Origin: Bradyrhizobium cosmicum
GTDB taxonomy: Bacteria > Pseudomonadota > Alphaproteobacteria > Rhizobiales > Xanthobacteraceae
Length of the DNA stretch: 64,000 nucleotides
Reading direction: 5' to 3'
Assembly: GCF_007290395.2 (NCBI RefSeq)
Contig: NZ_CP041656.2
Location: 6,977,501-7,041,500, forward strand
A program made the translations under genes and the position numbers. Shown here piece after piece: positions 1 through 64,000 of this stretch (its first letter is position 1; every line of letters begins with the position of its first letter). The notes below the pieces were generated by a model. The model worked only from the letters and a program-made list of their open reading frames with translations, was not told the origin of the DNA and ran no database searches.

Positions 1-12
1 AGGGGGAGACGC

Positions 13-1671
13 ATGGCTGAAGAGACTGATGTCATCGTCGTCGGTGCAGGCCTGTCTGGACTGGTGGCCGCGACCGAAATCGCGGATGCGGGCAAGCGCG
101 TCGTCGTCCTCGACCAGGAGGGCGAGCAGTCGCTGGGCGGCCAGGCCTTCTGGTCGTTCGGCGGCTTATTCCTGGTCAATTCGCCGGAGCAGCGCCGGCT
201 CGGCATCAAGGACTCGGTCGAGCTTGCGATGCAGGACTGGCTCGGCACCGCCGGCTTCGACCGCGACGATGATTTCTGGCCGCGCCAATGGGCCGAGGCC
301 TATGTGGCTTTCGCGGCAGGCGAGAAGCGCGACTGGCTGCGCGCGATGGGCCATCGCATCTTCCCCGTGGTCGGCTGGGCCGAGCGCGGCGGCTATGACG
401 CGATGGGCCACGGCAACTCGGTACCGCGTTTCCACGTCACCTGGGGAACCGGGCCCGGCATCGTCGAGCCGTTCGAGCGCCGTGCGCGCGAGGCCGTGAA
501 GAGCGGGCGCCTCACCTTCAAGTTCCGCCATCGGGTCGATGCCCTCTCCATCACCAATGGCACGGTGGACGGCGTCAGCGGCGCCGTCCTCGCGCCCGAC
601 ACGATCGAGCGCGGCAAAAGCTCTTCGCGCAATTCCGTCGGCGAATTTGCGCTGAAGGCGCAGGCGGTGATCGTGGCGTCCGGCGGCATCGGCGGCAATC
701 ACGAGCTGGTGCGTCAAAACTGGCCGAAGCGGCTCGGCGAGCCGCCCAAGTTCATGATCTCCGGCGTGCCCGAGCATGTCGACGGCCGCATGATCGGCAT
801 CACCGAAAAATCAGGCGCACGGCTGATCAACCGCGACCGCATGTGGCATTATGTCGAGGGCATCCAGAACTGGAATCCGATCTGGCCGCGCCACGGCATC
901 CGCATCCTGCCAGGCCCATCCTCGATGTGGTTCGACGCCACGGGCACGCGATTGCCGGCGCCGCTGTTCCCGGGCTCCGACACGCTCGGCCAGCTCCAGT
1001 ACATCATGTCCACCGGCTACGAATACTCCTGGTTCATCCTCACCCAGAGCATCATCAAGAAGGAATTTGCACTGTCGGGATCGGAGCAGAACCCTGATCT
1101 GACCGGCAAGAGCTGGCGCATGACATTGCGCCGCGCCACCAACAAGGGCGCGCCGGCGCCGGTGGAGGCCTTCAAGAGCCATGGTGTCGACTTCATCGTG
1201 CGCGACAGGCTGGAGGATCTCGTCGCGGAGATGAACAAGCTCGCCGGCAGCGACCTCCTCAAGCTCGAGCACATCAGGATGCAGATCGAGGCGCGCGACC
1301 GCGAGATCGCCAACCCCTACGTCAAGGATGCGCAGGTGATGAACATCCACAATGCGCGGCGCTATATCGGCGACAAGCTGATCCGCACCGCCGCGCCGCA
1401 CCGCATCCTCGATCCCGCGCGGGGACCGCTGATCGCGGTCAAGCTCAACATCCTCACCCGCAAGACGCTGGGCGGCTTCGAGACCGATCTCGACTCGCGC
1501 GTCTTCGGCAGCGAGGGCAGCGTCATTCCCGGCCTCTATGCGGTTGGCGAAGCCGCGGGCTTCGGCGGCGGCGGCGTGCACGGCTATCGCTCGCTGGAAG
1601 GCACCTTCCTCGGCGGCTGCCTGTTCTCGGGCCGCAATGCGGGCCGCGCGGCGGCGAAAGCTGTAGGGTGA
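13..1671 (+). CDS. FAD-dependent dehydrogenase (COG3573-like flavoprotein)
   Basis: A 552-residue predicted soluble flavoprotein. The N-terminus has the dinucleotide-binding motif VVGAGLSG (residues 9-16). The C-terminus has the second FAD-contact segment GLYAVGEAAGFGGGG (about 507-521) followed by a Gly-rich GCLFSGRNAG stretch. This layout is that of the fumarate-reductase/ketosteroid-dehydrogenase flavoprotein superfamily, in the group usually annotated only as FAD-binding dehydrogenase. No substrate can be read from the sequence. A strong ribosome site AGGGGGAG (1-8) lies just before the ATG, which fixes the start. There is no signal peptide. It is followed on the same strand by a RidA gene after about 135 nt. 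Family is confident; substrate unknown. Confidence 0.85.
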   Translation: MAEETDVIVVGAGLSGLVAATEIADAGKRVVVLDQEGEQSLGGQAFWSFGGLFLVNSPEQRRLGIKDSVELAMQDWLGTAGFDRDDDFWPRQWAEAYVAFAAGEKRDWLRAMGHRIFPVVGWAERGGYDAMGHGNSVPRFHVTWGTGPGIVEPFERRAREAVKSGRLTFKFRHRVDALSITNGTVDGVSGAVLAPDTIERGKSSSRNSVGEFALKAQAVIVASGGIGGNHELVRQNWPKRLGEPPKFMISGVPEHVDGRMIGITEKSGARLINRDRMWHYVEGIQNWNPIWPRHGIRILPGPSSMWFDATGTRLPAPLFPGSDTLGQLQYIMSTGYEYSWFILTQSIIKKEFALSGSEQNPDLTGKSWRMTLRRATNKGAPAPVEAFKSHGVDFIVRDRLEDLVAEMNKLAGSDLLKLEHIRMQIEARDREIANPYVKDAQVMNIHNARRYIGDKLIRTAAPHRILDPARGPLIAVKLNILTRKTLGGFETDLDSRVFGSEGSVIPGLYAVGEAAGFGGGGVHGYRSLEGTFLGGCLFSGRNAGRAAAKAVG

Positions 1672-1806
1672 TGCGTGCGGCAATGTGGCCGCTCCAGCCG
1701 ATTTCAGTAAGCGACGCATGCATGCCCGGGCACGCATGCGTACCCGGGGTGGCAGAGCGCGGGGCACTGGGCTAGACAGGGCCGCCATTCCACCAGGAGA
1801 TCCCAA

Positions 1807-2157
1807 ATGAGCATTCAGCGTTTCGAGACCGGCCCGCGCATGAGCCAGGCCGTCGTGCACGGCAACACCGTCTATCTCGCCGGCGTCGTCGCCAACAAGG
1901 CGGCCGGCGAAAGCGTGACGAAGCAGACCCAGGACATCCTGGCGACCATCGACAGCCATCTCGCCAAGGCCGGCACCGACAAGTCGAAGCTGCTCTCCGC
2001 CACGATCTACATCACCGACATGAAGACCTTCGGCGAGATGAACGCGGTGTGGGACGCCTGGGTCTCGCCCGGCAACACCCCGGCCCGTGCCACCGTCGAA
2101 GCCAAGCTGGCCGCGGCGCAGTACACCGTCGAGATCATGGTCACCGCGGCGAAGTAA
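1807..2157 (+). CDS. RidA/YjgF/UK114 family protein
   Basis: A 116-residue single-domain protein of normal RidA length. Canonical members hydrolyse reactive enamine/imine intermediates made by PLP enzymes. The C-terminal TPARATVEAKL segment contains the conserved Arg (Arg94, equivalent to the carboxylate-binding Arg of the family), and a V-Y-L-A-G strand lies near residues 22-26. AGGAG at 1794-1798 is well placed before the ATG. Whether it is a true RidA deaminase or one of the paralogous Rid groups cannot be settled by eye. Confidence 0.88.
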   Translation: MSIQRFETGPRMSQAVVHGNTVYLAGVVANKAAGESVTKQTQDILATIDSHLAKAGTDKSKLLSATIYITDMKTFGEMNAVWDAWVSPGNTPARATVEAKLAAAQYTVEIMVTAAK

Positions 2158-2275
2158 TCTTCGCGCCAAGATAAATTCACGCGCGCTGATAACCTCCGAG
2201 GTAATCGATCGGCGCGCGTGAACCTTCGATAGTGACGGCCAGCCGAACATCACGGCGCCATCGAAGGAGCAGGCC

Positions 2276-2641
2276 ATGACCGACCCCATCACCATCGCCC
2301 ACCGCTACATCGAGCTCTGGAACGAGCGTGCAGCCGGCCGACGCCGCGAGTTGCTCAGCGAGGCCTGGACCGCGGATGCGAGCTATGTCGATCCCCTGAT
2401 GAAGGGCGACGGCCCGGACGGTATCGACGCGCTGGTCGCGGGCGTCCAGCAGCGTTTTCCCGACTTCAGGTTCAAGCTGATCGGCGAGCCCAACGGCTAC
2501 GGCGACCATGTGCGCTTCAGTTGGGGTCTCGGTCCCGACGGTGTCGACAGCCCGATCAAGGGCACGGATTTCGCCGTGCTGAAGGACGGACGCATCAGGA
2601 GCATCACCGGATTTCTGGATCAAGTACCCGCTGGGGCGTGA
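2276..2641 (+). CDS. SnoaL-like / NTF2-fold protein
   Basis: A 121-residue protein starting MTDPITIAHRYIELWNE, the helix pattern of SnoaL-like polyketide-cyclase/NTF2 folds. It continues with W(T)ADASYVDPL, GIDALVAGVQQRFPDF and F-x-V-L-K-D-G-R-I strands typical of the family. Members are small cone-shaped alpha+beta barrels that are either enzymes or ligand binders; nothing shows which applies here. GAAGGAG ends 6 nt before the ATG. The gene stands alone between ridA and a palindromic repeat. Confidence 0.75.
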   Translation: MTDPITIAHRYIELWNERAAGRRRELLSEAWTADASYVDPLMKGDGPDGIDALVAGVQQRFPDFRFKLIGEPNGYGDHVRFSWGLGPDGVDSPIKGTDFAVLKDGRIRSITGFLDQVPAGA

Positions 2642-2650
2642 GCGCGCTCT

Positions 2651-2810
2651 TACCCTCCCTGGAGGGGGAGGGTCGGCTCACATGAAGCGTAGCGCAATGT
2701 GAGACTGGGTGGGGTGACGGTCTCTCCGCGACGAACAGTGCCCGTGTGGAGAGATCACCCCACCCCGCTCGCGCTGCGCGCGATCGACCCTCCCCCTCCA
2801 GGGGAGGGTA
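2651..2810. repeat. intergenic long palindromic repeat
   Basis: The outer arms TACCCTCCCTGGAGGGGGAG (from 2651) and CCCTCCCCCTCCAGGGGAGG (ending about 2808) are near-complementary. A second nested pair, GGTGGGGTGACGGTCTCTCC and GGAGAGATCACCCCACC, lies inside. The single-stranded form would fold into one long stem. It sits exactly between the stop of the SnoaL gene and the convergent lactonase gene. Confidence 0.8.
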
Positions 2811-2826
2811 AGCAAAAATCCGGCGC

Positions 2827-3678
2827 TTATCTGGCTGTTGCCAACCGATACGCAGCCTTCGTATTCACCCCGAATGCCTTCTCGTGCACACCCGGACCGA
2901 GCTTCATCAGGCACGCTTCTAGCGCGCCCTTGATTTCGCCATAGCTGCCCGCCAGCAAACACACCGGCCAGTCGGAGCCGAAGATCAAACGATCCTCACC
3001 GAAACATGTCGCGGCATGCTGGACGAACGGAAACAGCCGTTCTGCATCCCAGTCGTTCCATTTCGCTTCCGTCGCGAGCCCCGAGATCTTGCACCAGACA
3101 TTGCCGCAAGCGGCGAGCGCCTTGATGCGATCGGCCCATTCGGCGCTTCCGCCGGACGCGATCGGCGGTTTGGCGGCGTGGTCGAGCACGAAGCGCGCCT
3201 TCGAAAACGCCTTTGCGGTTGCGATCGCCGCCGGTAGCTCACGGGTGCGGACGAGGAAATCATAGGCGAGATCGCGGGCGAACAAGGCGGTGAGGCCACG
3301 CTGGACGTCGGCGCGGAGCAGCCAGTCAGGATCGGGCTCGTCGTGAATCTGGTGGCGGATGCCGACGAGCTTGTCCCCGCCCGGCGCAGCGCACAGCCGG
3401 TCGAGCGTGTCGCCGAGCCCGGGGTCCGTCAGATCGACCCAGCCGACCACGCCGACGACGGAGGGCATCGCATGCGCGATGCGCAGGAATTCTTCTGTCT
3501 CCTCCAGCGCGGAGCGGCACTGCACCACGACGCTGGCGTCGATGCCGTTCGCTTCCAGCAGCGGCGCGAGATCGGCGGGACCGAAGGCGCGGCGGATCGG
3601 CGCCAGCTCGGGCGCATCCATCCAGGGATAGTCGGCGCGCGTCGGATCCCAGAAATGCTGGTGGCCATCGATGATCAT
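2827..3678 (-). CDS. amidohydrolase-family sugar lactonase (fuconolactonase/COG3618-like)
   Basis: A 283-residue TIM-barrel metal-dependent hydrolase. Metal-site motifs are DGHQH (His6, His8), LDHAAKP (His167) and FGSDWP (Asp236). GIRHQ (107-111) and CKISGL (196-201) are typical of the COG3618 group, which contains L-fuconolactonase and L-rhamnono-lactonase. It probably opens a sugar lactone to the aldonate. It is the last gene of a minus-strand sugar operon, starting 3 nt after the aldose-dehydrogenase-like gene whose lactone product it would consume. The exact sugar is not readable. Confidence 0.8.
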   Translation of the reverse strand: MIIDGHQHFWDPTRADYPWMDAPELAPIRRAFGPADLAPLLEANGIDASVVVQCRSALEETEEFLRIAHAMPSVVGVVGWVDLTDPGLGDTLDRLCAAPGGDKLVGIRHQIHDEPDPDWLLRADVQRGLTALFARDLAYDFLVRTRELPAAIATAKAFSKARFVLDHAAKPPIASGGSAEWADRIKALAACGNVWCKISGLATEAKWNDWDAERLFPFVQHAATCFGEDRLIFGSDWPVCLLAGSYGEIKGALEACLMKLGPGVHEKAFGVNTKAAYRLATAR

Positions 3679-3681
3679 GGC

Positions 3682-4659
3682 TCACGCCCCGCCCGGCAGC
3701 GGAGCGCGTGCGTCGACCAGGTTTCGCGCGCGCAATTCCTGCCAGAAGGCTTGCGGGATCGTCGCCTGCGACATCGCGATGTTGTCGGCGATTTCGGCAG
3801 CGTTGCGCGCGCCCATCACGGCGACGGTGACCGCCGGATGGGCCATACCAAATTGGAGCGCGGCGGCCTTCAGCTCGGTGCCGTGCTTGCGGCAGAGCTC
3901 ATCCAGTTCGAGTGCCCGCGCGATCAGCGCCGCATCGGCGTCCTGATAGTTGAACTTCGCGCTCGTGCGCGGATTGGCCAGGATGCCGCTGTTGTAGATG
4001 CCGCCGAGCAGGATGCCGATGTGCTTCGCCGTGCAGACCGGAAACAGCGCATTCAGCGCGCCCTGGTCGAGCAGCGTGTAGCGGCCGGCGAGCAGGAAGC
4101 AGTCGACCGGCACGGCCTCGGCAAACCGGACTGGCATCTCCGACTGGTTCATGCCGGCGCCGATCGCCTTGACCGTGCCGTCATCGCGCAAGCGCTGCAG
4201 CGCGCGGAAGGCGCCGGCAATTGCGTCGTCATAGTGATCGTCGGGATCGTGCACCAGCAGGACGTCGACACGGTCGAGCCCGAGCCGGGCAAGGCTCTCC
4301 TCGACCGAGCGCATCACGCCGTCATAACTGAAATCGAACACCGGCCGCTCGCGCTGTCCGCTCTTGTAGAAGTCGTCCTCGGCGGCAGCGCCATCGGGCG
4401 CGCGCAGCAGGCGGCCGACCTTGGTCGAGATGACATAGGAATCGCGCGGCTGCTGCCGCAGGAAAGTCCCCAACCGCCGTTCGGCCAAGCCGAAGCCGTA
4501 GAGCGGCGCGGTGTCGTAGAAGCGGATGCCGGCCGACCAGCCGCGTTCGAGAGTGGCGTACGCATCGGCATCGCTGACGGGTCTGAACAATCCGCCTAGC
4601 GGAGCGGAACCGAGGCCGATTGAGGTGACGTCGAGGGTGCCGAGCCGCGATCGTTTCAT
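3682..4659 (-). CDS. aldo/keto reductase, aldose (L-fucose/D-threo-aldose) 1-dehydrogenase-like
   Basis: A 325-residue AKR barrel. The catalytic tetrad is visible: Asp49 and Tyr54 in FYDTAPLYG, Lys80 in ISTKVG, His137 in LLVHDPD. Similarity of pattern is to D-threo-aldose/L-fucose dehydrogenases, which oxidise the sugar C1 to a lactone. The ATG at 4659 is chosen because AAGGA lies 6 nt upstream; the longer frame opens with TTG and no ribosome site. The lactonase gene follows immediately, so the pair forms an oxidative sugar route inside an operon that also holds xylA and xylB. Confidence 0.82.
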   Translation of the reverse strand: MKRSRLGTLDVTSIGLGSAPLGGLFRPVSDADAYATLERGWSAGIRFYDTAPLYGFGLAERRLGTFLRQQPRDSYVISTKVGRLLRAPDGAAAEDDFYKSGQRERPVFDFSYDGVMRSVEESLARLGLDRVDVLLVHDPDDHYDDAIAGAFRALQRLRDDGTVKAIGAGMNQSEMPVRFAEAVPVDCFLLAGRYTLLDQGALNALFPVCTAKHIGILLGGIYNSGILANPRTSAKFNYQDADAALIARALELDELCRKHGTELKAAALQFGMAHPAVTVAVMGARNAAEIADNIAMSQATIPQAFWQELRARNLVDARAPLPGGA

Positions 4660-4687
4660 TCCAAATCCTTCCAACAGCCCAAATCAT

Positions 4688-4720
4688 CTCTCCCGCCCGC
4701 GGAGACCGCAAGCGGGAGAG
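4688..4720. other. intercistronic hairpin
   Basis: Perfect 9-bp stem CTCTCCCGC (4688-4696) / GCGGGAGAG (4712-4720) with a 15-nt loop, between the binding-protein gene and the aldo/keto reductase gene of one operon. It has no run of T on either strand. A role as an RNA 3'-end stabiliser that raises binding-protein mRNA over the downstream genes is inferred from how ABC sugar operons commonly behave. Confidence 0.55.
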
Positions 4721-4750
4721 GCACGCAGGAGCGCGGGGCTGGCGGCGCTC

Positions 4751-5683
4751 CTACTTCAACATCTGCGCGACGTTGTCCTTGGTGACGAGATCGAGACCGG
4801 TATAGACGATCTCCGGCACCTTCTCGCCTTTCTTGATGGCGAGCAGCGTGTCCATCGCTTTCTCGCCCATCTCGAACGGACGCTGGCCGACCAGCGCATT
4901 GGCATAGCCGTCGCGCAGCAGCTCGAGCTGCATCTTCAGCGTATCCGCGACGACGAGCGTGAACTTGCCGGAATCGATGTCCTTCTTCGACCTCGAGGCA
5001 AAGGCCTTGAAACCCTCGGGGGCGAACATCGGCCAGCCGCCGATGGGAACGATCGCGGCGAGGTCGGGCGTCGAAGTCCGCACGTCGGTCATCTGCTGGA
5101 CCGCCAGCGCGGGATCGTCGTTGCAGAACGTCGGAGACCCCGCGACCTCGGTCCATTTCGATCCCTTCAGCGCCTCGCGGACGCCGTCGACGCGCTCAGC
5201 CAGGTTCTTGGCACCTGGACCGCCCGAGACCATCGCGTACTTGCCGCCATCGGGCCGGAGTTTTAGCAATTGCTTGCCGAGCGCAACGCCGAATTCCTTG
5301 TTGTTGGTGCCGATATAGGCGATGCGCTTGGAGCCGGGTGCATCGGCATCGAAGGTGATGACGGGGATGCCGGCAGCGGTCGCCGCCTCGATCGACTTGG
5401 ACATGGCCGCGACGTCGGCGACCGAGATGGCGAGGCCGTCGACCTTCTGGGTGATGAAGTCCTGGATGATCTGCGCCTGTGTCGCGGGCTCGTGCTCGAC
5501 CGGCCCCTTGTAGATGCACTCGATATTGCCGAGCTCCTTGGCGCGCTTCTGGCAGCCATCGCGCGCGAAGTCGAAGAACGGATTGTTCATCGCCTTGGGC
5601 ACGATGACGAAACGGTAGTTCGCGGCAAGCGCCGGCGTTGCCATCAGCGCGACGGCGATGCCGGCAACAAGAAGTTTCCTCAT
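4751..5683 (-). CDS. periplasmic sugar-binding protein of ABC transporter
   Basis: A 310-residue solute-binding protein of the periplasmic-binding-protein-1 type (RbsB/XylF-like). It has a clear signal peptide, MRKLLVAGIAVALMATPALA, then the mature NYRFVIVPK strand and N-x-F/F-D aromatic contacts (NNPFFDFARDG). The DGLAISVAD and GIPVITFDAD segments are the standard ribose-fold hinge strands. GGAGGAGA precedes the ATG at 5683; the longer frame starts at a poorer GTG. It delivers sugar to the permease and ATPase encoded upstream in the same operon. Xylose is the likely ligand by context only. Confidence 0.85.
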   Translation of the reverse strand: MRKLLVAGIAVALMATPALAANYRFVIVPKAMNNPFFDFARDGCQKRAKELGNIECIYKGPVEHEPATQAQIIQDFITQKVDGLAISVADVAAMSKSIEAATAAGIPVITFDADAPGSKRIAYIGTNNKEFGVALGKQLLKLRPDGGKYAMVSGGPGAKNLAERVDGVREALKGSKWTEVAGSPTFCNDDPALAVQQMTDVRTSTPDLAAIVPIGGWPMFAPEGFKAFASRSKKDIDSGKFTLVVADTLKMQLELLRDGYANALVGQRPFEMGEKAMDTLLAIKKGEKVPEIVYTGLDLVTKDNVAQMLK

Positions 5684-5776
5684 GGTCTCCTCCACCCTTG
5701 TTTGGCGCCCATCCTCTCAAAATCGTCCGGGAAGCGGACAGGCGGCATTTTCGTTGCCCTCCCGAACGACGTCATT

Positions 5777-6859
5777 TCAGACCATCCGCGAGCGGATGCG
5801 GTCGACCAGCACGGCCAGGATGATGATCACGCCCACCAGCGTCTGCTGCCAGTAGGAGGAGACCTGCGCCAGCACGAGACCGTTGCGGATCACCTCCAGC
5901 AGCACGCAGCCGACGATGGCCCCTAACGGGCCACCGATACCGCCGGCAAGGTTGGCCCCGCCGATCACGGCCGCCGCGATCACGTTGAGCTCATATGAGG
6001 TCGCCATGTTGGCCGGCGCCGACCCAAGCCAGCCGGAGATGATGATGCCCTGAAGGCCTGCTGCGAGCGCGCAGGTCACATAGACCTCGATCTTCACCCG
6101 GACGACCGGGATGCCCGTGAGTTCGGCCGCCTTCTCGTTGCCGCCGAGCGCGAACACGTGACGGCCAAACGCGGTGTGGTGCAGCACCACCGCCATCGCC
6201 AGCGCGAGGATCACGAGATAAATGAATGGCACGGGCACGCCGAGCACGTCGCCCGAGGTTAGCGCGTAGAAATAATCGGCATCCGGGCCGCTCGGAAAAC
6301 TGCCGCGTCCGTTGGACACGACATAGCCAAGCCCGCGCACGATCGAGAGCATGCCGAGCGTGGTGACGAAGGGTGACAGGCCCAGCACGGCGATGCAAAA
6401 GCCGTTGACGAGGCCGGCGACCAGTGCAACGCCGAGTCCCGCGAGAAGCGAGATCAGCAGGATCAGGCCCGGGACATTGGCGAGCACGGTCTTGCCGTCG
6501 GCCGCCATATGCACGAAGAGCGAGGCGCCAAGACCTCCAGGCGTCGACAGCTCGGTCATGACCATCGAGGTGATCATGGCCGAGAAGCACATCATCGAGC
6601 CCACCGAGAGATCGATGCCGCCGGTGATGATCACGAAGGTGACGCCGAGCGTGGCGATGGCGATGAATGAGAAATTCTTCGCTACGTTCTGGATGTTGCC
6701 TTCGGTGAAGAAATACGGACTGGCGAAATGCATGACCACCAGCAGCACCGCCAGCGCGAGCAGGACATATCCGGTCTGGGACGCGAAGATGCCGCGCTGC
6801 CACCATCTGATCCGGCCGACGTTCGAGAAGGTGATCGGAGATTCCAGGGGCATGGCCAT
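5777..6859 (-). CDS. sugar ABC transporter permease (RbsC/XylH family)
   Basis: A 360-residue inner-membrane protein with about ten hydrophobic segments. It carries the signature of branched/ribose-type permeases: GVTFVIITGGIDLSVGSMM, VNGFCIAVLGLSPFVTTLG and the late [15 protein letters not shown] loop. The start ATG at 6859 overlaps the ATPase stop by one base (TGATG), so the two are translationally coupled. It forms the membrane channel with the ATPase (as homodimers, inferred) and takes substrate from the downstream-encoded binding protein. Confidence 0.88.
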   Translation of the reverse strand: MAMPLESPITFSNVGRIRWWQRGIFASQTGYVLLALAVLLVVMHFASPYFFTEGNIQNVAKNFSFIAIATLGVTFVIITGGIDLSVGSMMCFSAMITSMVMTELSTPGGLGASLFVHMAADGKTVLANVPGLILLISLLAGLGVALVAGLVNGFCIAVLGLSPFVTTLGMLSIVRGLGYVVSNGRGSFPSGPDADYFYALTSGDVLGVPVPFIYLVILALAMAVVLHHTAFGRHVFALGGNEKAAELTGIPVVRVKIEVYVTCALAAGLQGIIISGWLGSAPANMATSYELNVIAAAVIGGANLAGGIGGPLGAIVGCVLLEVIRNGLVLAQVSSYWQQTLVGVIIILAVLVDRIRSRMV

Positions 6860-7617
6860 CACGCCGTCTCCTTCGCGCCGGTGATGAGGGCAGTGACTTC
6901 CTCAGGGCTGGTCTCGTGGATCGGCTTGTCTGCCCGCTTCTCGCCGCGGCGCATGACGATGACGCGGTCACACACCGCGAACACGTCGGGCATGCGATGC
7001 GAGATCAGCATCACCGCGACGCCCTGCTCCTTCAGTCGGTGGATCAGGCCAAGCACCTGCTCGACCTGGCGGACCGAGATCGCGGCCGTCGGCTCGTCCA
7101 TCATCACCAGCCTTGCATTGGAGAGCCGGGTGCGCGCGATGGCCACGGCCTGACGCTGGCCGCCCGACATCTGCTTGACCAGATCGTCAGGCCGTGTTTC
7201 CGAGCGCAGCTCGCCGAACAATTCCAGCGCACGCGCCGCCATTGCTTTGTGGTCGAGAAGAGCGAGCGGCCCGAATTTGCGCTTCAGTTCGCGGCCGAGG
7301 AAGACGTTGCCGGCTGCGGTCAGATTGTCGGCCAGTGCGAGGTCTTGGTAGACCACCTCGATGCCGACCGCGCGGGCATCGACGGGCCGGGTGAAATGGA
7401 CCGCACTGCCGGCAAAGCGGACCTCGCCGTGCGTTGGGCGGAAATTGCCGGCGATGATCTTGACCAGCGTCGACTTGCCCGCGCCGTTGTCGCCCATCAG
7501 CCCGACCACCTCGCCCGGCAACACCTGCATGTCGACGCCATGCAGCGCGCGGATCGCGCCGAACTCCTTGCCGATGCCTTGGAGTTCGAGGACCGGTGTT
7601 GTTTCAGTACTTGTCAT
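6859..7617 (-). CDS. sugar ABC transporter ATP-binding protein, single-domain
   Basis: A 252-residue ATPase with Walker A GDNGAGKST (42-50), Q-loop Gln91, signature MSGGQ (150-154), Walker B LVMMDEP (170-176) and switch His207 in ISHRM. It has one nucleotide-binding domain, whereas RbsA/XylG proteins carry two in about 500 residues, so it must dimerise. Such half-size forms occur in several rhizobial sugar systems. The stop overlaps the permease start by one base. It lies directly after xylA with a 12-nt gap. Confidence 0.88.
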   Translation of the reverse strand: MTSTETTPVLELQGIGKEFGAIRALHGVDMQVLPGEVVGLMGDNGAGKSTLVKIIAGNFRPTHGEVRFAGSAVHFTRPVDARAVGIEVVYQDLALADNLTAAGNVFLGRELKRKFGPLALLDHKAMAARALELFGELRSETRPDDLVKQMSGGQRQAVAIARTRLSNARLVMMDEPTAAISVRQVEQVLGLIHRLKEQGVAVMLISHRMPDVFAVCDRVIVMRRGEKRADKPIHETSPEEVTALITGAKETA

Positions 7618-7629
7618 CAGCGGTCTCGC

Positions 7630-8952
7630 TCAGACATAGCGGTTGACCAGGGATTCCAGATATTCCTGCCGCCCCGAGCGCGGCTGCGGGTCGAAGCCGG
7701 GGCCGAGCGCACGATCGGCAAGATCGGCGAGTGAGCGCTGGCCGCCGAGAATGGCGCGGCCCTCGGGACCGGCCCACCCCTCATAGCGCGTGGCGAGCGG
7801 CGTGGTGAGGACGCCGGCATCGAGCATGTCGGCGGCGGCGAGCAAGGCGCGCGCGCAAGCGTCCATCGAACCGACATGGGCATGAATGAGATCGTCGGGA
7901 TCGATCGACTGGCGGCGGATCTTGGCATCGAAATTCAGCCCGCCCGAGGTGAAGCCGCCGCGGTTCAGGATCTCGTGGAACACCAGCGCCAGCTCGCCCA
8001 CGTTCATCGCAAACTGGTCGGTATCCCAGCCGAGCAGATCGTCGCCGCGGTTGATGTCGAGCGAGCCGAACACGCCGAGCGCCTCGGCCAGCGCGACCTC
8101 GTGATGGAAGGAGTGGCCGGCGAGGATGGCGTGGTTCTGCTCGACGTTGAGCTTGACGTCCTTGAGGAGGTCGTAGCGTTCGAGGAAGCCGTAGCACGTG
8201 GCGACATCGAAATCATATTGATGCCTGGTCGGCTCCTTCGGCTTGGGCTCGATCAGGATCGGTCCCTTGAAGCCTATTCTGTGCTTGTGCTCGACGACGA
8301 GCGAGACGAAACGGCCAAGCTGGTCGAGCTCGCGCTTGAGATCGGTGTTGAGCAGCGTCTCGTAACCCTCGCGGCCACCCCACAGCACATAATTCTGGCC
8401 GCCAAGCCGGTGCGTCACCTCGAGCGCGGCGCGAACCTGGCCGGCGGCATAGGTGAAGATTTCGGGGTCCGGGTTGGTCGCGGCGCCCGCCATGTAGCGG
8501 CGATGCGTGAACAGATTGGCGGTGCCCCAGAGCAGGCGGACCTTTGCCGAGGCCATCTTTTCTTCGAACAGATCGGCGATCACGTTGAGATTGGCGACGG
8601 ATTCGCGGAGCGAAGCACCTTCGGGTGCCACATCGACATCGTGAAAGGTGAAGAAGGGTACGTCCAGCAGGCGGAAAAGCTCGAAGGCGACATCAGCTTT
8701 GGCGCGCGCCATCGCCATCGCGTCAGTGCCGTGGTGCCAGGGCCGCAAAAAGGTCTCGCCGCCGAAGGGATCGCCGCCCGGCCAGCACAGCGAATGCCAA
8801 TAGCAGACCGCAAAACGCAAATGATCCTCGAGCCTGCGGCCATGTACGAGCCGGTCCTTGTCGTACCAGCGGAAGGCATGCGTGTTTGCCGCATCCTTGC
8901 CGGCAAAAGCGACAGGCGTGCTTGTATCGAAGAACTTGGCTGACGCGTTCAC
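7630..8952 (-). CDS. xylA: xylose isomerase
   Basis: A 440-residue class II xylose isomerase (D-xylose to D-xylulose, cytoplasm). Active-site residues are all in place: His104 and Asp107 in TFHDVD, Glu235/Lys237 in [10 protein letters not shown], Glu271 and His274 in VEQNHA, Asp299 in GSLDINRGD, and Asp310/Asp312 in GWDTDQ. It starts with GTG immediately after the xylB stop; AAGGAG inside the last xylB codons serves as the ribosome site. The full length matches the family. Confidence 0.95.
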
Positions 8953-10407
8953 TTAAGCGGACTCCTTCAAAGCGGGATAAAGCTCGCGCCAGCGGCGATA
9001 GGCCTCGTCGTAGGCTGCGGTCACGGATGCACGGGGTGCAAAGGTCGCGAGCCGGCGCGGGCGAGTGCAGACATCGGCCGCCTTTTCGCCGGTGGCTGCC
9101 AGCCGCCCGAGCCGCGCCGCACCGAGTGCTGCCCCCACCTCGCCTTCCTCCACGCGGTGGACGGGAATGCCGAGCACATCGGCGCAGATCTGCGCCCACA
9201 GCGGCGAGCGCGAGCCGCCGCCGACCAGATCGACCTGGGCAAAAGGCCCGCTCGCCGTGCTCAGTGCCGCCAGATTGTCGCGCGCGGCAAAGGCGACGCC
9301 TTCGAGCACGGCCTGGACGACCTGGCCGCGGCCGGTCGCGCCACGCAAACCGATCAAGGCGCCGCTGGCGGCGGCATCGTTGTGCGGCGTGCGTTCGCCG
9401 TCGAGATAGGGCAAGAACTTGATTGTGCTCGGTCCATCGACGCGCTCGCCGAGCGGCGCCAGCAGTGCGGCGGCCGGCGTCTCCATCACGTCGGACAGCC
9501 AGGCGAGCGAAGCCGCCGCCGACAGCATCACCCCCATCTGGTGCCACAGGTCGGGCAGCGCGTGGCAGAACGCATGCACGGCCGAGGCCGGTGCCGATGC
9601 AAAGCGATCGGTGACGCGGAAGACTACGCCCGATGTGCCGAGCGACAGGAAGGCATCGCCGGGCGCGATCGCGCCAAGCCCGATCGCGCTCGCGGCGTTA
9701 TCCCCGGCGCCACCGGCGACCATGACTCCCTTTGCCATGCCCCAGCGCTGCGCGAATTCCGCCGCGAGCACGGCGCTGACCGCGCTGCCCTCGACGAGGC
9801 GCGGCATATGGTGGAGATCGAGGCCGGTCGCCTGCAGCAGCGGGGGCGACCAGCGACGCTGGCCGACATCGAGCCACAACGTGCCGGCAGCGTCCGACAT
9901 GTCCTCGACCATCTCGCCGGTCAGCCGATAGCGGACATAGGCCTTCGGCAGCAGCACCTTTGCGATACGCGCGAAGATCGCCGGCTCATGCCGCGCGACC
10001 CAGAGCAGCTTTGGCGCGGTGAAGCCGGGCATCGCCAGATTGCCCGCAATCGCGTGCAACGACGGACAGCGCTGCTCCAGCGCGACGCATTCGGCCTGCG
10101 AGCGGCCGTCGTTCCAGAGGATGGCGGGGCGCAGCGGCCGTCCATCCTCGTCCAGCAGCGTCGCGCCATGCATCTGGCCCGACAGCCCGATGCCGCGGAC
10201 CCGCGCGACCTCGCGCGGATGGCGATGTGCGAGATCATCGACCGCGCCGGTCGCCGCCTCCAACCAGGAATCGGGATCCTGCTCGGACCACAGCGGCGCG
10301 GGATGCGACAGCGCAAGCTCGCGCGCCGCCGTCGCGACGATCGCGCCGGCTTCGCTCATGAGCACCGCCTTCACACCTGACGTGCCGACGTCCAGTCCGA
10401 GATACAC
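8953..10407 (-). CDS. xylB: xylulokinase
   Basis: A 484-residue FGGY-family sugar kinase, ATP + D-xylulose to xylulose 5-phosphate. Motifs are the N-terminal phosphate loop LGLDVGTSGVKAVL, the substrate contact GLSGQMHG, the catalytic-Asp segment AGGAGDNAASAIG and the C-terminal adenosine loop VGGGSRSPLW. It lies between the LacI-type regulator and xylA on the minus strand and directly abuts xylA, so it belongs to the same transcript. Length is normal. Confidence 0.95.
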   Translation of the reverse strand: MYLGLDVGTSGVKAVLMSEAGAIVATAARELALSHPAPLWSEQDPDSWLEAATGAVDDLAHRHPREVARVRGIGLSGQMHGATLLDEDGRPLRPAILWNDGRSQAECVALEQRCPSLHAIAGNLAMPGFTAPKLLWVARHEPAIFARIAKVLLPKAYVRYRLTGEMVEDMSDAAGTLWLDVGQRRWSPPLLQATGLDLHHMPRLVEGSAVSAVLAAEFAQRWGMAKGVMVAGGAGDNAASAIGLGAIAPGDAFLSLGTSGVVFRVTDRFASAPASAVHAFCHALPDLWHQMGVMLSAAASLAWLSDVMETPAAALLAPLGERVDGPSTIKFLPYLDGERTPHNDAAASGALIGLRGATGRGQVVQAVLEGVAFAARDNLAALSTASGPFAQVDLVGGGSRSPLWAQICADVLGIPVHRVEEGEVGAALGAARLGRLAATGEKAADVCTRPRRLATFAPRASVTAAYDEAYRRWRELYPALKESA

Positions 10408-10482
10408 GCCGTCCTCCCTTTTGCCTGCGCGGTATGCGAGCTTGACGTCGCCTTTCCGCCACGTGCCGTTCGAAGTCCTGCT

Positions 10483-10500
10483 GCCGCTAGGGCCGCTAGG
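10483..10500. repeat. tandem 9-bp repeat at regulator stop
   Basis: Two exact tandem copies of GCCGCTAGG (10483-10491, 10492-10500). The second contains the TAG stop codon of the LacI-type gene on the minus strand. It is probably a local slippage duplication and may shift the distance between regulator and kinase genes. Confidence 0.7.
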
Positions 10501-11536
10501 GCAGATTGTCCCGCATCACGATGTCGATCCTGATCTTCTCCTGTTCGCGCAGGATCGGCTCGCCGCGGGCGAGCGCGAGCAGCACGCGCACGGCGGCGCG
10601 CGCCTCATGTCCCGGATTCTGCGAGATCGCGGCGTCCATCACGCCCTGCAACAGGAGCCGGCGCGTCAGCGCGGTGACGTCGTGCCCGACGAACACGACC
10701 TTGTCGCGGCCGGCCTTACCCAATGCATTCGCGACGCCTTGCGTGCCGGCGCCGACGTTATAAAGGCCGACAATGTCAGCATGCCTGCCGAACAGCCGCG
10801 CCAGCAGCTGCTCCGAACGCTCGTCCTCGTCACGCCCTTCCAGCACGGGCAGCACGGTGAGACCGGGGAATTCCGACGCCATCACCTGGTTGAAGCCGAA
10901 GATGCGCTCGGCGTGATCGCGCAGGCCGAGCGAGCCCGCGACGATCGCGACCTTGCCGGACCGCCCGCCGACCAGGCGACCGACCAGCGCACCGGCGGTG
11001 CGGCCCGCGGCGATGTTGTCGATGCCGACATAATGGTGGCGACGCGAGGACGGCACGTCCGAGACCAGCGTGACGATTTTGGTGCCGGCATCGACGAGAT
11101 CGTTGATCGCGGCGCGGACGCCGGGATGATCCAGCGCCACCACGGCGATGCCGTCGTAATCGGCCGAGAGCGCCTCCAGCGACGCCGCGAGCACGGAAGG
11201 ATCGAACACGTCGGTTGCGACCGTCTCGACGCTCAGGCGACGCGCCGAGAGCCAGGCCGACATCTCGCCGAGATAGGCCTCGATCTGCTGCATGAAGGGA
11301 TTCGGCCCGGACGGCATCACAAAGGCAAAGCGGCGGACGCGGCTGCGGGCGAGTTCCGCAGCGGCCACATGCGGCTGGAAGGAATTGCGCTCGATCGCCT
11401 CCCTGACGCGCCGGACCGTGTTCGGCCGCACGCCCGGGCGATTGTGCAGGACGCGGTCCACCGTCGCGAGACTGACACCCGCCTCGCGGGCGATGTCCTT
11501 CAGCGTCAACACGGTCGCGGTGAGAGTATCAGCCAT
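10496..11536 (-). CDS. LacI-family transcriptional regulator of the xylose operon
   Basis: A 346-residue regulator with an N-terminal LacI helix-turn-helix (LTLKDIAREAGVSLATVDRV, about residues 11-30) followed by hinge RRVREAIE. The periplasmic-binding-protein-like effector domain includes VVALDHPGV, HYVGIDNIAAGRTAG and VVFVGHDVT. It is the first gene of the xylB-xylA-ABC-AKR-lactonase unit, so it is probably autoregulated and responds to xylose or a related pentose (inference). The ATG at 11536 is preferred to an in-frame GTG one codon upstream. LacI members are usually repressors. Confidence 0.88.
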   Translation of the reverse strand: MADTLTATVLTLKDIAREAGVSLATVDRVLHNRPGVRPNTVRRVREAIERNSFQPHVAAAELARSRVRRFAFVMPSGPNPFMQQIEAYLGEMSAWLSARRLSVETVATDVFDPSVLAASLEALSADYDGIAVVALDHPGVRAAINDLVDAGTKIVTLVSDVPSSRRHHYVGIDNIAAGRTAGALVGRLVGGRSGKVAIVAGSLGLRDHAERIFGFNQVMASEFPGLTVLPVLEGRDEDERSEQLLARLFGRHADIVGLYNVGAGTQGVANALGKAGRDKVVFVGHDVTALTRRLLLQGVMDAAISQNPGHEARAAVRVLLALARGEPILREQEKIRIDIVMRDNLP

Positions 11537-11556
11537 CACTGAAGGCTATCAGAGGT

Positions 11557-11589
11557 ATTTTGAGGTGCGCAACTCATTTTGAGGGGCGC
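11557..11589. promoter_or_regulatory. direct repeats before the LacI-type gene (possible operator)
   Basis: ATTTTGAGGTGCGC (11557-11570) and ATTTTGAGGGGCGC (11576-11589) are 14-bp direct repeats with one mismatch, spaced 19 bp start to start. They lie 20-53 bp upstream of the regulator ATG, where the operon promoter must be. LacI proteins normally bind inverted repeats, so the repeats could serve another factor or be coincidental. Confidence 0.45.
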
Positions 11590-11635
11590 GAGAATTTTCG
11601 GCCCGCGGTTGCACTGCGGCAGTCGGCCGGAGGAC

Positions 11636-12100
11636 TTAGCGATCACTCAAATCGAGCGTTAGGAACAGGCTGTTGGGATCCTCGACATAGCCCTCGAATG
11701 GCCCGCAGGGGACGAAGCCATGGGTCCGATAGAGCGCATGCGCGGGCTTGAAATAATCCCACGAACCGGTCTCGAGGCTGAGCCGCGACATGCCGCGCGC
11801 GTGGGCGGCAACAATGATATGACGGAGCATCTGGCCACCGAAGCCGCGCCGCCGCGTGGTCTGCAGCGTGTGCATCGACTTCACCTCGCCATGATCGGGC
11901 GAAAGCGTCTTCAGCGCGCCGGTGGCGACCAGCGTCTCGCTGTCCCATCCGGTCCAGAACGCGATGTCGGGCGCGCGCAGGCCGGCGAGATCGAGCGCAT
12001 GCGCGCTGCCCGGCGCCGTCTGCGCCCGCGCCGCCGTGACGTGATGATCGAGCAGCGCAACGACGCGCGGATCGAAGGTATCGCCGATACGTATCTGCAT
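11636..12100 (-). CDS. GNAT-family N-acetyltransferase
   Basis: A 154-residue GNAT fold. The acetyl-CoA pyrophosphate loop appears as RRRGFGGQMLRHII (about 83-96), preceded by strand-4 residues EVKSMHTL and followed by LSLETGSWDYFKPAHALYRTHGF, the usual motif B. Members move an acetyl group from acetyl-CoA to an amine. The substrate cannot be inferred. It sits 19 nt after an XRE-cupin regulator on the same strand and may be its target. The downstream end faces the LacI-type gene promoter. Confidence 0.85.
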   Translation of the reverse strand: MQIRIGDTFDPRVVALLDHHVTAARAQTAPGSAHALDLAGLRAPDIAFWTGWDSETLVATGALKTLSPDHGEVKSMHTLQTTRRRGFGGQMLRHIIVAAHARGMSRLSLETGSWDYFKPAHALYRTHGFVPCGPFEGYVEDPNSLFLTLDLSDR

Positions 12101-12119
12101 CGTCAGGAACTCGCCTCTC

Positions 12120-12710
12120 TCACATTTTTCCGTAGGATGCGCCGCGCCGCGTGATGATGACGTAGCGCGCGTCCTGCCGGGTCTCGTTCTCGAAGGTCAC
12201 GGCGCGCATGACGTCGAAGTCCAGGCAATCGCCCTCGCGCAGGCGCACCGTCTTGGCGTCGATATGCACGCAGACCGCGCCCTCCAGCATCAGCAACTGC
12301 TGGGTGAAGGCATTACGCCCCCAGGGGCTGTAGGAGACGCGCGCGCCGGCCGGCAAATCGACGACGATGATCTCGATGCCGCTTGCCGCGTCCGGCGGCG
12401 AAGCATGACGCCGCAGATAACCGCTGTCGGGATCACGCCAATGCGGCTGGTCGGCGAGCCGCATCAGCCGCTCCGGCGGCTTCTCCGCGAGAGCGACGAC
12501 GTCGCTGAGGGTGACATCGAGCGCCGCGCAGAGCTTGTTGAGCAGCGCGGCGGTCGCGCTGCTCTGCGCCCGCTCCACCCGCCCGATCATGGCCCGGCTG
12601 ACGCCCGAGCGGCCTGCGAGTTCATTCAGCGTCATGCCGGCCTGCGTCCTCAGGGTCTTCAAGCGGCGACCGATCGCCCGGTCAAGTTTCTGCTGGTCCA
12701 TAAAATTCAT
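12120..12710 (-). CDS. XRE-family regulator with C-terminal cupin
   Basis: A 196-residue regulator. An N-terminal XRE helix-turn-helix covers LKTLRTQAGMTLNELAGRSG through VSRAMIGRVERAQSSAT. A cupin sensory domain follows (GARVSYSPWGRNAFTQQLLMLEG and VRLREGDCLDFD). Such proteins often control amino-acid, polyamine or detoxification genes. The adjacent GNAT gene is the obvious candidate target. Start is ATG at 12710 or 12701; neither has a strong ribosome site, and the longer reading frame upstream looks non-coding (Arg/Ser-rich). Confidence 0.82.
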   Translation of the reverse strand: MNFMDQQKLDRAIGRRLKTLRTQAGMTLNELAGRSGVSRAMIGRVERAQSSATAALLNKLCAALDVTLSDVVALAEKPPERLMRLADQPHWRDPDSGYLRRHASPPDAASGIEIIVVDLPAGARVSYSPWGRNAFTQQLLMLEGAVCVHIDAKTVRLREGDCLDFDVMRAVTFENETRQDARYVIITRRGASYGKM

Positions 12711-12881
12711 CCAAGCTTTGCCCGGCGCTCGACCGCGGCCGCCAAGACGAGATGAGCTTAGCGCGGGCAGCGGCGAACGCCGGGAACGAGAGGCGAATAT
12801 ATTAGAAATTTGGCGCGACACGTTGTCGGCGCGCTCGCGCCTGCCAGATCGATCGGGTGGACGTCACAATCGGGGAAGCCT

Positions 12882-12955
12882 TGGAGCGGGCGAAGGGAAT
12901 CGAACCCTCGTATGCAGCTTGGGAAGCTGCCGTTCTACCATTGAACTACGCCCGC
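12882..12955 (-). tRNA. tRNA-Gly(CCC)
   Basis: On the minus strand the 74-nt segment folds as a full cloverleaf. The acceptor GCGGGCG (12955-12949) pairs with CGCCCGC, and the discriminator T and an encoded CCA follow. The anticodon stem GCAGC/GCTGC closes loop TTCCCAA, giving anticodon CCC (Gly GGG codons). The T arm is GAGGGTTCGATTCCCTT. No integrase or duplicated 3' end was seen next to it. Confidence 0.95.
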
Positions 12956-13128
12956 GGATGCGCGGCTCACGCCAGTCCTGATTAGCCGAGACAGCGCCGC
13001 GCGCCAAGCGGTTTGGCGCACCCGGCCGGACGGTTGTTAACGTCTCAATAAGATTCCAGATGCGCCGGATTGTGGCGGTGTTATGATCGAGTGTCTGGGC
13101 AGAGGCGTGCACTGAGTGGGGCGTGTGC

Positions 13129-13707
13129 ATGGTGGGGCACGGGTACGCGATATTCGACACGGCCATCGGGCGCTGCGGCATCATCTGGAGCAGCACCGGA
13201 ATCGTCGCCGTGCAATTGCCGGAGGCGCGGGAAATCGACACCCGCCGGCGGATCTTCGCGGTTCATCCCGAGGCGCGCGAGCAGCCCCCTTCCGTGAATG
13301 CCGAGCTTGCGATCGAGGGCATCGCAGGCTTGCTGCAAGGCAGCGATCCCGATTTTTCCGAGGTCAGCCTGGATGCCGGCCGCGTGCCGGGCTTCCACCG
13401 CCGCGTTTACGAGGCGGCCTGCGCCATTCCGCGCGGGGAGACGCGGACCTATCACGAGATCGCCAAGGCCCTGGGCGCCTCGGGCGCCGCGTATTCGGTC
13501 GCGCAGGCAATCGCCAAAAATCCCTACATGCTGATCGTGCCCTGCCACCGGGTGCTGGAGGCCGGCAACTACACCGACCGGCTCTCGCCCTATGGCGGGG
13601 TGATCTCCAAGCGTCGGCTGCTCGCGCTCGAAGGCGCCCATCCGATCACCAGCAAGACGCTGTTCGAAGTGCTGCTGCCCGTTGCCCCGCCGCGGCCATC
13701 CACCTAG
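13129..13707 (+). CDS. ogt: methylated-DNA-[protein]-cysteine S-methyltransferase (Ogt type)
   Basis: A 192-residue suicide DNA-repair protein that takes the alkyl group from O6-alkylguanine. The acceptor Cys139 lies in IVPCHRV. The N-terminal half is the small alpha/beta domain, and the helix-turn-helix region is RGETRTYHEIAKALG. The position that normally holds the base-flipping Arg finger (A-A-R-A-V-G in most members) reads AAYSVA here, so Tyr replaces Arg. The ATG at 13129 is used rather than the GTG two codons earlier. An AraC regulator gene starts 9 nt after the stop, so the two are probably cotranscribed. Confidence 0.9.
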   Translation: MVGHGYAIFDTAIGRCGIIWSSTGIVAVQLPEAREIDTRRRIFAVHPEAREQPPSVNAELAIEGIAGLLQGSDPDFSEVSLDAGRVPGFHRRVYEAACAIPRGETRTYHEIAKALGASGAAYSVAQAIAKNPYMLIVPCHRVLEAGNYTDRLSPYGGVISKRRLLALEGAHPITSKTLFEVLLPVAPPRPST

Positions 13708-13716
13708 ATAGGTGGC

Positions 13717-14556
13717 ATGGACGCAACCACGCTGCTGACGACACGCGCGATGACCGTCTCCGAGTTTCGCTGCGACGCGGGCCCGGACGACACACCGTTT
13801 GCGGAATGCCGCACCGGCCATTCCATTGCCTATGTCCGCTCGGGCAGCTTTGGCTGCCGGTGCCGCGCCGGATTCTTCGAACTGGTGGCGGGCTCGATGC
13901 TGGTCGGCGCGCCCGGCGAGGAATACACCTGCACGCATGAGCATGTCAGCGGCGACGTCTGCCTGTCGTTCTTCCTCAGCGAGGATCTCGTCGATGCCCT
14001 CGGCGGCCGCCGGGAGGCCTGGCAGGTCGGCGCAACGCCGCCACTGTCCGAACTGATGGTGCTGGGCGAACTCGCCCAGACGGCAGCAGATGGCAATAGC
14101 GACCTCGGGCTCGACGAGATCGGCCAGATCCTGGCCGGCCGCTTTATCGACATCGTTTCGGACAAGGCGCGCAGGCAGGCCACGCCGACGGCGCGCGATC
14201 GCCGCCGCGCGGTCGAAGCGGCATTGTGGATCGACGAGAACTCACATGCCGAGCTCGATCTCGAACAGGCCGCGCGGCACGCGGGCCTCAGTCCGTTCCA
14301 TTTCCTGCGACTGTTCTCCAGCGTACTCGGCGTCACGCCGCATCAATATCTGGTCCGCTCGCGGCTGCGGCACGCGGCGCGGCTGCTGACAGACGACGAC
14401 ATCGCGGTCACCGATATCGCCTATGACGTCGGCTTCGGCGACCTCTCCAACTTCGTCCGCACCTTCCATCGCGCCGCCGGGGTGTCGCCGACGAAATTCC
14501 GGCAGGCGTCCCGCGGGCAGCGCAAGATTCTCCAAGAGCCGCTCGCCCTCAACTGA
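13717..14556 (+). CDS. AraC-family transcriptional regulator
   Basis: A 279-residue regulator. The C-terminal third holds the two AraC helix-turn-helix units: [21 protein letters not shown] and [24 protein letters not shown] ([10 protein letters not shown]), ending with GVSPTKFR. The N-terminal part is a cupin-like sensor with several Cys (FRC, AEC, GCRC). The ogt gene lies just upstream in the same direction. That recalls the Ada regulator-alkyltransferase, but no fused Ada methyl-phosphotriester domain is present, so a DNA-damage role is only a guess. Confidence 0.85.
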
Positions 14557-14573
14557 CTAAGTTCGTCTCCGAC

Positions 14574-14593
14574 GCGCGCCACTCGCGGCGCGC
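14574..14593 (+). terminator. hairpin after AraC gene, possible terminator
   Basis: Stem GCGCGCC (14574-14580) / GGCGCGC (14587-14593), loop ACTCGC, followed by only three T. It lies 18 nt after the AraC stop and 18 nt before the next gene start. The short T run makes it a weak intrinsic terminator at best. Confidence 0.4.
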
Positions 14594-14611
14594 TTTGCAA
14601 TGGAGACGACC

Positions 14612-14971
14612 ATGTACGACCATATCGGATTGCGCGTTGCCGACCTCGACGCCGCCACGCGGTTCTACACCGCGGTGCTGGCGCCGCTCGGCCATGTCCT
14701 GTGCTCCAGCGGCGACGGCTATGCCGGCTTTGGCCCGAAGGGCGAGCCGGCGCTGTGGCTGCATCTGAACAAGGGGCGCAAGGCCGACGGTGCGCATATC
14801 GCGTTTCGCGCCGCGGATCATGACGCGGTCAAGGCGTTTCACAGCGAAGGCCTGAAGAGTGGCGGCCGCGACAATGGCGGCGCCGGCCCGCGCAAGGATT
14901 ACAGCCCGACCTACTATGCGGCGTTCCTGATCGATCCTGACGGCAACAATGTCGAAGCGGTTTGCGTGTGA
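14612..14971 (+). CDS. VOC-family (glyoxalase/bleomycin-resistance fold) protein
   Basis: A 119-residue vicinal-oxygen-chelate protein: MYDHIGLRVADLDAATRFYTAVLAPLG, the GEPALWLHL strand, HIAFRAADHDAVKAFH, and the terminal AAFLIDPDGNNVEAV. Likely metal ligands are His4, the His in GAHIAF and the Glu near the C-terminus. Members include glyoxalases and dioxygenases; the substrate is unknown. ATG 14612 is chosen because GGAGA lies 6-7 nt upstream, while the in-frame ATG at 14600 has none. Confidence 0.85.
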   Translation: MYDHIGLRVADLDAATRFYTAVLAPLGHVLCSSGDGYAGFGPKGEPALWLHLNKGRKADGAHIAFRAADHDAVKAFHSEGLKSGGRDNGGAGPRKDYSPTYYAAFLIDPDGNNVEAVCV

Positions 14972-14988
14972 ACGCTTGCAGTTAACCC

Positions 14989-15018
14989 CGTCATTGGGAG
15001 GGAGCGAAGCGACGAAGG
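14989..15018. repeat. truncated REP-like element
   Basis: CGTCATTGGGAGGGAGCGAAGCGACGAAG resembles one arm of the CGTCATTGCGAGCGAAGCG elements found intact at 56228 and 57820. The partner arm is missing, so this is a remnant. Confidence 0.5.
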
Positions 15019-15057
15019 CGCTTGTTGCGACGACCCGACATGATCAAGGACACCTTC

Positions 15058-15453
15058 ATGGCCTCCATTCATAACGATGTTTCCCTCGACGTCCCTGCCG
15101 ACCAAGTCTGGGACGCCGTCCGTGACTTCGGCGCGCTGCCTCAGCGGCTGGCGCCGGGCTTCGTCACGACATGCACGCTCGACGGCGATGCGCGCATCGT
15201 CACCTTCGCCAATGGCTCGGTCGCGCGCGAGGTGCTGGTCGATTGCGACGATGCACGGCAACGGCTGGTCTATGCGATCGACAACGAGCGGCTGAAGCAC
15301 TACAGCGCATCGGTGCAGGTGATCGCCGAGGGCGACAAGGCGTGCCGGCTGGTCTGGATCATCGACATGCTGCCCAACGAGCTTGCGGCTTACGTCCAGG
15401 GACAGACCAGGGAAGCCGTCGCCGCGATCCGCGGAGCGTTTCCGCCTGCGTGA
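15058..15453 (+). CDS. SRPBCC-family (START-like) protein
   Basis: A 131-residue protein with the opening of polyketide-cyclase/START folds: SIHNDVSLDVPADQVWDAVRDFGALPQRLAPG. A mid-strand R-L-V-Y-A-I and the long C-terminal helix MLPNELAAYVQGQTREAVAAIRG close the hydrophobic cup. Members bind lipids or cyclise polyketides; the ligand is unknown. The ATG at 15058 is favoured because AAGGAC lies upstream; two earlier in-frame ATGs fall in the repeat remnant. Confidence 0.8.
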   Translation: MASIHNDVSLDVPADQVWDAVRDFGALPQRLAPGFVTTCTLDGDARIVTFANGSVAREVLVDCDDARQRLVYAIDNERLKHYSASVQVIAEGDKACRLVWIIDMLPNELAAYVQGQTREAVAAIRGAFPPA

Positions 15454-15553
15454 CCTTTCTCACAGAGCTTCTCCCTGCTCGGCCGTAACCATGGCCGCGT
15501 GCGTCCGGTTGGCTCTGCTTTCCTGGCGGAGCCACGCACGCGAGGAGCAGGCC

Positions 15554-16069
15554 ATGAGAGGTGCGGACAAGGTGATCTGCCAGGCAGCCGCGGTGCTGCT
15601 GCTGTTTTCGATCTCGAGCGCGCCGGCAAGGGCGCAATTCCTCGGCGGCGGAGGCGCCGGCGGCGAGGACATGATGACCCAGATGGCGCCGATGCTGGAA
15701 ATGATGAAGGCGAAGATGGGCAAGCGCCGCTTCGCCATGCTGATGCAGACCATGGGCCCGATGATGAGCCGCATGATGGAGAATGGCGGCGGCGGCATCG
15801 GTGGCATGACGGGCGGCGGGGGCCTTGGTGGCCCAATTGGCGTCGGCGGCGGCAATTTTGGCGGCGGCTTTGGTGCGCCAAACTACGGCGGCTACACGCC
15901 GATGAGCGGAGGCGGTTACATACCGGCCGGGCTCGGCGGCATCGGTGGCGGCGATATCATGGGCATGATGGGCGGTGCCGGCGGCGGCGACATGATGGCG
16001 ATGATTCCGCAATTGATGCGGCTCGCCAATGTCGGCGGCGGCGGCCATCGCCGCCACAAGCATCGTTAG
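15554..16069 (+). CDS. exported Met/Gly-rich protein with His/Arg-rich tail, unknown function
   Basis: A 171-residue protein. Its start at ATG 15554 is set by GAGGAG 6 nt upstream. A signal peptide is clear: charged MRGADK, a hydrophobic core (AAAVLLLFSIS) and APARA before QFLGG. The mature part alternates Gly runs with Met clusters (EDMMTQMAPMLEMMKAKMG, MGPMMSRMM, DIMGMMGG, DMMAMI) and ends HRRHKHR. The composition suggests metal binding (methionine and histidine both bind copper) or a flexible surface protein, but no domain is recognised. Neighbours give no clue. Confidence 0.7.
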   Translation: MRGADKVICQAAAVLLLFSISSAPARAQFLGGGGAGGEDMMTQMAPMLEMMKAKMGKRRFAMLMQTMGPMMSRMMENGGGGIGGMTGGGGLGGPIGVGGGNFGGGFGAPNYGGYTPMSGGGYIPAGLGGIGGGDIMGMMGGAGGGDMMAMIPQLMRLANVGGGGHRRHKHR

Positions 16070-16102
16070 GGCGCGCCCGGCGCATGGCGAGTTCGAACAC
16101 GA

Positions 16103-16141
16103 GGCAACCACCCTTCGCGGGGCACGAAGGATGGTTGCGCC
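16103..16141. terminator. hairpin between convergent genes
   Basis: GGCAACCACCCTTCG (16103-16117) pairs with CGAAGGATGGTTGCGCC (16125-16141) around a short loop. It lies between the stops of two convergent genes, so it could act in both directions. There is no strong T run, and it may instead be a palindromic repeat copy. Confidence 0.45.
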
Positions 16142-16168
16142 GGGCCGGTGGTTGGGGGACCGCCGGTA

Positions 16169-16864
16169 TCAGATCCGATCGTTGATCAGGACGCCGGACA
16201 TCGACGGATCGCTTGCCTTGGTCTCGTCGCTCGATTGCTTCGCGCTGTAGGTCGAATCCGCGAGCGAGTTCTTCAGCGACCGAAGGAATTGTTCAAGCAG
16301 GTCCGTCGCCGAGCTGCCGTTCGACGCGGTGTCCGTGGCGGTGGTCGAGGACGTTCCGCTCGCATCCGTCGTACCGCTTGATCCCGTCGTGCTGGACGAG
16401 GTCGAATCCGTCAGCAGGCTCTTCAGCGAGTCGAGGAGCTGCTGAAGCAGGTCTACCACCGAATTGCCGCTCGACGAACCGTCCGTGGCGCCCGCGGGGG
16501 GAGGCCCGCCGGGAGGCGGTCCGCCTGCTCCACCGGGGCCGCCCGGTCCTTGGGCGAACGCGGCCTTGAAGATGCCCTGCAGCTCGGTGGCCTGCTCGTC
16601 GGTCAGCTTGCCCGCCGAAACTTCCCTCTTGATGAGATCATCGATCCTCAACGTGAATGCGTCGGGCGATGATCCATTCCCGCTGGACTGATCGCTCGCA
16701 CTGCTCGACTGCAACGCGGTGTCGATATCGCTGAGTGCGGATGACAGCGCCGACTGATCGGCTGCATTGATCGCACCAGAACTGACTTCCGCCTGCAGTT
16801 CATCCTGGAGTCGTTTCAACGGCGATGGGTGTTGGTGGGAGGAGAGCGCCGAAATCGAGGTCAT
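16169..16864 (-). CDS. Ser/Thr-rich protein with internal repeats, unknown function
   Basis: A 231-residue acidic, low-complexity protein with no signal peptide. Two internal duplications are visible. DLLQQLLDSLKSLLTDSTSS and DLLEQFLRSLKNSLADSTYS are copies, each set in Ser/Thr/Gly linkers. Earlier, EVSSGAINAADQSAL and EVSAGKLTDEQATEL form a second, helix-turn-helix-like pair reminiscent of EF-hand-type helical pairs. A Gly/Pro-rich hinge (GPGGPGGAGGPPPGGPPP) separates the halves. GGAAAG precedes ATG 16864. No family is recognised; a secreted effector or surface protein is possible but unsupported. Confidence 0.65.
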   Translation of the reverse strand: MTSISALSSHQHPSPLKRLQDELQAEVSSGAINAADQSALSSALSDIDTALQSSSASDQSSGNGSSPDAFTLRIDDLIKREVSAGKLTDEQATELQGIFKAAFAQGPGGPGGAGGPPPGGPPPAGATDGSSSGNSVVDLLQQLLDSLKSLLTDSTSSSTTGSSGTTDASGTSSTTATDTASNGSSATDLLEQFLRSLKNSLADSTYSAKQSSDETKASDPSMSGVLINDRI

Positions 16865-17009
16865 GATGGCTTTCCGTGCTTCTGGTGAACTCGCGGCGAA
16901 ATTGTTCCCAGGAGCTGGCGCGAAGCCTTCGGCAAGGTGCAGAACCGGTTGCTCGATATTGCCACGCAACGGTTGGAAATATTCGGAAACAAGAATCCAG
17001 CGAGCGCGC

Positions 17010-18455
17010 CTAGTCCGCCGCGGCCGACAGGGCCGGCCTGATCGCGCCCCTGCTCTCGCGCGGCCCCCAGCGGGTCAACACGACGCTGGAGCACGAGAGC
17101 AGGCCGAGCACGACCATCGAGCTCGCCGCCAGCCAGAAGAAGCTCTGCGCGGTGGCGTCGTGCGTCGATAGCCACCAGCCCAGCGCCGCGATGTAGATCA
17201 GCCGCGCGGTCTGCGCCAGCACCGGCCCGATCACCTTGGCTGCGCCCTGCGAGGAGAAGTACATCGTCGAGGCAAGCCCGATGAAGGCGTAGAACGGCGC
17301 GACCGTCGACAGATATTGGTGGCTGGCGGCGCGCACCATCGCGCTGTCGGTGAAGATGTTGACCCAGAGATCGGGGAAGGCCGCCACCAGGCAGGCCGGC
17401 GCGCCGACGGCGACGAATGCGCTCGCGCCCGCGATCCAGGCGATCCGCCGGGCGCGCGCGATGCGCCCGGCACCGACCGCCATGCCGATCATGGGCACTG
17501 AAGCGATGCCGAACGAGAACGCGATCGAGGTCAGCAGGAATTCCAGCCGTGCGCCGATGCCGTAGCCGGCGAGAATCGCGGTGCCGAACTTCGCCAGCAT
17601 GTGGGTGAAGATCGAGATCGTCAGCACCGATTGCAGCGGCGAGAAGCAGGCGATGGCGCCGACCTTGAGGATGTCGAAAAACATCACCCATTGAATGCGA
17701 AGCCCGCGCAGTTTTGGAACGACGCGGGCGCGGCCGGAGAACAGGTACCAGCCCATCACGCCGATGTTCATGGAATAGGCGATCAACGCGCCGGCGGCGA
17801 CGCCGCGCATGCCGAGTTGCGGCATCGGCCCGAGCCCGAGACCCAGCGTGCCGCCGAGCACGATCTGCCAGACCGCGGAGTTCAGGATCAGCAACGACGG
17901 CAGCTTCATGTTGCCGGTGCCGCGCAGCACGCCGGCCATGGTGTTGAGCAGCCAGGGCAGCACGGCACCGCCGAAGAACACTTGCGTGTAGGCGATCGCA
18001 TGGGTCAGCACATCGCCGCGGCCGCCGAGCATCTCGAGCACTCTCGGTCCGAAGATCAGCATACCCAGCATGAAGACGAGGCCGAAGCTGATACCGATCA
18101 GCAGCGCATGCGCGGCCAGCGTGCCGGCGCGCTCGCGATCTCCCGCGCCGAGCGCACGCGCGATGGCGGAGGCCACCGCGCCGCCCATGGCGCCGCCGGA
18201 CATCGTCATGGTCAGGATCACTGTCGGAAACACCAGCGCCATCGCAGCCAGCGCTTCCACGCCAAGACGCCCGATATAGGAGGTTTCCGCGATCACCACG
18301 CAGGTGCCGGCCGACAGCGCCACCACGTTGGGCCAGGCCAGCCCGAGCAGCGTGCGCAGGATCGGTCCGTCCGTCAGCGCGCTCTTCACGGGACGCGGAG
18401 GCGGCGGCAACGGGCGTTCTTGCTCATCGACCGGGATTTCGGCGATGTCGGACAT
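17010..18455 (-). CDS. MATE-family multidrug/Na+ efflux transporter
   Basis: A 481-residue integral membrane protein with about twelve hydrophobic segments in two homologous halves (LAWPNVVALSAG and ILKVGAIACFSPLQ openings), typical of MATE/NorM antiporters that export cationic drugs or metabolites using Na+ or H+. Loop motifs such as VASAIARALGAGDRERAG and the second-half GMAVGAGRIARAR match the family. The start ATG 18455 follows GGGAG. It is monocistronic on the minus strand as far as can be seen. Substrate unknown. Confidence 0.9.
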   Translation of the reverse strand: MSDIAEIPVDEQERPLPPPPRPVKSALTDGPILRTLLGLAWPNVVALSAGTCVVIAETSYIGRLGVEALAAMALVFPTVILTMTMSGGAMGGAVASAIARALGAGDRERAGTLAAHALLIGISFGLVFMLGMLIFGPRVLEMLGGRGDVLTHAIAYTQVFFGGAVLPWLLNTMAGVLRGTGNMKLPSLLILNSAVWQIVLGGTLGLGLGPMPQLGMRGVAAGALIAYSMNIGVMGWYLFSGRARVVPKLRGLRIQWVMFFDILKVGAIACFSPLQSVLTISIFTHMLAKFGTAILAGYGIGARLEFLLTSIAFSFGIASVPMIGMAVGAGRIARARRIAWIAGASAFVAVGAPACLVAAFPDLWVNIFTDSAMVRAASHQYLSTVAPFYAFIGLASTMYFSSQGAAKVIGPVLAQTARLIYIAALGWWLSTHDATAQSFFWLAASSMVVLGLLSCSSVVLTRWGPRESRGAIRPALSAAAD

Positions 18456-18620
18456 TTCCTCTCCCGGGCACAGGCGCCATTCGCGGCGCGGCAATCACTT
18501 GGTGTGCCAATCATTTTCTTCGCGCCAAAGGCGCAGTGAGGCTTGTTAGCACGGCAATTGCCGATTCCTCCTGCGCCTGATGCAGGCGTGCCCTGCGGCA
18601 GCGCATTTCAACGGGTGGAA

Positions 18621-19673
18621 TTACCCGATCGTCCAGACCAGTGGCGGCCGACCGTTCGCCGTCGGGCGCAAATGCAAGCCGATGTGCCGGCCGCATCCCG
18701 CGGCCAGCCCTTCGAACAGTCCTTCCAGCACTCTGGCGCCGGCGCGGTGATGATCCGCGACATCATCCATCAGCTTCCAGCTCTGCTGGCGGATTTCGAA
18801 GGTGCCCTCGGATTGCGAGGTCTCGGCAACGTCATCCTGCGCGACGAACAGCGCGTTGAGGAATGACGCAAACTCCTTGGCGCCGCCGCGCTCCATCGCG
18901 AGCGCCGCGGCGACCTCATCGAAATATTGCATGCCGATCAGCTTGCCGGTGAGATGCAGGAGATAGCCTGCGTCTTCCGGTCCGAACAATTGCACCATCA
19001 CGGGTGCGGCGGTGCGGACATATTCCATGGCGTAGTTCCGATAGGCCTTTTCGAGCCGTGGCTTCGGCCAGCTTTCGACAGGCAGGGCCGGCGCGGTCTT
19101 CGCATCGAACAGCGGCGCTTCGAGATGGCGTGCGAACACCAGGCGCTGGTCGAGTTCGAGCGGGTGGTCGTACTGGTGATAGTAGCCTTCGAGCCCGTCC
19201 TGGCCGTCGACGCTCTGCTTGGTGCAGATGAAGCCCAGCCTGAGATCGCCAAGCGCGACGCCGTTGTTGGCGTGCCAGCCGCGCAGCATCGCGCGGCTGA
19301 CCTCGCCCGGCACGCCGCAGATCGCGGTGCCCTTCCAGATCCAGCGCGGCGGCGGATAGCGGATCCAGGCCTTGGTATCGCTCTCATACATGTATTCGAC
19401 ATGCACGCCGCCGATCCAGTTGGAGAGATAGTGATACTGCGCGGCCGCCACCGCCGGCGGCAGATGACTGAGGCCGAGCTTCTTGAGCCCCGGCAGGAAG
19501 CGCTCCTGCTGCTGGCGGCGGAAGACCCGGAAGACGAATTCCGCAGCGTCGGCCGTGCCGCGCCGCGTGACGACGGTGAGGATCAGCCCGGTGAAGTAAG
19601 CATGGTAGAGATCGGCCACCGCGCGCCAGCGTTTCCATTGGGCTTCCTGCGCGGTGTCTGCTGCGGCGATCAT
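18621..19673 (-). CDS. hypothetical 350-residue protein
   Basis: A 350-residue soluble protein not assigned to a family by eye. It has no signal peptide or membrane segment. Notable features are an aromatic-rich centre (HYLSNWIGGVHVEYMYESD, RYPPPRWIWKGTAICG), a charged YHQYDHPLELDQRLVF stretch, and an all-helical-looking C-terminal half. The start ATG 19673 is preferred because GGGAGCG precedes it; the longer frame runs into promoter-like DNA. It is flanked by a MATE exporter (same strand) and a repeat; no operon partner is evident. Codon use matches neighbours, so the gene is probably real. Confidence 0.7.
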   Translation of the reverse strand: MIAAADTAQEAQWKRWRAVADLYHAYFTGLILTVVTRRGTADAAEFVFRVFRRQQQERFLPGLKKLGLSHLPPAVAAAQYHYLSNWIGGVHVEYMYESDTKAWIRYPPPRWIWKGTAICGVPGEVSRAMLRGWHANNGVALGDLRLGFICTKQSVDGQDGLEGYYHQYDHPLELDQRLVFARHLEAPLFDAKTAPALPVESWPKPRLEKAYRNYAMEYVRTAAPVMVQLFGPEDAGYLLHLTGKLIGMQYFDEVAAALAMERGGAKEFASFLNALFVAQDDVAETSQSEGTFEIRQQSWKLMDDVADHHRAGARVLEGLFEGLAAGCGRHIGLHLRPTANGRPPLVWTIG

Positions 19674-19811
19674 GTTCGCTCCCGGCTTGTTGTTTTGCGG
19701 GAGTGTGTCATCGCGGATGGAGTGACGCAACCAACTACACATTCGCTGTCATCGCACGCGCAGGCGGGCGATCCAGTATTGCAGAGACGATTGTGATTGA
19801 ATCGAGAGGCC

Positions 19812-19855
19812 GCGGCGTACTGGATTCCCCGCCTTCGCGGGGAATGACAGCGGAA
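19812..19855. repeat. dispersed palindromic element (CGGGGAAT type)
   Basis: Contains the perfect hairpin ATTCCCCGC (19824-19832) CTTC GCGGGGAAT (19837-19845) preceded by GCCGCGGCGTACTGG. The same GCCGCGG...TACTGGAT(C) plus hairpin layout recurs at 43.9-44.0 kb, showing a dispersed family. Confidence 0.7.
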
Positions 19856-19868
19856 ATTAGGGCCAGCA

Positions 19869-21068
19869 CTACACCCGGAAGTGCTTGCTCAGCTTCAACC
19901 CCTGCGCCTGGTAATTGGAGCCGATGCGCTGGCCGTACATGGCGTCGGGGCGTGCCAGCATCTTCTCGTAGACGAGGCGGCCGACGATCTGGCCGTGCTC
20001 GAGGATGAAAGGCACTTCGCGCGAGCGCACTTCGAGCACCGCGCGCGATCCCTGCCCGCCGGCGCCGGCATAGCCGAAGCCGGGATCGAAAAATCCGGCA
20101 TAGTGCACGCGGAATTCGCCGACCAGCGGATCGAACGGCACCATCTCCGCAGCGTAGTCGGGCGGAACCTGCACCGCTTCCTTGGAGGCCAGGATGTAGA
20201 ACTCGCCGGGATCAAGGATGAGGCTGCCGTCGGGGCGGGCCGAGATCGGCTCCCAAAACTCTCCGACCGCATAGCCCGAGCGGCGATCGACGTCGACAAC
20301 GCCGGTGTGGCGCTTGGCACGGTAGCCGACAAAGCCGCTTCCCTTCTCGCCGGCGAGATCGACGGAGACGGCGACACCGCCGGACAGATCCGCATCGTCG
20401 ATGTCGACGAGACGCTCGGCGGCATGCAAGCTTTCGAGCGCGTCGGCATTGAGGATGGCGTCGCCGGTGCGGAAACGAACCTGCGACAGGCGCGAGCCCT
20501 CGCGCACCAGCACCGGAAACGTCTTCGGGCTGATCTCGGCATAGAGCGGACCGTGATAGCCGGCGCCGATCATGTCGAAGCGGCGGGTGCCGTCGGCGAT
20601 CACGCGGGTGAAGACGTCGAGCCGGCCGGTCGAACTTTTCGGATTCGCGGCCGCGACGATCTCCGGAGGCAGAGCGAGGCTTTCGAGCAGCGGCACGATG
20701 TAGACGCAGTTGGTCTCCAGCACCGCACCGTCGGCGAGGCTGAACTCGTGCAGCTTCAACTCGTCGATGCGCTCGGCGACGGTGGCGCCGGGGCCGGGCA
20801 GGAAACTGGCGCGCACGCGATAGGCGATGTCGCCGAGGCGAAGGTCGAGGCTCGCCGGCTGGATCTGGCTTTCGACGAAGTCGTAAGCGGGCAGGATGAG
20901 GCCCGCTTCCGCCATCGCCGCGATCATGCGGTCGGGCAGGATACCATTGGCGTCGGCGGCGACCGTGAACGTCAAACCGGGATCCTCGTCAGGGGGCAAA
21001 TGTATCCGGACATGCGGAAAATACAGTCTTTTACGGCTATCCGATGGACGCCTTGACGAAAAGGGCAT
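19869..21068 (-). CDS. dcd: 2'-deoxycytidine 5'-triphosphate deaminase, tandem-domain form
   Basis: A protein of up to 399 residues made of two dUTPase/dCTP-deaminase-like halves. The first half has the family core NPKSSTGRLDVFTRVIAD; the second has HYAGFFDPGFGYAG and LEHGQIVGRLVYE, the other typical blocks. Classical Dcd is about 190 residues, so this is the duplicated alphaproteobacterial form. The activity is dCTP to dUTP + NH3, feeding dTMP synthesis. The start is uncertain: the ATG at 21068 lacks a ribosome site, and an internal TTG near residue 32 after GAGGA is an alternative. It diverges from metZ. Confidence 0.85.
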   Translation of the reverse strand: MPFSSRRPSDSRKRLYFPHVRIHLPPDEDPGLTFTVAADANGILPDRMIAAMAEAGLILPAYDFVESQIQPASLDLRLGDIAYRVRASFLPGPGATVAERIDELKLHEFSLADGAVLETNCVYIVPLLESLALPPEIVAAANPKSSTGRLDVFTRVIADGTRRFDMIGAGYHGPLYAEISPKTFPVLVREGSRLSQVRFRTGDAILNADALESLHAAERLVDIDDADLSGGVAVSVDLAGEKGSGFVGYRAKRHTGVVDVDRRSGYAVGEFWEPISARPDGSLILDPGEFYILASKEAVQVPPDYAAEMVPFDPLVGEFRVHYAGFFDPGFGYAGAGGQGSRAVLEVRSREVPFILEHGQIVGRLVYEKMLARPDAMYGQRIGSNYQAQGLKLSKHFRV

Positions 21069-21090
21069 TGCGGAATATGAGCATGACTTA

Positions 21091-21147
21091 TCCCGTGGTG
21101 ATTTGAGCCGGCCGGCTTGCAGCCACGTTAAATAAGTCGCTAAACAG
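21091..21147 (+). promoter_or_regulatory. SAM-II riboswitch
   Basis: Matches the SAM-II (metA-type) consensus: P1 strand CGTGG (21094-21098), conserved TGATTTGAGCCGG, CTTGCAGCCACG closing P1 (21123-21127), then the pseudoknot strand TAAATAAGTCGCTAAA. It binds S-adenosylmethionine and lowers expression of methionine-biosynthesis genes. It lies about 90 nt upstream of metZ, the usual alphaproteobacterial target. Confidence 0.92.
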
Positions 21148-21171
21148 GCCGGGGACCTCTGTGATCCCGGC
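21148..21171 (+). promoter_or_regulatory. candidate antiterminator hairpin after SAM-II
   Basis: GCCGGG (21148-21153) can pair with CCCGGC (21166-21171). The second arm overlaps the first arm of the downstream terminator stem (21167-21172), so the two structures exclude each other. That is the geometry of an attenuator switch. Confidence 0.55.
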
Positions 21172-21199
21172 CCGTGGATATATCCAGGCCGGTTTTTTT
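21167..21199 (+). terminator. intrinsic terminator in the metZ leader
   Basis: CCGGCC (21167-21172) pairs with GGCCGG (21187-21192), continued by TGGATA/TATCCA in the upper stem, and is followed directly by seven T (21193-21199). It is a textbook rho-independent terminator placed between the SAM-II aptamer and the metZ start, implying transcriptional attenuation. Confidence 0.82.
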
Positions 21200-21200
21200 G

Positions 21201-21219
21201 TGACCATTTTCGATGGTCA
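21201..21219 (+). other. hairpin just before the metZ ribosome site
   Basis: TGACCAT (21201-21207) / ATGGTCA (21213-21219) with a 5-nt loop TTTCG, ending 3 nt before AGGAGG (21223-21228). It could expose or stabilise the ribosome site. Confidence 0.5.
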
Positions 21220-21232
21220 CGCAGGAGGTCCT

Positions 21233-22429
21233 ATGTCGAAGTCCCCGGCGTCCGCCACGCACTACCGCCCCGAAACCCGCCTGGTCCATTCCGGCACCCT
21301 GCGCTCGCAATATGGCGAGACGTCGGAGGCGCTGTTCCTGACCCAGGGCTATGTCTACGACACCGCCGAGCAATGCGAGGCGCGGTTCAAGGGCGAAGAC
21401 CCCGGCTTCATTTATTCGCGCTACTCCAACCCCACCATCGCGATGTTCGAGCGCCGCATGATCGAGCTCGAAGGCGCCGAAGCGGCCCGCTCGGCGGCGA
21501 CCGGCATGGCCGCGGTGACGACCGCGATCCTCGCACCGCTGAAGGCCGGCGATCACGTCGTCGCCTCGCGTGCGCTGTTCGGCTCGTGCCTCTACGTCAT
21601 CCAGGACCTGTTGCCGCGCTACGGCATCGAGACCACGCTGGTCGACGGCTCCGACCTCGACCAATGGCAGCGGGCGCTGAAGCCGAACACCAAGACGTTC
21701 TTCCTGGAGAGCCCGACCAATCCGACGCTCGACGTGCTCGACATTCCCGGCATCGCCGAGATCGCGCATAGTGGCGGAGCGCGGCTCGTCGTCGACAACG
21801 TGTTCGCGACCCCGATCTGGCAGAGCCCGCTCGCGCTCGGCGCCGATGTCGTGGTCTATTCCGCAACCAAGCACATCGACGGCCAGGGCCGGTGCCTGGG
21901 CGGCATCATCCTGTCGTCGGAAGCGTTCGTCGCCGAGCACCTCCACAATTTCATGCGCCAGACCGGCCCGTCGATCTCGCCGTTCAACGCCTGGGTCCTG
22001 CTCAAGGGCCTGGAGACGTTGGCCGTACGTGTGCGCGCGCAGACTGAGTCGGCAGCGCGCGTCGCGGACGTGCTGGCGAGCCATCCCAAGATTTCGCGGC
22101 TGGTCTATCCCGGCCGCGCCGATCATCCGCAGGCAGCGCTCGTGAAGAAGCAGATGCGCGGCGGCTCGACGCTGGTCGGCTTCGAGGTGAAGGGTGGCAA
22201 GGCCGCTGCGTTCCGCGTTCTCAACGCGCTCAAGCTTGCGAGGATCTCGAACAATCTCGGCGACGCCAAGAGTCTCGTCACGCATCCGGCGACCACGACG
22301 CATCAGCGCCTGAAGCCGGAAGACCGCGCCGCGCTCGGCATCAGCGAGGGCTTCATCCGCTTCTCCGCGGGGCTCGAGCATGCGGATGATCTGATCGAAG
22401 ATCTCACGGCGGCGCTGGAGAAGGCGTAA
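21233..22429 (+). CDS. metZ: O-succinylhomoserine sulfhydrylase
   Basis: A 398-residue Cys/Met-metabolism PLP enzyme that makes homocysteine from O-succinylhomoserine and sulfide. The PLP lysine is in VVYSATKHIDGQGR, the cofactor-phosphate tyrosine region is YSRYSNPT, and the substrate-Arg region is SLVTHPATTTHQRL. AGGAGG 4 nt before ATG 21233 fixes the start; the longer frame would lie inside the riboswitch terminator. The SAM-II leader matches this assignment rather than cystathionine synthase or lyase. Confidence 0.93.
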   Translation: MSKSPASATHYRPETRLVHSGTLRSQYGETSEALFLTQGYVYDTAEQCEARFKGEDPGFIYSRYSNPTIAMFERRMIELEGAEAARSAATGMAAVTTAILAPLKAGDHVVASRALFGSCLYVIQDLLPRYGIETTLVDGSDLDQWQRALKPNTKTFFLESPTNPTLDVLDIPGIAEIAHSGGARLVVDNVFATPIWQSPLALGADVVVYSATKHIDGQGRCLGGIILSSEAFVAEHLHNFMRQTGPSISPFNAWVLLKGLETLAVRVRAQTESAARVADVLASHPKISRLVYPGRADHPQAALVKKQMRGGSTLVGFEVKGGKAAAFRVLNALKLARISNNLGDAKSLVTHPATTTHQRLKPEDRAALGISEGFIRFSAGLEHADDLIEDLTAALEKA

Positions 22430-22445
22430 CGGGCGAGGTCTCGTA

Positions 22446-22473
22446 GGTGGATTAGCCGAAGGCGTAATCCACC
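22446..22473. repeat. GGTGGATTA...TAATCCACC palindrome, copy 1
   Basis: Perfect 9-bp arms GGTGGATTA (22446-22454) and TAATCCACC (22465-22473) around GCC/GGC. It lies 17 nt after the metZ stop, so it may also help end the transcript. Confidence 0.75.
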
Positions 22474-22500
22474 AACTTCGTTCGGCAATCGTTGATGCAT

Positions 22501-22528
22501 GGTGGATTAAGGCTTCGCCTAACCCACC
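22501..22528. repeat. GGTGGATTA...TAACCCACC palindrome, copy 2
   Basis: GGTGGATTAAGGC (22501-22513) and GCCTAACCCACC (22517-22528) form a second stem of the same family 27 nt after copy 1. Two copies occupy the whole gap between the convergent metZ and SGNH genes. Confidence 0.75.
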
Positions 22529-22541
22529 CTACCGCACCGTC

Positions 22542-23543
22542 TCACATCGGCCGATACGCGCGCACGTCTCCGGGCACGTTCACCCCGAGCTTGATCTGGC
22601 CGACCGAGCGGATGATGTCGTCGCCGAGGAGCTGGGCGAAGCAGGCGTAGCCCCAATCGTTCATGTGCAGCCCGTCGGCGATGACGAAGCTCTCGACCGG
22701 GATCGATTGGTTCTCGTGCCAGTCGCGCATCACCTCGAAGCGCGGAAAGATGCCGACGTGACGGAGCTCGGCGACCTTGCCAAGCAGCTTCACCATCTTG
22801 CCGGCGCTCTCCTTGCGCTGGTTGACGGCCGGCGAATATTGCGGATCGACCAGCACGATGTCGGCATCGCCTGCGGCCTGGATGCTGGCGATGCCGTCCT
22901 CCACGAGCTTGGCGGTATCGCCGGGATCAAGGTTGCGTAGCACGGCGTTGGTACCGACTTGCCAGATCACCAGATCCGGATGCACGTCGATCACCTCGGT
23001 CTGGAGACGCTTCATCATTTCGGGCGCATCCTCGCCGCCAACGCCGGCATTGACGACCGTGATGTCGGCGGTCGGATACTGCCGGCGCAGCTGTGCGGCA
23101 AGGCGATTCGGATAATTGAAATCGGGCGAGCTTGCGCCATAACCGGCGGTCGACGACGAGCCGAACGCGACGATCACGACCGGCTTGCCGGCGATGAGCT
23201 TGTTCGCGACATGCGGCAGCGAGCCCATCGTCTTCGAGCCGCCCTTCGGCGCGAGACACGGCACGCGGTTGAAGATGTCGCCGGCGGATTTGGCGACCTG
23301 CTTCACCTTGTCGATCGCGCGCCCGGTGATGCTGCGCTGCTCCGCGGAGGGGTGGGTGGCCGCAATTGTGGTCTGGGAAGGCGAAGCGGGGGCGGGATTA
23401 GCGGACTGCGTCGGCGCCGACGGTGCCTGCGCGGCTTGGGCTTGGGCCTGGGCAGGCGCCTGCGTCACCGGCGTCAGCAACAGCAGGGCCGCGGCGGGTG
23501 CAGCCAGCCATGCCGTCAGGCGAAAAGGGGGGAGAGAACTCAT
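22542..23543 (-). CDS. exported SGNH/GDSL hydrolase or transacylase
   Basis: A 333-residue protein with an N-terminal signal or anchor (AWLAAPAAALLLLTPVTQAPAQA) and an Ala/Pro/Gln-rich linker. The SGNH core has block I VAFGSSSTAG (Ser nucleophile), block II NAGVGGED, block III VGTNA and block V DGLHMND (catalytic Asp/His). A periplasmic esterase or O-acyl/succinyl transferase is predicted. It is the last gene of an opgC-SGNH-SGNH operon, 12 nt after a second SGNH-like gene, suggesting it works with the membrane acyltransferase on a periplasmic glycan. Confidence 0.82.
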   Translation of the reverse strand: MSSLPPFRLTAWLAAPAAALLLLTPVTQAPAQAQAQAAQAPSAPTQSANPAPASPSQTTIAATHPSAEQRSITGRAIDKVKQVAKSAGDIFNRVPCLAPKGGSKTMGSLPHVANKLIAGKPVVIVAFGSSSTAGYGASSPDFNYPNRLAAQLRRQYPTADITVVNAGVGGEDAPEMMKRLQTEVIDVHPDLVIWQVGTNAVLRNLDPGDTAKLVEDGIASIQAAGDADIVLVDPQYSPAVNQRKESAGKMVKLLGKVAELRHVGIFPRFEVMRDWHENQSIPVESFVIADGLHMNDWGYACFAQLLGDDIIRSVGQIKLGVNVPGDVRAYRPM

Positions 23544-23555
23544 TAACGCTAGACC

Positions 23556-24335
23556 TCAATTTTGCTGCTGGGTCGGCCCCAGATGGGCTGCGTCGATCAC
23601 AAACTGTGCCAACGCCCGACCAAGGCAATCGTGGACCTGCTTCGCCAGCTCGGGCCCGCGGGACGGGCTGAACAGATCGAACTGACCCTGATCATTCCAC
23701 TGCCGCATGATCGCGAAACGATCGAACAGCGGGACATCATGCTCCTGCGCCACCACGCGCATATTATCGAGATAAGGCGGTACCGAGATCATGGTCTCGG
23801 TACGCGGGCTGTACTGCAAGTTCATCAACACGACGTCAGCCCCTGCATTCTGCAGCGCGGCAACCCCTTCGGTTACAGCACCGCGAAAATCCTCGGGATC
23901 GATGGCTCGGATAGCATCCACGGTCCCGGTCTGCCAGATGACCAAAGTAGGCTTTTTTGCTTCCATCAGCTTAACGAAGGTGGCGGCCGCCTCCTCAGCC
24001 GTTTTCTTGCTCTGTATTTCTACGGAGACGTTCACTGCCTCCGACGGCGGCAGCTTGTCCTTCAAAATGGCCTGCATGCGCGCTGGATATGAGGCGTCCT
24101 CGGAGGCCGGAATCGTGGTCGAGCGGCTGCCGATGACGAGGATTTCGAGCGGCTTGCCGGCCTTGATGGCATCGGCGACCTTGGGAAGCTGGCTCTCACT
24201 GGTGAGCAGATAGGACGGCAATTCGCAGGCGGGAGGCCCGTCCGGGGTGGAAGGCGCAGCATCGCCCGCGCGCGCCAAAGGCGCGGCGAGGTTACCGCAC
24301 AGCAGGACCAGGCTCAGGAGAACCTTCGCCTTCAT
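23556..24335 (-). CDS. exported SGNH-like protein, catalytic blocks degenerate
   Basis: A 259-residue protein with a signal peptide (MKAKVLLSLVLLCGNLAAPLARA). It aligns by pattern with the next gene: LVIGSRSTTIPAS replaces VAFGSSSTAGYGAS, VIWQTGTVDA matches VIWQVGTNA, and LMNLQYSPR matches LVDPQYSPA. However, the C-terminal DGLH block is replaced by SPSRGPELAKQVHD, the Asn of GTN is Val, and NAGVGGED has no clear match. It may be a non-catalytic or altered paralogue. The start overlaps the opgC stop by one base (TGATG), so it is translationally coupled to it. Confidence 0.75.
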   Translation of the reverse strand: MKAKVLLSLVLLCGNLAAPLARAGDAAPSTPDGPPACELPSYLLTSESQLPKVADAIKAGKPLEILVIGSRSTTIPASEDASYPARMQAILKDKLPPSEAVNVSVEIQSKKTAEEAAATFVKLMEAKKPTLVIWQTGTVDAIRAIDPEDFRGAVTEGVAALQNAGADVVLMNLQYSPRTETMISVPPYLDNMRVVAQEHDVPLFDRFAIMRQWNDQGQFDLFSPSRGPELAKQVHDCLGRALAQFVIDAAHLGPTQQQN

Positions 24336-25600
24336 CAGCCCCCTCCCGCCATATCGGCGCTGCCGACGGCGATTTTGGTCTTCGCACCACTCTTGTCAGC
24401 CACGCGTTTGTACCACGAAATCACCCACGCCACGCCCCACATGATCAGGATTCCGGAGAGACTAATTAGCGCATGCATGAACGGCCCGCCGGAGACTTCG
24501 GCCAGGATGAAATGGCCGGCAAAGGCGAGGAAGACGCCGAGGCAGAAGATCTCGAGGGAATGCGACCCGCACAGGATCAGCGGCCGCAGCCAGGGCGATT
24601 TCAAACCCGACCAGTCCCGCGGCAGGAAACGCACGGTGAGTGCGGCCAGCGCCAGGAAATGCGTGAAACGCAGCACGTCGAGGTTGGTCTTGTCGATTGG
24701 ATACATCCATTGCTCGAGCCGCTTCGGCATCAGGTGGGGCACCTGCGGCACATACCAGGTCAGCGTCACGTAGAACGCCGCCACAAGATAGGCGATCGCA
24801 ATCCACATCGTTACCCGTGACGCCAGAATACGCGACATGCGCCGCGCGCCTCCCAGCGCGCACCAGGCGCCGAACACGAACAGCAATTGCCAGGCAAAGG
24901 GATTGAACGCCCAGAACCCGTTCGGATAGGCCGACAGATAGAGGTCGTACTCCCAGGTCACCGCATAGAGCACGACCGAAAGGCCGAGCGTGACGTCCGG
25001 CCTCCACTTCATCGACCACAGGATCAAAGGCAGTGCCAGCATCAGCACGATGTAGAGCGGCAGCACGTCCATGTTGACGGGACGGAAGCGGAGCAGCAGC
25101 GCCTGCACGATGGTGACATCGGGTTGCTTGAGGAAATCCATGATGCCCATCTCTTCGGTGTAGAGCGGGTTCTCGAAGCTGGTCGCGACGTAGGAGATTT
25201 CGGCGAGGAAGATCGTGAACAGGAAGACGTGGGCGACGTAGATCTGCCAGACGCGCCGCAGGATGCGCGCGGTGGCGATGACGACACCCGACTCCAGCAT
25301 CGCCCGGCCGTAGACGAAGGCCGCGGTGTAGCCGGAGATGAAGATGAAGATCTCGGTGGCGTCGCTGAAGCCGTAATTGCGGATCGTGAACCAGGTCAGC
25401 AGGCTTGCCGGCAAATGGTCGATGAAGATCAGCCACAGCGCGAGACCGCGGAACAGGTCGAGCCTGAGCTCGCGCTCGCCGATGGCGGGCAATGAAATGG
25501 CCGGCGCGGCGGCGCGCGGCCTGACCTCCGCAGGCCTGGCTTCCACGGCCGTGGCGGTCCCTGCGATCGTCGATCCCGTCACTTGGTCGGCAATGGTCAT
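24335..25600 (-). CDS. opgC: OpgC-family membrane acyltransferase
   Basis: A 421-residue inner-membrane protein with about ten hydrophobic segments. The N-terminal LRLDLFRGLALWLIFIDHLP contains the conserved Arg/His of acyltransferase-3-like OpgC proteins, followed by NYGFSDATEIFIFISGYT and RRVWQIYVAHVFLF, family hallmarks. OpgC adds succinyl groups to osmoregulated periplasmic glucans. It is the first gene of a three-gene operon with two exported SGNH-like proteins, a pairing that suggests transmembrane acyl transfer followed by periplasmic hand-on. ATG 25600 gives a long polar N-tail of about 45 residues. Confidence 0.86.
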   Translation of the reverse strand: MTIADQVTGSTIAGTATAVEARPAEVRPRAAAPAISLPAIGERELRLDLFRGLALWLIFIDHLPASLLTWFTIRNYGFSDATEIFIFISGYTAAFVYGRAMLESGVVIATARILRRVWQIYVAHVFLFTIFLAEISYVATSFENPLYTEEMGIMDFLKQPDVTIVQALLLRFRPVNMDVLPLYIVLMLALPLILWSMKWRPDVTLGLSVVLYAVTWEYDLYLSAYPNGFWAFNPFAWQLLFVFGAWCALGGARRMSRILASRVTMWIAIAYLVAAFYVTLTWYVPQVPHLMPKRLEQWMYPIDKTNLDVLRFTHFLALAALTVRFLPRDWSGLKSPWLRPLILCGSHSLEIFCLGVFLAFAGHFILAEVSGGPFMHALISLSGILIMWGVAWVISWYKRVADKSGAKTKIAVGSADMAGGG

Positions 25601-25795
25601 CGGGGCCCGAAACCCTCACGCAAATCGCGACGTTGAAATGGAGTGTACCGGTCCGGCCGTCGTCTCGCAAAGCGGCCGGATCACATCGGGGTGTATTTCC
25701 CCGGGGGGTACTTCCGCGCAAATTCGGGCGGGACGATGTCGCCAAAGCCGCCTGCGGCGTTTGGTTCCCGAGCGGATTTCGGTATGATGGCAGCC

Positions 25796-26188
25796 ATGTA
25801 CCGCGCCGTGACCCGCCAGATCGAAGTGACCGTCGAGCCGAATTTTGTTCCGGAACAGTCGTCGGCCGACCGTTCCCGCTTTTTCTGGTCGTACACCATC
25901 GTCATCACCAATTCCGGTGAGGAGACCGTGCAGCTCAAGACGCGGCACTGGATCATCACCGACGCCACCGGCCGGCAGCAGGAGGTGAAGGGCGAAGGAG
26001 TGGTGGGCGAGCAGCCGACGCTGGCCCCCGGCGAGCGCTTCGAATACACCTCCGGCGTCCCGCTCACGACCGCCTCCGGCTTCATGACCGGCCGCTACCA
26101 GATGGTCAGCGAAAGCGGCGAACGCTTCGAGATCGACGTGCCGACATTCTCGCTGGACAGCCCGGACAACAAGCGGGTGTTGAACTGA
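25796..26188 (+). CDS. apaG: ApaG family protein
   Basis: A 130-residue DUF525/ApaG beta-sandwich protein of usual length. It contains YRAVTRQIEVTVEPNFVPEQ, FFWSYTIVITNSGEETVQL, RHWIITDATGRQQEVKGEGV and the late GFMTGRYQMVSESGERFEIDVP, all standard ApaG blocks. Its molecular role is not settled; links to Co2+/Mg2+ effects and stress are reported for enterobacterial homologues. ATG 25796 fits the known ApaG N-terminus; the longer upstream frame is Gly/Pro-rich and looks untranslated. It diverges from opgC across a gap of about 195 nt. Confidence 0.92.
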   Translation: MYRAVTRQIEVTVEPNFVPEQSSADRSRFFWSYTIVITNSGEETVQLKTRHWIITDATGRQQEVKGEGVVGEQPTLAPGERFEYTSGVPLTTASGFMTGRYQMVSESGERFEIDVPTFSLDSPDNKRVLN

Positions 26189-27106
26189 GGGTGGTGGCTC
26201 TGTGCCTCGACCTATCCGACTGCGTGCAACGCGACTCCACTGATCCCGTCATCCTGAGGTGCGAGGTATGGGACGCAATGCGTCCCATGGCGAGCCTCGA
26301 AGGATGAACGGCCGAGATGCATCGGGGCCGTCGCCCTTCGAGGCTCGCCGAAGAGGCGAGCACCTCTGGGTGACGGTGATGGAGGAGCGTGTGCAGTCTC
26401 CGCAATGACGGAGTATGTGGCAGCTTCGCTCTTCCAGTTTGCGTTTGAACCGCGGACACGCCTTCTCATTCTCGCGGCGCGTTTCGCCCGAGCTTTGCTT
26501 GATCTCTCCACCCTCAAATCCAAGAGGGCGCAGGGAAGACCGGGTGCCGGCGGGCACCCGCGGTCCGCTGCGCGAAGATGTAGCGCAAAAGAACCGCACA
26601 GCAGCATACAGGTGTTGCCGATCACTCAGCCTTCCCTGCGCGATGGTCGGACGGCTTATGCCGTGCTCTCCCGGGAGCCGAACTTTCCTTCTGGCCTCCC
26701 TCGCCCCGCGAATTGACGATGCCGTCCGCCCGGTTGGGCTCGCGCACATCTCCGCAAAGGCTTGACCGTAGCAACGACGGCCAGGACCACACGGTTTTGC
26801 CGTACGCAGCTCATCCGGCTTCGCCAAGAGGCTTCACCGGACTTCGCGCCGCTCGTCCGCGCGCGGCCACGGGCTCACAGGGACTACCCGCCCTGCCCGC
26901 GCCTCTCGCGCACGACGCTGCCGCGTCCACCGCTGGCCCGGCTCGCAACTCGTGACGACGTACGATCGCCCCTCAAGGATGAGCCGGGATGGGCAACACA
27001 TACGCCGTTTCCGAATTTCGGTAAAGTGGAATATTTTTCGGAGGAGAGATTGACAGGCCTGCAGGTGTTTTGCCCGTCGGGTCGCGAGGGCCCGTCGACC
27101 GAGTGC
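26189..27106. other. 918-bp gene-free block
   Basis: Between apaG and the end of hslO no frame looks coding: all frames give Arg/Ser/Pro-rich shadow-like peptides and no start has a convincing ribosome site. The left part holds a palindromic repeat (26247-26378). The rest (about 26400-27060) is unique-looking DNA with a short AT-rich patch at 27017-27043 (AATATTTTTCGG near its end). It could be a decayed gene, a larger dispersed intergenic element or an RNA locus. Confidence 0.6.
26247..26378. repeat. compound palindromic repeat (CATCCTGAGGTGCGAG type)
   Basis: The outer arms CGTCATCCTGAGGTGCGAG and CGAGCACCTCTGGGTGACG are near-complementary. Inner arms CGAGCCTCGAAGGATGA and GCCCTTCGAGGCTCG form a second stem. 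Between them ATGGGACGCA (26268-26277) and TGCGTCCCAT (26279-26288) form a perfect 10-bp inverted repeat with a single central base. Confidence 0.8.
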
Positions 27107-28114
27107 TTACGCGTCCTCCACACCCGCCTCATCCGGCGTGAACTCGTACACCGAAGAGCAGAATTCGCAGGTCACGACGACCTTGTCGTCCTTGACCATG
27201 TCGGCGCGGTCTTCGGCCGAGAAGCTCTTCAGCATCGCACCGACCGCATCGCGCGAGCAGGAGCATTGCGCCTTGAGGACCAGCGGATTGAACACGCGCA
27301 CGCCGCGTTCATGGAACAGACGGTACAGCAGCCGCTCGCCGGAGAGATCCGGATCGATCAGTTCGACGTCTTCGACGGTCTCGATCAGCGAGCGTGCCTC
27401 GACCCAGGCGTCGTCTTCAGCGACCGCGTGCACCTCGACGCCCTCGGGCGCATCGCCGGGATGCAGATCGGCCTGCCGCGCGCGCTCCGGCGCCTTGGGC
27501 AGGAACTGCATCAGCATGCCGCCGGCGCGCCAGCGATGCTTGCCGCCGTCGTTCGAGCGCCACTCCTCGCCGACCGCCAGACGCACGCGCGTCGGGATCT
27601 GCTCGGAGCGCACGAAATATTCGTGGGCGGCATCTTCAAGGCTGCCGCCGTCGAGCGCGACGAGACCCTGGTAGCGGCTCATGTCGGGGCCCTGGTCGAT
27701 GGTCATGGCGAGATGACCGCGGCCGAGCAGCGTGCCGGAATCCCTGATATCGCCGAGACGCTCGGCATCGAAGCGCGCATAGGCGCGCAGGCGATCCGGC
27801 GCCTGGTAGTCGACGACCAGGAACGACACCGGCCCGTCGGTCTGGGCCTGCAGGATGAAGCGGCCCTCGAATTTCAGCGCCGAGCCGAGCAGCGTCGTCA
27901 GCACGATGGCCTCGCCGAGCAGCTTGCCGACGGCGGCGGGATAATCGTGCTTGGTGAGGATCTCATCGAGCGCCGGGCCGAGCCGAACCAGCCGCCCGCG
28001 CACGTCGAGCGCGTCGACCTCGTAGGGCAGCACGGCGTCGTCGATGGGAACCGCCGATGGTGCGCGAACCGGGCCCTCTGGCCCGGTTTTCATGTCAGGG
28101 GATTGGGAAACCAT
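27107..28114 (-). CDS. hslO: redox-regulated chaperone Hsp33
   Basis: A 335-residue Hsp33, a cytoplasmic holdase activated by oxidation. The C-terminal zinc switch is intact: CSC, a 29-residue spacer, then CEFC. N-terminal domain blocks such as LLGEAIVLTTLLGSALKFEGRF and GRGHLAMTIDQG match the family. It has an N-terminal extension of about 20 residues relative to E. coli. It follows argF after a repeat-filled gap of about 280 nt on the same strand, an order frequent in Bradyrhizobiaceae. Confidence 0.93.
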   Translation of the reverse strand: MVSQSPDMKTGPEGPVRAPSAVPIDDAVLPYEVDALDVRGRLVRLGPALDEILTKHDYPAAVGKLLGEAIVLTTLLGSALKFEGRFILQAQTDGPVSFLVVDYQAPDRLRAYARFDAERLGDIRDSGTLLGRGHLAMTIDQGPDMSRYQGLVALDGGSLEDAAHEYFVRSEQIPTRVRLAVGEEWRSNDGGKHRWRAGGMLMQFLPKAPERARQADLHPGDAPEGVEVHAVAEDDAWVEARSLIETVEDVELIDPDLSGERLLYRLFHERGVRVFNPLVLKAQCSCSRDAVGAMLKSFSAEDRADMVKDDKVVVTCEFCSSVYEFTPDEAGVEDA

Positions 28115-28212
28115 GGCGCATTATCTGGGGTCGGAGGGCGGAAATGGAAGGGGGCGCGGGGTGGCGTGCTCCGGATGCAATATGAACTGTACCAAGCCGC
28201 CTCAAACTTGGT

Positions 28213-28355
28213 GTCGTCCCGGACAAGCGCAGCGAAGCGGAGCGCCGATCCGGGATCCATAACCACAGGCCTGAATTTGGCGAAGGCTGTCAGCCTCTAC
28301 CAGCCTGGCACAAGAGACATTCCGCGGTATGGGTCCCTGCGTTCGCAGGGACGAC
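28213..28355. repeat. composite inverted repeat (GTCGTCCC type)
   Basis: Starts with GTCGTCCCGGACAAGCGCAG and ends with CTGCGTTCGCAGGGACGAC. The terminal GTCGTCCC/GGGACGAC are complementary, but the inner arms belong to two related families: the left arm matches the long inverted repeat at 51539, the right arm matches 31541-31659. Confidence 0.75.
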
Positions 28356-28393
28356 AGTTGTCTACGAGGCGGCAACTGAGCATCCCAGCGAAG

Positions 28394-29317
28394 CTACTTC
28401 ACCGCATCAAAACACCAGGCCAGAATGCCCTTCTGCGCGTGCAGGCGGTTTTCGGCCTCGTCGAACACGACCGATTGCGGACCGTCGATCACGTCGTCCG
28501 TGACTTCCTCGCCGCGATGGGCGGGCAGGCAGTGCATGAACAGCGCGTCGGGCTTGGCCAGCGACATCAGCTTCGCATTGACCTGGTAGGGCTTGAGCAC
28601 GTTGTGACGATGCTCGCCCTCCTTGTCGCCCATCGACACCCAGGTGTCGGTGACGACGCAGTCGGCGCCCTTCACGGCGGCTTCGGGATCGGTGCCGAGC
28701 ACGATCGGCGCGCCGGTCGCCTTGATGAAATCGCGCATGACTTTCTTCGGCGCAAGCTCCGGCGGGGTTGCGACGTTGAGCTGGAACTTGAAGCGCTCGG
28801 CGGCGTGGGCCCACGAGGCCAGCACGTTGTTGTCGTCGCCGGTCCAGGCCACCGTCCGGCCCTCGATCGGGCCGCGATGCTCCTCAAAGGTCATGAGGTC
28901 GGCCATCACCTGGCAGGGATGCGAGCGGCGCGTCAGGCCGTTGATGACGGGCACCGTCGCATATTCGGCAAGCTCGAGCAGCGCATCGTGGTTGAGGATG
29001 CGGATCATGATGGCATCGACATAGCGCGACAGCACGCGCGCGGTGTCGGCGATGGTCTCGCCGCGGCCGAGCTGCATCTCGGCGCCGGTGAGCATGATGG
29101 GCTCGCCGCCGAGCTGGCGCATGGCGACATCGAACGACACCCGGGTGCGGGTCGAGGGACGCTCGAAGATCATCGCCAGGGTCTTGCCTTCGAGCGGCCT
29201 GACCGGCTGATGCGCCTTCTGCTTCGCCTTCATGGCGGAGGATGCGGCGAGCATGCTCTTGAGCTCCGCCAGCGGCAACTCGTTGATATCGAGGAAGTGC
29301 TTTGGCGATTTGCTCAT
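28394..29317 (-). CDS. argF: ornithine carbamoyltransferase
   Basis: A 307-residue enzyme making citrulline from ornithine and carbamoyl phosphate. The carbamoyl-phosphate loop is [12 protein letters not shown], and ornithine/catalytic motifs are HPCQ (in [12 protein letters not shown]), DTWVSMGD and [13 protein letters not shown]. The start ATG 29317 overlaps the argD stop by one base (TGATG), showing translational coupling. Length is standard. The anabolic role is inferred from the argD neighbour. Confidence 0.95.
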
Positions 29318-30525
29318 CAGCTTGCCGCCCGCTTGGTCTGGCTCGACGAGAGCGCTGCGCATGCGCGCTCGAGCCGCCCGACGCTGTCCTCGATCTCGGC
29401 TTCGGTGACGATCAAAGGCGGCAGGAAGCGCACGACATTGTCGCCGGCGCCGACCGTGAGCAGTTTTTCGCTCCGCAACGCCGCGACGAGATCGCCGGAT
29501 GGCACCACGGCCTTGATGCCGATCAGGAGGCCCTCGCCGCGCACTTCGCTGACCACGCCGGGATGGCGGTCGATCACGGAGGCGAGCTTCTGCTTGAGCA
29601 GCAGCGACATCTTCTGCACATGATCGAAGAAGCCGGGCTTGAGCATGACGTCGAGCACGGCATTCGCCGCCGCGATCGCCAGCGGGTTGCCGCCGAAGGT
29701 CGAGCCGTGCGAGCCGGGCCCCATGCCGGAAGCGGCGTCCGCGCTCGCCAACACCGCGCCGATCGGGAAGCCGCCGCCGAGCGCTTTCGCCAGCGACATC
29801 ACGTCAGGTATGACGCCGGTGCGGCGATGCGCGAACAGATCGCCGGTGCGGCCCATGCCGGTCTGCACCTCGTCGAACGCCAGCAGCAGCCCCTTGTCGT
29901 CGCAGAGTTGGCGCAATGCCCGGAGGAAGGCAGGCGTCGCCGAACGCACACCGCCCTCGCCCTGGATCGGCTCGATCAGGATGCCGGCGGTCTGCGGACC
30001 GATCGCCTTCTTCACGGCCTCGATGTCACCGTGCGGGACCTGGTCGAAACCGTCCATCGGCGGACCGAACCCTTCGAGATATTTCGCCGATCCTGTCGCG
30101 GCCAGCGTCGCCAGCGTGCGGCCGTGGAAGGCGCCCTCGAAGGTGATGATGCGATAGCGCTCCGGATGCCCCTTGGAGAAGTGATGATGGCGGACCAGCT
30201 TGATCACACCCTCCAGCGCCTCGGCGCCGGAATTGCAGAAGAACACGAAGTCCGCGAAGCTTTCATTGCACAGGCGCGCGGCAAGCTTCTCGCCGTCCGG
30301 GCTCTGGAACAGGTTCGACATGTGCCAGAGCTTGGTCGCCTGCTCCTGCAACGCCTTGACCAGCGCGGGATGGGTATGGCCAAGCGCATTCACCGCCACG
30401 CCGGAGGTAAAATCGAGATAGCGCTCGCCATTGGTCGCGATCAGCCAGCAGCCTTCGCCGCGCTCGAAACCGAGGTCGGACCTGGCGAAAACGGGGAGCA
30501 AATGCGGCGCTGCGCTGTTAGTCAT
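29317..30525 (-). CDS. argD: acetylornithine aminotransferase
   Basis: A 402-residue class III PLP aminotransferase of arginine biosynthesis, N-acetylornithine to N-acetylglutamate semialdehyde. Motifs are [44 protein letters not shown], the PLP-lysine region [17 protein letters not shown] and [12 protein letters not shown] 30525 is used; the in-frame GTG three codons earlier is weaker and neither has a strong ribosome site. It is divergent from gcrA across about 450 nt. Confidence 0.93.
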
Positions 30526-30598
30526 GACTGTCACTTGAATGTTGCGGACGGTGAGCGTGCATTACGCAACGCACCATTCACCGGCCCGGAAAACGAAA

Positions 30599-30623
30599 CG
30601 TGCCGCCTTTTAAGGGCGGCACG
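30599..30623. other. hairpin in the argD upstream region
   Basis: CGTGCCGCC (30599-30607) / GGCGGCACG (30615-30623) is a perfect 9-bp stem with loop TTTTAAG. It lies 74 nt upstream of the argD start, within or near its leader. Its function is unknown; an operator or leader structure is possible. Confidence 0.5.
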
Positions 30624-30686
30624 CGGGACTATCTTATGCCCCGTGAAACGGGTGTCAATGCCGCCCGGAAAGCCTCGCGAAACGCT

Positions 30687-30897
30687 GAATCCGTAGTCTT
30701 GCGGTGGCGATTTTGCGGGATTTCGCCACGGAACATGTGGAAGCGAGTCGGCGGACTCTTGCGCGTGAGTCACGCCATATTGTAGCGTTTGGCTTGTCAG
30801 ATACGACATCTCGTGCGGCAGTTCTGATCTCTAAGTCCTCATGTACCGGCGTAAACGTTCGGGCGGCTCTCGGTGCCCGGCGAGCCTTAAGGGATTC
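30687..30897. promoter_or_regulatory. cluster of five GANTC (CcrM) sites upstream of gcrA
   Basis: GAATC 30687-30691, GAGTC 30745-30749, GACTC 30754-30758, GAGTC 30767-30771 and GATTC 30893-30897, three of them within 27 bp. GANTC is the CcrM adenine-methylation site of alphaproteobacteria, and GcrA acts at methylated GANTC promoters. The density is far above chance for a 5-base motif with one free base. The remaining 30526-30976 sequence shows no gene. Confidence 0.65.
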
Positions 30898-30976
30898 TGA
30901 CGGCACGGGTTTTTCGAGGCTTAGGCATTCGCTGTGCAGCCCCAGGATGGTGGCGCGCGGCGAAGGAAAGGGTGCA

Positions 30977-31489
30977 ATGACCGTTTTGACCTGGTCGGAT
31001 GATCGCGTCGAGCAACTGAAGAAGCTCTGGGAGGCCGGGTTGTCGGCCAGCCAGATCGCGGCAGAGCTCGGTAATGTCACCCGCAACGCCGTGATCGGCA
31101 AGGTGCACAGGCTCGGCCTGTCCGGCCGCGCCAAGAGCCCTTCATCCGCCGCGCCGCGCCCGCGCAAGGCGCGTCCCGCCCAGCACATGATGCGGGTGAG
31201 CCGGCCCATCGCGCGCGGCAACACCGCGCTGGCACAGGCCTTCGAGGTCGAGGTCGAGGCCGAACCGGTCACCTACGACAACGTGGTGCCGATGAGCCAG
31301 CGGCTGTCGCTGCTGGAGCTCAACGAGGCGACCTGCCACTGGCCGGTCGGCGATCCCTCGAGCCCGGACTTCTTCTTCTGCGGCGGCAAGGCGCTCTCCG
31401 GCCTGCCCTATTGCGCCCAGCACTCGCGGGTTGCGTATCAGCCGGCAGCGGATCGCCGGCGCGCGCCGGCCAAGCCGGGTCCGCGCTGA
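30977..31489 (+). CDS. gcrA: cell-cycle regulator GcrA
   Basis: A 170-residue GcrA. The N-terminal DNA-binding helix-turn-helix is WSDDRVEQLKKLWEAGLSAS through NAVIGKVHRLGLSGR. A basic Pro/Arg linker follows, and the C-terminal sigma-70-contact domain carries LLELNEATCHWPVGDP and FFFCGGKALSGLPYCAQHS. It works with RNA polymerase sigma70 at CcrM-methylated promoters to drive cell-cycle genes. ATG 30977 opens the canonical GcrA N-terminus (MTVLTWSDDRV) with GGAAAGG upstream. Confidence 0.95.
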   Translation: MTVLTWSDDRVEQLKKLWEAGLSASQIAAELGNVTRNAVIGKVHRLGLSGRAKSPSSAAPRPRKARPAQHMMRVSRPIARGNTALAQAFEVEVEAEPVTYDNVVPMSQRLSLLELNEATCHWPVGDPSSPDFFFCGGKALSGLPYCAQHSRVAYQPAADRRRAPAKPGPR

Positions 31490-31540
31490 GTTCGTCGCGG
31501 GCGGCCAGTCGTCGCCCGAAGAGGTCTCAACAAATTGGAT

Positions 31541-31659
31541 GTCGTCCCTGCGAACGCAGGGACCCATAATCCCGGTGCACAGTCACCGCGGGATCGTCAC
31601 TCCAAGTCTTCGCCCAACCACGTCCGGTGGTTATGCGTCCCTGCGTTCGCAGGAACGAC
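31541..31659. repeat. inverted repeat (GTCGTCCCTGCG type)
   Basis: GTCGTCCCTGCGAACGCAGG at 31541 is matched by CCTGCGTTCGCAGGAACGAC ending at 31659. Each arm also contains its own small palindrome CCTGCGAACGCAGG. It fills the gap between gcrA and the convergent phoB. Confidence 0.8.
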
Positions 31660-31709
31660 ATCGGAGGATGCGGTAGCAGCCCGCCCGATCACGTCTGCTT
31701 TAGCGAACC

Positions 31710-32417
31710 TTACGTCTGCTCGGCCTTGGCAAACCGATCGTCGAGCGCGTAGCCGGCGCCGCGGACGGTGCGGATCGGGTCCTGCTCGCGGCCGAGATTG
31801 AGCAGCTTGCGCAGGCGGCCGATATGCACGTCGACGGTGCGCTCGTCGATGTAGATGTCGCGGCCCCAGACGCTGTCGAGCAGTTGCTCGCGCGAGAACA
31901 CCCGGCCGGGATGCTCCAGGAAAAACTCCAGCAGGCGATATTCGGTCGGACCGAGGTCGATCGGCCGGCCCGAGCGCGCCACGCGGCGCTTGTCGCGATC
32001 GAGCTCGATGTCGCCGTAGGCCAGCACGGTGGCGAGCCGCTCCGGGCTGGCGCGACGCAGCAGGCCCTTCACGCGCGCCAGGAGCTCCGGCACCGAGAAC
32101 GGCTTGACGATGTAGTCGTCGGCACCGGTCGCAAGGCCCCGCACCCGCTCGCTCTCCTCGCCGCGCGCGGTGAGCATGATGATCGGCAGCTGCTTGGTCT
32201 CCGGCCGGGTGCGAAGCCGCCGGCACAATTCGATGCCGGACAATCCCGGCAGCATCCAGTCGAGCACGATCAGGTCGGGAATGTGCTCCTTGAGACGGGT
32301 GTCGGCGTCGTCGCCGCGCATCACCGTCTCGACGTCATAGCCGTCGCCTTCGAGGTTGTAGCGAAGCAGCTCGGTGAGAGCCTCCTCGTCCTCAACCACC
32401 ATAATGCGTGCGCCCAT
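31710..32417 (-). CDS. phoB: phosphate-regulon response regulator PhoB
   Basis: A 235-residue OmpR-class regulator. The receiver domain has acidic pocket VVEDE, phosphoacceptor Asp53 in VLDWMLPG, Thr83 and Lys105 in DDYIVKPFS. The winged-helix output domain has GPTEYRLLEFFLEHPGRVFS and RTVDVHIGRLRKLLN. It activates genes with Pho boxes under phosphate limitation. It is the last gene of the phoR-pstSCAB-phoU-phoB run. ATG 32417 gives the normal length; the longer frame adds non-conserved residues. Confidence 0.95.
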   Translation of the reverse strand: MGARIMVVEDEEALTELLRYNLEGDGYDVETVMRGDDADTRLKEHIPDLIVLDWMLPGLSGIELCRRLRTRPETKQLPIIMLTARGEESERVRGLATGADDYIVKPFSVPELLARVKGLLRRASPERLATVLAYGDIELDRDKRRVARSGRPIDLGPTEYRLLEFFLEHPGRVFSREQLLDSVWGRDIYIDERTVDVHIGRLRKLLNLGREQDPIRTVRGAGYALDDRFAKAEQT

Positions 32418-32439
32418 CGGGTCGTCGCTCCTCAAGTCG

Positions 32440-33156
32440 TCAGGTATTCGGAACCGTCGTGGCAAAGGTCGTCATGTCGCCCTTCGGCCGCTTGTCGGTG
32501 ATCGCCTGACCTTCGATCATGTAGAACACGGTCTCGGCGACGTTGGTGGCGTGATCGCCGATACGCTCGATGTTCTTGGCGCAGAACATCAGATGGATGC
32601 AGAACGAGATGTTGCGCGGATCCTCCATCATGTAGGTCAGGAGCTCGCGGAACAGCGAGGTGCAGATGGCGTCGACTTCCTCGTCGCCCTTCCACACCGC
32701 CATCGCCGCCGGCAGGTCGTGCGCGGCGTAGGCGTCCAGCACCGACTTGACCTGCTGCTGCACGAGGTCGGTCATGTGCTCGAGGCCGCGGAACAGCTTG
32801 AGCGGATGGAAATCCGTCTCCAGCGCCGCGACGCGCTTGCCCATGTTCTTGGCGAGGTCGCCGATCCGCTCGAGATCGGTCGCAACCCGCATGGCGCCGA
32901 CGATCTCGCGCAGGTCGACCGCCATCGGCTGGCGGCGCGCGATGGTGAGCACGGCGCGCTCCTCGATCTTCTTCTGCAGCGCGTCGAGCTCGGCGTCGAT
33001 GGCGACGACGCGCTGACCGAGCGCGACGTCGCGGCGGATCAGCGCGTCGACGGAATCGACGATCATGCGCTCGGCGATGCCGCCCATTTCCGCGACCAGC
33101 CGGGTGAGTTCCTGCAGGTCGGTGTCGAAGGCCTTTGCGGTATGTTCAGTACCCAT
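32440..33156 (-). CDS. phoU: phosphate signalling protein PhoU
   Basis: A 238-residue all-helical protein with two PhoU repeats: TRLVAEMGGIAERMIVDSVDAL with RRQPMAVDLREIVGAMRVATDLERIGD, and FRELLTYMMEDPRN with LMFCAKNIERIGDHATNVAE. The E/D-xxx-D-R-I-GD clusters bind metal. It conveys Pst transport status to PhoR. GAGGAGACGGGAC precedes ATG 33156. It starts 11 nt after pstB. Confidence 0.95.
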   Translation of the reverse strand: MGTEHTAKAFDTDLQELTRLVAEMGGIAERMIVDSVDALIRRDVALGQRVVAIDAELDALQKKIEERAVLTIARRQPMAVDLREIVGAMRVATDLERIGDLAKNMGKRVAALETDFHPLKLFRGLEHMTDLVQQQVKSVLDAYAAHDLPAAMAVWKGDEEVDAICTSLFRELLTYMMEDPRNISFCIHLMFCAKNIERIGDHATNVAETVFYMIEGQAITDKRPKGDMTTFATTVPNT

Positions 33157-33167
33157 GTCCCGTCTCC

Positions 33168-33989
33168 TCAACCGAACCGGCCGGTGATGTAATCCTGGGT
33201 GCGCCGATCGGTCGGCGACGTGAAGATCTTGCTGGTGTCGTCGAACTCGATCAACTCACCGAGATACATGAAGGCGGTCTTGTCGGAGACGCGCGCAGCC
33301 TGCTGCATGTTGTGGGTGACGATCGCGATCGTGTAGTTCTCGGACAGCTCCTGGATCAGCTCCTCGACCTTGGCGGTCGAGATCGGATCGAGCGCCGAGC
33401 ACGGCTCGTCGAACAGGATCACTTCCGGCCGCACCGCGACGGTGCGGGCGATGCAGAGGCGCTGCTGCTGGCCGCCCGAGAGCGACAGGCCGGAGGCGTT
33501 GAGCTTGTCCTTGACCTCGTTCCACAGCGCGCCGCCGCGCAGCGCCTTCTCGACGCGGTCGTCCATCTCGGACTTCGAGATCTTCTCGTAGAGACGGATG
33601 CCGAAGGCGATGTTCTCGTAGATCGTCATCGGGAACGGCGTCGGCTTCTGGAACACCATGCCGACGCGGGCGCGCAGCAGGTTGAGGTCGAGCCGGGGGT
33701 CGAGGATGTTGGTCTGGTCGAGCATGAGCTGACCGGTGGCGCGCTGGCCCGGATAGAGGTCGTACATCCGGTTGAAGATGCGCAGCAAGGTCGACTTGCC
33801 GCAGCCCGACGGGCCGATGAACGCCGTGACGCGGTTGGTGCCGAGCGCGAGGTTGATATTCTTCAGCGCGTGGTGTTCGCCGTAATAGAAGTTCAGGTTG
33901 CGCACCGTCACCTTGGCCGGGGCCTCGGGCAGCACCGGCGCCTGCGGCAACCCACCGGCCGCGCTCATCGATACGGAAAGCTCACTCAT
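33168..33989 (-). CDS. pstB: phosphate ABC transporter ATPase PstB
   Basis: A 273-residue ATPase with Walker [10 protein letters not shown] (59-67), the long PstB-specific insert [19 protein letters not shown], signature [13 protein letters not shown], Walker [14 protein letters not shown] and switch His in VTHNMQQ. It powers high-affinity phosphate uptake with PstA and PstC. The start ATG overlaps the pstA stop by four bases (ATGA). ATG 33989 is preferred because upstream residues of the longer frame lie inside pstA. Confidence 0.96.
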
Positions 33990-34831
33990 TTTGCGGTCCT
34001 CTCGGCGCCAAGGATGCGCGCGCCAATATTCAGGGCAAGAACGGTCAGGGTGATGAGCAGGGCCCCGCTCCACGCCAGCTGCTTCCAGTAGGCGTAGGGG
34101 CTCTGCACGAAGTTGTTGATGGTGACCGGCAGGTTCGCCATCGTCTTGGTCAGGTCCAGGCTGAAGAACTGGTTCGACAGCGCGGTGAAAAGCAGCGGCG
34201 CGGTCTCGCCGGCGACGCGGGCGGTGGCGAGCAGCACGCCGGTGATGAGGCCGGCGCGGGCCGAGCGGTAGGCGATCCGCTTGATCACCAGCGAACGCGG
34301 CAGGCCGAGCGCCGATGCCGCCTCACGCAGTGCGTTCGGCACCAAGAGCAGCATGTCCTCGGTCGTGCGCAGCACCACCGGGATGACGATGACGGCCAGC
34401 GCGAGACAACCGGCGATCGCCGAGAAGCCGCGCATCGGCACCACCACCGCGCCATAGATGAACAGGCCGATGATGATCGAGGGTGCCGAGAGCAGGATGT
34501 CGTTGATGAAGCGGATCACCGAGGTCAGCTTGTCGTTGCGACCGTATTCGGCAAGGTATGTGCCGGCGAACATGCCGAGCGGCGCACCGATGCCGACGCC
34601 GATCACGGTCATCATCAGCGAGCCGACGATGGCGTTGAGCAGGCCGCCCTCGTTGGATCCGGGGGGCGGCGTGTTCTCGGTGAAGATCTGGACGTTGAGC
34701 CCGGCCACGCCATTGTAGAGCAGCGTGATCAGGATCAGCGCGAGCCAGGTGACGCCGAAGGCGGCAGCGGCCATGCAGAGGCCGCGGACGACGATATCCT
34801 TGCGGCGGCGGCGTGCGTAAATCGGGTTCAT
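33986..34831 (-). CDS. pstA: phosphate ABC transporter permease PstA
   Basis: A 281-residue inner-membrane permease with six hydrophobic segments. The EAA-like cytoplasmic loop is [29 protein letters not shown]. The N-terminal basic [11 protein letters not shown] gives the in-orientation. It pairs with PstC, whose stop lies 1 nt upstream, and overlaps pstB by four bases. Length is normal. Confidence 0.95.
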
Positions 34832-34832
34832 G

Positions 34833-35822
34833 TCAGTTCCCCGCCTTCTTTTCCAGGCGCATCAGCATCAGCCGGGCGGCCGCGAGCACGAAGAACGTCA
34901 GCACGAACAGGAGAAGTCCGAGCAGGATCAGGCCGGACTGGTGCAGGCCGTCGCTCTCGGCGAACTCGGATGCGATCGCCGCCGAGATCGTGGTGCCCGG
35001 CGCGAAGATCGACCCCGAGATGCGGAACGAGTTGCCGATGATGAAGGTCACCGCCATGGTCTCGCCGAGCGCGCGTCCGAGCGCCAGCATGACGCCGCCG
35101 ATGACGCCGACGCGGGTGTAGGGGATGACGACGCTGCGGACGACTTCCCAGGTGGTGCAGCCGACGCCGTAGGCGGCCTCCTTCAGCACCGGCGGCACCG
35201 TCTTGAACACGTCGACCGAGATCGAGGTGATGAAGGGCAGCACCATGATCGCAAGGATCAGCGCGGCGTTGAACAGGCTGAGATAGGACGGCGGTCCGGC
35301 GAAGATCGTGCCCAGCACGGGAACGCCGTCGAAGATCTTGATCATGAAGGGCTGGAAGCTGTTGGCCAGGAACGGGCCCAGCACGAAGAAGCCCCACATG
35401 CCGTAGATGATCGAGGGAATGCCGGCGAGCAACTCGATCGCCATGCCGATCGGGCGGCGCAGCCATTGCGGGCAGAGCTCGGTCAGGAAGATCGCAATGC
35501 CGATCCCGACCGGAATGGCGATCAGCATCGCGATGAAGGAGGTGACGAGCGTGCCGTACATCGGCCCGAGCGCACCCAGCACGGGCGGATCGGCGGACGG
35601 CGCCCAGCGCTGCGTCCACAGGAAGGAGAGGCCGAATTCCTTCATCGCCGGATAGGCGCCGACGATCAGCGACAGGATGATGCCGCCGAGGATCAGCAGC
35701 ACGGAAATCGCACTCAGGCGCGTGATCCAGTAAAAGGTGATGTCACCGAGCTTGAACGCCCCCAACGCCTTGGCGCGGTCATACGGTCCGGCGGCATCCA
35801 CTACATTGCTCTCGACAGCCAT
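34833..35822 (-). CDS. pstC: phosphate ABC transporter permease PstC
   Basis: A 329-residue membrane permease with about six to eight hydrophobic segments. [21 protein letters not shown] and the EAA loop [22 protein letters not shown] identify the PstC subfamily, as does [21 protein letters not shown] 35822 is used; upstream in-frame codons are weakly conserved-looking. A repeat of about 120 bp separates it from pstS, so downstream expression may be lower than that of pstS. Confidence 0.94.
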
Positions 35823-35873
35823 CTCAGCCACGCCGATCCCCTGTACTAACAATACTTGCTTTTATGTCGCCGG

Positions 35874-35992
35874 TCTCGTGCCCCGGTTGCGTTGCAGCGC
35901 GAAGCGGTGCGACGCTGATCCGGGGCCTAGCGCTTGTGGGTCCCGGCTCTGCGCTGCAGCGTTGCAAGCTGCAGCGCGTCCGGGACACGAGA
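35874..35992. repeat. inverted repeat (TCTCGTGCCCCGG type) between pstS and pstC
   Basis: TCTCGTGCCCCGG at the left end and CCGGGACACGAGA at the right end are complementary but for one base. Inner GCTGCAGCG/GCTGCAGCGCG blocks add a second stem. The same family lies at 45528-45652. Inside the pst operon it may process or attenuate the transcript. Confidence 0.8.
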
Positions 35993-35999
35993 GCCCTGC

Positions 36000-37013
36000 T
36001 CAGCTCTTGATGTCGGCGGACCAGGTCTTCTCGATCAGCTTCACGACGCTGTCGGGCATCGGGATGTAGTCGAGCTCCTCGGCCATCTTGTCGCCGCTCT
36101 TGAACGCCCAGGCGAAGAACTTGAGCGCTTCCTTGGAAGCCGCCTTGTCGGTGGCATCCTTGTGCATCAGGATGAAGGTCGCCGCCGTGATCGGCCAGGA
36201 CTTCTCGCCGGGCTGGTCGGTCAGGATGACGTAGTAGCCGGGAGCCTTGGCCCAGTCGGCATTGGACGCGGCCGCCTGGAAGGCTTCGACCGTCGGCTGC
36301 ACGGTCTTGCCGGCCTTGTTGACGAGACCGGTGTAGGTCAGCTTGTTCTGCTTGGCGTAGGCGTACTCGACGTAACCGATCGAGTTTTTGGTCTGGCCGA
36401 TGTTGCCCGACACGCCTTCGTTGCCCTTGGCGCCGACGCCGACCGGCCACTCGACCGCGGTGCCCTCACCGACCTTGCTCTTCCAGTCGGCGCTCGCCTT
36501 GGAGAGATAGTTGGTGAAGTTGAAGGTGGTGCCCGACCCGTCCGAACGGCGGACGACCGTGATCGCGTCCGACGGCAGCTTCACGTTCGGATTGAGCTTC
36601 TTGATGGCAGCGTCGTCCCACTTGGTGATCTTGCCGAGATAGACGTTGGCGAGCGTCTCGCCGTCGAACACCAGCTCGCCCGGCTTGACACCCTCGAGGT
36701 TGACGACGGGAACGATGGCACCCATCACCATCGGCCACTGAACGAGGCCATCCTTCTCGAGCTGCTCGGCCTTGAGCGGGGCATCGGTCGCGCCGAAGGT
36801 CACGGTCTTGGCCTGGATCTGCTTGATGCCGCCGCCGGAGCCGATCGACTGGTAGTTCAGACCGTTGCCGGTCTCTTTCTTGTAGGCGTCAGCCCACTTC
36901 GAATAGATCGGGAACGGGAAGGTCGCGCCGGCGCCCGTGATGTCGGCAGCAAAGGCCACCGTCGTCGATGCGGCGACCAAGCCGGCAGCGACGATAGTTT
37001 TGAGGAAATTCAT
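36000..37013 (-). CDS. pstS: periplasmic phosphate-binding protein PstS
   Basis: A 337-residue binding protein with signal peptide [20 protein letters not shown] before [10 protein letters not shown]. Phosphate-contact motifs are [35 protein letters not shown] and [12 protein letters not shown]. It captures phosphate for PstCAB. ATG 37013 has GGAG 6 nt upstream; the longer frame covers the promoter. A Pho box lies about 100 nt before the start. Confidence 0.96.
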
Positions 37014-37112
37014 GCTGGTCTCCATACAGGGGAGCGAAGCGCCATCAGCGCCCGATCGCGCTCCCCGTGCCGCCCCTTTAGGAGCGGTCGGCTGTGCTTT
37101 TACGAAGGTTTC

Positions 37113-37150
37113 GTGACAGTCGGATGACAAGCGCAACCAGCTGAAATGAC
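37113..37150 (-). promoter_or_regulatory. Pho box before pstS
   Basis: Reading the minus strand, TTGTCAT CCGA CTGTCAC (37130-37113) matches the CTGTCAT-N4-CTGTCAT PhoB site at 12 of 14 positions. A further GTCAT (37150-37146) lies exactly 22 nt (two 11-bp PhoB units) upstream, so an extended tandem site is likely. Confidence 0.8.
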
Positions 37151-37157
37151 TTGGATT

Positions 37158-38456
37158 TCAGGCTGAAGCCGGAGTCCTGACCTGGGGAAAACAAGCGGTG
37201 AAAGTGGCCCCCTGCTTGGGCACGCTTTCGATCAGAAGCCGGCCGCGATGACGGTTAAGGATATGTTTCACCAGCGATAAACCGAGCCCGGTACCGCCCT
37301 GCGAGCGGCTGTCGCCGACGTCCACCCGGTAGAACCGCTCGGTCAGCCGCGGCAGGTGCTCGGGCGCGATGCCGGGGCCGAAATCGCGGACCAGGATCCG
37401 GATTTCCGGAGTTCCATCAGGGGCCGCGGCGGAATTCATCGACACGATGACGCGTCCGCCCGAGGCACCGTATTTGAGCGCGTTCTCGATCAAATTCTCG
37501 AACAGGCGGAGCAGCTCCTCGCGGTCGCCCGCGATCATCACGGGCGCTTCCGGCAGATTGGTCTCGATCTCGACCTGGCGCTCCCGGGCCAGCGGCTCGA
37601 GCCCGTCGGCGACCTGGAAGATGATCGGCAGCAAGTCGACCAGGGTGTCGGGCCGCACATGAGCCGACAGCTCGACCCGCGACAGCGACAGCAGATCGTC
37701 GATCAGGCGCGCCATCCGGGTCGCCTGATTGTGCATGATGCCGAGGAAGCGCTCGCGCGCTTTGGGATCGTCCTTGGCCTGGCCCTGGAGCGTGTCGATG
37801 AAGCCCGACAGCGCGGCGAGCGGCGTGCGCAGCTCGTGGCTGGCGTTGGCGACGAAGTCGGCGCGCATCTCCTCGACCCGGCGCAGCGGCGTCTGGTCGT
37901 GAAAGGTCATCAGCATGCATTTGTCGGCGCCGCCAAAACTGGTGGGCACCGGCACCGGCGTGATGATCAGCTCCATCCAGCGATCGACCGGGACGTGGTC
38001 GAGATAGGTGGCGCGCCGCGGTTCGGTGGTCGCGATCGACTCGCGCAGCGCCGTGATGATCTCCGGCGAGCGCAGCGCGAACTGGGCGAGCTCGTTCCTG
38101 CGCAGCGCGGGCGCCAGCTGGGCGGCCGCGGCGTTGAGATGGATGACGCGGCCGGCACGGTCGAGCAGCACGGCCGGATCCGGCATGCCGGCGACGACCG
38201 CGGCCACCGCCGCGCTCTCAACCGGGTTGACGCGCCGCGTGTCGTCGCGGGAAGCGGCGGTATCGTGCAACCGCCAGGGGATCAGCGCCGCAGCCGCGAT
38301 GCTCAGCAATACCGCCACCGCCCGCATCGCCGACAATTCGCCGAGCGCGACCAGCACCGACAGCGCCAGCGCCGCGGCGATCAGGATGATCGTCGAGTGC
38401 CGTAGCCGGTCGGACCATGGCTGTGCGGAGGGAGAAGATGGGGCGTCGATCGCCAT
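37158..38456 (-). CDS. phoR: phosphate-regulon sensor histidine kinase PhoR
   Basis: A 432-residue membrane kinase. Two N-terminal hydrophobic segments (about 22-39 and 44-60) have almost no periplasmic loop, as in other PhoR proteins. A PAS domain spans about 85-190. The H-box is NASHELRTPLAAL (His207), with N-box ENLIENALKYG and G boxes DFGPGIAP and GGTGLGLSLVKH. It phosphorylates PhoB when phosphate is short. It lies upstream of pstS on the same strand but is separated from it by the Pho-box promoter. Confidence 0.94.
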   Translation of the reverse strand: MAIDAPSSPSAQPWSDRLRHSTIILIAAALALSVLVALGELSAMRAVAVLLSIAAAALIPWRLHDTAASRDDTRRVNPVESAAVAAVVAGMPDPAVLLDRAGRVIHLNAAAAQLAPALRRNELAQFALRSPEIITALRESIATTEPRRATYLDHVPVDRWMELIITPVPVPTSFGGADKCMLMTFHDQTPLRRVEEMRADFVANASHELRTPLAALSGFIDTLQGQAKDDPKARERFLGIMHNQATRMARLIDDLLSLSRVELSAHVRPDTLVDLLPIIFQVADGLEPLARERQVEIETNLPEAPVMIAGDREELLRLFENLIENALKYGASGGRVIVSMNSAAAPDGTPEIRILVRDFGPGIAPEHLPRLTERFYRVDVGDSRSQGGTGLGLSLVKHILNRHRGRLLIESVPKQGATFTACFPQVRTPASA

Positions 38457-38488
38457 CGGGACAGGCTTCTCCTTGGGGGCAGTGCCGG

Positions 38489-39544
38489 TCAGGCGCCGCC
38501 GTCGCCACGCTCTCGCACATATGCAGCTTCAGGCGCCGGGCCGGGGTCGAGCTTGAGCGCCGCCTGTTGCAGTCGCTTCGATCGCGCGCCGATGATAACC
38601 TCGCGAAACGTCAGCAAGATTACAGAGATGACGAAGGGAGACAGATAATAGAGGACGCGGAACAGGAGCATGCCGCCGAGCAGCTCCTCGCGGTCCATCT
38701 GCCAGAGGCCGACCAGCATGGCGGCGTCGAATACGCCCAAGCCCCCGGGCGAATGGCTGGCAAAGCCGAGCAGCGTCGCCGAGACGAAGATCACGGCGAC
38801 CACGACGAAGCCGAGGTTGGGCTCGTCCGGGACCAGCACGTACATCGCGAGCGCGCAGAAGCCGAGATCGATGATGCCGATCGCGATCTGGAGCAGCGTC
38901 AGCGGACCACCCGGCAGCACCACGGTCCAGGGACCGCGGCCGACCACGCGCGGATGGGTCCAGACCCAGACCACGTAGGCGACCAGCCCCGCGATGATCA
39001 TCAGCGCCAGGGTCCGGTTCAACCAGGGCGGCAGCTGGTCGATCGAGGCGGCGGCTTCCGGATGGTAGGTGATGCCGAGGCCGAGCACCGCGGCATTGCC
39101 GAGCCAGAAGGTCAGGCCGGCGAGAAAGCAGATCTTTGCGACGTCGATCGCGTTCAGGCCATAGGCCGAATAGATGCGGTAGCGCACCGCGCCGCCGGTG
39201 AAGACGCTGGCGCCGACATTGTGGCCGATCGAGTAGCTGGTGAAGGCGGCGAGCGCGTTGATACGGTAAGGCACATGGCTGTGGCCGATCGCACGCACCG
39301 CGAACAGATCATAGAAGGTCAGGGTAAAATAGCCCGCGGCCACGAACAGCGCCGCCATCGCGATCTGGCGCGGCTCGGTGCTCTTGATCGCCTCGATCAC
39401 CTCGTTCATGTCGATGCCGCGCAGCATGTGGTAGAGCACATAGCAAGCGATGCCGATGACCGCGATGCTGATCACAACTCCAAGCTTATGCAGGACTTGC
39501 TTCTGGCGCAGAAACGTCGTCGCCCTGCGTATGGCTTCCAGCAT
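38489..39544 (-). CDS. UPF0104 / flippase-like integral membrane protein
   Basis: A 351-residue membrane protein with about eight hydrophobic segments of the COG0392 (lysylphosphatidylglycerol synthase membrane-domain) family: TFYDLFAVRAIGHSHVPYR, AFTSYSIGHNVGASVFTGGAVRYRIYS and ASHSPGGLGVFDAAML. No C-terminal synthase domain is present, so it is the stand-alone transmembrane form. Lipid handling is probable, but the substrate is unknown. It ends 32 nt upstream of phoR on the same strand and could be cotranscribed with it. Confidence 0.85.
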   Translation of the reverse strand: MLEAIRRATTFLRQKQVLHKLGVVISIAVIGIACYVLYHMLRGIDMNEVIEAIKSTEPRQIAMAALFVAAGYFTLTFYDLFAVRAIGHSHVPYRINALAAFTSYSIGHNVGASVFTGGAVRYRIYSAYGLNAIDVAKICFLAGLTFWLGNAAVLGLGITYHPEAAASIDQLPPWLNRTLALMIIAGLVAYVVWVWTHPRVVGRGPWTVVLPGGPLTLLQIAIGIIDLGFCALAMYVLVPDEPNLGFVVVAVIFVSATLLGFASHSPGGLGVFDAAMLVGLWQMDREELLGGMLLFRVLYYLSPFVISVILLTFREVIIGARSKRLQQAALKLDPGPAPEAAYVRERGDGGA

Positions 39545-39967
39545 CTAGACCTCGAAAAACGCTTCAGCGGCCAGGGTGGCCGGCGGACAGGCGGACGACG
39601 CACAGGCACTCAACGAACCCTCGCCACCGGCTCCGGCATCGCGCAAGCCCCCTGCCTCTCCACTAGCGCGTTTTCGGGCGCAGTGGAATTCGCCAATTCG
39701 AACAAAAACTCGTGCCTTCAATATTTTAGGCAGGATTGCGGACTCCTGATGCACGGTTTGGCGCTTTCGGCGGCAAGACTGACGCGAATCTCCGTGGCAA
39801 TCCTGCGCAGGTGCCATGAAGTTTTGATGATTTCGGCCGTACAATGTTCCGTCATGGCTTAAGCCGACGTCAATCTATGGGCCGCGCCCGCCTGTTGAAA
39901 GAGGGGGCGACCGGTGCGTCTGATCACGGTGTCCGCGCGCCCCAAGCGACCAGGGTGCACAGCAACA
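39545..39967. other. 423-bp gap, no gene seen
   Basis: Between the UPF0104 start and the stop of the small membrane protein no frame looks coding. There is an AT-richer patch around 39690-39730 (AATTCGAACAAAAACTC, AATATTTTAGG) that could hold the UPF0104/phoR promoter. No long inverted repeat was found. Confidence 0.5.
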
Positions 39968-40270
39968 TCACAGGGCGGCCGCAGGCTGGCTCCGCGAGAC
40001 CACCCGGTCGCGCAGCCAGGCGCCGATGGTGCAGCCGACGAGGTAGCAGGCGAACATGACCAGGCCGAGGTCGAGCCAGTAGCCGAAGCGGCCGGGGACC
40101 ACATGCGCGAAGGAGGCTGCGACCAGGGCGACGGCGAGCGCCGCGAGCCAGTATGCGGTCACCTTCGAAGTGCCGTTGCCGCGCTGGACCACCGAGATCC
40201 AGCCCATGCAGAAGCCGAGCAGCAACGAGCCGATCAGCCAGCCCATATGGAACGAGACGAGATAGGGCAT
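39968..40270 (-). CDS. small membrane protein downstream of an OmpA/BON protein
   Basis: A 100-residue protein with three hydrophobic segments (about 4-24, 37-54 and 63-83) and a short Arg-rich tail. No family is recognised. Its start region overlaps the stop of the upstream OmpA/BON gene: a GTG (40276) shares GTGA with that stop, and ATG 40270 lies two codons on with GAGG at good distance. Either way it is translationally coupled, so it probably works with the OmpA/BON protein in the envelope. Confidence 0.72.
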   Translation of the reverse strand: MPYLVSFHMGWLIGSLLLGFCMGWISVVQRGNGTSKVTAYWLAALAVALVAASFAHVVPGRFGYWLDLGLVMFACYLVGCTIGAWLRDRVVSRSQPAAAL

Positions 40271-40272
40271 CG

Positions 40273-41667
40273 TCACCTCACCAGAAATTCGATGCGGCGG
40301 TTCTGCGCCTTGCCGTCGTCAGTGTCGTTGCCCGCCACGGGTTGCGTGCTGCCATGGCCGACCGCGGTGAAGCGGCTGGCGGGCAGACCGGCCTTGACCA
40401 GATAGTCGATCACCGCCTGGGCGCGCTTCTCCGAGAGAGCTTGATTGACGGAGTCCTCGCCATCGGCATCGGTATGCCCGGCAACCTCGATATTGGTGGT
40501 GGGACAGCGCAATGCCGTCTCGATGAGATGATCGAGAATACCAGCGGAATCCGGATCGATGTCGGCGCGCCTCGTTGCGAAGCGGATCTTGCCCTTGTTC
40601 AAGAGCTCCGAGAACAATTGCTGGCAGACGGTGCCGTCGACCGGGCCCGCCGCGGGTTTCACCGTGATCTCCGGCTTGTACTGCCAGTTCTTGGGAAAAT
40701 CCTTGCCGAGGCCTGCGCGGATGTCGTTCGCGGCGCTCTCGTAGAGAGCATCGCCCGACAGCTTCACCTCGCGATCGGAGACGACGAGCGTACCGGTCGA
40801 CAGCCGCGACAGTGCGCCAAGAGCTGCGACCACCGCGGTGTTGAAAGAGCCGGGGGCTCCGATGCTGGCCTTGAGATTGTCGACGACTTTCTCGGTGAAG
40901 AACTTGCGCGAAGCACTCGTTGCGATGGCTGCGTGTACATTGTTGTCGGGCACGTAGCCGGTCAGCGTCACGGTCGCGGCGACCGGGTCCTTGTAGGCCT
41001 GGAAGATATAGGGCGGCGCCTTGATCTCGTTGGCGGCGATCGAAAAGCCCTCGGGCAGGTTCTTGAGCGCAGCCGCAATCGCCTCGCGACCGCCGAGATC
41101 ACGCGCCATGCCGGAGAGATTGACCTTGGTGTCGGTAATCGTGATCTTGCCGTCCTTCAGCCTGCCGATCTGGTCGAGCAGCAGCATCGCGGCCGCCTCG
41201 AACCGCGGCGGCGCACCGCGCGCCAGACCCATCTGATCGGCGACTTCGACGCCGCCGACCTCCTTGCGAGCCGCCTCGGTCAGCCGCCCCTTCATCGACG
41301 GCAGCGGCGCGGAGCCCGACAGCGTCACCCGCACCACGTCACGTTCGGCATTCCAGACGAAGGGTTTCGCTTCGGGAACAAGGCGGGTCCGGTCGTCGAC
41401 CACGCGCACACCGGGCACGGTCTCGACCGCCATCACGGCGTCGCGGCGCCCTTCCTCAGAAAAAGCGTCCGCGGCCAGGCTGACGTCGCGGCCGTCCACC
41501 GTGATCCGGGTCTTGTCCAAAACGGTGTCCTTGAGGGCGGCCGAGCTTCGGGCGGAGAGGTCCGCCTCGACCGGCAAAGTGTTATTCCAGGCCGCAAATC
41601 CCCACATGACGGCCAGGGGGATCAGCCCTGGCCACCATTTGCTGGCCCACCTGAAAAGCTTTTGCAT
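40273..41667 (-). CDS. envelope protein with BON domains and C-terminal OmpA domain
   Basis: A 464-residue protein. A single N-terminal hydrophobic segment (about 10-28) anchors it in the inner membrane. The middle carries two or three BON-like repeats (ITVDGRDVSLAADAFSEEGR, ITITDTKVNLSGMARD, LVVSDREVKLSGDALYES). The C-terminal OmpA peptidoglycan-binding domain is complete: IEVAGHTDADGEDSVNQALS, RAQAVIDYLVKAG and QNRRIEFLV. The architecture recalls mycobacterial OmpATb/ArfA. It probably links membrane and cell wall. ATG 41667 is chosen because the upstream extension is not membrane-compatible. Confidence 0.85.
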   Translation of the reverse strand: MQKLFRWASKWWPGLIPLAVMWGFAAWNNTLPVEADLSARSSAALKDTVLDKTRITVDGRDVSLAADAFSEEGRRDAVMAVETVPGVRVVDDRTRLVPEAKPFVWNAERDVVRVTLSGSAPLPSMKGRLTEAARKEVGGVEVADQMGLARGAPPRFEAAAMLLLDQIGRLKDGKITITDTKVNLSGMARDLGGREAIAAALKNLPEGFSIAANEIKAPPYIFQAYKDPVAATVTLTGYVPDNNVHAAIATSASRKFFTEKVVDNLKASIGAPGSFNTAVVAALGALSRLSTGTLVVSDREVKLSGDALYESAANDIRAGLGKDFPKNWQYKPEITVKPAAGPVDGTVCQQLFSELLNKGKIRFATRRADIDPDSAGILDHLIETALRCPTTNIEVAGHTDADGEDSVNQALSEKRAQAVIDYLVKAGLPASRFTAVGHGSTQPVAGNDTDDGKAQNRRIEFLVR

Positions 41668-41833
41668 TCGACGACCTGAAATCTGGAACCGGAGACAAAA
41701 CAAACCCTTGGCAGGCTGTCAAACCTGAAATGGCGGCCCTCCCAAGGCTCTGCATGGACAATTGGAATAACTTTTTCTTCAAGGGTCCCACCCTAAGTTG
41801 AGGGCGGAATGCCCAGGGGTCCACCAGCCGGCA

Positions 41834-42892
41834 ATGAAACAACTCCGCAATAACGTCATCCGCGCCGGGCTGGGGGCGCTCTATTTCAGTGGGGCGCACC
41901 ACTTGCTGCGTCCATTGCTATCGGGCGTGGGCGCCATTTTCATGCTGCACCACGTGCGGCCGGCCCGCGAGGCTGCGTTTCAGCCGAACCGGCATCTCGA
42001 GGTCACCCCGGAATTCCTGCGCGCCACCCTGAGCCATTTGCGCTCGCGCGAGATCGACATCGTCAGCATGGACGAGCTGCATAAGCGGCTGGTGCAGGGC
42101 CGGTTCTCCCGCCGCTTCGCCGCCTTCGCCCTGGATGACGGCTATCGCGACAATCTCGACCATGCGCTGCCGGTGCTGCGCGAATTTGACGCGCCTCTTA
42201 CCGTCTACGTCGCGAGCGATTTCGCCGAGGGCACCGGACGTCTGTGGTGGACCGCGCTGGAGGCCGTGATCGCCAAGGCCGAGCAGGTCGATGTGCAGAT
42301 CGGCCATTCCGCGCTGCGGCTCGATGCGACGACGCCGGCCGCAAAGCAGGCGGCATTCGATCGCCTGCACGACTGGCTCCGCGCGCTGCCGGGCGACCAT
42401 GATCTCAAGCGCGAGATCGAGTCGCTCTGCGCCAGATACGACGTCGACATGGCCGCGTTGTGCCGCAGCCTCTGCCTGAGCTGGGACGAGGTAAGGACAT
42501 TTGCTGCCGATCCGCTGGTCACGATCGGCGCCCACAGCGTCAGCCATTGTAATCTCGCCAAGCAGAGCGAGGAGATCGCCGCGCAGGAGATGGCAATCAG
42601 CCGTGCACGAATTGAAGAGGCGCTGGAGCGTCCCGTGCTGCATTTCGCCTATCCCTATGGCGACCGCGAGGCGGCGGGCGAGCGTGAATTCGCGCTTGCT
42701 GCGGCCGCCGGCTTCAAGACCGCGGTGACGACGCGGCCCGGCATGCTGTTCGCCGAGAACGCCGACCACATGACCGCGCTGCCGCGCGTCTCGCTCAACG
42801 GCAACTACCAGGACGCGCGCATTCTGCCGGTGCTGACCTCGGGCGCAGCGACCGCGATGTGGAACGGCTTTCGCAGGATCGCGGCGGCCTGA
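41834..42892 (+). CDS. polysaccharide deacetylase family protein
   Basis: A 352-residue carbohydrate esterase 4-like protein. The catalytic segment is FALDDGYRDNLDHALPVL (the DD of the NodB motif), with later GAHSVSHCNL (the H-x3-H metal motif) and HFAYPYGDREAAG. It lacks an obvious cleavable signal but has a hydrophobic stretch near residues 9-38. It probably removes N- or O-acetyl groups from an envelope glycan. It diverges from the OmpA/BON gene across about 165 nt. Confidence 0.85.
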   Translation: MKQLRNNVIRAGLGALYFSGAHHLLRPLLSGVGAIFMLHHVRPAREAAFQPNRHLEVTPEFLRATLSHLRSREIDIVSMDELHKRLVQGRFSRRFAAFALDDGYRDNLDHALPVLREFDAPLTVYVASDFAEGTGRLWWTALEAVIAKAEQVDVQIGHSALRLDATTPAAKQAAFDRLHDWLRALPGDHDLKREIESLCARYDVDMAALCRSLCLSWDEVRTFAADPLVTIGAHSVSHCNLAKQSEEIAAQEMAISRARIEEALERPVLHFAYPYGDREAAGEREFALAAAAGFKTAVTTRPGMLFAENADHMTALPRVSLNGNYQDARILPVLTSGAATAMWNGFRRIAAA

Positions 42893-42910
42893 TCCATCCG
42901 TACACTCAGA

Positions 42911-43001
42911 CCTCATCCTGAAGAGCGCTCCAACGGAGCGCGTCTCGAAGGATGGGCCGCCGGCATCCTTCGAGACGCGCTGACGCGCTCCTCAGATGAG
43001 G
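42911..43001. repeat. palindromic repeat (CATCCTTCGAGACGCG type)
   Basis: GCGCGTCTCGAAGGATG and CATCCTTCGAGACGCGC are perfect inverted arms around GGCCGCCGG. Outer CCTCATCCTGA and CTCAGATGAGG add a second pair. It lies between the deacetylase and short-chain dehydrogenase genes. Confidence 0.8.
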
Positions 43002-43072
43002 CGGAGCAGGCAGCGCCTTCCTTGACTCCCCACGCCTCCCCGCTCAAAACGTCGCCAACCAAGGGAGGCACC

Positions 43073-43885
43073 ATGTTCAACGATCTGTTCTCGCTCAAGG
43101 GCCGCATTGCGCTGGTGACCGGCGGCTCGCGCGGCATCGGCAAGATGATCGCGGCGGGATTTCTCAGCGCCGGCGCCGCAAAGGTCTACATCACCGCGCG
43201 CAAGGCGGGGCCGTGCGAGGCGACGGCCAGGGAGCTCACCGCGCAATATGGCGGCGAATGCATCGCGCTGCCGATCGACATCTCCACACTCGCCGGCTGC
43301 GAGCTGCTGGCGAGCGAGTTCAGGAAGCACGAGCAGAAGCTCGACATCCTCGTCAACAATGCGGGCGCGGCCTGGGGCGCGGAGTTCGATGAGTTTCCGG
43401 AGAGCGGCTGGGACAAGGTGATGAACCTCAACGTCAAGGCGCCGTTCTTCCTGACCAAGGCGCTGGCGCCGACGCTGCGCGCATCCGCAAGCGCCGAGCG
43501 GCCGGCCAAGGTGATCAACATCGCCTCGATCGACGGCATCTTCGTCAATCCCGGCGAGACCTATTCCTACGCGGCGAGCAAGGCCGGCCTGATCCATTTG
43601 ACGCGGCGCATGGCGGTCAAGCTCATCCCCGACCACATCGTGGTCACCGCGATCGCGCCCGGCCCGTTCAAGTCCGACATGAACCGCGCGGCACGCGATC
43701 ATGCCGACGAGGTCTCGACCCGCGTGCCGGTGGGCCGCATCGGCACCGACGAGGACATGGCGGGCGCGGCGATCTATCTCGCCTCGCGCGCGGGAGACTA
43801 TGTGGTGGGCGCGACCATCGCGGTGGACGGCGGAATCGTCTACGCCAACCCGGGGATCAAGGGGAGCGGGTGGGATAGCGACTAG
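43073..43885 (+). CDS. short-chain dehydrogenase/reductase
   Basis: A 270-residue classical SDR. The cofactor loop is TGGSRGIG, followed by LVNNAG, the catalytic Ser in NIASIDG, and Tyr-Lys in YSYAASKAG, with PGPFKSDM and the C-terminal VDGGI. The acidic/basic pattern after strand 2 (TARKAG) suggests NADP(H). Its substrate is unknown; similar proteins are annotated as 3-oxoacyl or gluconate reductases. GGGAGG precedes ATG 43073. It is monocistronic between two repeats. Confidence 0.87.
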   Translation: MFNDLFSLKGRIALVTGGSRGIGKMIAAGFLSAGAAKVYITARKAGPCEATARELTAQYGGECIALPIDISTLAGCELLASEFRKHEQKLDILVNNAGAAWGAEFDEFPESGWDKVMNLNVKAPFFLTKALAPTLRASASAERPAKVINIASIDGIFVNPGETYSYAASKAGLIHLTRRMAVKLIPDHIVVTAIAPGPFKSDMNRAARDHADEVSTRVPVGRIGTDEDMAGAAIYLASRAGDYVVGATIAVDGGIVYANPGIKGSGWDSD

Positions 43886-43920
43886 ACTGGAGCTGGTTCA
43901 ACTCTCACCTCGTACGCGGT

Positions 43921-44023
43921 GTCATGCCCCGGCTTGACCGGGGCATCCAGTACGCCGCGGCTTCTCGGCTAAACCCTGACCGTCTCTGGGATACTGGATC
44001 ACCCGCTTTCGCGGGTGATGACA
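43921..44023. repeat. dispersed repeat with two hairpins
   Basis: TGCCCCGG CTTGA CCGGGGCA and ATCACCCGC TTTC GCGGGTGAT are perfect hairpins. CCAGTACGCCGCGG and its kin link it to the element at 19812. It lies between the short-chain dehydrogenase gene and the convergent boxB. Confidence 0.78.
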
Positions 44024-44056
44024 GCTTCCATTTTTGCAAGAGCGTCCGCCTCAGCC

Positions 44057-45508
<1,452 letters not shown>

Positions 45509-45527
45509 GGCCGTGCTCCCTGGTCGG

Positions 45528-45652
45528 TCTCGTGTCCCGGACGCAGTGCGGCGCGAAGTGCTGCACTGCTGAGCCGGGACCTATTGTTCGGTCCGTCTGG
45601 GTCCCGGTTCTGCGCAGCGTCACTCCGTGCCGCAGCGCGCCCGGGACACGAT
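45528..45652. repeat. inverted repeat (TCTCGTGTCCCGG type) between boxC and boxB
   Basis: TCTCGTGTCCCGG at 45528 matches CCGGGACACGA at the right end. It is of the same family as 35874-35992, again inside an operon. Confidence 0.8.
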
Positions 45653-45654
45653 AG

Positions 45655-47343
45655 CTACACCCGCGTCATATCGAATTTCGGCTTCTGGCCGCTGCCGTAG
45701 CGTCGCAGCGCGCCTTCCTCGCCGACGGCGTTCGGGCGCTGGAAGATCCAGTTCTGCCACGCGGTCAGGCGCGAGAAGATTTTCGATTCCATCGTCTCGG
45801 GGCCGACGAAGCGCAGGCTCGCTTCCATGCCGGTGAGACTGTCGGGCGAGAAGCTGGCGCGCTCCTCGAGGAACACGCGGACCTCGTCGTCCCAGTCGAT
45901 GTCGTCGAGCGCGAAGGTGACGAGGCCGAGCTCTTCGGCCTGCTCGGCATCGAGTGTCGTGCCGAGGGTGGCTTCCGCCCGCTCCACGTCGGAGGGATCG
46001 GCCTGGAAGCGCGACTGCAGCCGCGTCAGGCCGTGGCTCATCGGATACGGGCCGAAATTCATTGCCGAGAGTTCGATCGACGGCGGCGGGCGATTGTCGC
46101 CCTGGCGCGTGCCGATCAGCATGTAGGAGCGGTCGGCTGCAAACACGAGCTCGGCGAGCGTGCCGGCAAAGCACGACCCCGGCTCGACCAGCGTCACCAG
46201 CGTGCGGGAGGTGACGTCGATGCGCTTCAGCACACGCTTCCAGTAATGCCTGATCTCGTTGACCAGCCAGTGCGCCTTGTTGGCTTCGAGGAAGGCGTCG
46301 GACGCGAGCACATGGGCGCGGTCGCCATGGCTCTTGAACACCAGCATCGCGGTCTCGAGCTCGTTGATGCGCAGATGCAGGATGGCGTCGTCGAGCTCGC
46401 GCGCCACTTGCAGCGGCCAGAACGATGCCCCCTGCGCCATCATGCCGTCGATGTCGGCGGGCGGCGCGGTTTCAGGCGCCTTGATCGAGATGGTGGCGAT
46501 GCGGGCCGTGCGGTCGATATCGACGGTGACGAAGCCGTAGCGAATGCTGGTCTGGTCGATCACGCGCTCAAGCGGAGTGAGCGCGATGCCCTTGCCGCCG
46601 CCCTTGCGCTTCGAGGCAGCGGCGAACTCCCTGGCGCGCTCGGCGATTTTGGCTTCCAGCTTCGAATTCGGTGCGATCTCGTCGACGAGACGCCACTGCA
46701 CGGCGCGCTTGCCTTTCACGCCCTCCTCGATGGTGCAGAAGAAGTCGGCGTGGTCGCGGCGCACCTTGCGCTTGTCGACGACGCGGGTAAGGCCGCCGGT
46801 GCCCGGCAGCACCGCGAGCAGCGGCACTTCGGGCAGCGCGACGGCAGAGGCGCCATCGTCGGCGAGGATGATGTGGTCGGTCGCAAGCGCCAGCTCATAG
46901 CCGCCGCCGGCGGCCGAACCGTTCACCACCGTGATGAAGCGCTGCCCGGAATTCTCCGAGGAGTCCTCCATGCCGTTGCGGGTCTCGTTGGTGAACTTGC
47001 AGAAATTGACCTTGTGGGCGTGGGTCGAGCCCGCGAGCATGCGGATGTTTGCGCCGGCGCAGAACACGCGGTTCTTGGCCGAACGCATCACCACGACCTT
47101 CACCTCGGGGTGCTCGAAGCGCAGGCGCTGGACCACGTCAGCGAGCTCGATGTCGACGCCGAGATCGTAGGAATTCAGCTTGAGCAGATAGCCCTCGAAC
47201 AGGCCCCCGTTCTCGTCGACATCCATGGTCAGCGTCGCGACGTCACCATCGACCGCGAGCTTCCAGTGCCGGTAGCGGGACGGCTCAGTCTGGAAATCGA
47301 TGAATGTCGCGCCGCCTGCGAGGCGCCGATCTTCCCCGGCCAT
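45655..47343 (-). CDS. boxC: 2,3-epoxybenzoyl-CoA dihydrolase BoxC
   Basis: A 562-residue crotonase-fold enzyme that opens the BoxB product with two waters to 3,4-dehydroadipyl-CoA semialdehyde and formate. The crotonase part has FCAGANIRMLAGS and GSAAGGGYELALATDHI (oxyanion-hole glycines), then LPEVPLLAVLPGTGGLTRV. The long C-terminal half is typical of BoxC. The start ATG 47343 lies 32 nt from a TGCA-core inverted repeat, the likely BoxR operator. Confidence 0.95.
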   Translation of the reverse strand: MAGEDRRLAGGATFIDFQTEPSRYRHWKLAVDGDVATLTMDVDENGGLFEGYLLKLNSYDLGVDIELADVVQRLRFEHPEVKVVVMRSAKNRVFCAGANIRMLAGSTHAHKVNFCKFTNETRNGMEDSSENSGQRFITVVNGSAAGGGYELALATDHIILADDGASAVALPEVPLLAVLPGTGGLTRVVDKRKVRRDHADFFCTIEEGVKGKRAVQWRLVDEIAPNSKLEAKIAERAREFAAASKRKGGGKGIALTPLERVIDQTSIRYGFVTVDIDRTARIATISIKAPETAPPADIDGMMAQGASFWPLQVARELDDAILHLRINELETAMLVFKSHGDRAHVLASDAFLEANKAHWLVNEIRHYWKRVLKRIDVTSRTLVTLVEPGSCFAGTLAELVFAADRSYMLIGTRQGDNRPPPSIELSAMNFGPYPMSHGLTRLQSRFQADPSDVERAEATLGTTLDAEQAEELGLVTFALDDIDWDDEVRVFLEERASFSPDSLTGMEASLRFVGPETMESKIFSRLTAWQNWIFQRPNAVGEEGALRRYGSGQKPKFDMTRV

Positions 47344-47375
47344 GGGCCATCCCTATTCTTGTCTTGCTTTATCTC

Positions 47376-47395
47376 AGATGCACAATAGTGCATCT
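47376..47395. promoter_or_regulatory. candidate BoxR operator upstream of boxC
   Basis: AGATGCAC AATA GTGCATCT is a perfect 8-bp-arm inverted repeat. The half-site AGATGCAC recurs at 47427-47434. TGCA cores are the known recognition element of the BzdR/BoxR regulator family. Confidence 0.65.
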
Positions 47396-47446
47396 TCTTG
47401 GACGCGTCTAGTCAGTTTCTGCCGATAGATGCACTTTGCTTCATGC

Positions 47447-47971
47447 TCAGGAGCGCACGATGGCGCTGATCGCGATCCAGTCGGCCTTGGAGGGCTGGGG
47501 GCGGCCGAGCTTGGCTTGAAGCTGGGCCGTCAATACCGGAATCGGAAAACTCTCGACGAAGCCATCGCCGGCCGGCGCCGCCTTGCGCGAGGTGAGCGCC
47601 CGCAGCTCTGCCAGAGCATCGCCGAACAGGCGTGCGGCCGAGTGCGCCTTCTGCATCCGCAGCCGCAAGTTCGCATTGGCGATCTGGATGCAGGCGCGCA
47701 GCAGGATGCGCTCGCGGCCGCCCTGCGGCGCCGCGGCCCACACCGCCTCCAGCACCTCCTGCGATTCCCAGAAATAGCCGCGGTCGTTCAGCGCGAGCCC
47801 GTAGCGCAGCGCCGGATGGCGCGCCGGCACGTAGCCGCGAAACGCCGGCGGCACCAGCGCCTTGGCGAGGTCGAGCGTGACGTAGTCGGCGTCGAGCCCG
47901 GCGGCATCGCCCGGCACATAGGCCCATTGCGGCCACGGCAAATGGCCGCTCGCCTGCGGCGGCACATTCAT
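47447..47971 (-). CDS. DUF309 family protein
   Basis: A 174-residue small helical protein with the DUF309 core YGLALNDRGYFWESQEVLEAVW and LLRACIQIANANLRLRM. The E-x-x-E-x-L-E-x-x-W pattern is the family hallmark. Function is unknown. It lies between the alpha/beta hydrolase and boxC, and the boxC operator region starts right after its end, so it shares the benzoate cluster but not necessarily its promoter. Such genes are often seen near box genes in rhizobia. Confidence 0.75.
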   Translation of the reverse strand: MNVPPQASGHLPWPQWAYVPGDAAGLDADYVTLDLAKALVPPAFRGYVPARHPALRYGLALNDRGYFWESQEVLEAVWAAAPQGGRERILLRACIQIANANLRLRMQKAHSAARLFGDALAELRALTSRKAAPAGDGFVESFPIPVLTAQLQAKLGRPQPSKADWIAISAIVRS

Positions 47972-47989
47972 GGATGTGCCCCCGCAAGA

Positions 47990-48808
47990 TCATGCGGCGC
48001 GTCCCTGGAGTCCCTGATCGTCGCGCAGGGCCGCTTTTGCAAATTGCTCAATAGCGTCAAGCGTCGCCCCCGGCGCTTCACGATGCGGAGAATGGCCCGC
48101 GTCCGAAATAATTTTCAAATCTACCGGACAGTAACACTCTTCCTGCGCAATTTCGACCTGCCGCAATGTCCCATATTGGTCATCACCACCTTGCAGGATC
48201 AAAATGGGAACGCGGATATAGGCCAGATATTCCGAGATGTCCCAGTCACGGAATTTCGGATCGAGCCAGGCGCCGTTCCAGCCGTAGAAGGCGTTGTCGA
48301 CGTCCTTGTGCCAGCGCCCGAGCCTGGACTTGAGATCCGTGGTCTCGAAGCTGGTCTTGATCGCAGCGATGGACTGCACGGAAATGTCCTCGACGATGAA
48401 ATGCGGCGCCATCAGCACGAGGCCCTGCAGCCGGTGATCCTGATGGGCCCCGGCATAGATCGTTGCGATCGAAGCGCCGTCGGAATGACCGAGCAGCAGG
48501 CCGCGCTTGAAGCCAATCACGTCAAGGATCTCAGGCAGCACGTCCAGCGCCTCGCGCTGCATGTAGTCGAGCGGCCGCGGCAGGGCGACAGGGCTCGACT
48601 GGCCGTAGCCCGCGCGCGAGTAGACTAAGATGCCGGCGGAGGTCGCCTCTCGGAGCTTTTCGGGGAAGTCGCCCCACAGACCGACCGAGCCGAGGCCCTC
48701 GTGCAGCATGACGATCGTGGGTGCGTCTGCGGATTCGGGCGCGAGCCATTTGTACTCGAGGCTGGCGTTACCGATGCTGAGGAAGCCTGTGGGGGTGAGG
48801 TCGGTCAT
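47990..48808 (-). CDS. alpha/beta hydrolase of the benzoate cluster
   Basis: A 272-residue alpha/beta-hydrolase. The oxyanion segment is MLHEGLGSVGLWGDFP, the nucleophile elbow is LLGHSDGAS, the acid is in LQGGDDQYG, and the His is in SDAGHSPHRE. In box clusters such enzymes are proposed to remove CoA or lactone dead-end products; that is inference here. It sits between benzoate-CoA ligase and the DUF309 gene on the same strand. Confidence 0.85.
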   Translation of the reverse strand: MTDLTPTGFLSIGNASLEYKWLAPESADAPTIVMLHEGLGSVGLWGDFPEKLREATSAGILVYSRAGYGQSSPVALPRPLDYMQREALDVLPEILDVIGFKRGLLLGHSDGASIATIYAGAHQDHRLQGLVLMAPHFIVEDISVQSIAAIKTSFETTDLKSRLGRWHKDVDNAFYGWNGAWLDPKFRDWDISEYLAYIRVPILILQGGDDQYGTLRQVEIAQEECYCPVDLKIISDAGHSPHREAPGATLDAIEQFAKAALRDDQGLQGRAA

Positions 48809-48830
48809 TTCTTCGCTCTTCTCTCTCCGT

Positions 48831-48916
48831 CGTCATGCCCGGGCTTGACCCGGGCATCCACGCCTTTCCTCAATCGCGGATGCGCGTGGATGGCCGGGAC
48901 AAGCCCGGCCATGACG
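48831..48916. repeat. palindromic repeat (CGTCATGCCCGGGCTTG type)
   Basis: CGTCATGCCCGGGCTTG and CAAGCCCGGCCATGACG are near-perfect inverted arms. An inner pair ATCCACGC/GCGTGGAT folds within. It lies between the ligase gene and the hydrolase gene of the same operon. Confidence 0.8.
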
Positions 48917-48923
48917 GCTATGA

Positions 48924-50465
48924 CTAATTCGCGCCCTCGCGCAGCTTGAAGCGCTGGATCTTTCCAGTCGCCGTCTTGGGCAAGGACTCCACCACGTCGA
49001 TCCAGCGCGGATATTTCCACGGGCCGATCTTCTGCTTCACGTGCTCCTTCAGCATCTCCTGCAGGCCCGCCGTCGTCGCGCCCGGGCGCAGGACTACGAA
49101 GGCCTTCGGCTTCAGCAATCCTTCCGGATCGGCTTCGGGCACGACGGCGGCTTCCAGCACGGCGGGATGGGTGATCAGCGCACTCTCAACTTCGAACGGC
49201 GAGACCCAGATGCCCGAGACCTTGAACATGTCGTCGGCGCGGCCGCAGAAGGTGTAGCGGCCATCAGTGTCGCGGACGTATTTGTCGCCGGTGCGGGTCC
49301 ACGGGCCTTCAAACGTGCGGCGGCTCTTGTGGCGCTGGTTCCAGTAACCCTCACCGGCGGAGGGCGCATCGACCAGCAGCTCGCCGACCTCGCCGTCGGC
49401 GACGTCCTGGCCGGCCTCGTTGACGAGCCGCACCGCATAGCCCGGCACCGGCTTGCCTGACGACCCGTACCTGATGTCGCCGGGCGCGTTCGACAGGAAG
49501 ATGTGCAGGAGCTCGGTCGAGCCGACGCCGTCGAGGATGTCCACGCCGAAGCGCGCCTTCCAGCTGTTGCCGACCGATTCCGGCAGCGCCTCGCCGGCCG
49601 AGGTGCAGATGCGCAAGCTCTTGCCGCCCCGCTCGGCCTTCATCGTCTCGTCGTTGAGCATCGCCGCGAACAACGTCGGCACGCCGTAGAAGATCGACGG
49701 GTTGTATCGGTTCATCAGGTCGAACATGCGCGCCGGCGTCGGACGCTCGCTGTTGAGAATCACGGTGGCGCCGACCGACATCGGAAAGGTCAGCGCATTG
49801 CCGAGGCCGTAGGCGAAGAACAGCTTTGCCGCGGAGAGACAGACGTCGCTCTCGCGAATGCCGAGCACCTGCCTGGCGTAGGTATCAGCGGTCGCCTGCA
49901 GGTTCGAATGGATGTGGCGCACGCCCTTGGGCATGCCGGTCGAGCCCGACGAATACAGCCAGAACGCCGGCTCGTCCGGATGCGTCGCCGCGGTGGTGAA
50001 CTGGTCGCTTTCGCCAGCGAGCTCTTCGGCCAGCTGCCTGTGCCCGTTCTGCTTGGCGCCGGAGACCACGACATGCTCAAGATCGGGCATGCGGCCGACG
50101 ACATCCTTGATGACGGGGTAGAGTGCTTCGGAGACGAACAGCACGCGGGCGCGGCAGTCGGCGAGGATGTAGGCGTATTGGTCCGCGGTCAGGAGCGTGT
50201 TGAGCGGCACCGGCACGATGCCGGCGCGGATCGCGCCGAGGAACAGCAGCGGGAAATCAACCGTATCCAGCATGATCATCGCCACGCGTTCTTCGCGGCG
50301 GACGCCGAGACGGCGCAGCATGTTGGCGACACGCCGCGTCTGTTGCTGGAGCTCGCCATAGGTGAGCCGGGCGACGGTGTCGTCGAACGCGAGCTTACCT
50401 CCCCTGCCCTCCTCGACGTTACGGTCGAGCAGCCAGGTCACCGCGTTATAGGATCCCTCGCTCAC
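48924..50465 (-). CDS. bclA: benzoate-CoA ligase
   Basis: A 513-residue acyl-adenylate-forming ligase that activates benzoate to benzoyl-CoA, the entry step of the box pathway. The ATP loop is WLYSSGSTGMPKGV, with later AGEALPESVG, DGVGSTELLHIF, the hinge RTGDKYVRD and the catalytic Lys in PKTATGKIQR. The SSGSTG variant and H-x-x-A-K-L-F-F-A-Y-G-L-G are typical of benzoate/4-hydroxybenzoate ligases. It is divergent from boxR across 138 nt. Confidence 0.93.
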   Translation of the reverse strand: MSEGSYNAVTWLLDRNVEEGRGGKLAFDDTVARLTYGELQQQTRRVANMLRRLGVRREERVAMIMLDTVDFPLLFLGAIRAGIVPVPLNTLLTADQYAYILADCRARVLFVSEALYPVIKDVVGRMPDLEHVVVSGAKQNGHRQLAEELAGESDQFTTAATHPDEPAFWLYSSGSTGMPKGVRHIHSNLQATADTYARQVLGIRESDVCLSAAKLFFAYGLGNALTFPMSVGATVILNSERPTPARMFDLMNRYNPSIFYGVPTLFAAMLNDETMKAERGGKSLRICTSAGEALPESVGNSWKARFGVDILDGVGSTELLHIFLSNAPGDIRYGSSGKPVPGYAVRLVNEAGQDVADGEVGELLVDAPSAGEGYWNQRHKSRRTFEGPWTRTGDKYVRDTDGRYTFCGRADDMFKVSGIWVSPFEVESALITHPAVLEAAVVPEADPEGLLKPKAFVVLRPGATTAGLQEMLKEHVKQKIGPWKYPRWIDVVESLPKTATGKIQRFKLREGAN

Positions 50466-50486
50466 GAACTTCTCCCCCGGCTTTTA

Positions 50487-50498
50487 GAATTATAATTC
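50487..50498. promoter_or_regulatory. palindrome in the bclA-boxR intergenic region
   Basis: GAATTATAATTC is a perfect 12-bp palindrome just upstream of bclA in the most AT-rich part of this region. A single TGCA core (CTGCAG, 50510-50515) follows. It could be a promoter element or operator for the divergent bclA/boxR pair. Confidence 0.4.
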
Positions 50499-50603
50499 AT
50501 AGAAAGACACTGCAGCGGCTTGCTGTCAATGTTAGCAGGCATTATGTTTCATTAAAATGCGCCGCAGGAGCTTTTTCAAAGACGGCATTCGTTAAAGAGG
50601 CTC

Positions 50604-51512
50604 ATGACCGACAGTCCCGACGCCGAATTCCGATTTCTCGAACAGCTCGGCCGGCGCGTGCGAACCATGCGCGCGCTGCGCGGCATGTCGCGAAAAGTGC
50701 TCGCCAAGGTCTCCGGAATTTCGGAGCGCTACATCGCGCAGCTCGAGAGCGGCAAGGGCAACGTCTCCATCGTGCTGCTCCGCCGCGTCTCCGACGCGAT
50801 GGGCGCGCATCTGGAAGATTTGCTTCCCTCGGCCGATCCGACGCCGGACTGGCAGATGTTTCGCGACCTCTTGCGCAAGGCGACGCCGGCGCAGATCGCA
50901 CAGGCGAAAGACCTGCTCGCCGGCGGCAGCGCATCCGCGCCGCGGCGCGCGCCGTTCTGCGGCATCGCCCTGATCGGCCTGCGCGGCGCCGGAAAATCCA
51001 CGCTCGGCCGGATGCTGGCCAAGAAGATCGGCTGGAGCTTTGTCGAGCTCAACAAGGAGATCGAGCAGCAGAACGGGCTTTCGGTCGCCGAGATCATCGC
51101 GCTCTACGGCCAGGAAGGCTTTCGCCGCATGGAGCAGGCGGCGTTGCAGCAGCTGCTGGCGCGCAACGAGCTGATGGTGCTGGCGACCGGCGGCGGTATC
51201 GTTTCCGAGCCTCTGACCTTCGACCAGATTCTGTCGTCGTTCTACACGATCTGGCTGAAGGCCGAGCCCGAGGAGCATATGGCGCGCGTGCGGCGCCAGG
51301 GCGACCTCCGCCCGATGGCGGACGACCGCTCGGCCATGGCGGAGTTGCGCAACATTTTGCTGAGCCGCGAGCCGCTGTACGCGCGCGCGACCGCGGTGGT
51401 GGACACGGCAGGGCTGTCGGTCGACGCGGCGGCGGCACGGCTGATCGATGCGGTCCGTCCGGTGCTGCAGAACGAAGCCCGCAGCTTCGGGCTGCGGAGT
51501 GTGGCGCTGTAA
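50604..51512 (+). CDS. boxR: BoxR/BzdR-type regulator (HTH plus shikimate-kinase-like domain)
   Basis: A 302-residue regulator. The N-terminal XRE helix-turn-helix is VRTMRALRGMSRKVLAKVSG through SERYIAQLESGKGNVSI (about 19-56). A linker leads to a shikimate-kinase-like effector domain with P-loop GLRGAGKST (125-133), GFRRMEQAAL and LATGGGIV. In this family benzoyl-CoA binds the second domain and relieves repression of the box operon. The divergent position next to bclA fits. Length is that of BzdR. Confidence 0.93.
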   Translation: MTDSPDAEFRFLEQLGRRVRTMRALRGMSRKVLAKVSGISERYIAQLESGKGNVSIVLLRRVSDAMGAHLEDLLPSADPTPDWQMFRDLLRKATPAQIAQAKDLLAGGSASAPRRAPFCGIALIGLRGAGKSTLGRMLAKKIGWSFVELNKEIEQQNGLSVAEIIALYGQEGFRRMEQAALQQLLARNELMVLATGGGIVSEPLTFDQILSSFYTIWLKAEPEEHMARVRRQGDLRPMADDRSAMAELRNILLSREPLYARATAVVDTAGLSVDAAAARLIDAVRPVLQNEARSFGLRSVAL

Positions 51513-51538
51513 TCCTCGCTGCATCTCAGCCCTCCGCT

Positions 51539-51681
51539 GTCGTCCCGGACAAGCAAAGCGCAGATCCGGTATCCATATCCACAGGCAGTATTCGTTGCCC
51601 GAGCGGGCAACCACGAGTCTTCGCAAAACAACTCCCTGTGGTTATGGATCCCGGATCTGCGCTGCGCTTGTCCGGGACGAC
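51539..51681. repeat. 143-bp long inverted repeat
   Basis: Arms of about 46 bp starting GTCGTCCCGGACAAGC and ending GCTTGTCCGGGACGAC match with only a few differences. A nested perfect hairpin GTTGCCCG AG CGGGCAAC (51594-51611) lies in the centre. No ORF is inside. It lies between boxR and the truncated haemoglobin gene. Confidence 0.88.
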
Positions 51682-51748
51682 GGCAGAATTTGTGGGCGCG
51701 CCACAATGTCACTATATCCACACGCAGCAGCAAGCCTTGGGACCCACG

Positions 51749-52144
51749 ATGACCGATAGCGACGCCGCAATCTCCATGTTCGAGCGGATCGGCGGCAGTG
51801 CCACGATCGACCGGATGGTCGATCGCTTCTACGACCGGATGGATACGCTGCCCGAGGCCAAGGCGATCCGCGCCATGCATGCGGACGACCTCGGCCTGAT
51901 CAGGGACGTGCTGAAGCGCTATCTCACCGAATGGACCGGGGGCCCAAAGCTCTATTCTCCCGAGAAAGGCCATCCGCGACTGCGGCAACGGCACCTCGGC
52001 TTTGCGATCGGCGATTCCGAGCGCGACGCGTGGCTGCTCTGCATGCGCGGCGCGCTGGAGGAGACGGTCCCGGACCCCGCCGCACGGCAGGACCTCGATC
52101 GCGCGATATCGGGCCTTGCCGACTGGATGCGCAACCGGCAGTGA
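51749..52144 (+). CDS. group II truncated haemoglobin
   Basis: A 131-residue 2-over-2 globin of the trHbO class. Tyr28 in DRFYDRM is the B10 position, His82 in LRQRHLGF is the proximal haem ligand, and Trp95 in ERDAWLLCM is the conserved G8 Trp. GGPKLYSPEKGHP is the family CD/E loop. It probably binds O2 or NO. It follows the long inverted repeat and is convergent with the antiporter gene. Confidence 0.92.
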   Translation: MTDSDAAISMFERIGGSATIDRMVDRFYDRMDTLPEAKAIRAMHADDLGLIRDVLKRYLTEWTGGPKLYSPEKGHPRLRQRHLGFAIGDSERDAWLLCMRGALEETVPDPAARQDLDRAISGLADWMRNRQ

Positions 52145-52159
52145 GCGGCGAGATGCGTC

Positions 52160-53890
52160 TTACGACACGCTGACGGCGCGCATGCGGGGATCTTCGGCAA
52201 CATCCGGATTTCTCCGCTCCAGCTCCTCGATCATGCCGCGCGCGATCTCCCGCTCGCCCATGATGACGACATCGGCCCCCAGTCCCTTCAAATGATCGAC
52301 CTCGGCATCCGCATGCGCCCGCGCGATGATGCGGATATCAGGATTGGCAGCGCGCGCCTGCTGCACGATCTGTCCCGCCTCGAACGCTTCGGGGATCGCG
52401 ATCACCAGATGCCGCGCCCGCGCCGGGTTGGTGGCCTCGAGAATTTCCGGCTGCGCCGCATTGCCCATGATGGTCTCGATGCCGTCCTGCTTCAGCTTCG
52501 CCAATATGCTCTCTCCGACCTCAGCAACGAGGAACGGCAGCTGCCGCTGCTTCAACGCGTCGCCGACGAGCGCACCGACGCGGCCATAGCCGATTACGAT
52601 GGTATGATCGGTCAGCTCCGTGGTTCGAATCGCCTCGGTGACCGCGGCCGGGACCGCAGGTTCTTCGCGCCGCGGGTCGAGACGCGGCGCAAGCCAGGTG
52701 GCGGCGGCGAACATCAGCGGGTTGAGCATGATGGAAAGGATCGCTCCCGCCATGATCAGGTCGCGGCCCTCCTTGGGCAAGATCTGCGAGGCGACGCCGA
52801 GCTCCGCCAGGATGAAGGAGAACTCGCCGATCTGCGACAGGCTCGCCGAGATCGTCAGCGCCGTGGCGACAGGGTGGCGGAATATCACCACTATCAAATA
52901 GGCCGCGAGCGATTTGCCCAGCATGATGATCGCGAGCGTCGCGAGCAGCGGCCAGGGCTCGCGGACCACGCTCATCGGATCGAACATCATGCCGACGGAG
53001 ACGAAGAACAGCACGGCGAAGGCATCGCGCAGCGGCAGCGATTCCTGCGCGGCACGCGCGCTGAGCGGCGATTCCCGCAGCATCATGCCGGCGAAGAAGG
53101 CGCCGAGCGCCAGCGAGACGTCGAACAGCTTGGTCGCCCCGAACGCGACGCACAACGCAATCGCGAGCACGGCGAGACGGAACAATTCGCGGGAGCCGGT
53201 ATGGGCGATATAGTGCAGGATCCACGGGATCACCCGGCGTCCCACGACAAGCATCAAGCCGATGAACACGACGATCTTGACGAGGGTCAGCATCACGATT
53301 CCGGCAAGCCCGAAGCCGGCCTGCGCCGCGAGCGGCTCGAACGCGGGTTTTTCCCCGGCGCCGCCCTGAAGGCTCGCGATCGCGGGAAACAGCACCAGCA
53401 CGAGCACCATCGCGAGGTCCTCGACGATCAGCCAGCCGACCGCGATGCGGCCGCGATCGGTCTCCATCAGGCGCCGCTCCTGCAGCGCGCGAAGAAGCAC
53501 GACGGTGCTCGCGACCGAGAGCGCCAGTCCGAACACCAGCCCCGCTGCGATGCCCCAGCCCATCAACCATGCAAGGCAGAGCCCCATCAATGTCGCAGCT
53601 GCGATCTGCACGACGGCGCCGGGCACCGCGATCTTTCGCACCGAAAGCAGGTCCTGCAGTGAGAAATGCAGGCCGACACCGAACATCAGCAGGATGATGC
53701 CGAGCTCGGCGAGCTCGGTGGCAAGCGCCTGATCGGCGACGAAGCCCGGCGTGAACGGACCGACCGCGACGCCAGCCAAGAGGTAGCCGACGAGCGGCGG
53801 TATGCGGAACCGCTGTGCGATAGTTCCGAATACGAAGGCTAGTCCAAGTCCGACGACGATGGTGGCGATGAGAGGTGTTTCATGCGGCAT
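52160..53890 (-). CDS. CPA2-family cation:proton antiporter with TrkA-N domain (YbaL/KefB-like)
   Basis: A 576-residue membrane protein with about twelve hydrophobic segments of the Na+/H+ (K+ efflux) exchanger fold (PPLVGYLLAGVAVGPFTPG, GIILLMFGVGLHFS, ALGAFFAGMMLRESP) followed by a cytosolic nucleotide-binding TrkA-N domain (TIVIGYGRVGALVGDAL). K+/H+ antiport gated by NAD(H) or glutathione is the family role. ATG 53890 is chosen; the longer frame overlaps the IclR gene. Confidence 0.9.
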   Translation of the reverse strand: MPHETPLIATIVVGLGLAFVFGTIAQRFRIPPLVGYLLAGVAVGPFTPGFVADQALATELAELGIILLMFGVGLHFSLQDLLSVRKIAVPGAVVQIAAATLMGLCLAWLMGWGIAAGLVFGLALSVASTVVLLRALQERRLMETDRGRIAVGWLIVEDLAMVLVLVLFPAIASLQGGAGEKPAFEPLAAQAGFGLAGIVMLTLVKIVVFIGLMLVVGRRVIPWILHYIAHTGSRELFRLAVLAIALCVAFGATKLFDVSLALGAFFAGMMLRESPLSARAAQESLPLRDAFAVLFFVSVGMMFDPMSVVREPWPLLATLAIIMLGKSLAAYLIVVIFRHPVATALTISASLSQIGEFSFILAELGVASQILPKEGRDLIMAGAILSIMLNPLMFAAATWLAPRLDPRREEPAVPAAVTEAIRTTELTDHTIVIGYGRVGALVGDALKQRQLPFLVAEVGESILAKLKQDGIETIMGNAAQPEILEATNPARARHLVIAIPEAFEAGQIVQQARAANPDIRIIARAHADAEVDHLKGLGADVVIMGEREIARGMIEELERRNPDVAEDPRMRAVSVS

Positions 53891-53952
53891 TTTTGCCTTG
53901 TGACACAGCGAGCACGCTGGCGCACCGCGACCTGTGCGCGCGGGTCGCAGGC

Positions 53953-54738
53953 TCACAGCAATTGCGAGCGCACGGATTCCGCGCCATCGCGCAGCAGCGG
54001 CAGGAAACGGTCGATCAATTCCTGCGCCGGCACGCGGTCGACATGGGCGCCCATGTTGATGGCGGCGACGATCACATTGTCGTAACGACGCACCGGAACC
54101 GAGATCGAGCGGAAATGCGGCTCGGCCTCGCGATCGACCAGCGAATAGCCCTGCGCGCGATCGGCGAGGATGCGCGCGAGCAACGCCTTGGGCTCGGTCA
54201 CTGTCTGCGGCGTCAGCGCTTCGCGCTTCATCGCTTTCAGGCGCGCGGCGAGATCGGCATCGTCGAGCTGGCCGAGCATGGCGCGGCCGACCGAGGTGCA
54301 GAAGGCGGGCAGCCGATAACCGATTTCGAGACCGCCGGAAAACATCCGCGCCGGACTGCTGCGCGCGACGAACACGACATCGTCACCGTCCAGCACCGCG
54401 AGCGAGGAGATTTCATTCGCCGCGATCGCGACACGATCGAGCAGTGGTTGCAGGACCGTGACGAGCTGGTTGGAGCGCAGATAGGACGCCGCGAGCGTCA
54501 GCACATGCGGCGTCAGCAAGAACAGCTTTCCGTCACCGGAGACGAAGCCGCCACGCTGGAGCGTGAACAGCATGCGCCGCGTGGTGGCGCGCGGCAGATC
54601 GGCGGCGCGGGCGAGATCGCTCAGCGTCATCGGACCCGTCGTCGCTCCGAAGCATTGAAGCAGACGCAGGCCACGATCGAGGCTCTCGACGAAATCCGTC
54701 GCGCGCTCGTCGGTCTCGCTTCGTTTCAGCTTGGGCAT
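53953..54738 (-). CDS. IclR-family transcriptional regulator
   Basis: A 261-residue regulator. The winged helix-turn-helix is MTLSDLARAADLPRATTRRMLFTLQRGGFV. The effector domain has GLEIGYRLPAFCTSVGRAML and GYSLVDREAEPHFRSISVPV, typical of PobR/PcaR-like IclR proteins that sense aromatic acids. It is divergent from a Rieske oxygenase gene, with a triple TTCGCC site between them, so the oxygenase is the probable target. Confidence 0.88.
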   Translation of the reverse strand: MPKLKRSETDERATDFVESLDRGLRLLQCFGATTGPMTLSDLARAADLPRATTRRMLFTLQRGGFVSGDGKLFLLTPHVLTLAASYLRSNQLVTVLQPLLDRVAIAANEISSLAVLDGDDVVFVARSSPARMFSGGLEIGYRLPAFCTSVGRAMLGQLDDADLAARLKAMKREALTPQTVTEPKALLARILADRAQGYSLVDREAEPHFRSISVPVRRYDNVIVAAINMGAHVDRVPAQELIDRFLPLLRDGAESVRSQLL

Positions 54739-54795
54739 GGTCCTCGGGACAGTCCTGCAAAATAATGCTTGCCGCTAATCCAAGGCATGTCATAA

Positions 54796-54828
54796 TTCGC
54801 CCATTCGTTCAATAGGCGAACATTCGCC
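54796..54828. promoter_or_regulatory. candidate IclR operator
   Basis: TTCGCC (54796-54801), GGCGAA (54815-54820) and TTCGCC (54823-54828) alternate in orientation, with GTTC/GAAC flanks at 54807-54810 and 54818-54821. The site lies between the divergent IclR and Rieske genes. Confidence 0.55.
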
Positions 54829-54851
54829 ACTCCACAGAGGATGCACTCGCC

Positions 54852-56210
54852 ATGATGAGCCAGGAGCAGAACGACCTGATCACCCGCACCGGGCCGAAGG
54901 ATCCCTGCGGCAAGCTGATGCGCAGCTATTGGCAACCGGCGGCGCTGGTTGACGAGCTGGAGGGCGAGCGGCCGATCCGCCCCGTCAAATTGCTCGGCGA
55001 GAACCTGGTGCTGTTCCGCGACGAGACCGGGCGCTACGGCCTGATCGACCGCCTCTGCGCCCATCGCGGCGCCGACCTCGCCTTCGGACGGCTCGAGCAT
55101 GGCGGATTGCGCTGCGCCTTCCACGGATGGCTGTTCGACGCGACCGGCCAGTGCGTCGAGACCCCGGCCGAGCCGAAAGATTCGAAGCTCTGCCAGAACA
55201 TCCGCCAGCGCTCATACCCGGTGGTGGAGAAGAGCGGCATCCTCTGGGCGTATCTTGGCGAGGGCGAACCGCCGGCATTCCCGGAGATCGACTGCTTCGT
55301 CGCGCCCGGCACACACACCTTTGCGTTCAAGGGCCACATGGCCTGCAACTGGTTGCAGGCGCTGGAAGTCGGCATCGACCCCGCGCACGCGTCCTATCTG
55401 CATCGCTTCTTCGAGGACGAGGACACGTCCACGGCCTATGGCAAACAGTTCCGCGGCGCCTCCGCCGGCAGCGACCTGCCGATGACCAAGATCCTGCGCG
55501 AATACGACCGCCCGATCATCAATGTCGAGCACACCGAATATGGCCTCAGGCTGATCGCGCTGCGCGAGATCGACGAAGAACGCACCCATGTGCGCGTCAC
55601 CAACCAGCTGTTCCCGCACGCTTTCGTCATCCCCATGAGCACGGAGATGACGATCACGCAGTGGCACGTGCCGGTCGACGACGAGAACTGCTACTGGTAC
55701 GCCATCTTCACCAGCTATGCAGCGCCGGTCGACAAGAAGAAGATGCGTGAGCAGCGGCTCGAGCTCTACGAGCTGCCCGACTACAAATCGCGCAAGAACA
55801 GCGGCAACAATTACGGCTTCGATCCGCACGAGCAGCAGACCGCGACCTATACCGGCATGGGCAACGACATCAACGTCCACGACCAGTGGGCGGTGGAATC
55901 GATGGGCGCGATCCAGGATCGCACCAAGGAGCATCTTGGCTCGAGCGACAAGGCGATCGTGCAATATCGCCGCCTGCTGCGGCAGGAGATCGAGAAGGTC
56001 GGCGGCGGCGAGAGGCCGATCCTGTTTCTCGACGAGGCCAATGCACGCAGCATCCAGGGGCCGGCAACCATGGACGGTATCGGGCCGACCCGGGGCTGGG
56101 AGACCTACTGGATGGAAGTCGACGTCAAGCGCCGCCGCGGCGCGCCTTGGACGGCACCCGTGCCGAAGGAGATCGCGGATAATATACATCGGCTGACGGC
56201 GGCGGAGTAA
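54852..56210 (+). CDS. Rieske non-haem iron aromatic oxygenase, alpha subunit
   Basis: A 452-residue ring-hydroxylating oxygenase of the phthalate-dioxygenase type. The Rieske [2Fe-2S] ligands are Cys69/His71 in LCAHRGADL and Cys88/His91 in CAFHGW. The mononuclear iron site is in EVGIDPAHASYLHRFF (Asp176, His179, His184). No beta subunit or reductase gene is adjacent. The substrate is probably an aromatic acid or amine by context (IclR regulator, glutamine-synthetase-like ligase). ATG 54852 or the next codon is the start; ribosome site AGAGG. Confidence 0.9.
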   Translation: MMSQEQNDLITRTGPKDPCGKLMRSYWQPAALVDELEGERPIRPVKLLGENLVLFRDETGRYGLIDRLCAHRGADLAFGRLEHGGLRCAFHGWLFDATGQCVETPAEPKDSKLCQNIRQRSYPVVEKSGILWAYLGEGEPPAFPEIDCFVAPGTHTFAFKGHMACNWLQALEVGIDPAHASYLHRFFEDEDTSTAYGKQFRGASAGSDLPMTKILREYDRPIINVEHTEYGLRLIALREIDEERTHVRVTNQLFPHAFVIPMSTEMTITQWHVPVDDENCYWYAIFTSYAAPVDKKKMREQRLELYELPDYKSRKNSGNNYGFDPHEQQTATYTGMGNDINVHDQWAVESMGAIQDRTKEHLGSSDKAIVQYRRLLRQEIEKVGGGERPILFLDEANARSIQGPATMDGIGPTRGWETYWMEVDVKRRRGAPWTAPVPKEIADNIHRLTAAE

Positions 56211-56227
56211 GAGTGACGGCCCATCCT

Positions 56228-56308
56228 CGTCATTGCGAGCGAAGCGAAGCAATCCAGTCTTTCACCGCGGATGCATTTCTGGATTGCTTCGCTACGCTCG
56301 CAATGACG
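56228..56308. repeat. REP-type inverted repeat (CGTCATTGCGAGCG)
   Basis: CGTCATTGCGAGCGAAGCG...CAATCCAG pairs with CTGGATTGCTTCGCTACGCTCGCAATGACG. Arms are about 30 bp with few mismatches. It lies between two same-direction genes. Confidence 0.88.
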
Positions 56309-56365
56309 GAGAATGTGGCAGGCGTCGTGCACACATCGAGCATCGGTGACTGAGGAGCAACCATA

Positions 56366-57802
56366 GTGACTTTCGTCGCGCGTCACGCGCTGTGGTCGGA
56401 TGAGCAGAAGGACGCCGCAGCGCGCATGCGGCGCATCGTCGAGGAGAGGAATCTCGAGGTCATCCGCCTCGCCTTCCCCGACCAGCACGGCATTCTGCGC
56501 GGCAAGACCATCATCGCCGCCGAAGCGATTGCCTCGCTGGAGAGTGGCTGCTCCATCACGACCACCATGCTCGCCAAGGACACCTCGCACCGCACGGTAT
56601 TCCCGGTGTTTACCGCCGGCGGCGGCTTCGGCATGAAGGAGATGGAGGGCGCCGCCGACGTGCTGATGGTCGCCGACCCCACCACCTTTCGCGTGCTTCC
56701 GTGGGCCCCCACGACGGGCTGGGTGCTGTGCGACCTGCATTTCCAGGACGGCCGTCCCGTGCCGTTCGCGACGCGCGGGCTCTATCGCAAGGTACTCGAC
56801 GAGCTCGGCCGTCGCGGCCACGACTTCGTCGCGGGGCTCGAGGTCGAATTCCACATCTTCAAGCTCGACGATCCGCATATGCGGCCCGAGGACGCCGGCC
56901 AGCCCGGCACACCGCCCTCGGTGAGTCTGCTCAGCCACGGCTATCAATATCTCACCGAGCAGCGCTTCGATCAGATGGAGCCGGTGCTGGAGATCCTGCG
57001 TCGCGACATCGTCGCACTCGGGCTGCCCTTGCGCTCGGTCGAGGTCGAGTTCGGGCCGAGCCAGTGCGAGTTCACTTTCGCGCCGAAGAAGGGCCTGGAG
57101 CCCGCCGACAACATGGTGCTGTTCCGCAGCGCCGTGAAGCAGATCGCGCGCCGCCACGGCTATCACGCCACCTTCATGTGCCGGCCGAAACTGCCGAATT
57201 TGTTCGCGAGCGGCTGGCACCTGCATCAGTCGATCGTCTCCCGCGCGACTGGCGAAAACCAGTTCATGACCAAGGACGGCGACGGGCCGCTCAGCGCGTT
57301 CGGCCGCGGTTACCTGGCCGGCCTGCTCGACCACGCCCGCGCATCCACATTGTTCACCACGCCGACCATCAACGGCTACAAGCGCTACCGCTCCTATTCG
57401 CTGGCGCCGGATCGCGCGATCTGGGGCCGCGACAATCGCGGCGTGATGATCCGCGTGCTCGGCGGCGCCAATGATGCCGCCACGCGTCTGGAGAACCGCA
57501 TCGGCGAGCCCGCCGCCAATCCCTACCTCTACATGGCCTCACAGATTCTCTCGGGCCTCGACGGCGTCGACCGCAAGCTCGATCCGGGCCCGTCGGCCGA
57601 CACGCCCTACGAGACCAAGGCGCCACTGCTGCCGAAGTCCCTGCGCGATGCGGTCTCCGCGCTGAAGGACGACCCGTTCTTCCGCGACAAGCTGGGGGCG
57701 GAGTTCGTCGACTACTACACCCACATCAAGAATGCGGAGATCGACCGCTTCCTGGCCGAGGTGACCGATTGGGAGCACCGCGAGTATTTCGAGGTGTTTT
57801 GA
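56366..57802 (+). CDS. glutamine-synthetase-family ligase (gamma-glutamylamide synthetase-like)
   Basis: A 478-residue member of the glutamine-synthetase superfamily. The Glu triad motif appears as AGLEVEFHIF, a second is SVEVEFGPSQCEFTF, the ATP/Glu segment is FASGWHLHQS and later NGYKRYRSYSLAP with LENRIGEPAANPYLYM. It lacks the adenylylation Tyr region of housekeeping GlnA and resembles PuuA/gamma-glutamylanilide synthetase forms that glutamylate amines. It starts with GTG after GAGGAG. It lies directly after the Rieske oxygenase. Confidence 0.85.
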   Translation: MTFVARHALWSDEQKDAAARMRRIVEERNLEVIRLAFPDQHGILRGKTIIAAEAIASLESGCSITTTMLAKDTSHRTVFPVFTAGGGFGMKEMEGAADVLMVADPTTFRVLPWAPTTGWVLCDLHFQDGRPVPFATRGLYRKVLDELGRRGHDFVAGLEVEFHIFKLDDPHMRPEDAGQPGTPPSVSLLSHGYQYLTEQRFDQMEPVLEILRRDIVALGLPLRSVEVEFGPSQCEFTFAPKKGLEPADNMVLFRSAVKQIARRHGYHATFMCRPKLPNLFASGWHLHQSIVSRATGENQFMTKDGDGPLSAFGRGYLAGLLDHARASTLFTTPTINGYKRYRSYSLAPDRAIWGRDNRGVMIRVLGGANDAATRLENRIGEPAANPYLYMASQILSGLDGVDRKLDPGPSADTPYETKAPLLPKSLRDAVSALKDDPFFRDKLGAEFVDYYTHIKNAEIDRFLAEVTDWEHREYFEVF

Positions 57803-57819
57803 GGGCCCCCTCCATCCGC

Positions 57820-57905
57820 CGTCATTGCGAGGAGCGAATCGACGAAGCAATCCAGAATCCCTCCGCGGAAAGACTCTGGGTTGCTTCGCTACGCTCGCAA
57901 TGACG
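57820..57905. repeat. REP-type inverted repeat (CGTCATTGCGAGGAGCG)
   Basis: CGTCATTGCGAGGAGCGAA and TTGCTTCGCTACGCTCGCAA TGACG form imperfect arms. It is a second member of the family at 56228, placed between convergent genes. Confidence 0.85.
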
Positions 57906-57921
57906 GGGATAGAGCGAGGGC

Positions 57922-58650
57922 TCAAATCCCCAAATACTTATGCTGCAGATCCGGCTCGGCCATCAGCTGGTCGGACGTGCCGCTCCACACCGTCTTGCCG
58001 CGCTCGATGATGTAGTGGCGGTCGCAGATGCGGGCGAGGTGGTCGACGTTCTTGTCGACGACCAGGATCGACTGTCCGCGGCTCTTGAGCAGCGACAGGC
58101 AGCTCCAGATTTCCTCGCGGATCAGCGGGGCGAGGCCTTCGGTCGCTTCGTCCAGGATCAGCAGCTTCGGATTGGTCATCAGCGCGCGGCCGATCGCGAG
58201 CATCTGCTGCTCGCCGCCGGAGAGCTGGTTGCCCATGTTGGAGGCGCGCTCGGCGAGCCGCGGGAACATCACGTAGATGGCGGCGAGCGTCCAGGGATTG
58301 GCGCTATCGAAGCGATCGGCGGCGGCCGCAACCAGGTTTTCGCGCACGGTGAGATTCGGGAAAATCTGGCGCCCCTCGGGGACGAGGCCGACGCCGAGCT
58401 TGGCGATACGGTAGGACGGCTGCGTCCGCACCTCCGTGCCGGCAAAACGGATGCTGCCCGCGCGCGCCGGCGTCAGGCCCATGATGGAGCGGATGGTGGT
58501 GGTCTTGCCCATGCCGTTGCGGCCCATCAGCGAGACCATCTCGCCCGATTTGATCGACAGCGACAGGCCGAACAGGACCTGGCTGAGGCCGTAGCAGGTC
58601 TCGATGCCGTCGACGTCGAGCAGCGCGTCAGCCATCATGTCTTCAGCCAT
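57922..58650 (-). CDS. livF: branched-chain amino acid/aromatic acid-type ABC transporter ATPase LivF
   Basis: A 242-residue ATPase with Walker A GRNGMGKTT (43-51), VPEGRQIFPNLTVRENL (LivF-specific), signature LSGGEQQ, Walker B LLILDEATEGLAP. The switch position reads VVDKNVD rather than the usual VEQN. It overlaps the LivG gene by 8 nt. The four-gene order livH-livM-livG-livF is that of high-affinity Liv transporters, which in aromatic clusters often import aromatic acids. Confidence 0.9.
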   Translation of the reverse strand: MAEDMMADALLDVDGIETCYGLSQVLFGLSLSIKSGEMVSLMGRNGMGKTTTIRSIMGLTPARAGSIRFAGTEVRTQPSYRIAKLGVGLVPEGRQIFPNLTVRENLVAAAADRFDSANPWTLAAIYVMFPRLAERASNMGNQLSGGEQQMLAIGRALMTNPKLLILDEATEGLAPLIREEIWSCLSLLKSRGQSILVVDKNVDHLARICDRHYIIERGKTVWSGTSDQLMAEPDLQHKYLGI

Positions 58651-59410
58651 GGTGCGTCACCACATGCTGGTCGCCGAGATAGGCGCGCTTGACCTCGTCG
58701 TTGGCGCGGATCGCGGCCGGATCGCCCGAGGCGATGACGCGGCCATAGACCAGCACCGTGATGCGGTCGGCCAGCGCGAACACCGCGGGCATGTCGTGCT
58801 CGACCAGGACGATCGAGACCTCCTTGCGCAGCTCCTGCAGCAGCTTGACCATGCTCTGGGATTCGGTGACGCCGAGGCCCGCCATCGGCTCGTCGAGCAG
58901 CAGCAATTTCGGCTTGCTCGCGAGCGCGACCGCAAGCTCGATCTGGCGGCGCTCGCCATGGCTGAGCCTGGACACCAGGATATCGGCACGATGCAGCAGC
59001 CCGACGCGGTCGAGCGCGGCATGGGCGGCATCGCGCAGGCCCTTTTCCTTGCGGGCATTGGCGAAGAAACGGAACGAGTGGCCTGCATGCGCCTGGGCCG
59101 CCAGCGCGACATTGTCGGCGGCAGTGAAATCCAGCAGCAGCGAGGTGATCTGGAACGAGCGGGCAAGGCCCAGCGCGCAGCGACGATAGGCCGGCAGATA
59201 GGTGATGTCGCGGCCGCCGAGCGAGACGCTGCCGGAATGCGGTTCGAGATGCCCGGTGAGCTGGCTGATCAGCGTGGTCTTGCCGGCACCGTTCGGGCCG
59301 ATGATCGCATGCAGCTCGCCGGCCGCGACGTCGAGCGACACGTGATCCGTCGCGATGATGCCGCCGAAGCGGCGCACCAGTCTGTCGACCCGGAGCAGAG
59401 GCTCAGCCAC
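58643..59410 (-). CDS. livG: Liv-type ABC transporter ATPase LivG
   Basis: A 255-residue ATPase with Walker A GPNGAGKTT, the LivG block ARSFQITSLLLDFTAADNV, signature LSHGERRQIELAVALA, Walker B LLLLDEPMAGLG and switch His in VEHDM. It pairs with LivF, overlapping it by 8 nt, and overlaps livM by 8 nt at its start. Confidence 0.9.
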   Translation of the reverse strand: MAEPLLRVDRLVRRFGGIIATDHVSLDVAAGELHAIIGPNGAGKTTLISQLTGHLEPHSGSVSLGGRDITYLPAYRRCALGLARSFQITSLLLDFTAADNVALAAQAHAGHSFRFFANARKEKGLRDAAHAALDRVGLLHRADILVSRLSHGERRQIELAVALASKPKLLLLDEPMAGLGVTESQSMVKLLQELRKEVSIVLVEHDMPAVFALADRITVLVYGRVIASGDPAAIRANDEVKRAYLGDQHVVTHHG

Positions 59411-60347
59411 GATTGAACCTCCCGAGCAGGCCCATGATGCCGCCGCGGCCGAACAGCACGATCAGCAGCAGCATCGGCCCCATGATCAGCGCCCAATATT
59501 CGGTGAGCTGCGACAGGAACTCCTCCAGCAGCAGATACACCACGGCGCCCATGACGGGACCGAACAGCGTGCCCATGCCGCCGAGGATCACCATCACCAT
59601 GAGATCGCCGGACCGGGTCCAGTACATCACGGCCGGGCTGATGAAATCGGTATTGTTGGCGAGCAGCGCGCCGGCGAGGCCACACATCATGCCGGAGATG
59701 ACGAAGCAGACGAGCTGGTAGCGCTTCGCCGGGAAGCCGATCGCCTGCATGCGCTGCTCATTGGAGCGCAGTCCCTGCACGACCAGGCCGAAGCGCGAAT
59801 TGGCGATGCGCCAGATCAGGAAGATGACACCGAGGAGGCAGGCGAGGCAGAGATAGTAGAACTGAGTGCGATTGCCGAGATTGATCAGCCCGGAGAAGTC
59901 GCTGCGCTTGTAGACGGTGAGGCCGTCGTCGCCGCCGTAGCGCGCCAGGCCGGAGGCGACGTAATAGGCCATCTGCGCGAAGGCGAGCGTGATCATGATG
60001 AAATAGACGCCGCGGGTGCGCAAGCTCAGCGCGCCGATCACCAGGGCATAGAGCGCGGAGGCAGCCAGCGCGACTGGAAACTGGATGAAGCCGGAGCCGA
60101 CGCCTTCCTGCGCGAGCATGCCGACGGCATAGCCGCCGATGCCGAGATAGGCGGCATGGCCGAAGCTCATCATGCCGCCATAGCCCATGATGAGGTTGAG
60201 GCTCGCGGCCGCCAGCGCCAGGATGACGATGCGGGTGAACAGCGTCAGGATGAAGACGTTGCCGGATGCTTGCGAATACAGCGGCAGCAGCATGAGGCCG
60301 GCCAGCATCAGGGCCGTGACGGCCTTGCTCACGGTGATAGTTTTCAT
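59403..60347 (-). CDS. livM: Liv-type ABC transporter permease LivM
   Basis: A 314-residue inner-membrane permease with about eight hydrophobic segments. NLIMGYGGMMSFGHAAYLGIGGY and RSNEQRMQAIGFPAKRYQLVCFVISG (EAA-like) are LivM hallmarks. A substrate-path motif follows as GGMGTLFGPVMGAVV. It overlaps both neighbours by a few bases, showing one translationally coupled operon. Confidence 0.9.
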   Translation of the reverse strand: MKTITVSKAVTALMLAGLMLLPLYSQASGNVFILTLFTRIVILALAAASLNLIMGYGGMMSFGHAAYLGIGGYAVGMLAQEGVGSGFIQFPVALAASALYALVIGALSLRTRGVYFIMITLAFAQMAYYVASGLARYGGDDGLTVYKRSDFSGLINLGNRTQFYYLCLACLLGVIFLIWRIANSRFGLVVQGLRSNEQRMQAIGFPAKRYQLVCFVISGMMCGLAGALLANNTDFISPAVMYWTRSGDLMVMVILGGMGTLFGPVMGAVVYLLLEEFLSQLTEYWALIMGPMLLLIVLFGRGGIMGLLGRFNRG

Positions 60348-61261
60348 CGACGATTGGCCGGAAACAGCCCCTCCGGCCGCACCACCAGCACGATCGCCAT
60401 CAACAGGTAGATCAACATGGAGGACAGCGCGGGCGCGGCGGTGGAAGCAGCGGCGCCGCTCAGCACCTGCCGCAGCAGATTGGGCAGGAAGGCACGGCCG
60501 AGCGTGTCGATCATGCCGACGAAGATCGCGGCAAGGAACGCGCCGCGGATCGAGCCGATGCCGCCGATCACGATGATGACGAAGGCGAGGATCAGGATGT
60601 TCTCGCCCATCCCGATCTGTACGGTGAGGATCGGCGCCTGCATCAGGCCGGCAAGGCCGGCGAGCGCGGCTCCAAGGCCGAACACCAGCGTGTAGAGCAG
60701 CTTGATGTTGATGCCGAGCGCGCCGATCATCTCGCGGTTGGAGGCGCCGGCGCGGATCAGCATGCCGATGCGGGTGCGCATCACGCCGAGATAGAGCAGC
60801 AGCGCGACCAGCAGCGCCACCACGATGATGGCGAGGCGATAGGCCGGATAGTGAATGCCGGGCAGGATCGGCACCGGCACGGTCAGCCAGGCGGGCAGCG
60901 GCAGCGCGAGGCCGGCCGGGCCCCAGATCAGGCGCACCGCTTCATTGAAGAACAGGATCAGGCCGAAGGTCGCGAGCACGTGGTCGAGATGGTCGCGACC
61001 ATAGAGATGCCGCAGCGCGCTCATCTCCAGCACGATGCCGAGCAGAAGCGTGGCGCCGAGCGCCAGCAGCGCACCGAGCAGGAAGCTTCCGGTCGAGGCC
61101 GCGAAGGTCGCCGCGAAATAGGCGCCCATCATGTAGAGCGAGCCGTGCGCGAGGTTGACGAGATCCATGATCCCGAACACCAGCGTCAGGCCCGCGGCGA
61201 GCAGGAACAGCAGCAGGCCAAACTGCAATCCGTTCAGGAACTGTTCGACGACAAGCAGCAT
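60344..61261 (-). CDS. livH: Liv-type ABC transporter permease LivH
   Basis: A 305-residue permease with about eight hydrophobic segments. The N-terminal GLQFGLLLFLLAAGLTLVFG and DLVNLAHGSLYMMGAYF, and the EAA loop RAGASNREMIGALGINIK, match LivH. It is the first gene of the operon. No periplasmic binding-protein gene (livK) is beside it, so that subunit must be encoded elsewhere. Confidence 0.9.
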   Translation of the reverse strand: MLLVVEQFLNGLQFGLLLFLLAAGLTLVFGIMDLVNLAHGSLYMMGAYFAATFAASTGSFLLGALLALGATLLLGIVLEMSALRHLYGRDHLDHVLATFGLILFFNEAVRLIWGPAGLALPLPAWLTVPVPILPGIHYPAYRLAIIVVALLVALLLYLGVMRTRIGMLIRAGASNREMIGALGINIKLLYTLVFGLGAALAGLAGLMQAPILTVQIGMGENILILAFVIIVIGGIGSIRGAFLAAIFVGMIDTLGRAFLPNLLRQVLSGAAASTAAPALSSMLIYLLMAIVLVVRPEGLFPANRR

Positions 61262-61403
61262 CAGAACTCTTTCAGGCGCACGCGGTGTCGCGCCGATGTT
61301 CGAACACGGTCGCCATCAGTGAAAGAGCTCCCCCTGCCTCTGCAAGGCGGAAAAATGGGTAATGGCAGTATCGTTCCGAGGCAAGAGCGATTCCGCGCCA
61401 GAC

Positions 61404-61419
61404 ATGCACTTTGTTGCAT
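61404..61419. promoter_or_regulatory. TGCA-core inverted repeat upstream of livH (possible BoxR site)
   Basis: ATGCACTTTGTTGCAT has ATGCA arms and closely resembles ATGCACTTTGCTTCAT (47429-47444) in the boxC upstream region. It lies about 140 nt upstream of livH. BoxR control of the transporter is inference. Confidence 0.5.
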
Positions 61420-61518
61420 CCGGACGCGTGTGGTCGAACACGCCTTGCTCAAGTCTTCAACAAATCCCTGCAAGAAAGCTGCCGAGCGGCGTGGGGCAAC
61501 CTGCCGCACCCAAACAAT

Positions 61519-61550
61519 CACCCTCCCCGCGGCAGGCCGTGGGGAGGGTG
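61519..61550 (-). terminator. hairpin downstream of the bjaI operon
   Basis: CACCCTCCCC (61519-61528) / GGGGAGGGTG (61541-61550), a perfect 10-bp stem with a 12-nt loop. On the minus strand it is followed by TGATTGTTTG, a moderately T-rich tail, 30 nt after the last stop codon of the operon. It may also be a member of a dispersed GGGGAGGG palindrome family. Confidence 0.6.
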
Positions 61551-61579
61551 TGAATTCGCCGGAGTGACGAAGAGGACGT

Positions 61580-61798
61580 CTAGTGCGACGTGATCTCCCG
61601 GGAATGGTCGTCCCGTTCGGGATGCATGCTGTCTGCCGTCGAGGCCTCAAGGGCCGCCATCCGGAACAGATAGGCGAGCGTCGCCAATCCGGAGTCGTCC
61701 GCCATTTGCGCGAGCTCGAGCGCCATGTCGGACATGTAGCCGAGATTCTCGTCCCTGGTCTGCGCCATGGTCTGGGTGTCCCGCATCATGTTCGTCAT
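61580..61798 (-). CDS. 72-residue conserved-looking protein coupled to bjaI
   Basis: A 72-residue acidic, helical-looking protein rich in Met, Asp and Glu (MTNMMRDTQTMAQTRDENLG, then YMSDMALELAQMADDSGLAT) ending with a His-containing tail. ATG 61798 lies one nucleotide after the bjaI TGA, so translation is coupled. No signal peptide or membrane segment is present and no family is recognised. The tight placement suggests a role with AHL signalling, such as a modulator or a stability partner, but this is inference only. Upstream residues of the longer frame lie inside bjaI and are not used. Confidence 0.7.
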   Translation of the reverse strand: MTNMMRDTQTMAQTRDENLGYMSDMALELAQMADDSGLATLAYLFRMAALEASTADSMHPERDDHSREITSH

Positions 61799-61799
61799 C

Positions 61800-62459
61800 T
61801 CAAGCGCTCTTTCGTTGCGCGGCAGCGAGGCCGCAGAGGTTGGCACGGGCAACGGCGTCCAGACGCGGGCCGTCCTGTCGCACGATCGACGCGACGCCGA
61901 TGCGATCATGCAGGGCGTCGACCGTCTCGCGGCGAATGTCGATGGTTGCCGCCATGGTCCAGGCGTTCTCCACCAGAGCCGGCAGTCCAAGCGGGGTCAC
62001 GATGAAGCCGGCCTCGTGGAAGCGCGGCAACCACCAGGTCTCCATGATCGCGCTGACCTGCGCGATGCCTTGATTGAGGCAGAACTCCTGCACCGCCGCC
62101 ATCAGCTGCAGGTTGAGCGGGCCGTCGCGGCGGTCGCGGACGACGAAGTAGCGCGACCACTCCCACACCAGCGGGTCAGCCGGGCAGCCGCGCACCGCGG
62201 CCAGATGCGGAAAGACCTCGCTCATCATCGAGGGCTTGGTCGTCGGGTAGAGCCGGTGACCGCCAATGACGCGGCGCCCCTCCAGCGCGAGCAGGTAGAC
62301 CGTGTCCTCGTTGTCGTAGGAATCGATCTCGCGGCCATCCGGCTTGCGCAGCGTGTCCCAGTGCCGCTCCTCGACGAAGATGTCGTGGCGCAGCCGGAAA
62401 TGCTGCTCGAGAACGTCTTGGTAAAGGTGGCGATTGACCGCAGAAATTGCATGAATCAT
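61800..62459 (-). CDS. bjaI: acyl-homoserine lactone synthase (BjaI/BraI type)
   Basis: A 219-residue LuxI-family synthase using the ATG at 62459 (MIHAISAVNRHLY), which has GGGGG 5 nt upstream; an ATG four codons earlier is also possible. Conserved LuxI residues are all present: FRLRHDIFVEERHW (Arg, Phe, Trp), EIDSYDNEDTVYLLAL (the two Asp), GGHRLYPT (Arg) and WEWSRYFV (Glu-x-Ser-Arg). Bradyrhizobium homologues use acyl-CoA such as isovaleryl- or cinnamoyl-CoA rather than acyl-ACP. It lies downstream of the cognate luxR gene, with a 22-bp palindrome between. Confidence 0.9.
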   Translation of the reverse strand: MIHAISAVNRHLYQDVLEQHFRLRHDIFVEERHWDTLRKPDGREIDSYDNEDTVYLLALEGRRVIGGHRLYPTTKPSMMSEVFPHLAAVRGCPADPLVWEWSRYFVVRDRRDGPLNLQLMAAVQEFCLNQGIAQVSAIMETWWLPRFHEAGFIVTPLGLPALVENAWTMAATIDIRRETVDALHDRIGVASIVRQDGPRLDAVARANLCGLAAAQRKSA

Positions 62460-62490
62460 GAAAACCCCCATTCAGCCTCAATGGGAGTCA

Positions 62491-62508
62491 GCCTCTGTGA
62501 AAAGAGGC
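62491..62508 (-). other. small hairpin in the bjaI leader
   Basis: GCCTCT (62491-62496) and AGAGGC (62503-62508) form a 6-bp stem with a 6-nt loop. It lies between the 22-bp palindrome and the bjaI start, probably inside the 5' leader. Confidence 0.45.
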
Positions 62509-62515
62509 AGGCTCG

Positions 62516-62537
62516 ATACTGGGAAATTTCCCAGTAT
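62516..62537. promoter_or_regulatory. 22-bp perfect palindrome (lux-box-like) before bjaI
   Basis: The 22-bp perfect palindrome has half-site ATACTGGGAAA and spans 62516-62537. It lies between the bjaR stop (62543) and the bjaI start, centred about 67 nt upstream of the bjaI ATG, where LuxR-type activators bind. It is the strongest palindrome in this region. Confidence 0.8.
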
Positions 62538-62542
62538 GTCGC

Positions 62543-63271
62543 TCAGGGAGTGATGATCTTGTTGCGAATCGCCAGCGCGACCGCATGCGTACGGTTGACG
62601 GCACCCAACTTGCGCGCAGCGGTTGCGAGATGCTCTTCGGCGGTGCGCTGCGTGATGTGCAGGATCTCGCCGATTTCCCAGGCCGACTTGCCCTGCGAGG
62701 CCCACGCGATCACCTCGCGCTCGCGCGGGGTGAGACGGGCCGGGGGATACGGCACCGGCTGGAGCAGGCGGCGGATGTGGTCGAAGCCATACATCGCCAT
62801 CAAATGCAGCGCCGGCTTGCTGCGGGCATTGAGATCGAGATGAACGCCGCCGAGCGACACCGCGGCCTCGTAGCCGGTCAGCCCGTGGATCGGCACTATG
62901 AAACCGCGCGACATGCGAAAATCGCCGGCGCGGTTCATCACCTCGGCCGCATCCGGTTCCAGGTCGGCGTCATACGGCGCTTCCGCCCATTCGAACGGGT
63001 TGACCGATTGCCGGCACAACCGCACCACCGGATCGACACGATCGTAGTTGTTCCGGGTGTAGAGACTGAACCATTCTGCCGGCCAGCGCTTGGCCAGCAC
63101 CATCTGCGCAAACCGTTGATCGGGATTCGGCAATCCCGTCACGATGATGGTTTCGAAGCCGAAGCGGCCGAACGCCGTTTCGAGCGCATTCATGGCGTCC
63201 GGGACCTTGCGATAGGTCCCGAGGCCCTCGATGAAGTCGAGCGCCTCCCGGCCATAGTCTACGGCGGACAT
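62543..63271 (-). CDS. bjaR: LuxR-family AHL receptor (BjaR/BraR type)
   Basis: A 242-residue quorum-sensing regulator. The autoinducer-binding domain has the conserved WFSLYTRNNYDRVDPVV (Trp/Tyr/Asp/Pro set) and FEWAE. The C-terminal LuxR helix-turn-helix is LTPREREVIAWASQGKSAWE through TAEEHLATAARKLGAVNR. ATG 63271 gives the usual length (MSAVDYGREALDF); the upstream extension is not family-like. It is directly upstream of bjaI on the same strand. Confidence 0.9.
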   Translation of the reverse strand: MSAVDYGREALDFIEGLGTYRKVPDAMNALETAFGRFGFETIIVTGLPNPDQRFAQMVLAKRWPAEWFSLYTRNNYDRVDPVVRLCRQSVNPFEWAEAPYDADLEPDAAEVMNRAGDFRMSRGFIVPIHGLTGYEAAVSLGGVHLDLNARSKPALHLMAMYGFDHIRRLLQPVPYPPARLTPREREVIAWASQGKSAWEIGEILHITQRTAEEHLATAARKLGAVNRTHAVALAIRNKIITP

Positions 63272-63393
63272 CGGTGCGTTTCCTGACCCACGCCTTCCCG
63301 TATAGCACGTATTTGTGGGCTGCCTCAATTTGCTGCTCCCGTAGTTTTGCGGCCCCGTTCGATCCGAGAATTTAATCTACTTGTGGAAGAAGT

Positions 63394-63418
63394 GACGCCA
63401 AGTTACACCTGTGGCGTC
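63394..63418. other. hairpin upstream of the 58-residue ORF
   Basis: GACGCCA (63394-63400) / TGGCGTC (63412-63418) forms a perfect 7-bp stem with an 11-nt loop, 18 nt before ATG 63437. It may be a leader structure or a divergent operator for bjaR. Confidence 0.45.
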
Positions 63419-63436
63419 TAAAGCGGGAAAACCACG

Positions 63437-63613
63437 ATGGAAGACGAGGACATCGCCCTCAACAGCGTGCTCGGCCTTGAACTGAACCGCGTGTTTTTTG
63501 CCGTCCACGAAACGGCGAACAAGCAGAAGATCATCGAGTTCGCGCGCGAGGTGCTGCAAAGCGAGCACACGGAGCGGCCCGGCAGCGTGTCGCCGGAAGG
63601 ACCGGCGAGCTAG
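63437..63613 (+). CDS. small hypothetical protein, 58 residues
   Basis: An ORF of 58 codons plus stop beginning MEDEDIALNSVLGLELNRVF. The middle ETANKQKIIEFAREVLQSEH looks amphipathic and helical, and the end is Pro/Ser-rich. Third-position GC is high, like the neighbouring genes, whereas the opposite-strand frame over the same DNA is Arg-rich and shadow-like. The ribosome site is weak. It is divergent from bjaR; no function is recognised. Confidence 0.5.
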   Translation: MEDEDIALNSVLGLELNRVFFAVHETANKQKIIEFAREVLQSEHTERPGSVSPEGPAS

Positions 63614-64000
63614 AGCGCACTCGAGGCAAATGCGACGCCGATGAAACAGATCGCGCGCCGATGCCCCGTCATTCAAACGGGCTGATTTTAGTCGAAACAA
63701 TCCGATCTCGAGGCTGGCTCTTTCCTTCTCCGCTCGTGGCAGAAGGCTGATGAGCTTGGCCGCGTTCCCGTGTCTCGGACGCAGCGCAACGTCTCTTCGA
63801 CGATGCCCATCACGCTGCTCGTGAGATGACCGCCACAAACATGAGGTTAGGTTTGTTGGATAAACGGGTCATTGTGCAAGGCAAGGGAAAGGCTATCGTC
63901 GCACGAAAGCGCCTTGAAAGCCCTCTTGAAAATCCGCTGGAATTGAGCGGATTTCCCCGCTAATGGCCGGGACGAAGGCTCCCAGCGAGACGATAGAAAG
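63614..64000. other. gap to window end, no gene seen
   Basis: No frame looks coding in the last 387 bases. A perfect 9-bp hairpin AAATCCGCT (63930-63938) / AGCGGATTT (63946-63954) with a 7-nt loop is the only clear structure. It lacks a T run, so it is more likely a repeat or leader than a terminator. A gene may begin beyond the window. Confidence 0.5.

Follow-up and report, generated by a model that had tools for sequence, protein, structure and literature searches.

A conserved putative lux box between bjaR and bjaI of Bradyrhizobium and a candidate masked ribosome site in the bjaI leader

The lux box of Vibrio fischeri is a 20-bp CT-N12-AG repeat centred at about −42.5. For the bja system, the founding BjaI paper is that of Lindemann et al. 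(2011). A section of PMC4338825 describes the CT-N12-AG spacing as typical of lux boxes. In USDA 110, bjaI and bjaR bear the gene numbers blr1063 and blr1062 in an excerpt of PMC4070871, and a table of PMC5977203 lists the phenotype that they regulate as unknown. According to the passages on these constructs, BjaR activates a promoter carrying its site in E. coli reporters (PMC10449621, PMC6478669), and hybrid pBja promoters, in which the BjaR site stands before a core promoter, are activated by isovaleryl-HSL or C4-HSL (PMC6478669, PMC10449621, PMC7445162), so that BjaR-driven hybrid promoters as such are already known. In Rhodopseudomonas palustris, lux-box-like repeats are placed at −76 and −35 of the rpaI start codon (an extract of PMC10305029), and in Mesorhizobium japonicum, an inverted repeat, which the authors aligned with known LuxR-type sites, has its centre 61.5 bp before the start of I1 (the part of PMC10470506 on this locus).

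The locus studied here lies in the window, by which is meant the whole 64-kb stretch of DNA analysed, and its order on the minus strand is bjaR, 5 nt, a palindrome, bjaI, 1 nt, a frame of 72 aa, and branched-chain amino acid transporter genes (Table 1). By sequence, the solved relatives of BjaR include LasR, CviR, RhlR, a quorum-sensing control repressor, and TraR. Both proteins are orthologous to those of USDA 110; BjaI is 92% identical to its orthologue in genome G026, which we take to be USDA 110, and by this orthology the locus would make and answer isovaleryl-HSL, as the characterised orthologue does. The branched-chain amino acid ABC transporter genes (57922-61261) lie directly downstream on the same strand. 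Isovaleryl-HSL would be built from leucine-derived isovaleryl-CoA, and because of this precursor the transporter neighbourhood may not be accidental.

Table 1. Features of the bjaR-bjaI locus, in window coordinates
Feature	Position	Strand	Remarks
Putative lux box of bjaI	62516..62537	.	perfect 22-bp palindrome; conserved 20-mer TACTGGGAAATTTCCCARTA
bjaI, LuxI-type acyl-homoserine-lactone synthase, 219 aa	61800..62459	-	Pfam Autoind_synth, E 5e-22
bjaR, LuxR-type regulator	62543..63271	-	autoinducer-binding domain and GerE HTH
TTTT tract	62500..62503	-	spans +23.5 to +26.5 relative to the box centre; its last two T are invariant
−10-like GAGGCT (GAnnnT)	62490..62495	-	G, A and T each in 120/120 distinct sequences
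Predicted bjaI transcription start	62482..62483	-	from the −10-like element
Leader hairpin GACTCCCATT-N7-AATGGGGGTT	62463..62489	-	folding of the intergenic RNA
72-aa reading frame, third gene of the locus	61580..61798	-	begins 1 nt past the bjaI stop; predicted helical hairpin

The palindrome between bjaR and bjaI and its conservation

The perfect 22-bp palindrome that the preliminary description had reported between bjaR and bjaI is indeed present, as ATACTGGGAAATTTCCCAGTAT, without mismatch. It starts 5 nt past the bjaR stop codon, and its centre (62526/62527) is 67.5 bp ahead of the bjaI ATG at 62459, which agrees with the distance of about 67 nt given earlier; this ATG has a Shine-Dalgarno-like GGGGG, and an alternative in-frame ATG at 62471 would reduce the distance to 55.5 bp. 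No other palindrome in the window reaches this length, the next longest being 16 bp, and base composition predicts about 0.04 palindromes of at least 22 bp per 64 kb. Its inner 20 bases read TA-CT-GGGAAATTTCCC-AG-TA. An inverted repeat of about 20 bp with CT-N12-AG is thus found at 62517-62536 (TACTGGGAAATTTCCCAGTA), ahead of a luxI gene that neighbours a luxR gene (Pfam domains Autoind_synth, Autoind_bind, and GerE), and since the lux-box pattern is there, the earlier statement that this is not a common lux-box sequence fails.

A second site with at most three mismatches occurs neither in the window (nor in 100 shuffles of it) nor elsewhere in the whole 7,271,215-base genome, which was the outcome of the scan for further copies proposed beforehand. 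A relaxed two-half-site pattern gave 110 forward matches in the same genome as against 346 for its reversed control, so no further BjaR targets can be named. In other genomes of the genus, the core was found away from bjaI at 26 loci, and the 19 at which reading frames were inspected have no common target gene. These off-site copies form three recurrent groups, two of which, judged by eye, presumably adjoin transposase-like frames; some matches lie inside reading frames, and one copy sits within an unrelated palindrome array. What appears by eye to be an array of differing palindromes of about 25 bp, some 45 nt apart, occupies approximately 1300-1600 of L171 (G121:C131), and one of its members equals the box except for one central base.

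The box was scored in the DNA upstream of 130 bjaI loci, which come from the 129 of 265 genus genomes that have a BjaI orthologue (73-100% identity); bjaR, at E 1e-70, is likewise found in 129 of the 265. A lack of conservation in close relatives had been named in advance as evidence against the site, and it was not what we observed: the box is present at 128 of the 130 loci, and its core, TGGGAAATTTCCCA, is invariant in all 128. The 20-mer is nearly invariant in these boxes while the flanks vary, and over about 1 kb of 127 aligned sequences the box is the most conserved stretch of 20 columns (0.993, against a mean of 0.88).

The symmetry itself fared differently. Only 8 of the 128 boxes are perfect over 22 bp, so a strongly conserved site is represented in the window by one of its rarer forms, and perfect symmetry can no longer be held to define it. 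The usual form in the genus is TACTGGGAAATTTCCCAATA, in which the 19th base is A rather than G (122/128), giving AA on the right side where symmetry with the usual C would need G. The G variant, present in six boxes, requires at least four changes on a quick bjaR tree, two of them forced by well-supported branches. At the variable pair, which lies inside the 20-mer, C faces A in 118 of the 128 boxes, and a T-A pair replaces the C-G pair in four.

These exchanges bear on whether the palindrome might act in RNA, as a hairpin or terminator ending bjaR. The four T-A replacements would suit such a role, as would the 9-bp hairpin into which the palindrome folds in the transcript; moreover, two terminator-like sites were called in 62400-63600, where 0.9 are expected, and one of them (62537-62555) touches the last base of the palindrome. 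However, both are on the plus strand, none was called on the strand of bjaR, and there is no T tract directly behind the palindrome. The pair is broken in the 118 boxes where C faces A, and AAATTT at the centre varies no more than the arms do, as expected for contact between protein and DNA. A role as hairpin or terminator is therefore very improbable.

The distribution of the site follows that of bjaI. With at most one mismatch, the 16-mer core occurs in all 129 genomes with bjaI (at bjaI itself in 127) and somewhere in 12 of the 136 without such a bjaI, and the reversed control pattern matches 2 of the 265. Of those 12 core-bearing genomes, G071 alone has bjaR (E 1e-70), with the box adjoining. 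On a wider scale, the 19-mer AYTGGGAAATTTCCCARTA was found in 96 stretches among 84,980 species genomes: 84 in Bradyrhizobium, one in a Bradyrhizobiaceae MAG, one in a ‘Frankia’ record, and 10 in others, which is close to the roughly 7.5 expected by chance if equal base frequencies are assumed. The records ‘Pseudomonas fluorescens’ (P0003) and ‘Frankia sp. RB7’ (L248) appear to be mislabelled Bradyrhizobium.

Could a regulator other than BjaR bind the box? We think this hardly probable, because the site has the geometry of a lux box and stands beside bjaR-bjaI in 127 of 129 genomes, because 11 of the 12 core matches in genomes without bjaI are in genomes that also lack bjaR, and because G071, with no intact bjaI, still has bjaR and the box. 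In G071 (L165, G071:C79), bjaI is, by eye, reduced to a 3′ remnant, and bjaR, the box, TTTT, GAGGCT, and the 72-aa frame are kept. This natural deletion of the synthase leaves the box centre about 127 nt before the 72-aa frame.

The recognition helices point in the same direction as this distribution. The region TQRTAEEH is conserved together with the box across the 128 BjaR orthologues; LuxR types with ERTVKFH pair with a different box, ACCTGTCCGATCGGACAGTA, and those with ERTVRWH pair with AACTGGGAGTTCTTCCAGTG. Three distant BjaR orthologues (about 66%) from another genus keep QRTAEEH, and their box is CACTGGGACTTTTCCCAATA or a near form of it.

The loci that depart from the rule speak on both sides. 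The two without a box are in G187 and G121. In the first (L131, G187:C16), the box is short by 1 bp beside a bjaR and a bjaI that both look damaged, and this coincidence favours an operator; the locus looks like a decaying quorum-sensing locus, in which the 72-aa frame is still open over its full length. In the second (L072, G121:C34), the left half-site is altered (ATACTGAATGGAATTCCCAGTAC) and bjaR and bjaI look intact, which counts against an operator, as does the asymmetry (AA) of the usual boxes; the response of this strain has possibly been rewired or lost. In G019 (L130), the bjaI match begins only at residue 35, yet the box is intact.

Promoter geometry and the mode of control

Between the box and bjaI, the four positions of the TTTT tract are conserved in 117, 118, 120, and 120 of 120 distinct sequences. 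Counted without gaps from the box centre, TT at +25.5/+26.5, GA at +31.5/+32.5, and T at +36.5 are each found in 120 of 120, and there is not one indel between the box and GAnnnT, while the distance to the ATG varies. From centre to ATG, this distance is 64 to 68 in 127 of the 128 loci, the exception being the late-starting match L130 (G019). GAnnnT keeps the A and the T of the −10 hexamer, which would put the box centre at about −43.5 relative to the predicted start, that is, in the class II position (near −42.5, over the −35 place).

A similar spacing was found with other LuxI types, where 26 of 35 promoters have an A and a T, four apart, in the peak from +31.5 to +33.5 (13 at +32.5, 8 at +33.5, and 5 at +31.5, with at most 3 at any other offset tested). 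These 35 are non-redundant promoters in which a box was found by a permissive search (6 of 10 pairs), so that some of their boxes may be spurious. At 49 of 92 tandem loci, the search gave no box.

No sigma-70 consensus promoter was called at the locus, as expected of an activator-dependent promoter, and no −35 is recognisable. GAGGCT retains only two of the six consensus bases of a −10, which counts against the operator reading. The main text of the Bradyrhizobium start-site paper, as far as represented in PMC4842269, does not name bjaI or blr1063.

The palindrome is thus very probably the lux box operator at which an AHL-bound BjaR dimer would activate bjaI. With its AHL, the dimer would bind the box at about −43, over the −35 place, and because of this overlap BjaR would be a class II activator, driving a promoter that has a weak −10 (GAGGCT) and lacks a −35. 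Activation of bjaI would feed back positively on AHL production, as is usual, and transcription of the 72-aa frame behind bjaI probably depends on the same promoter. The opposite mode, in which BjaR on the box represses bjaI until AHL arrives, has precedents in CarR and CepR2, named as LuxR-type repressors in a section of PMC4338825; it is nevertheless improbable here, since the class II place, the missing sigma-70 consensus, and the poor −10 suit activation and since in E. coli the BjaR that has been characterised is an activator (PMC10449621, in the passage on the reporter). The preliminary description had proposed a LuxR-type activator site for BjaR, and the position of the palindrome, its conservation, its co-occurrence with bjaR-bjaI, and the constant distance that separates it from the −10-like element all support this proposal, while BjaR binding, the direction of control, the isovaleryl-HSL ligand, and the start site are predictions. 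As far as the sequence can tell, this is an ordinary, conserved lux box for BjaR, and it offers an operator, a spacing, and a −10 defined by sequence for the isovaleryl-HSL system throughout a large genus of legume symbionts.

The bjaI leader and the ribosome sites of other luxI genes

It is the arrangement of promoter and leader that may surprise a specialist. The leader RNA can fold into a hairpin whose 3′ arm contains the Shine-Dalgarno (SD) GGGGG (62465-62469); most of its 5′ arm occupies the interval from the −10 to the predicted start. Of 109 distinct bjaI leaders, 108 have at least three of four SD bases paired upstream. Shuffling the 5′ arm alone gave a mean z of −2.5, and when arms were swapped, the native combination was lower in only 67%. 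Three distant orthologues retain the hairpin with other sequences. In the MAFFT leader alignment, the arms were not lined up, double changes were counted in 0 cells, and the excess of pairing over shuffles was small (39 of 500 were as high); the absence of double changes counts against a simple claim of covariation, and the case for the hairpin rests on a structure kept with unrelated sequences, on the 5′-arm shuffles, and on the swaps.

The position of the masking arm is regular: in all of the 103 bjaI leaders scored for it (out of 105), it is wholly (18) or partly (85) upstream of the predicted start. Cutting the RNA at that start lowered the mean SD pairing from 0.82 to 0.06 in 105 leaders, although any cut that removes the arm lowers pairing, so the weight lies in the position of the arm. 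Because of this position, masking should affect only the RNA that reads through from bjaR. Such RNA would include the 5′ arm, and the bjaI SD would be masked; RNA started at the BjaR-driven promoter would lack the arm, leaving the SD free and bjaI translated. That the hairpin masks the bjaI SD in read-through RNA depends wholly on the predicted start site, and it is put forward with less confidence than the operator.

Ribosome sites that are paired are also found before other luxI genes, whose arrangement was set with an HMM of LuxR proteins. A paired SD together with low energy was found at 79 of the 105 tandem loci and at 4 of the remaining 16. After the removal of redundancy, 52 of 71 tandem luxR-luxI loci were masked as compared with 4 of 16 others (p 0.0008) and with 6 of 128 background genes (p 5e-25), both p values being too small because the rows are related, and the background consisting of the 128 of 229 genes with an SD-like score of at least 4, a filter that the luxI set did not undergo. 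By SD pairing alone, the figures were 63 of 71 for tandem and 10 of 16 for non-tandem loci (5 of the 9 non-tandem loci first scored); since pairing is this common in the latter, the link with the tandem arrangement rests on the combined criterion.

The outcome varies with the length of the leader and with the choice of start: with 30-nt leaders and strict cut-offs, 4 of 37 other LuxI leaders passed, and with 45-nt leaders and another choice of start, most did. In a first control, for which the starts of most other luxI genes could not be set, 17 of 42 frames of the window had a paired SD-like stretch, with a mean energy of −7.9 as against −12.8 for bjaI. The loci left unscored were L359 and L390 (no start), L399 and L404 (internal stops), L413 and L416 (bjaI), L421 (a near-copy of L420), the G523 and G543 matches, and matches without a locus.

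In these other promoters, the bases with which the SD pairs have a median position of +39 relative to the box centre, past the −10 and ahead of the predicted start. For 34 of the 35 promoters above (one had no scored arm), the SD arm is wholly upstream of the predicted start in 21, partly in 12, and downstream in 1, and cutting the RNA there reduced the mean SD pairing from 0.87 to 0.21. The luxI leaders of L365 and L353, from genomes of the same taxonomic family, have very strong SD-masking stems, for instance GCTCCCCGCG...CGCGGGGAGC. In L365, which is outside the set of 34, TTTTTC follows the stem, so the hairpin may also terminate luxR transcripts in some species.

A different reading is that the leader hairpin works within the bjaI messenger, as an RNA thermometer or other switch, or as an attenuator. 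The lasI gene of Pseudomonas aeruginosa reportedly has an RNA thermometer or other switch in its messenger, and SD-masking hairpins before luxI-type genes can act as thermometers. A start further upstream would place the whole hairpin in the bjaI messenger, SD pairing alone is frequent in non-tandem luxI genes, and in L365 a T run follows the stem. Against this, 33 of the 34 luxI promoters and every scored bjaI leader have the masking arm wholly or partly upstream of the predicted start; a T-rich tail (at least 5 T of 8), as an intrinsic terminator would have, follows the stem in 11 of 103 bjaI leaders and in none of the 34 box-bearing, non-redundant leaders of other luxI genes; and Rfam, over 61500-63400, gave no match at the leader, its only hit being mir-2518 (E 0.95) inside bjaR. 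We regard this second reading as possible but rather doubtful.

With masking of read-through RNA, the SD of luxI would find its complement in the few bases that separate the −10 from the transcription start of the luxI promoter, the synthase would be made only when the lux box is occupied, and the feedback would stay off at low density even though luxR is transcribed into luxI. Our confidence is evenly balanced as to whether the tandem luxR-luxI pairs of Alphaproteobacteria carry such a read-through filter, with an operon that in Bradyrhizobium also has an obligatory third component of 72 aa. A masked leader, if true, would explain how tandem pairs avoid leaky signal production, and it would matter to anyone moving luxI leaders into synthetic circuits.

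The third gene and the known systems

The 72-aa frame is found in 130 of the 265 genomes, namely the 129 with bjaI and G071, and in no other. It is present at all 130 of the genus bjaI loci with at least 400 nt of downstream sequence (some in the same genome) and at none of the three bjaI loci of the other genus. Searches with it gave no Pfam family above the cut-off (DUF6417, E 0.067), no NCBIfam, and no PHROG family; it has 223 relatives, and among the 120 listed, nearly all of those with an organism name are Bradyrhizobium. The model is a helical hairpin (pLDDT 77), for which a structure search returned no significant fold (best E 0.79). A quorum-sensing modulator or effector is a possible role for this protein.

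In having three linked genes, the locus resembles R1-I1 of M. japonicum (PMC10470506, in its account of that locus), whose third gene belongs to the crotonase superfamily, whereas that of bja is the 72-aa frame. The hybrid pBja promoters differ in being engineered, and the identity of their BjaR site with the box of the genus is presumed. RpaR/rpaI of R. palustris has the same tandem order, rpaR, box, and rpaI, and genomes related to it have the A..T at the same distance from the box followed by an SD-masking hairpin, as in bja; the second of the rpaI repeats may correspond to this leader hairpin. RpaR/rpaI differs from bja in its box (ACCTGTCCGATCGGACAGTA) and in its recognition helix. In V. 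fischeri, luxR and luxI are divergent, in contrast to the tandem bjaR-bjaI. A parallel to the masking proposed for bjaI comes from phage T4, where the early read-through RNA of genes e and soc is masked at the ribosome site and the RNA from their own late promoter is unmasked; the masking is of the same kind, but it serves the timing of phage genes rather than quorum sensing.
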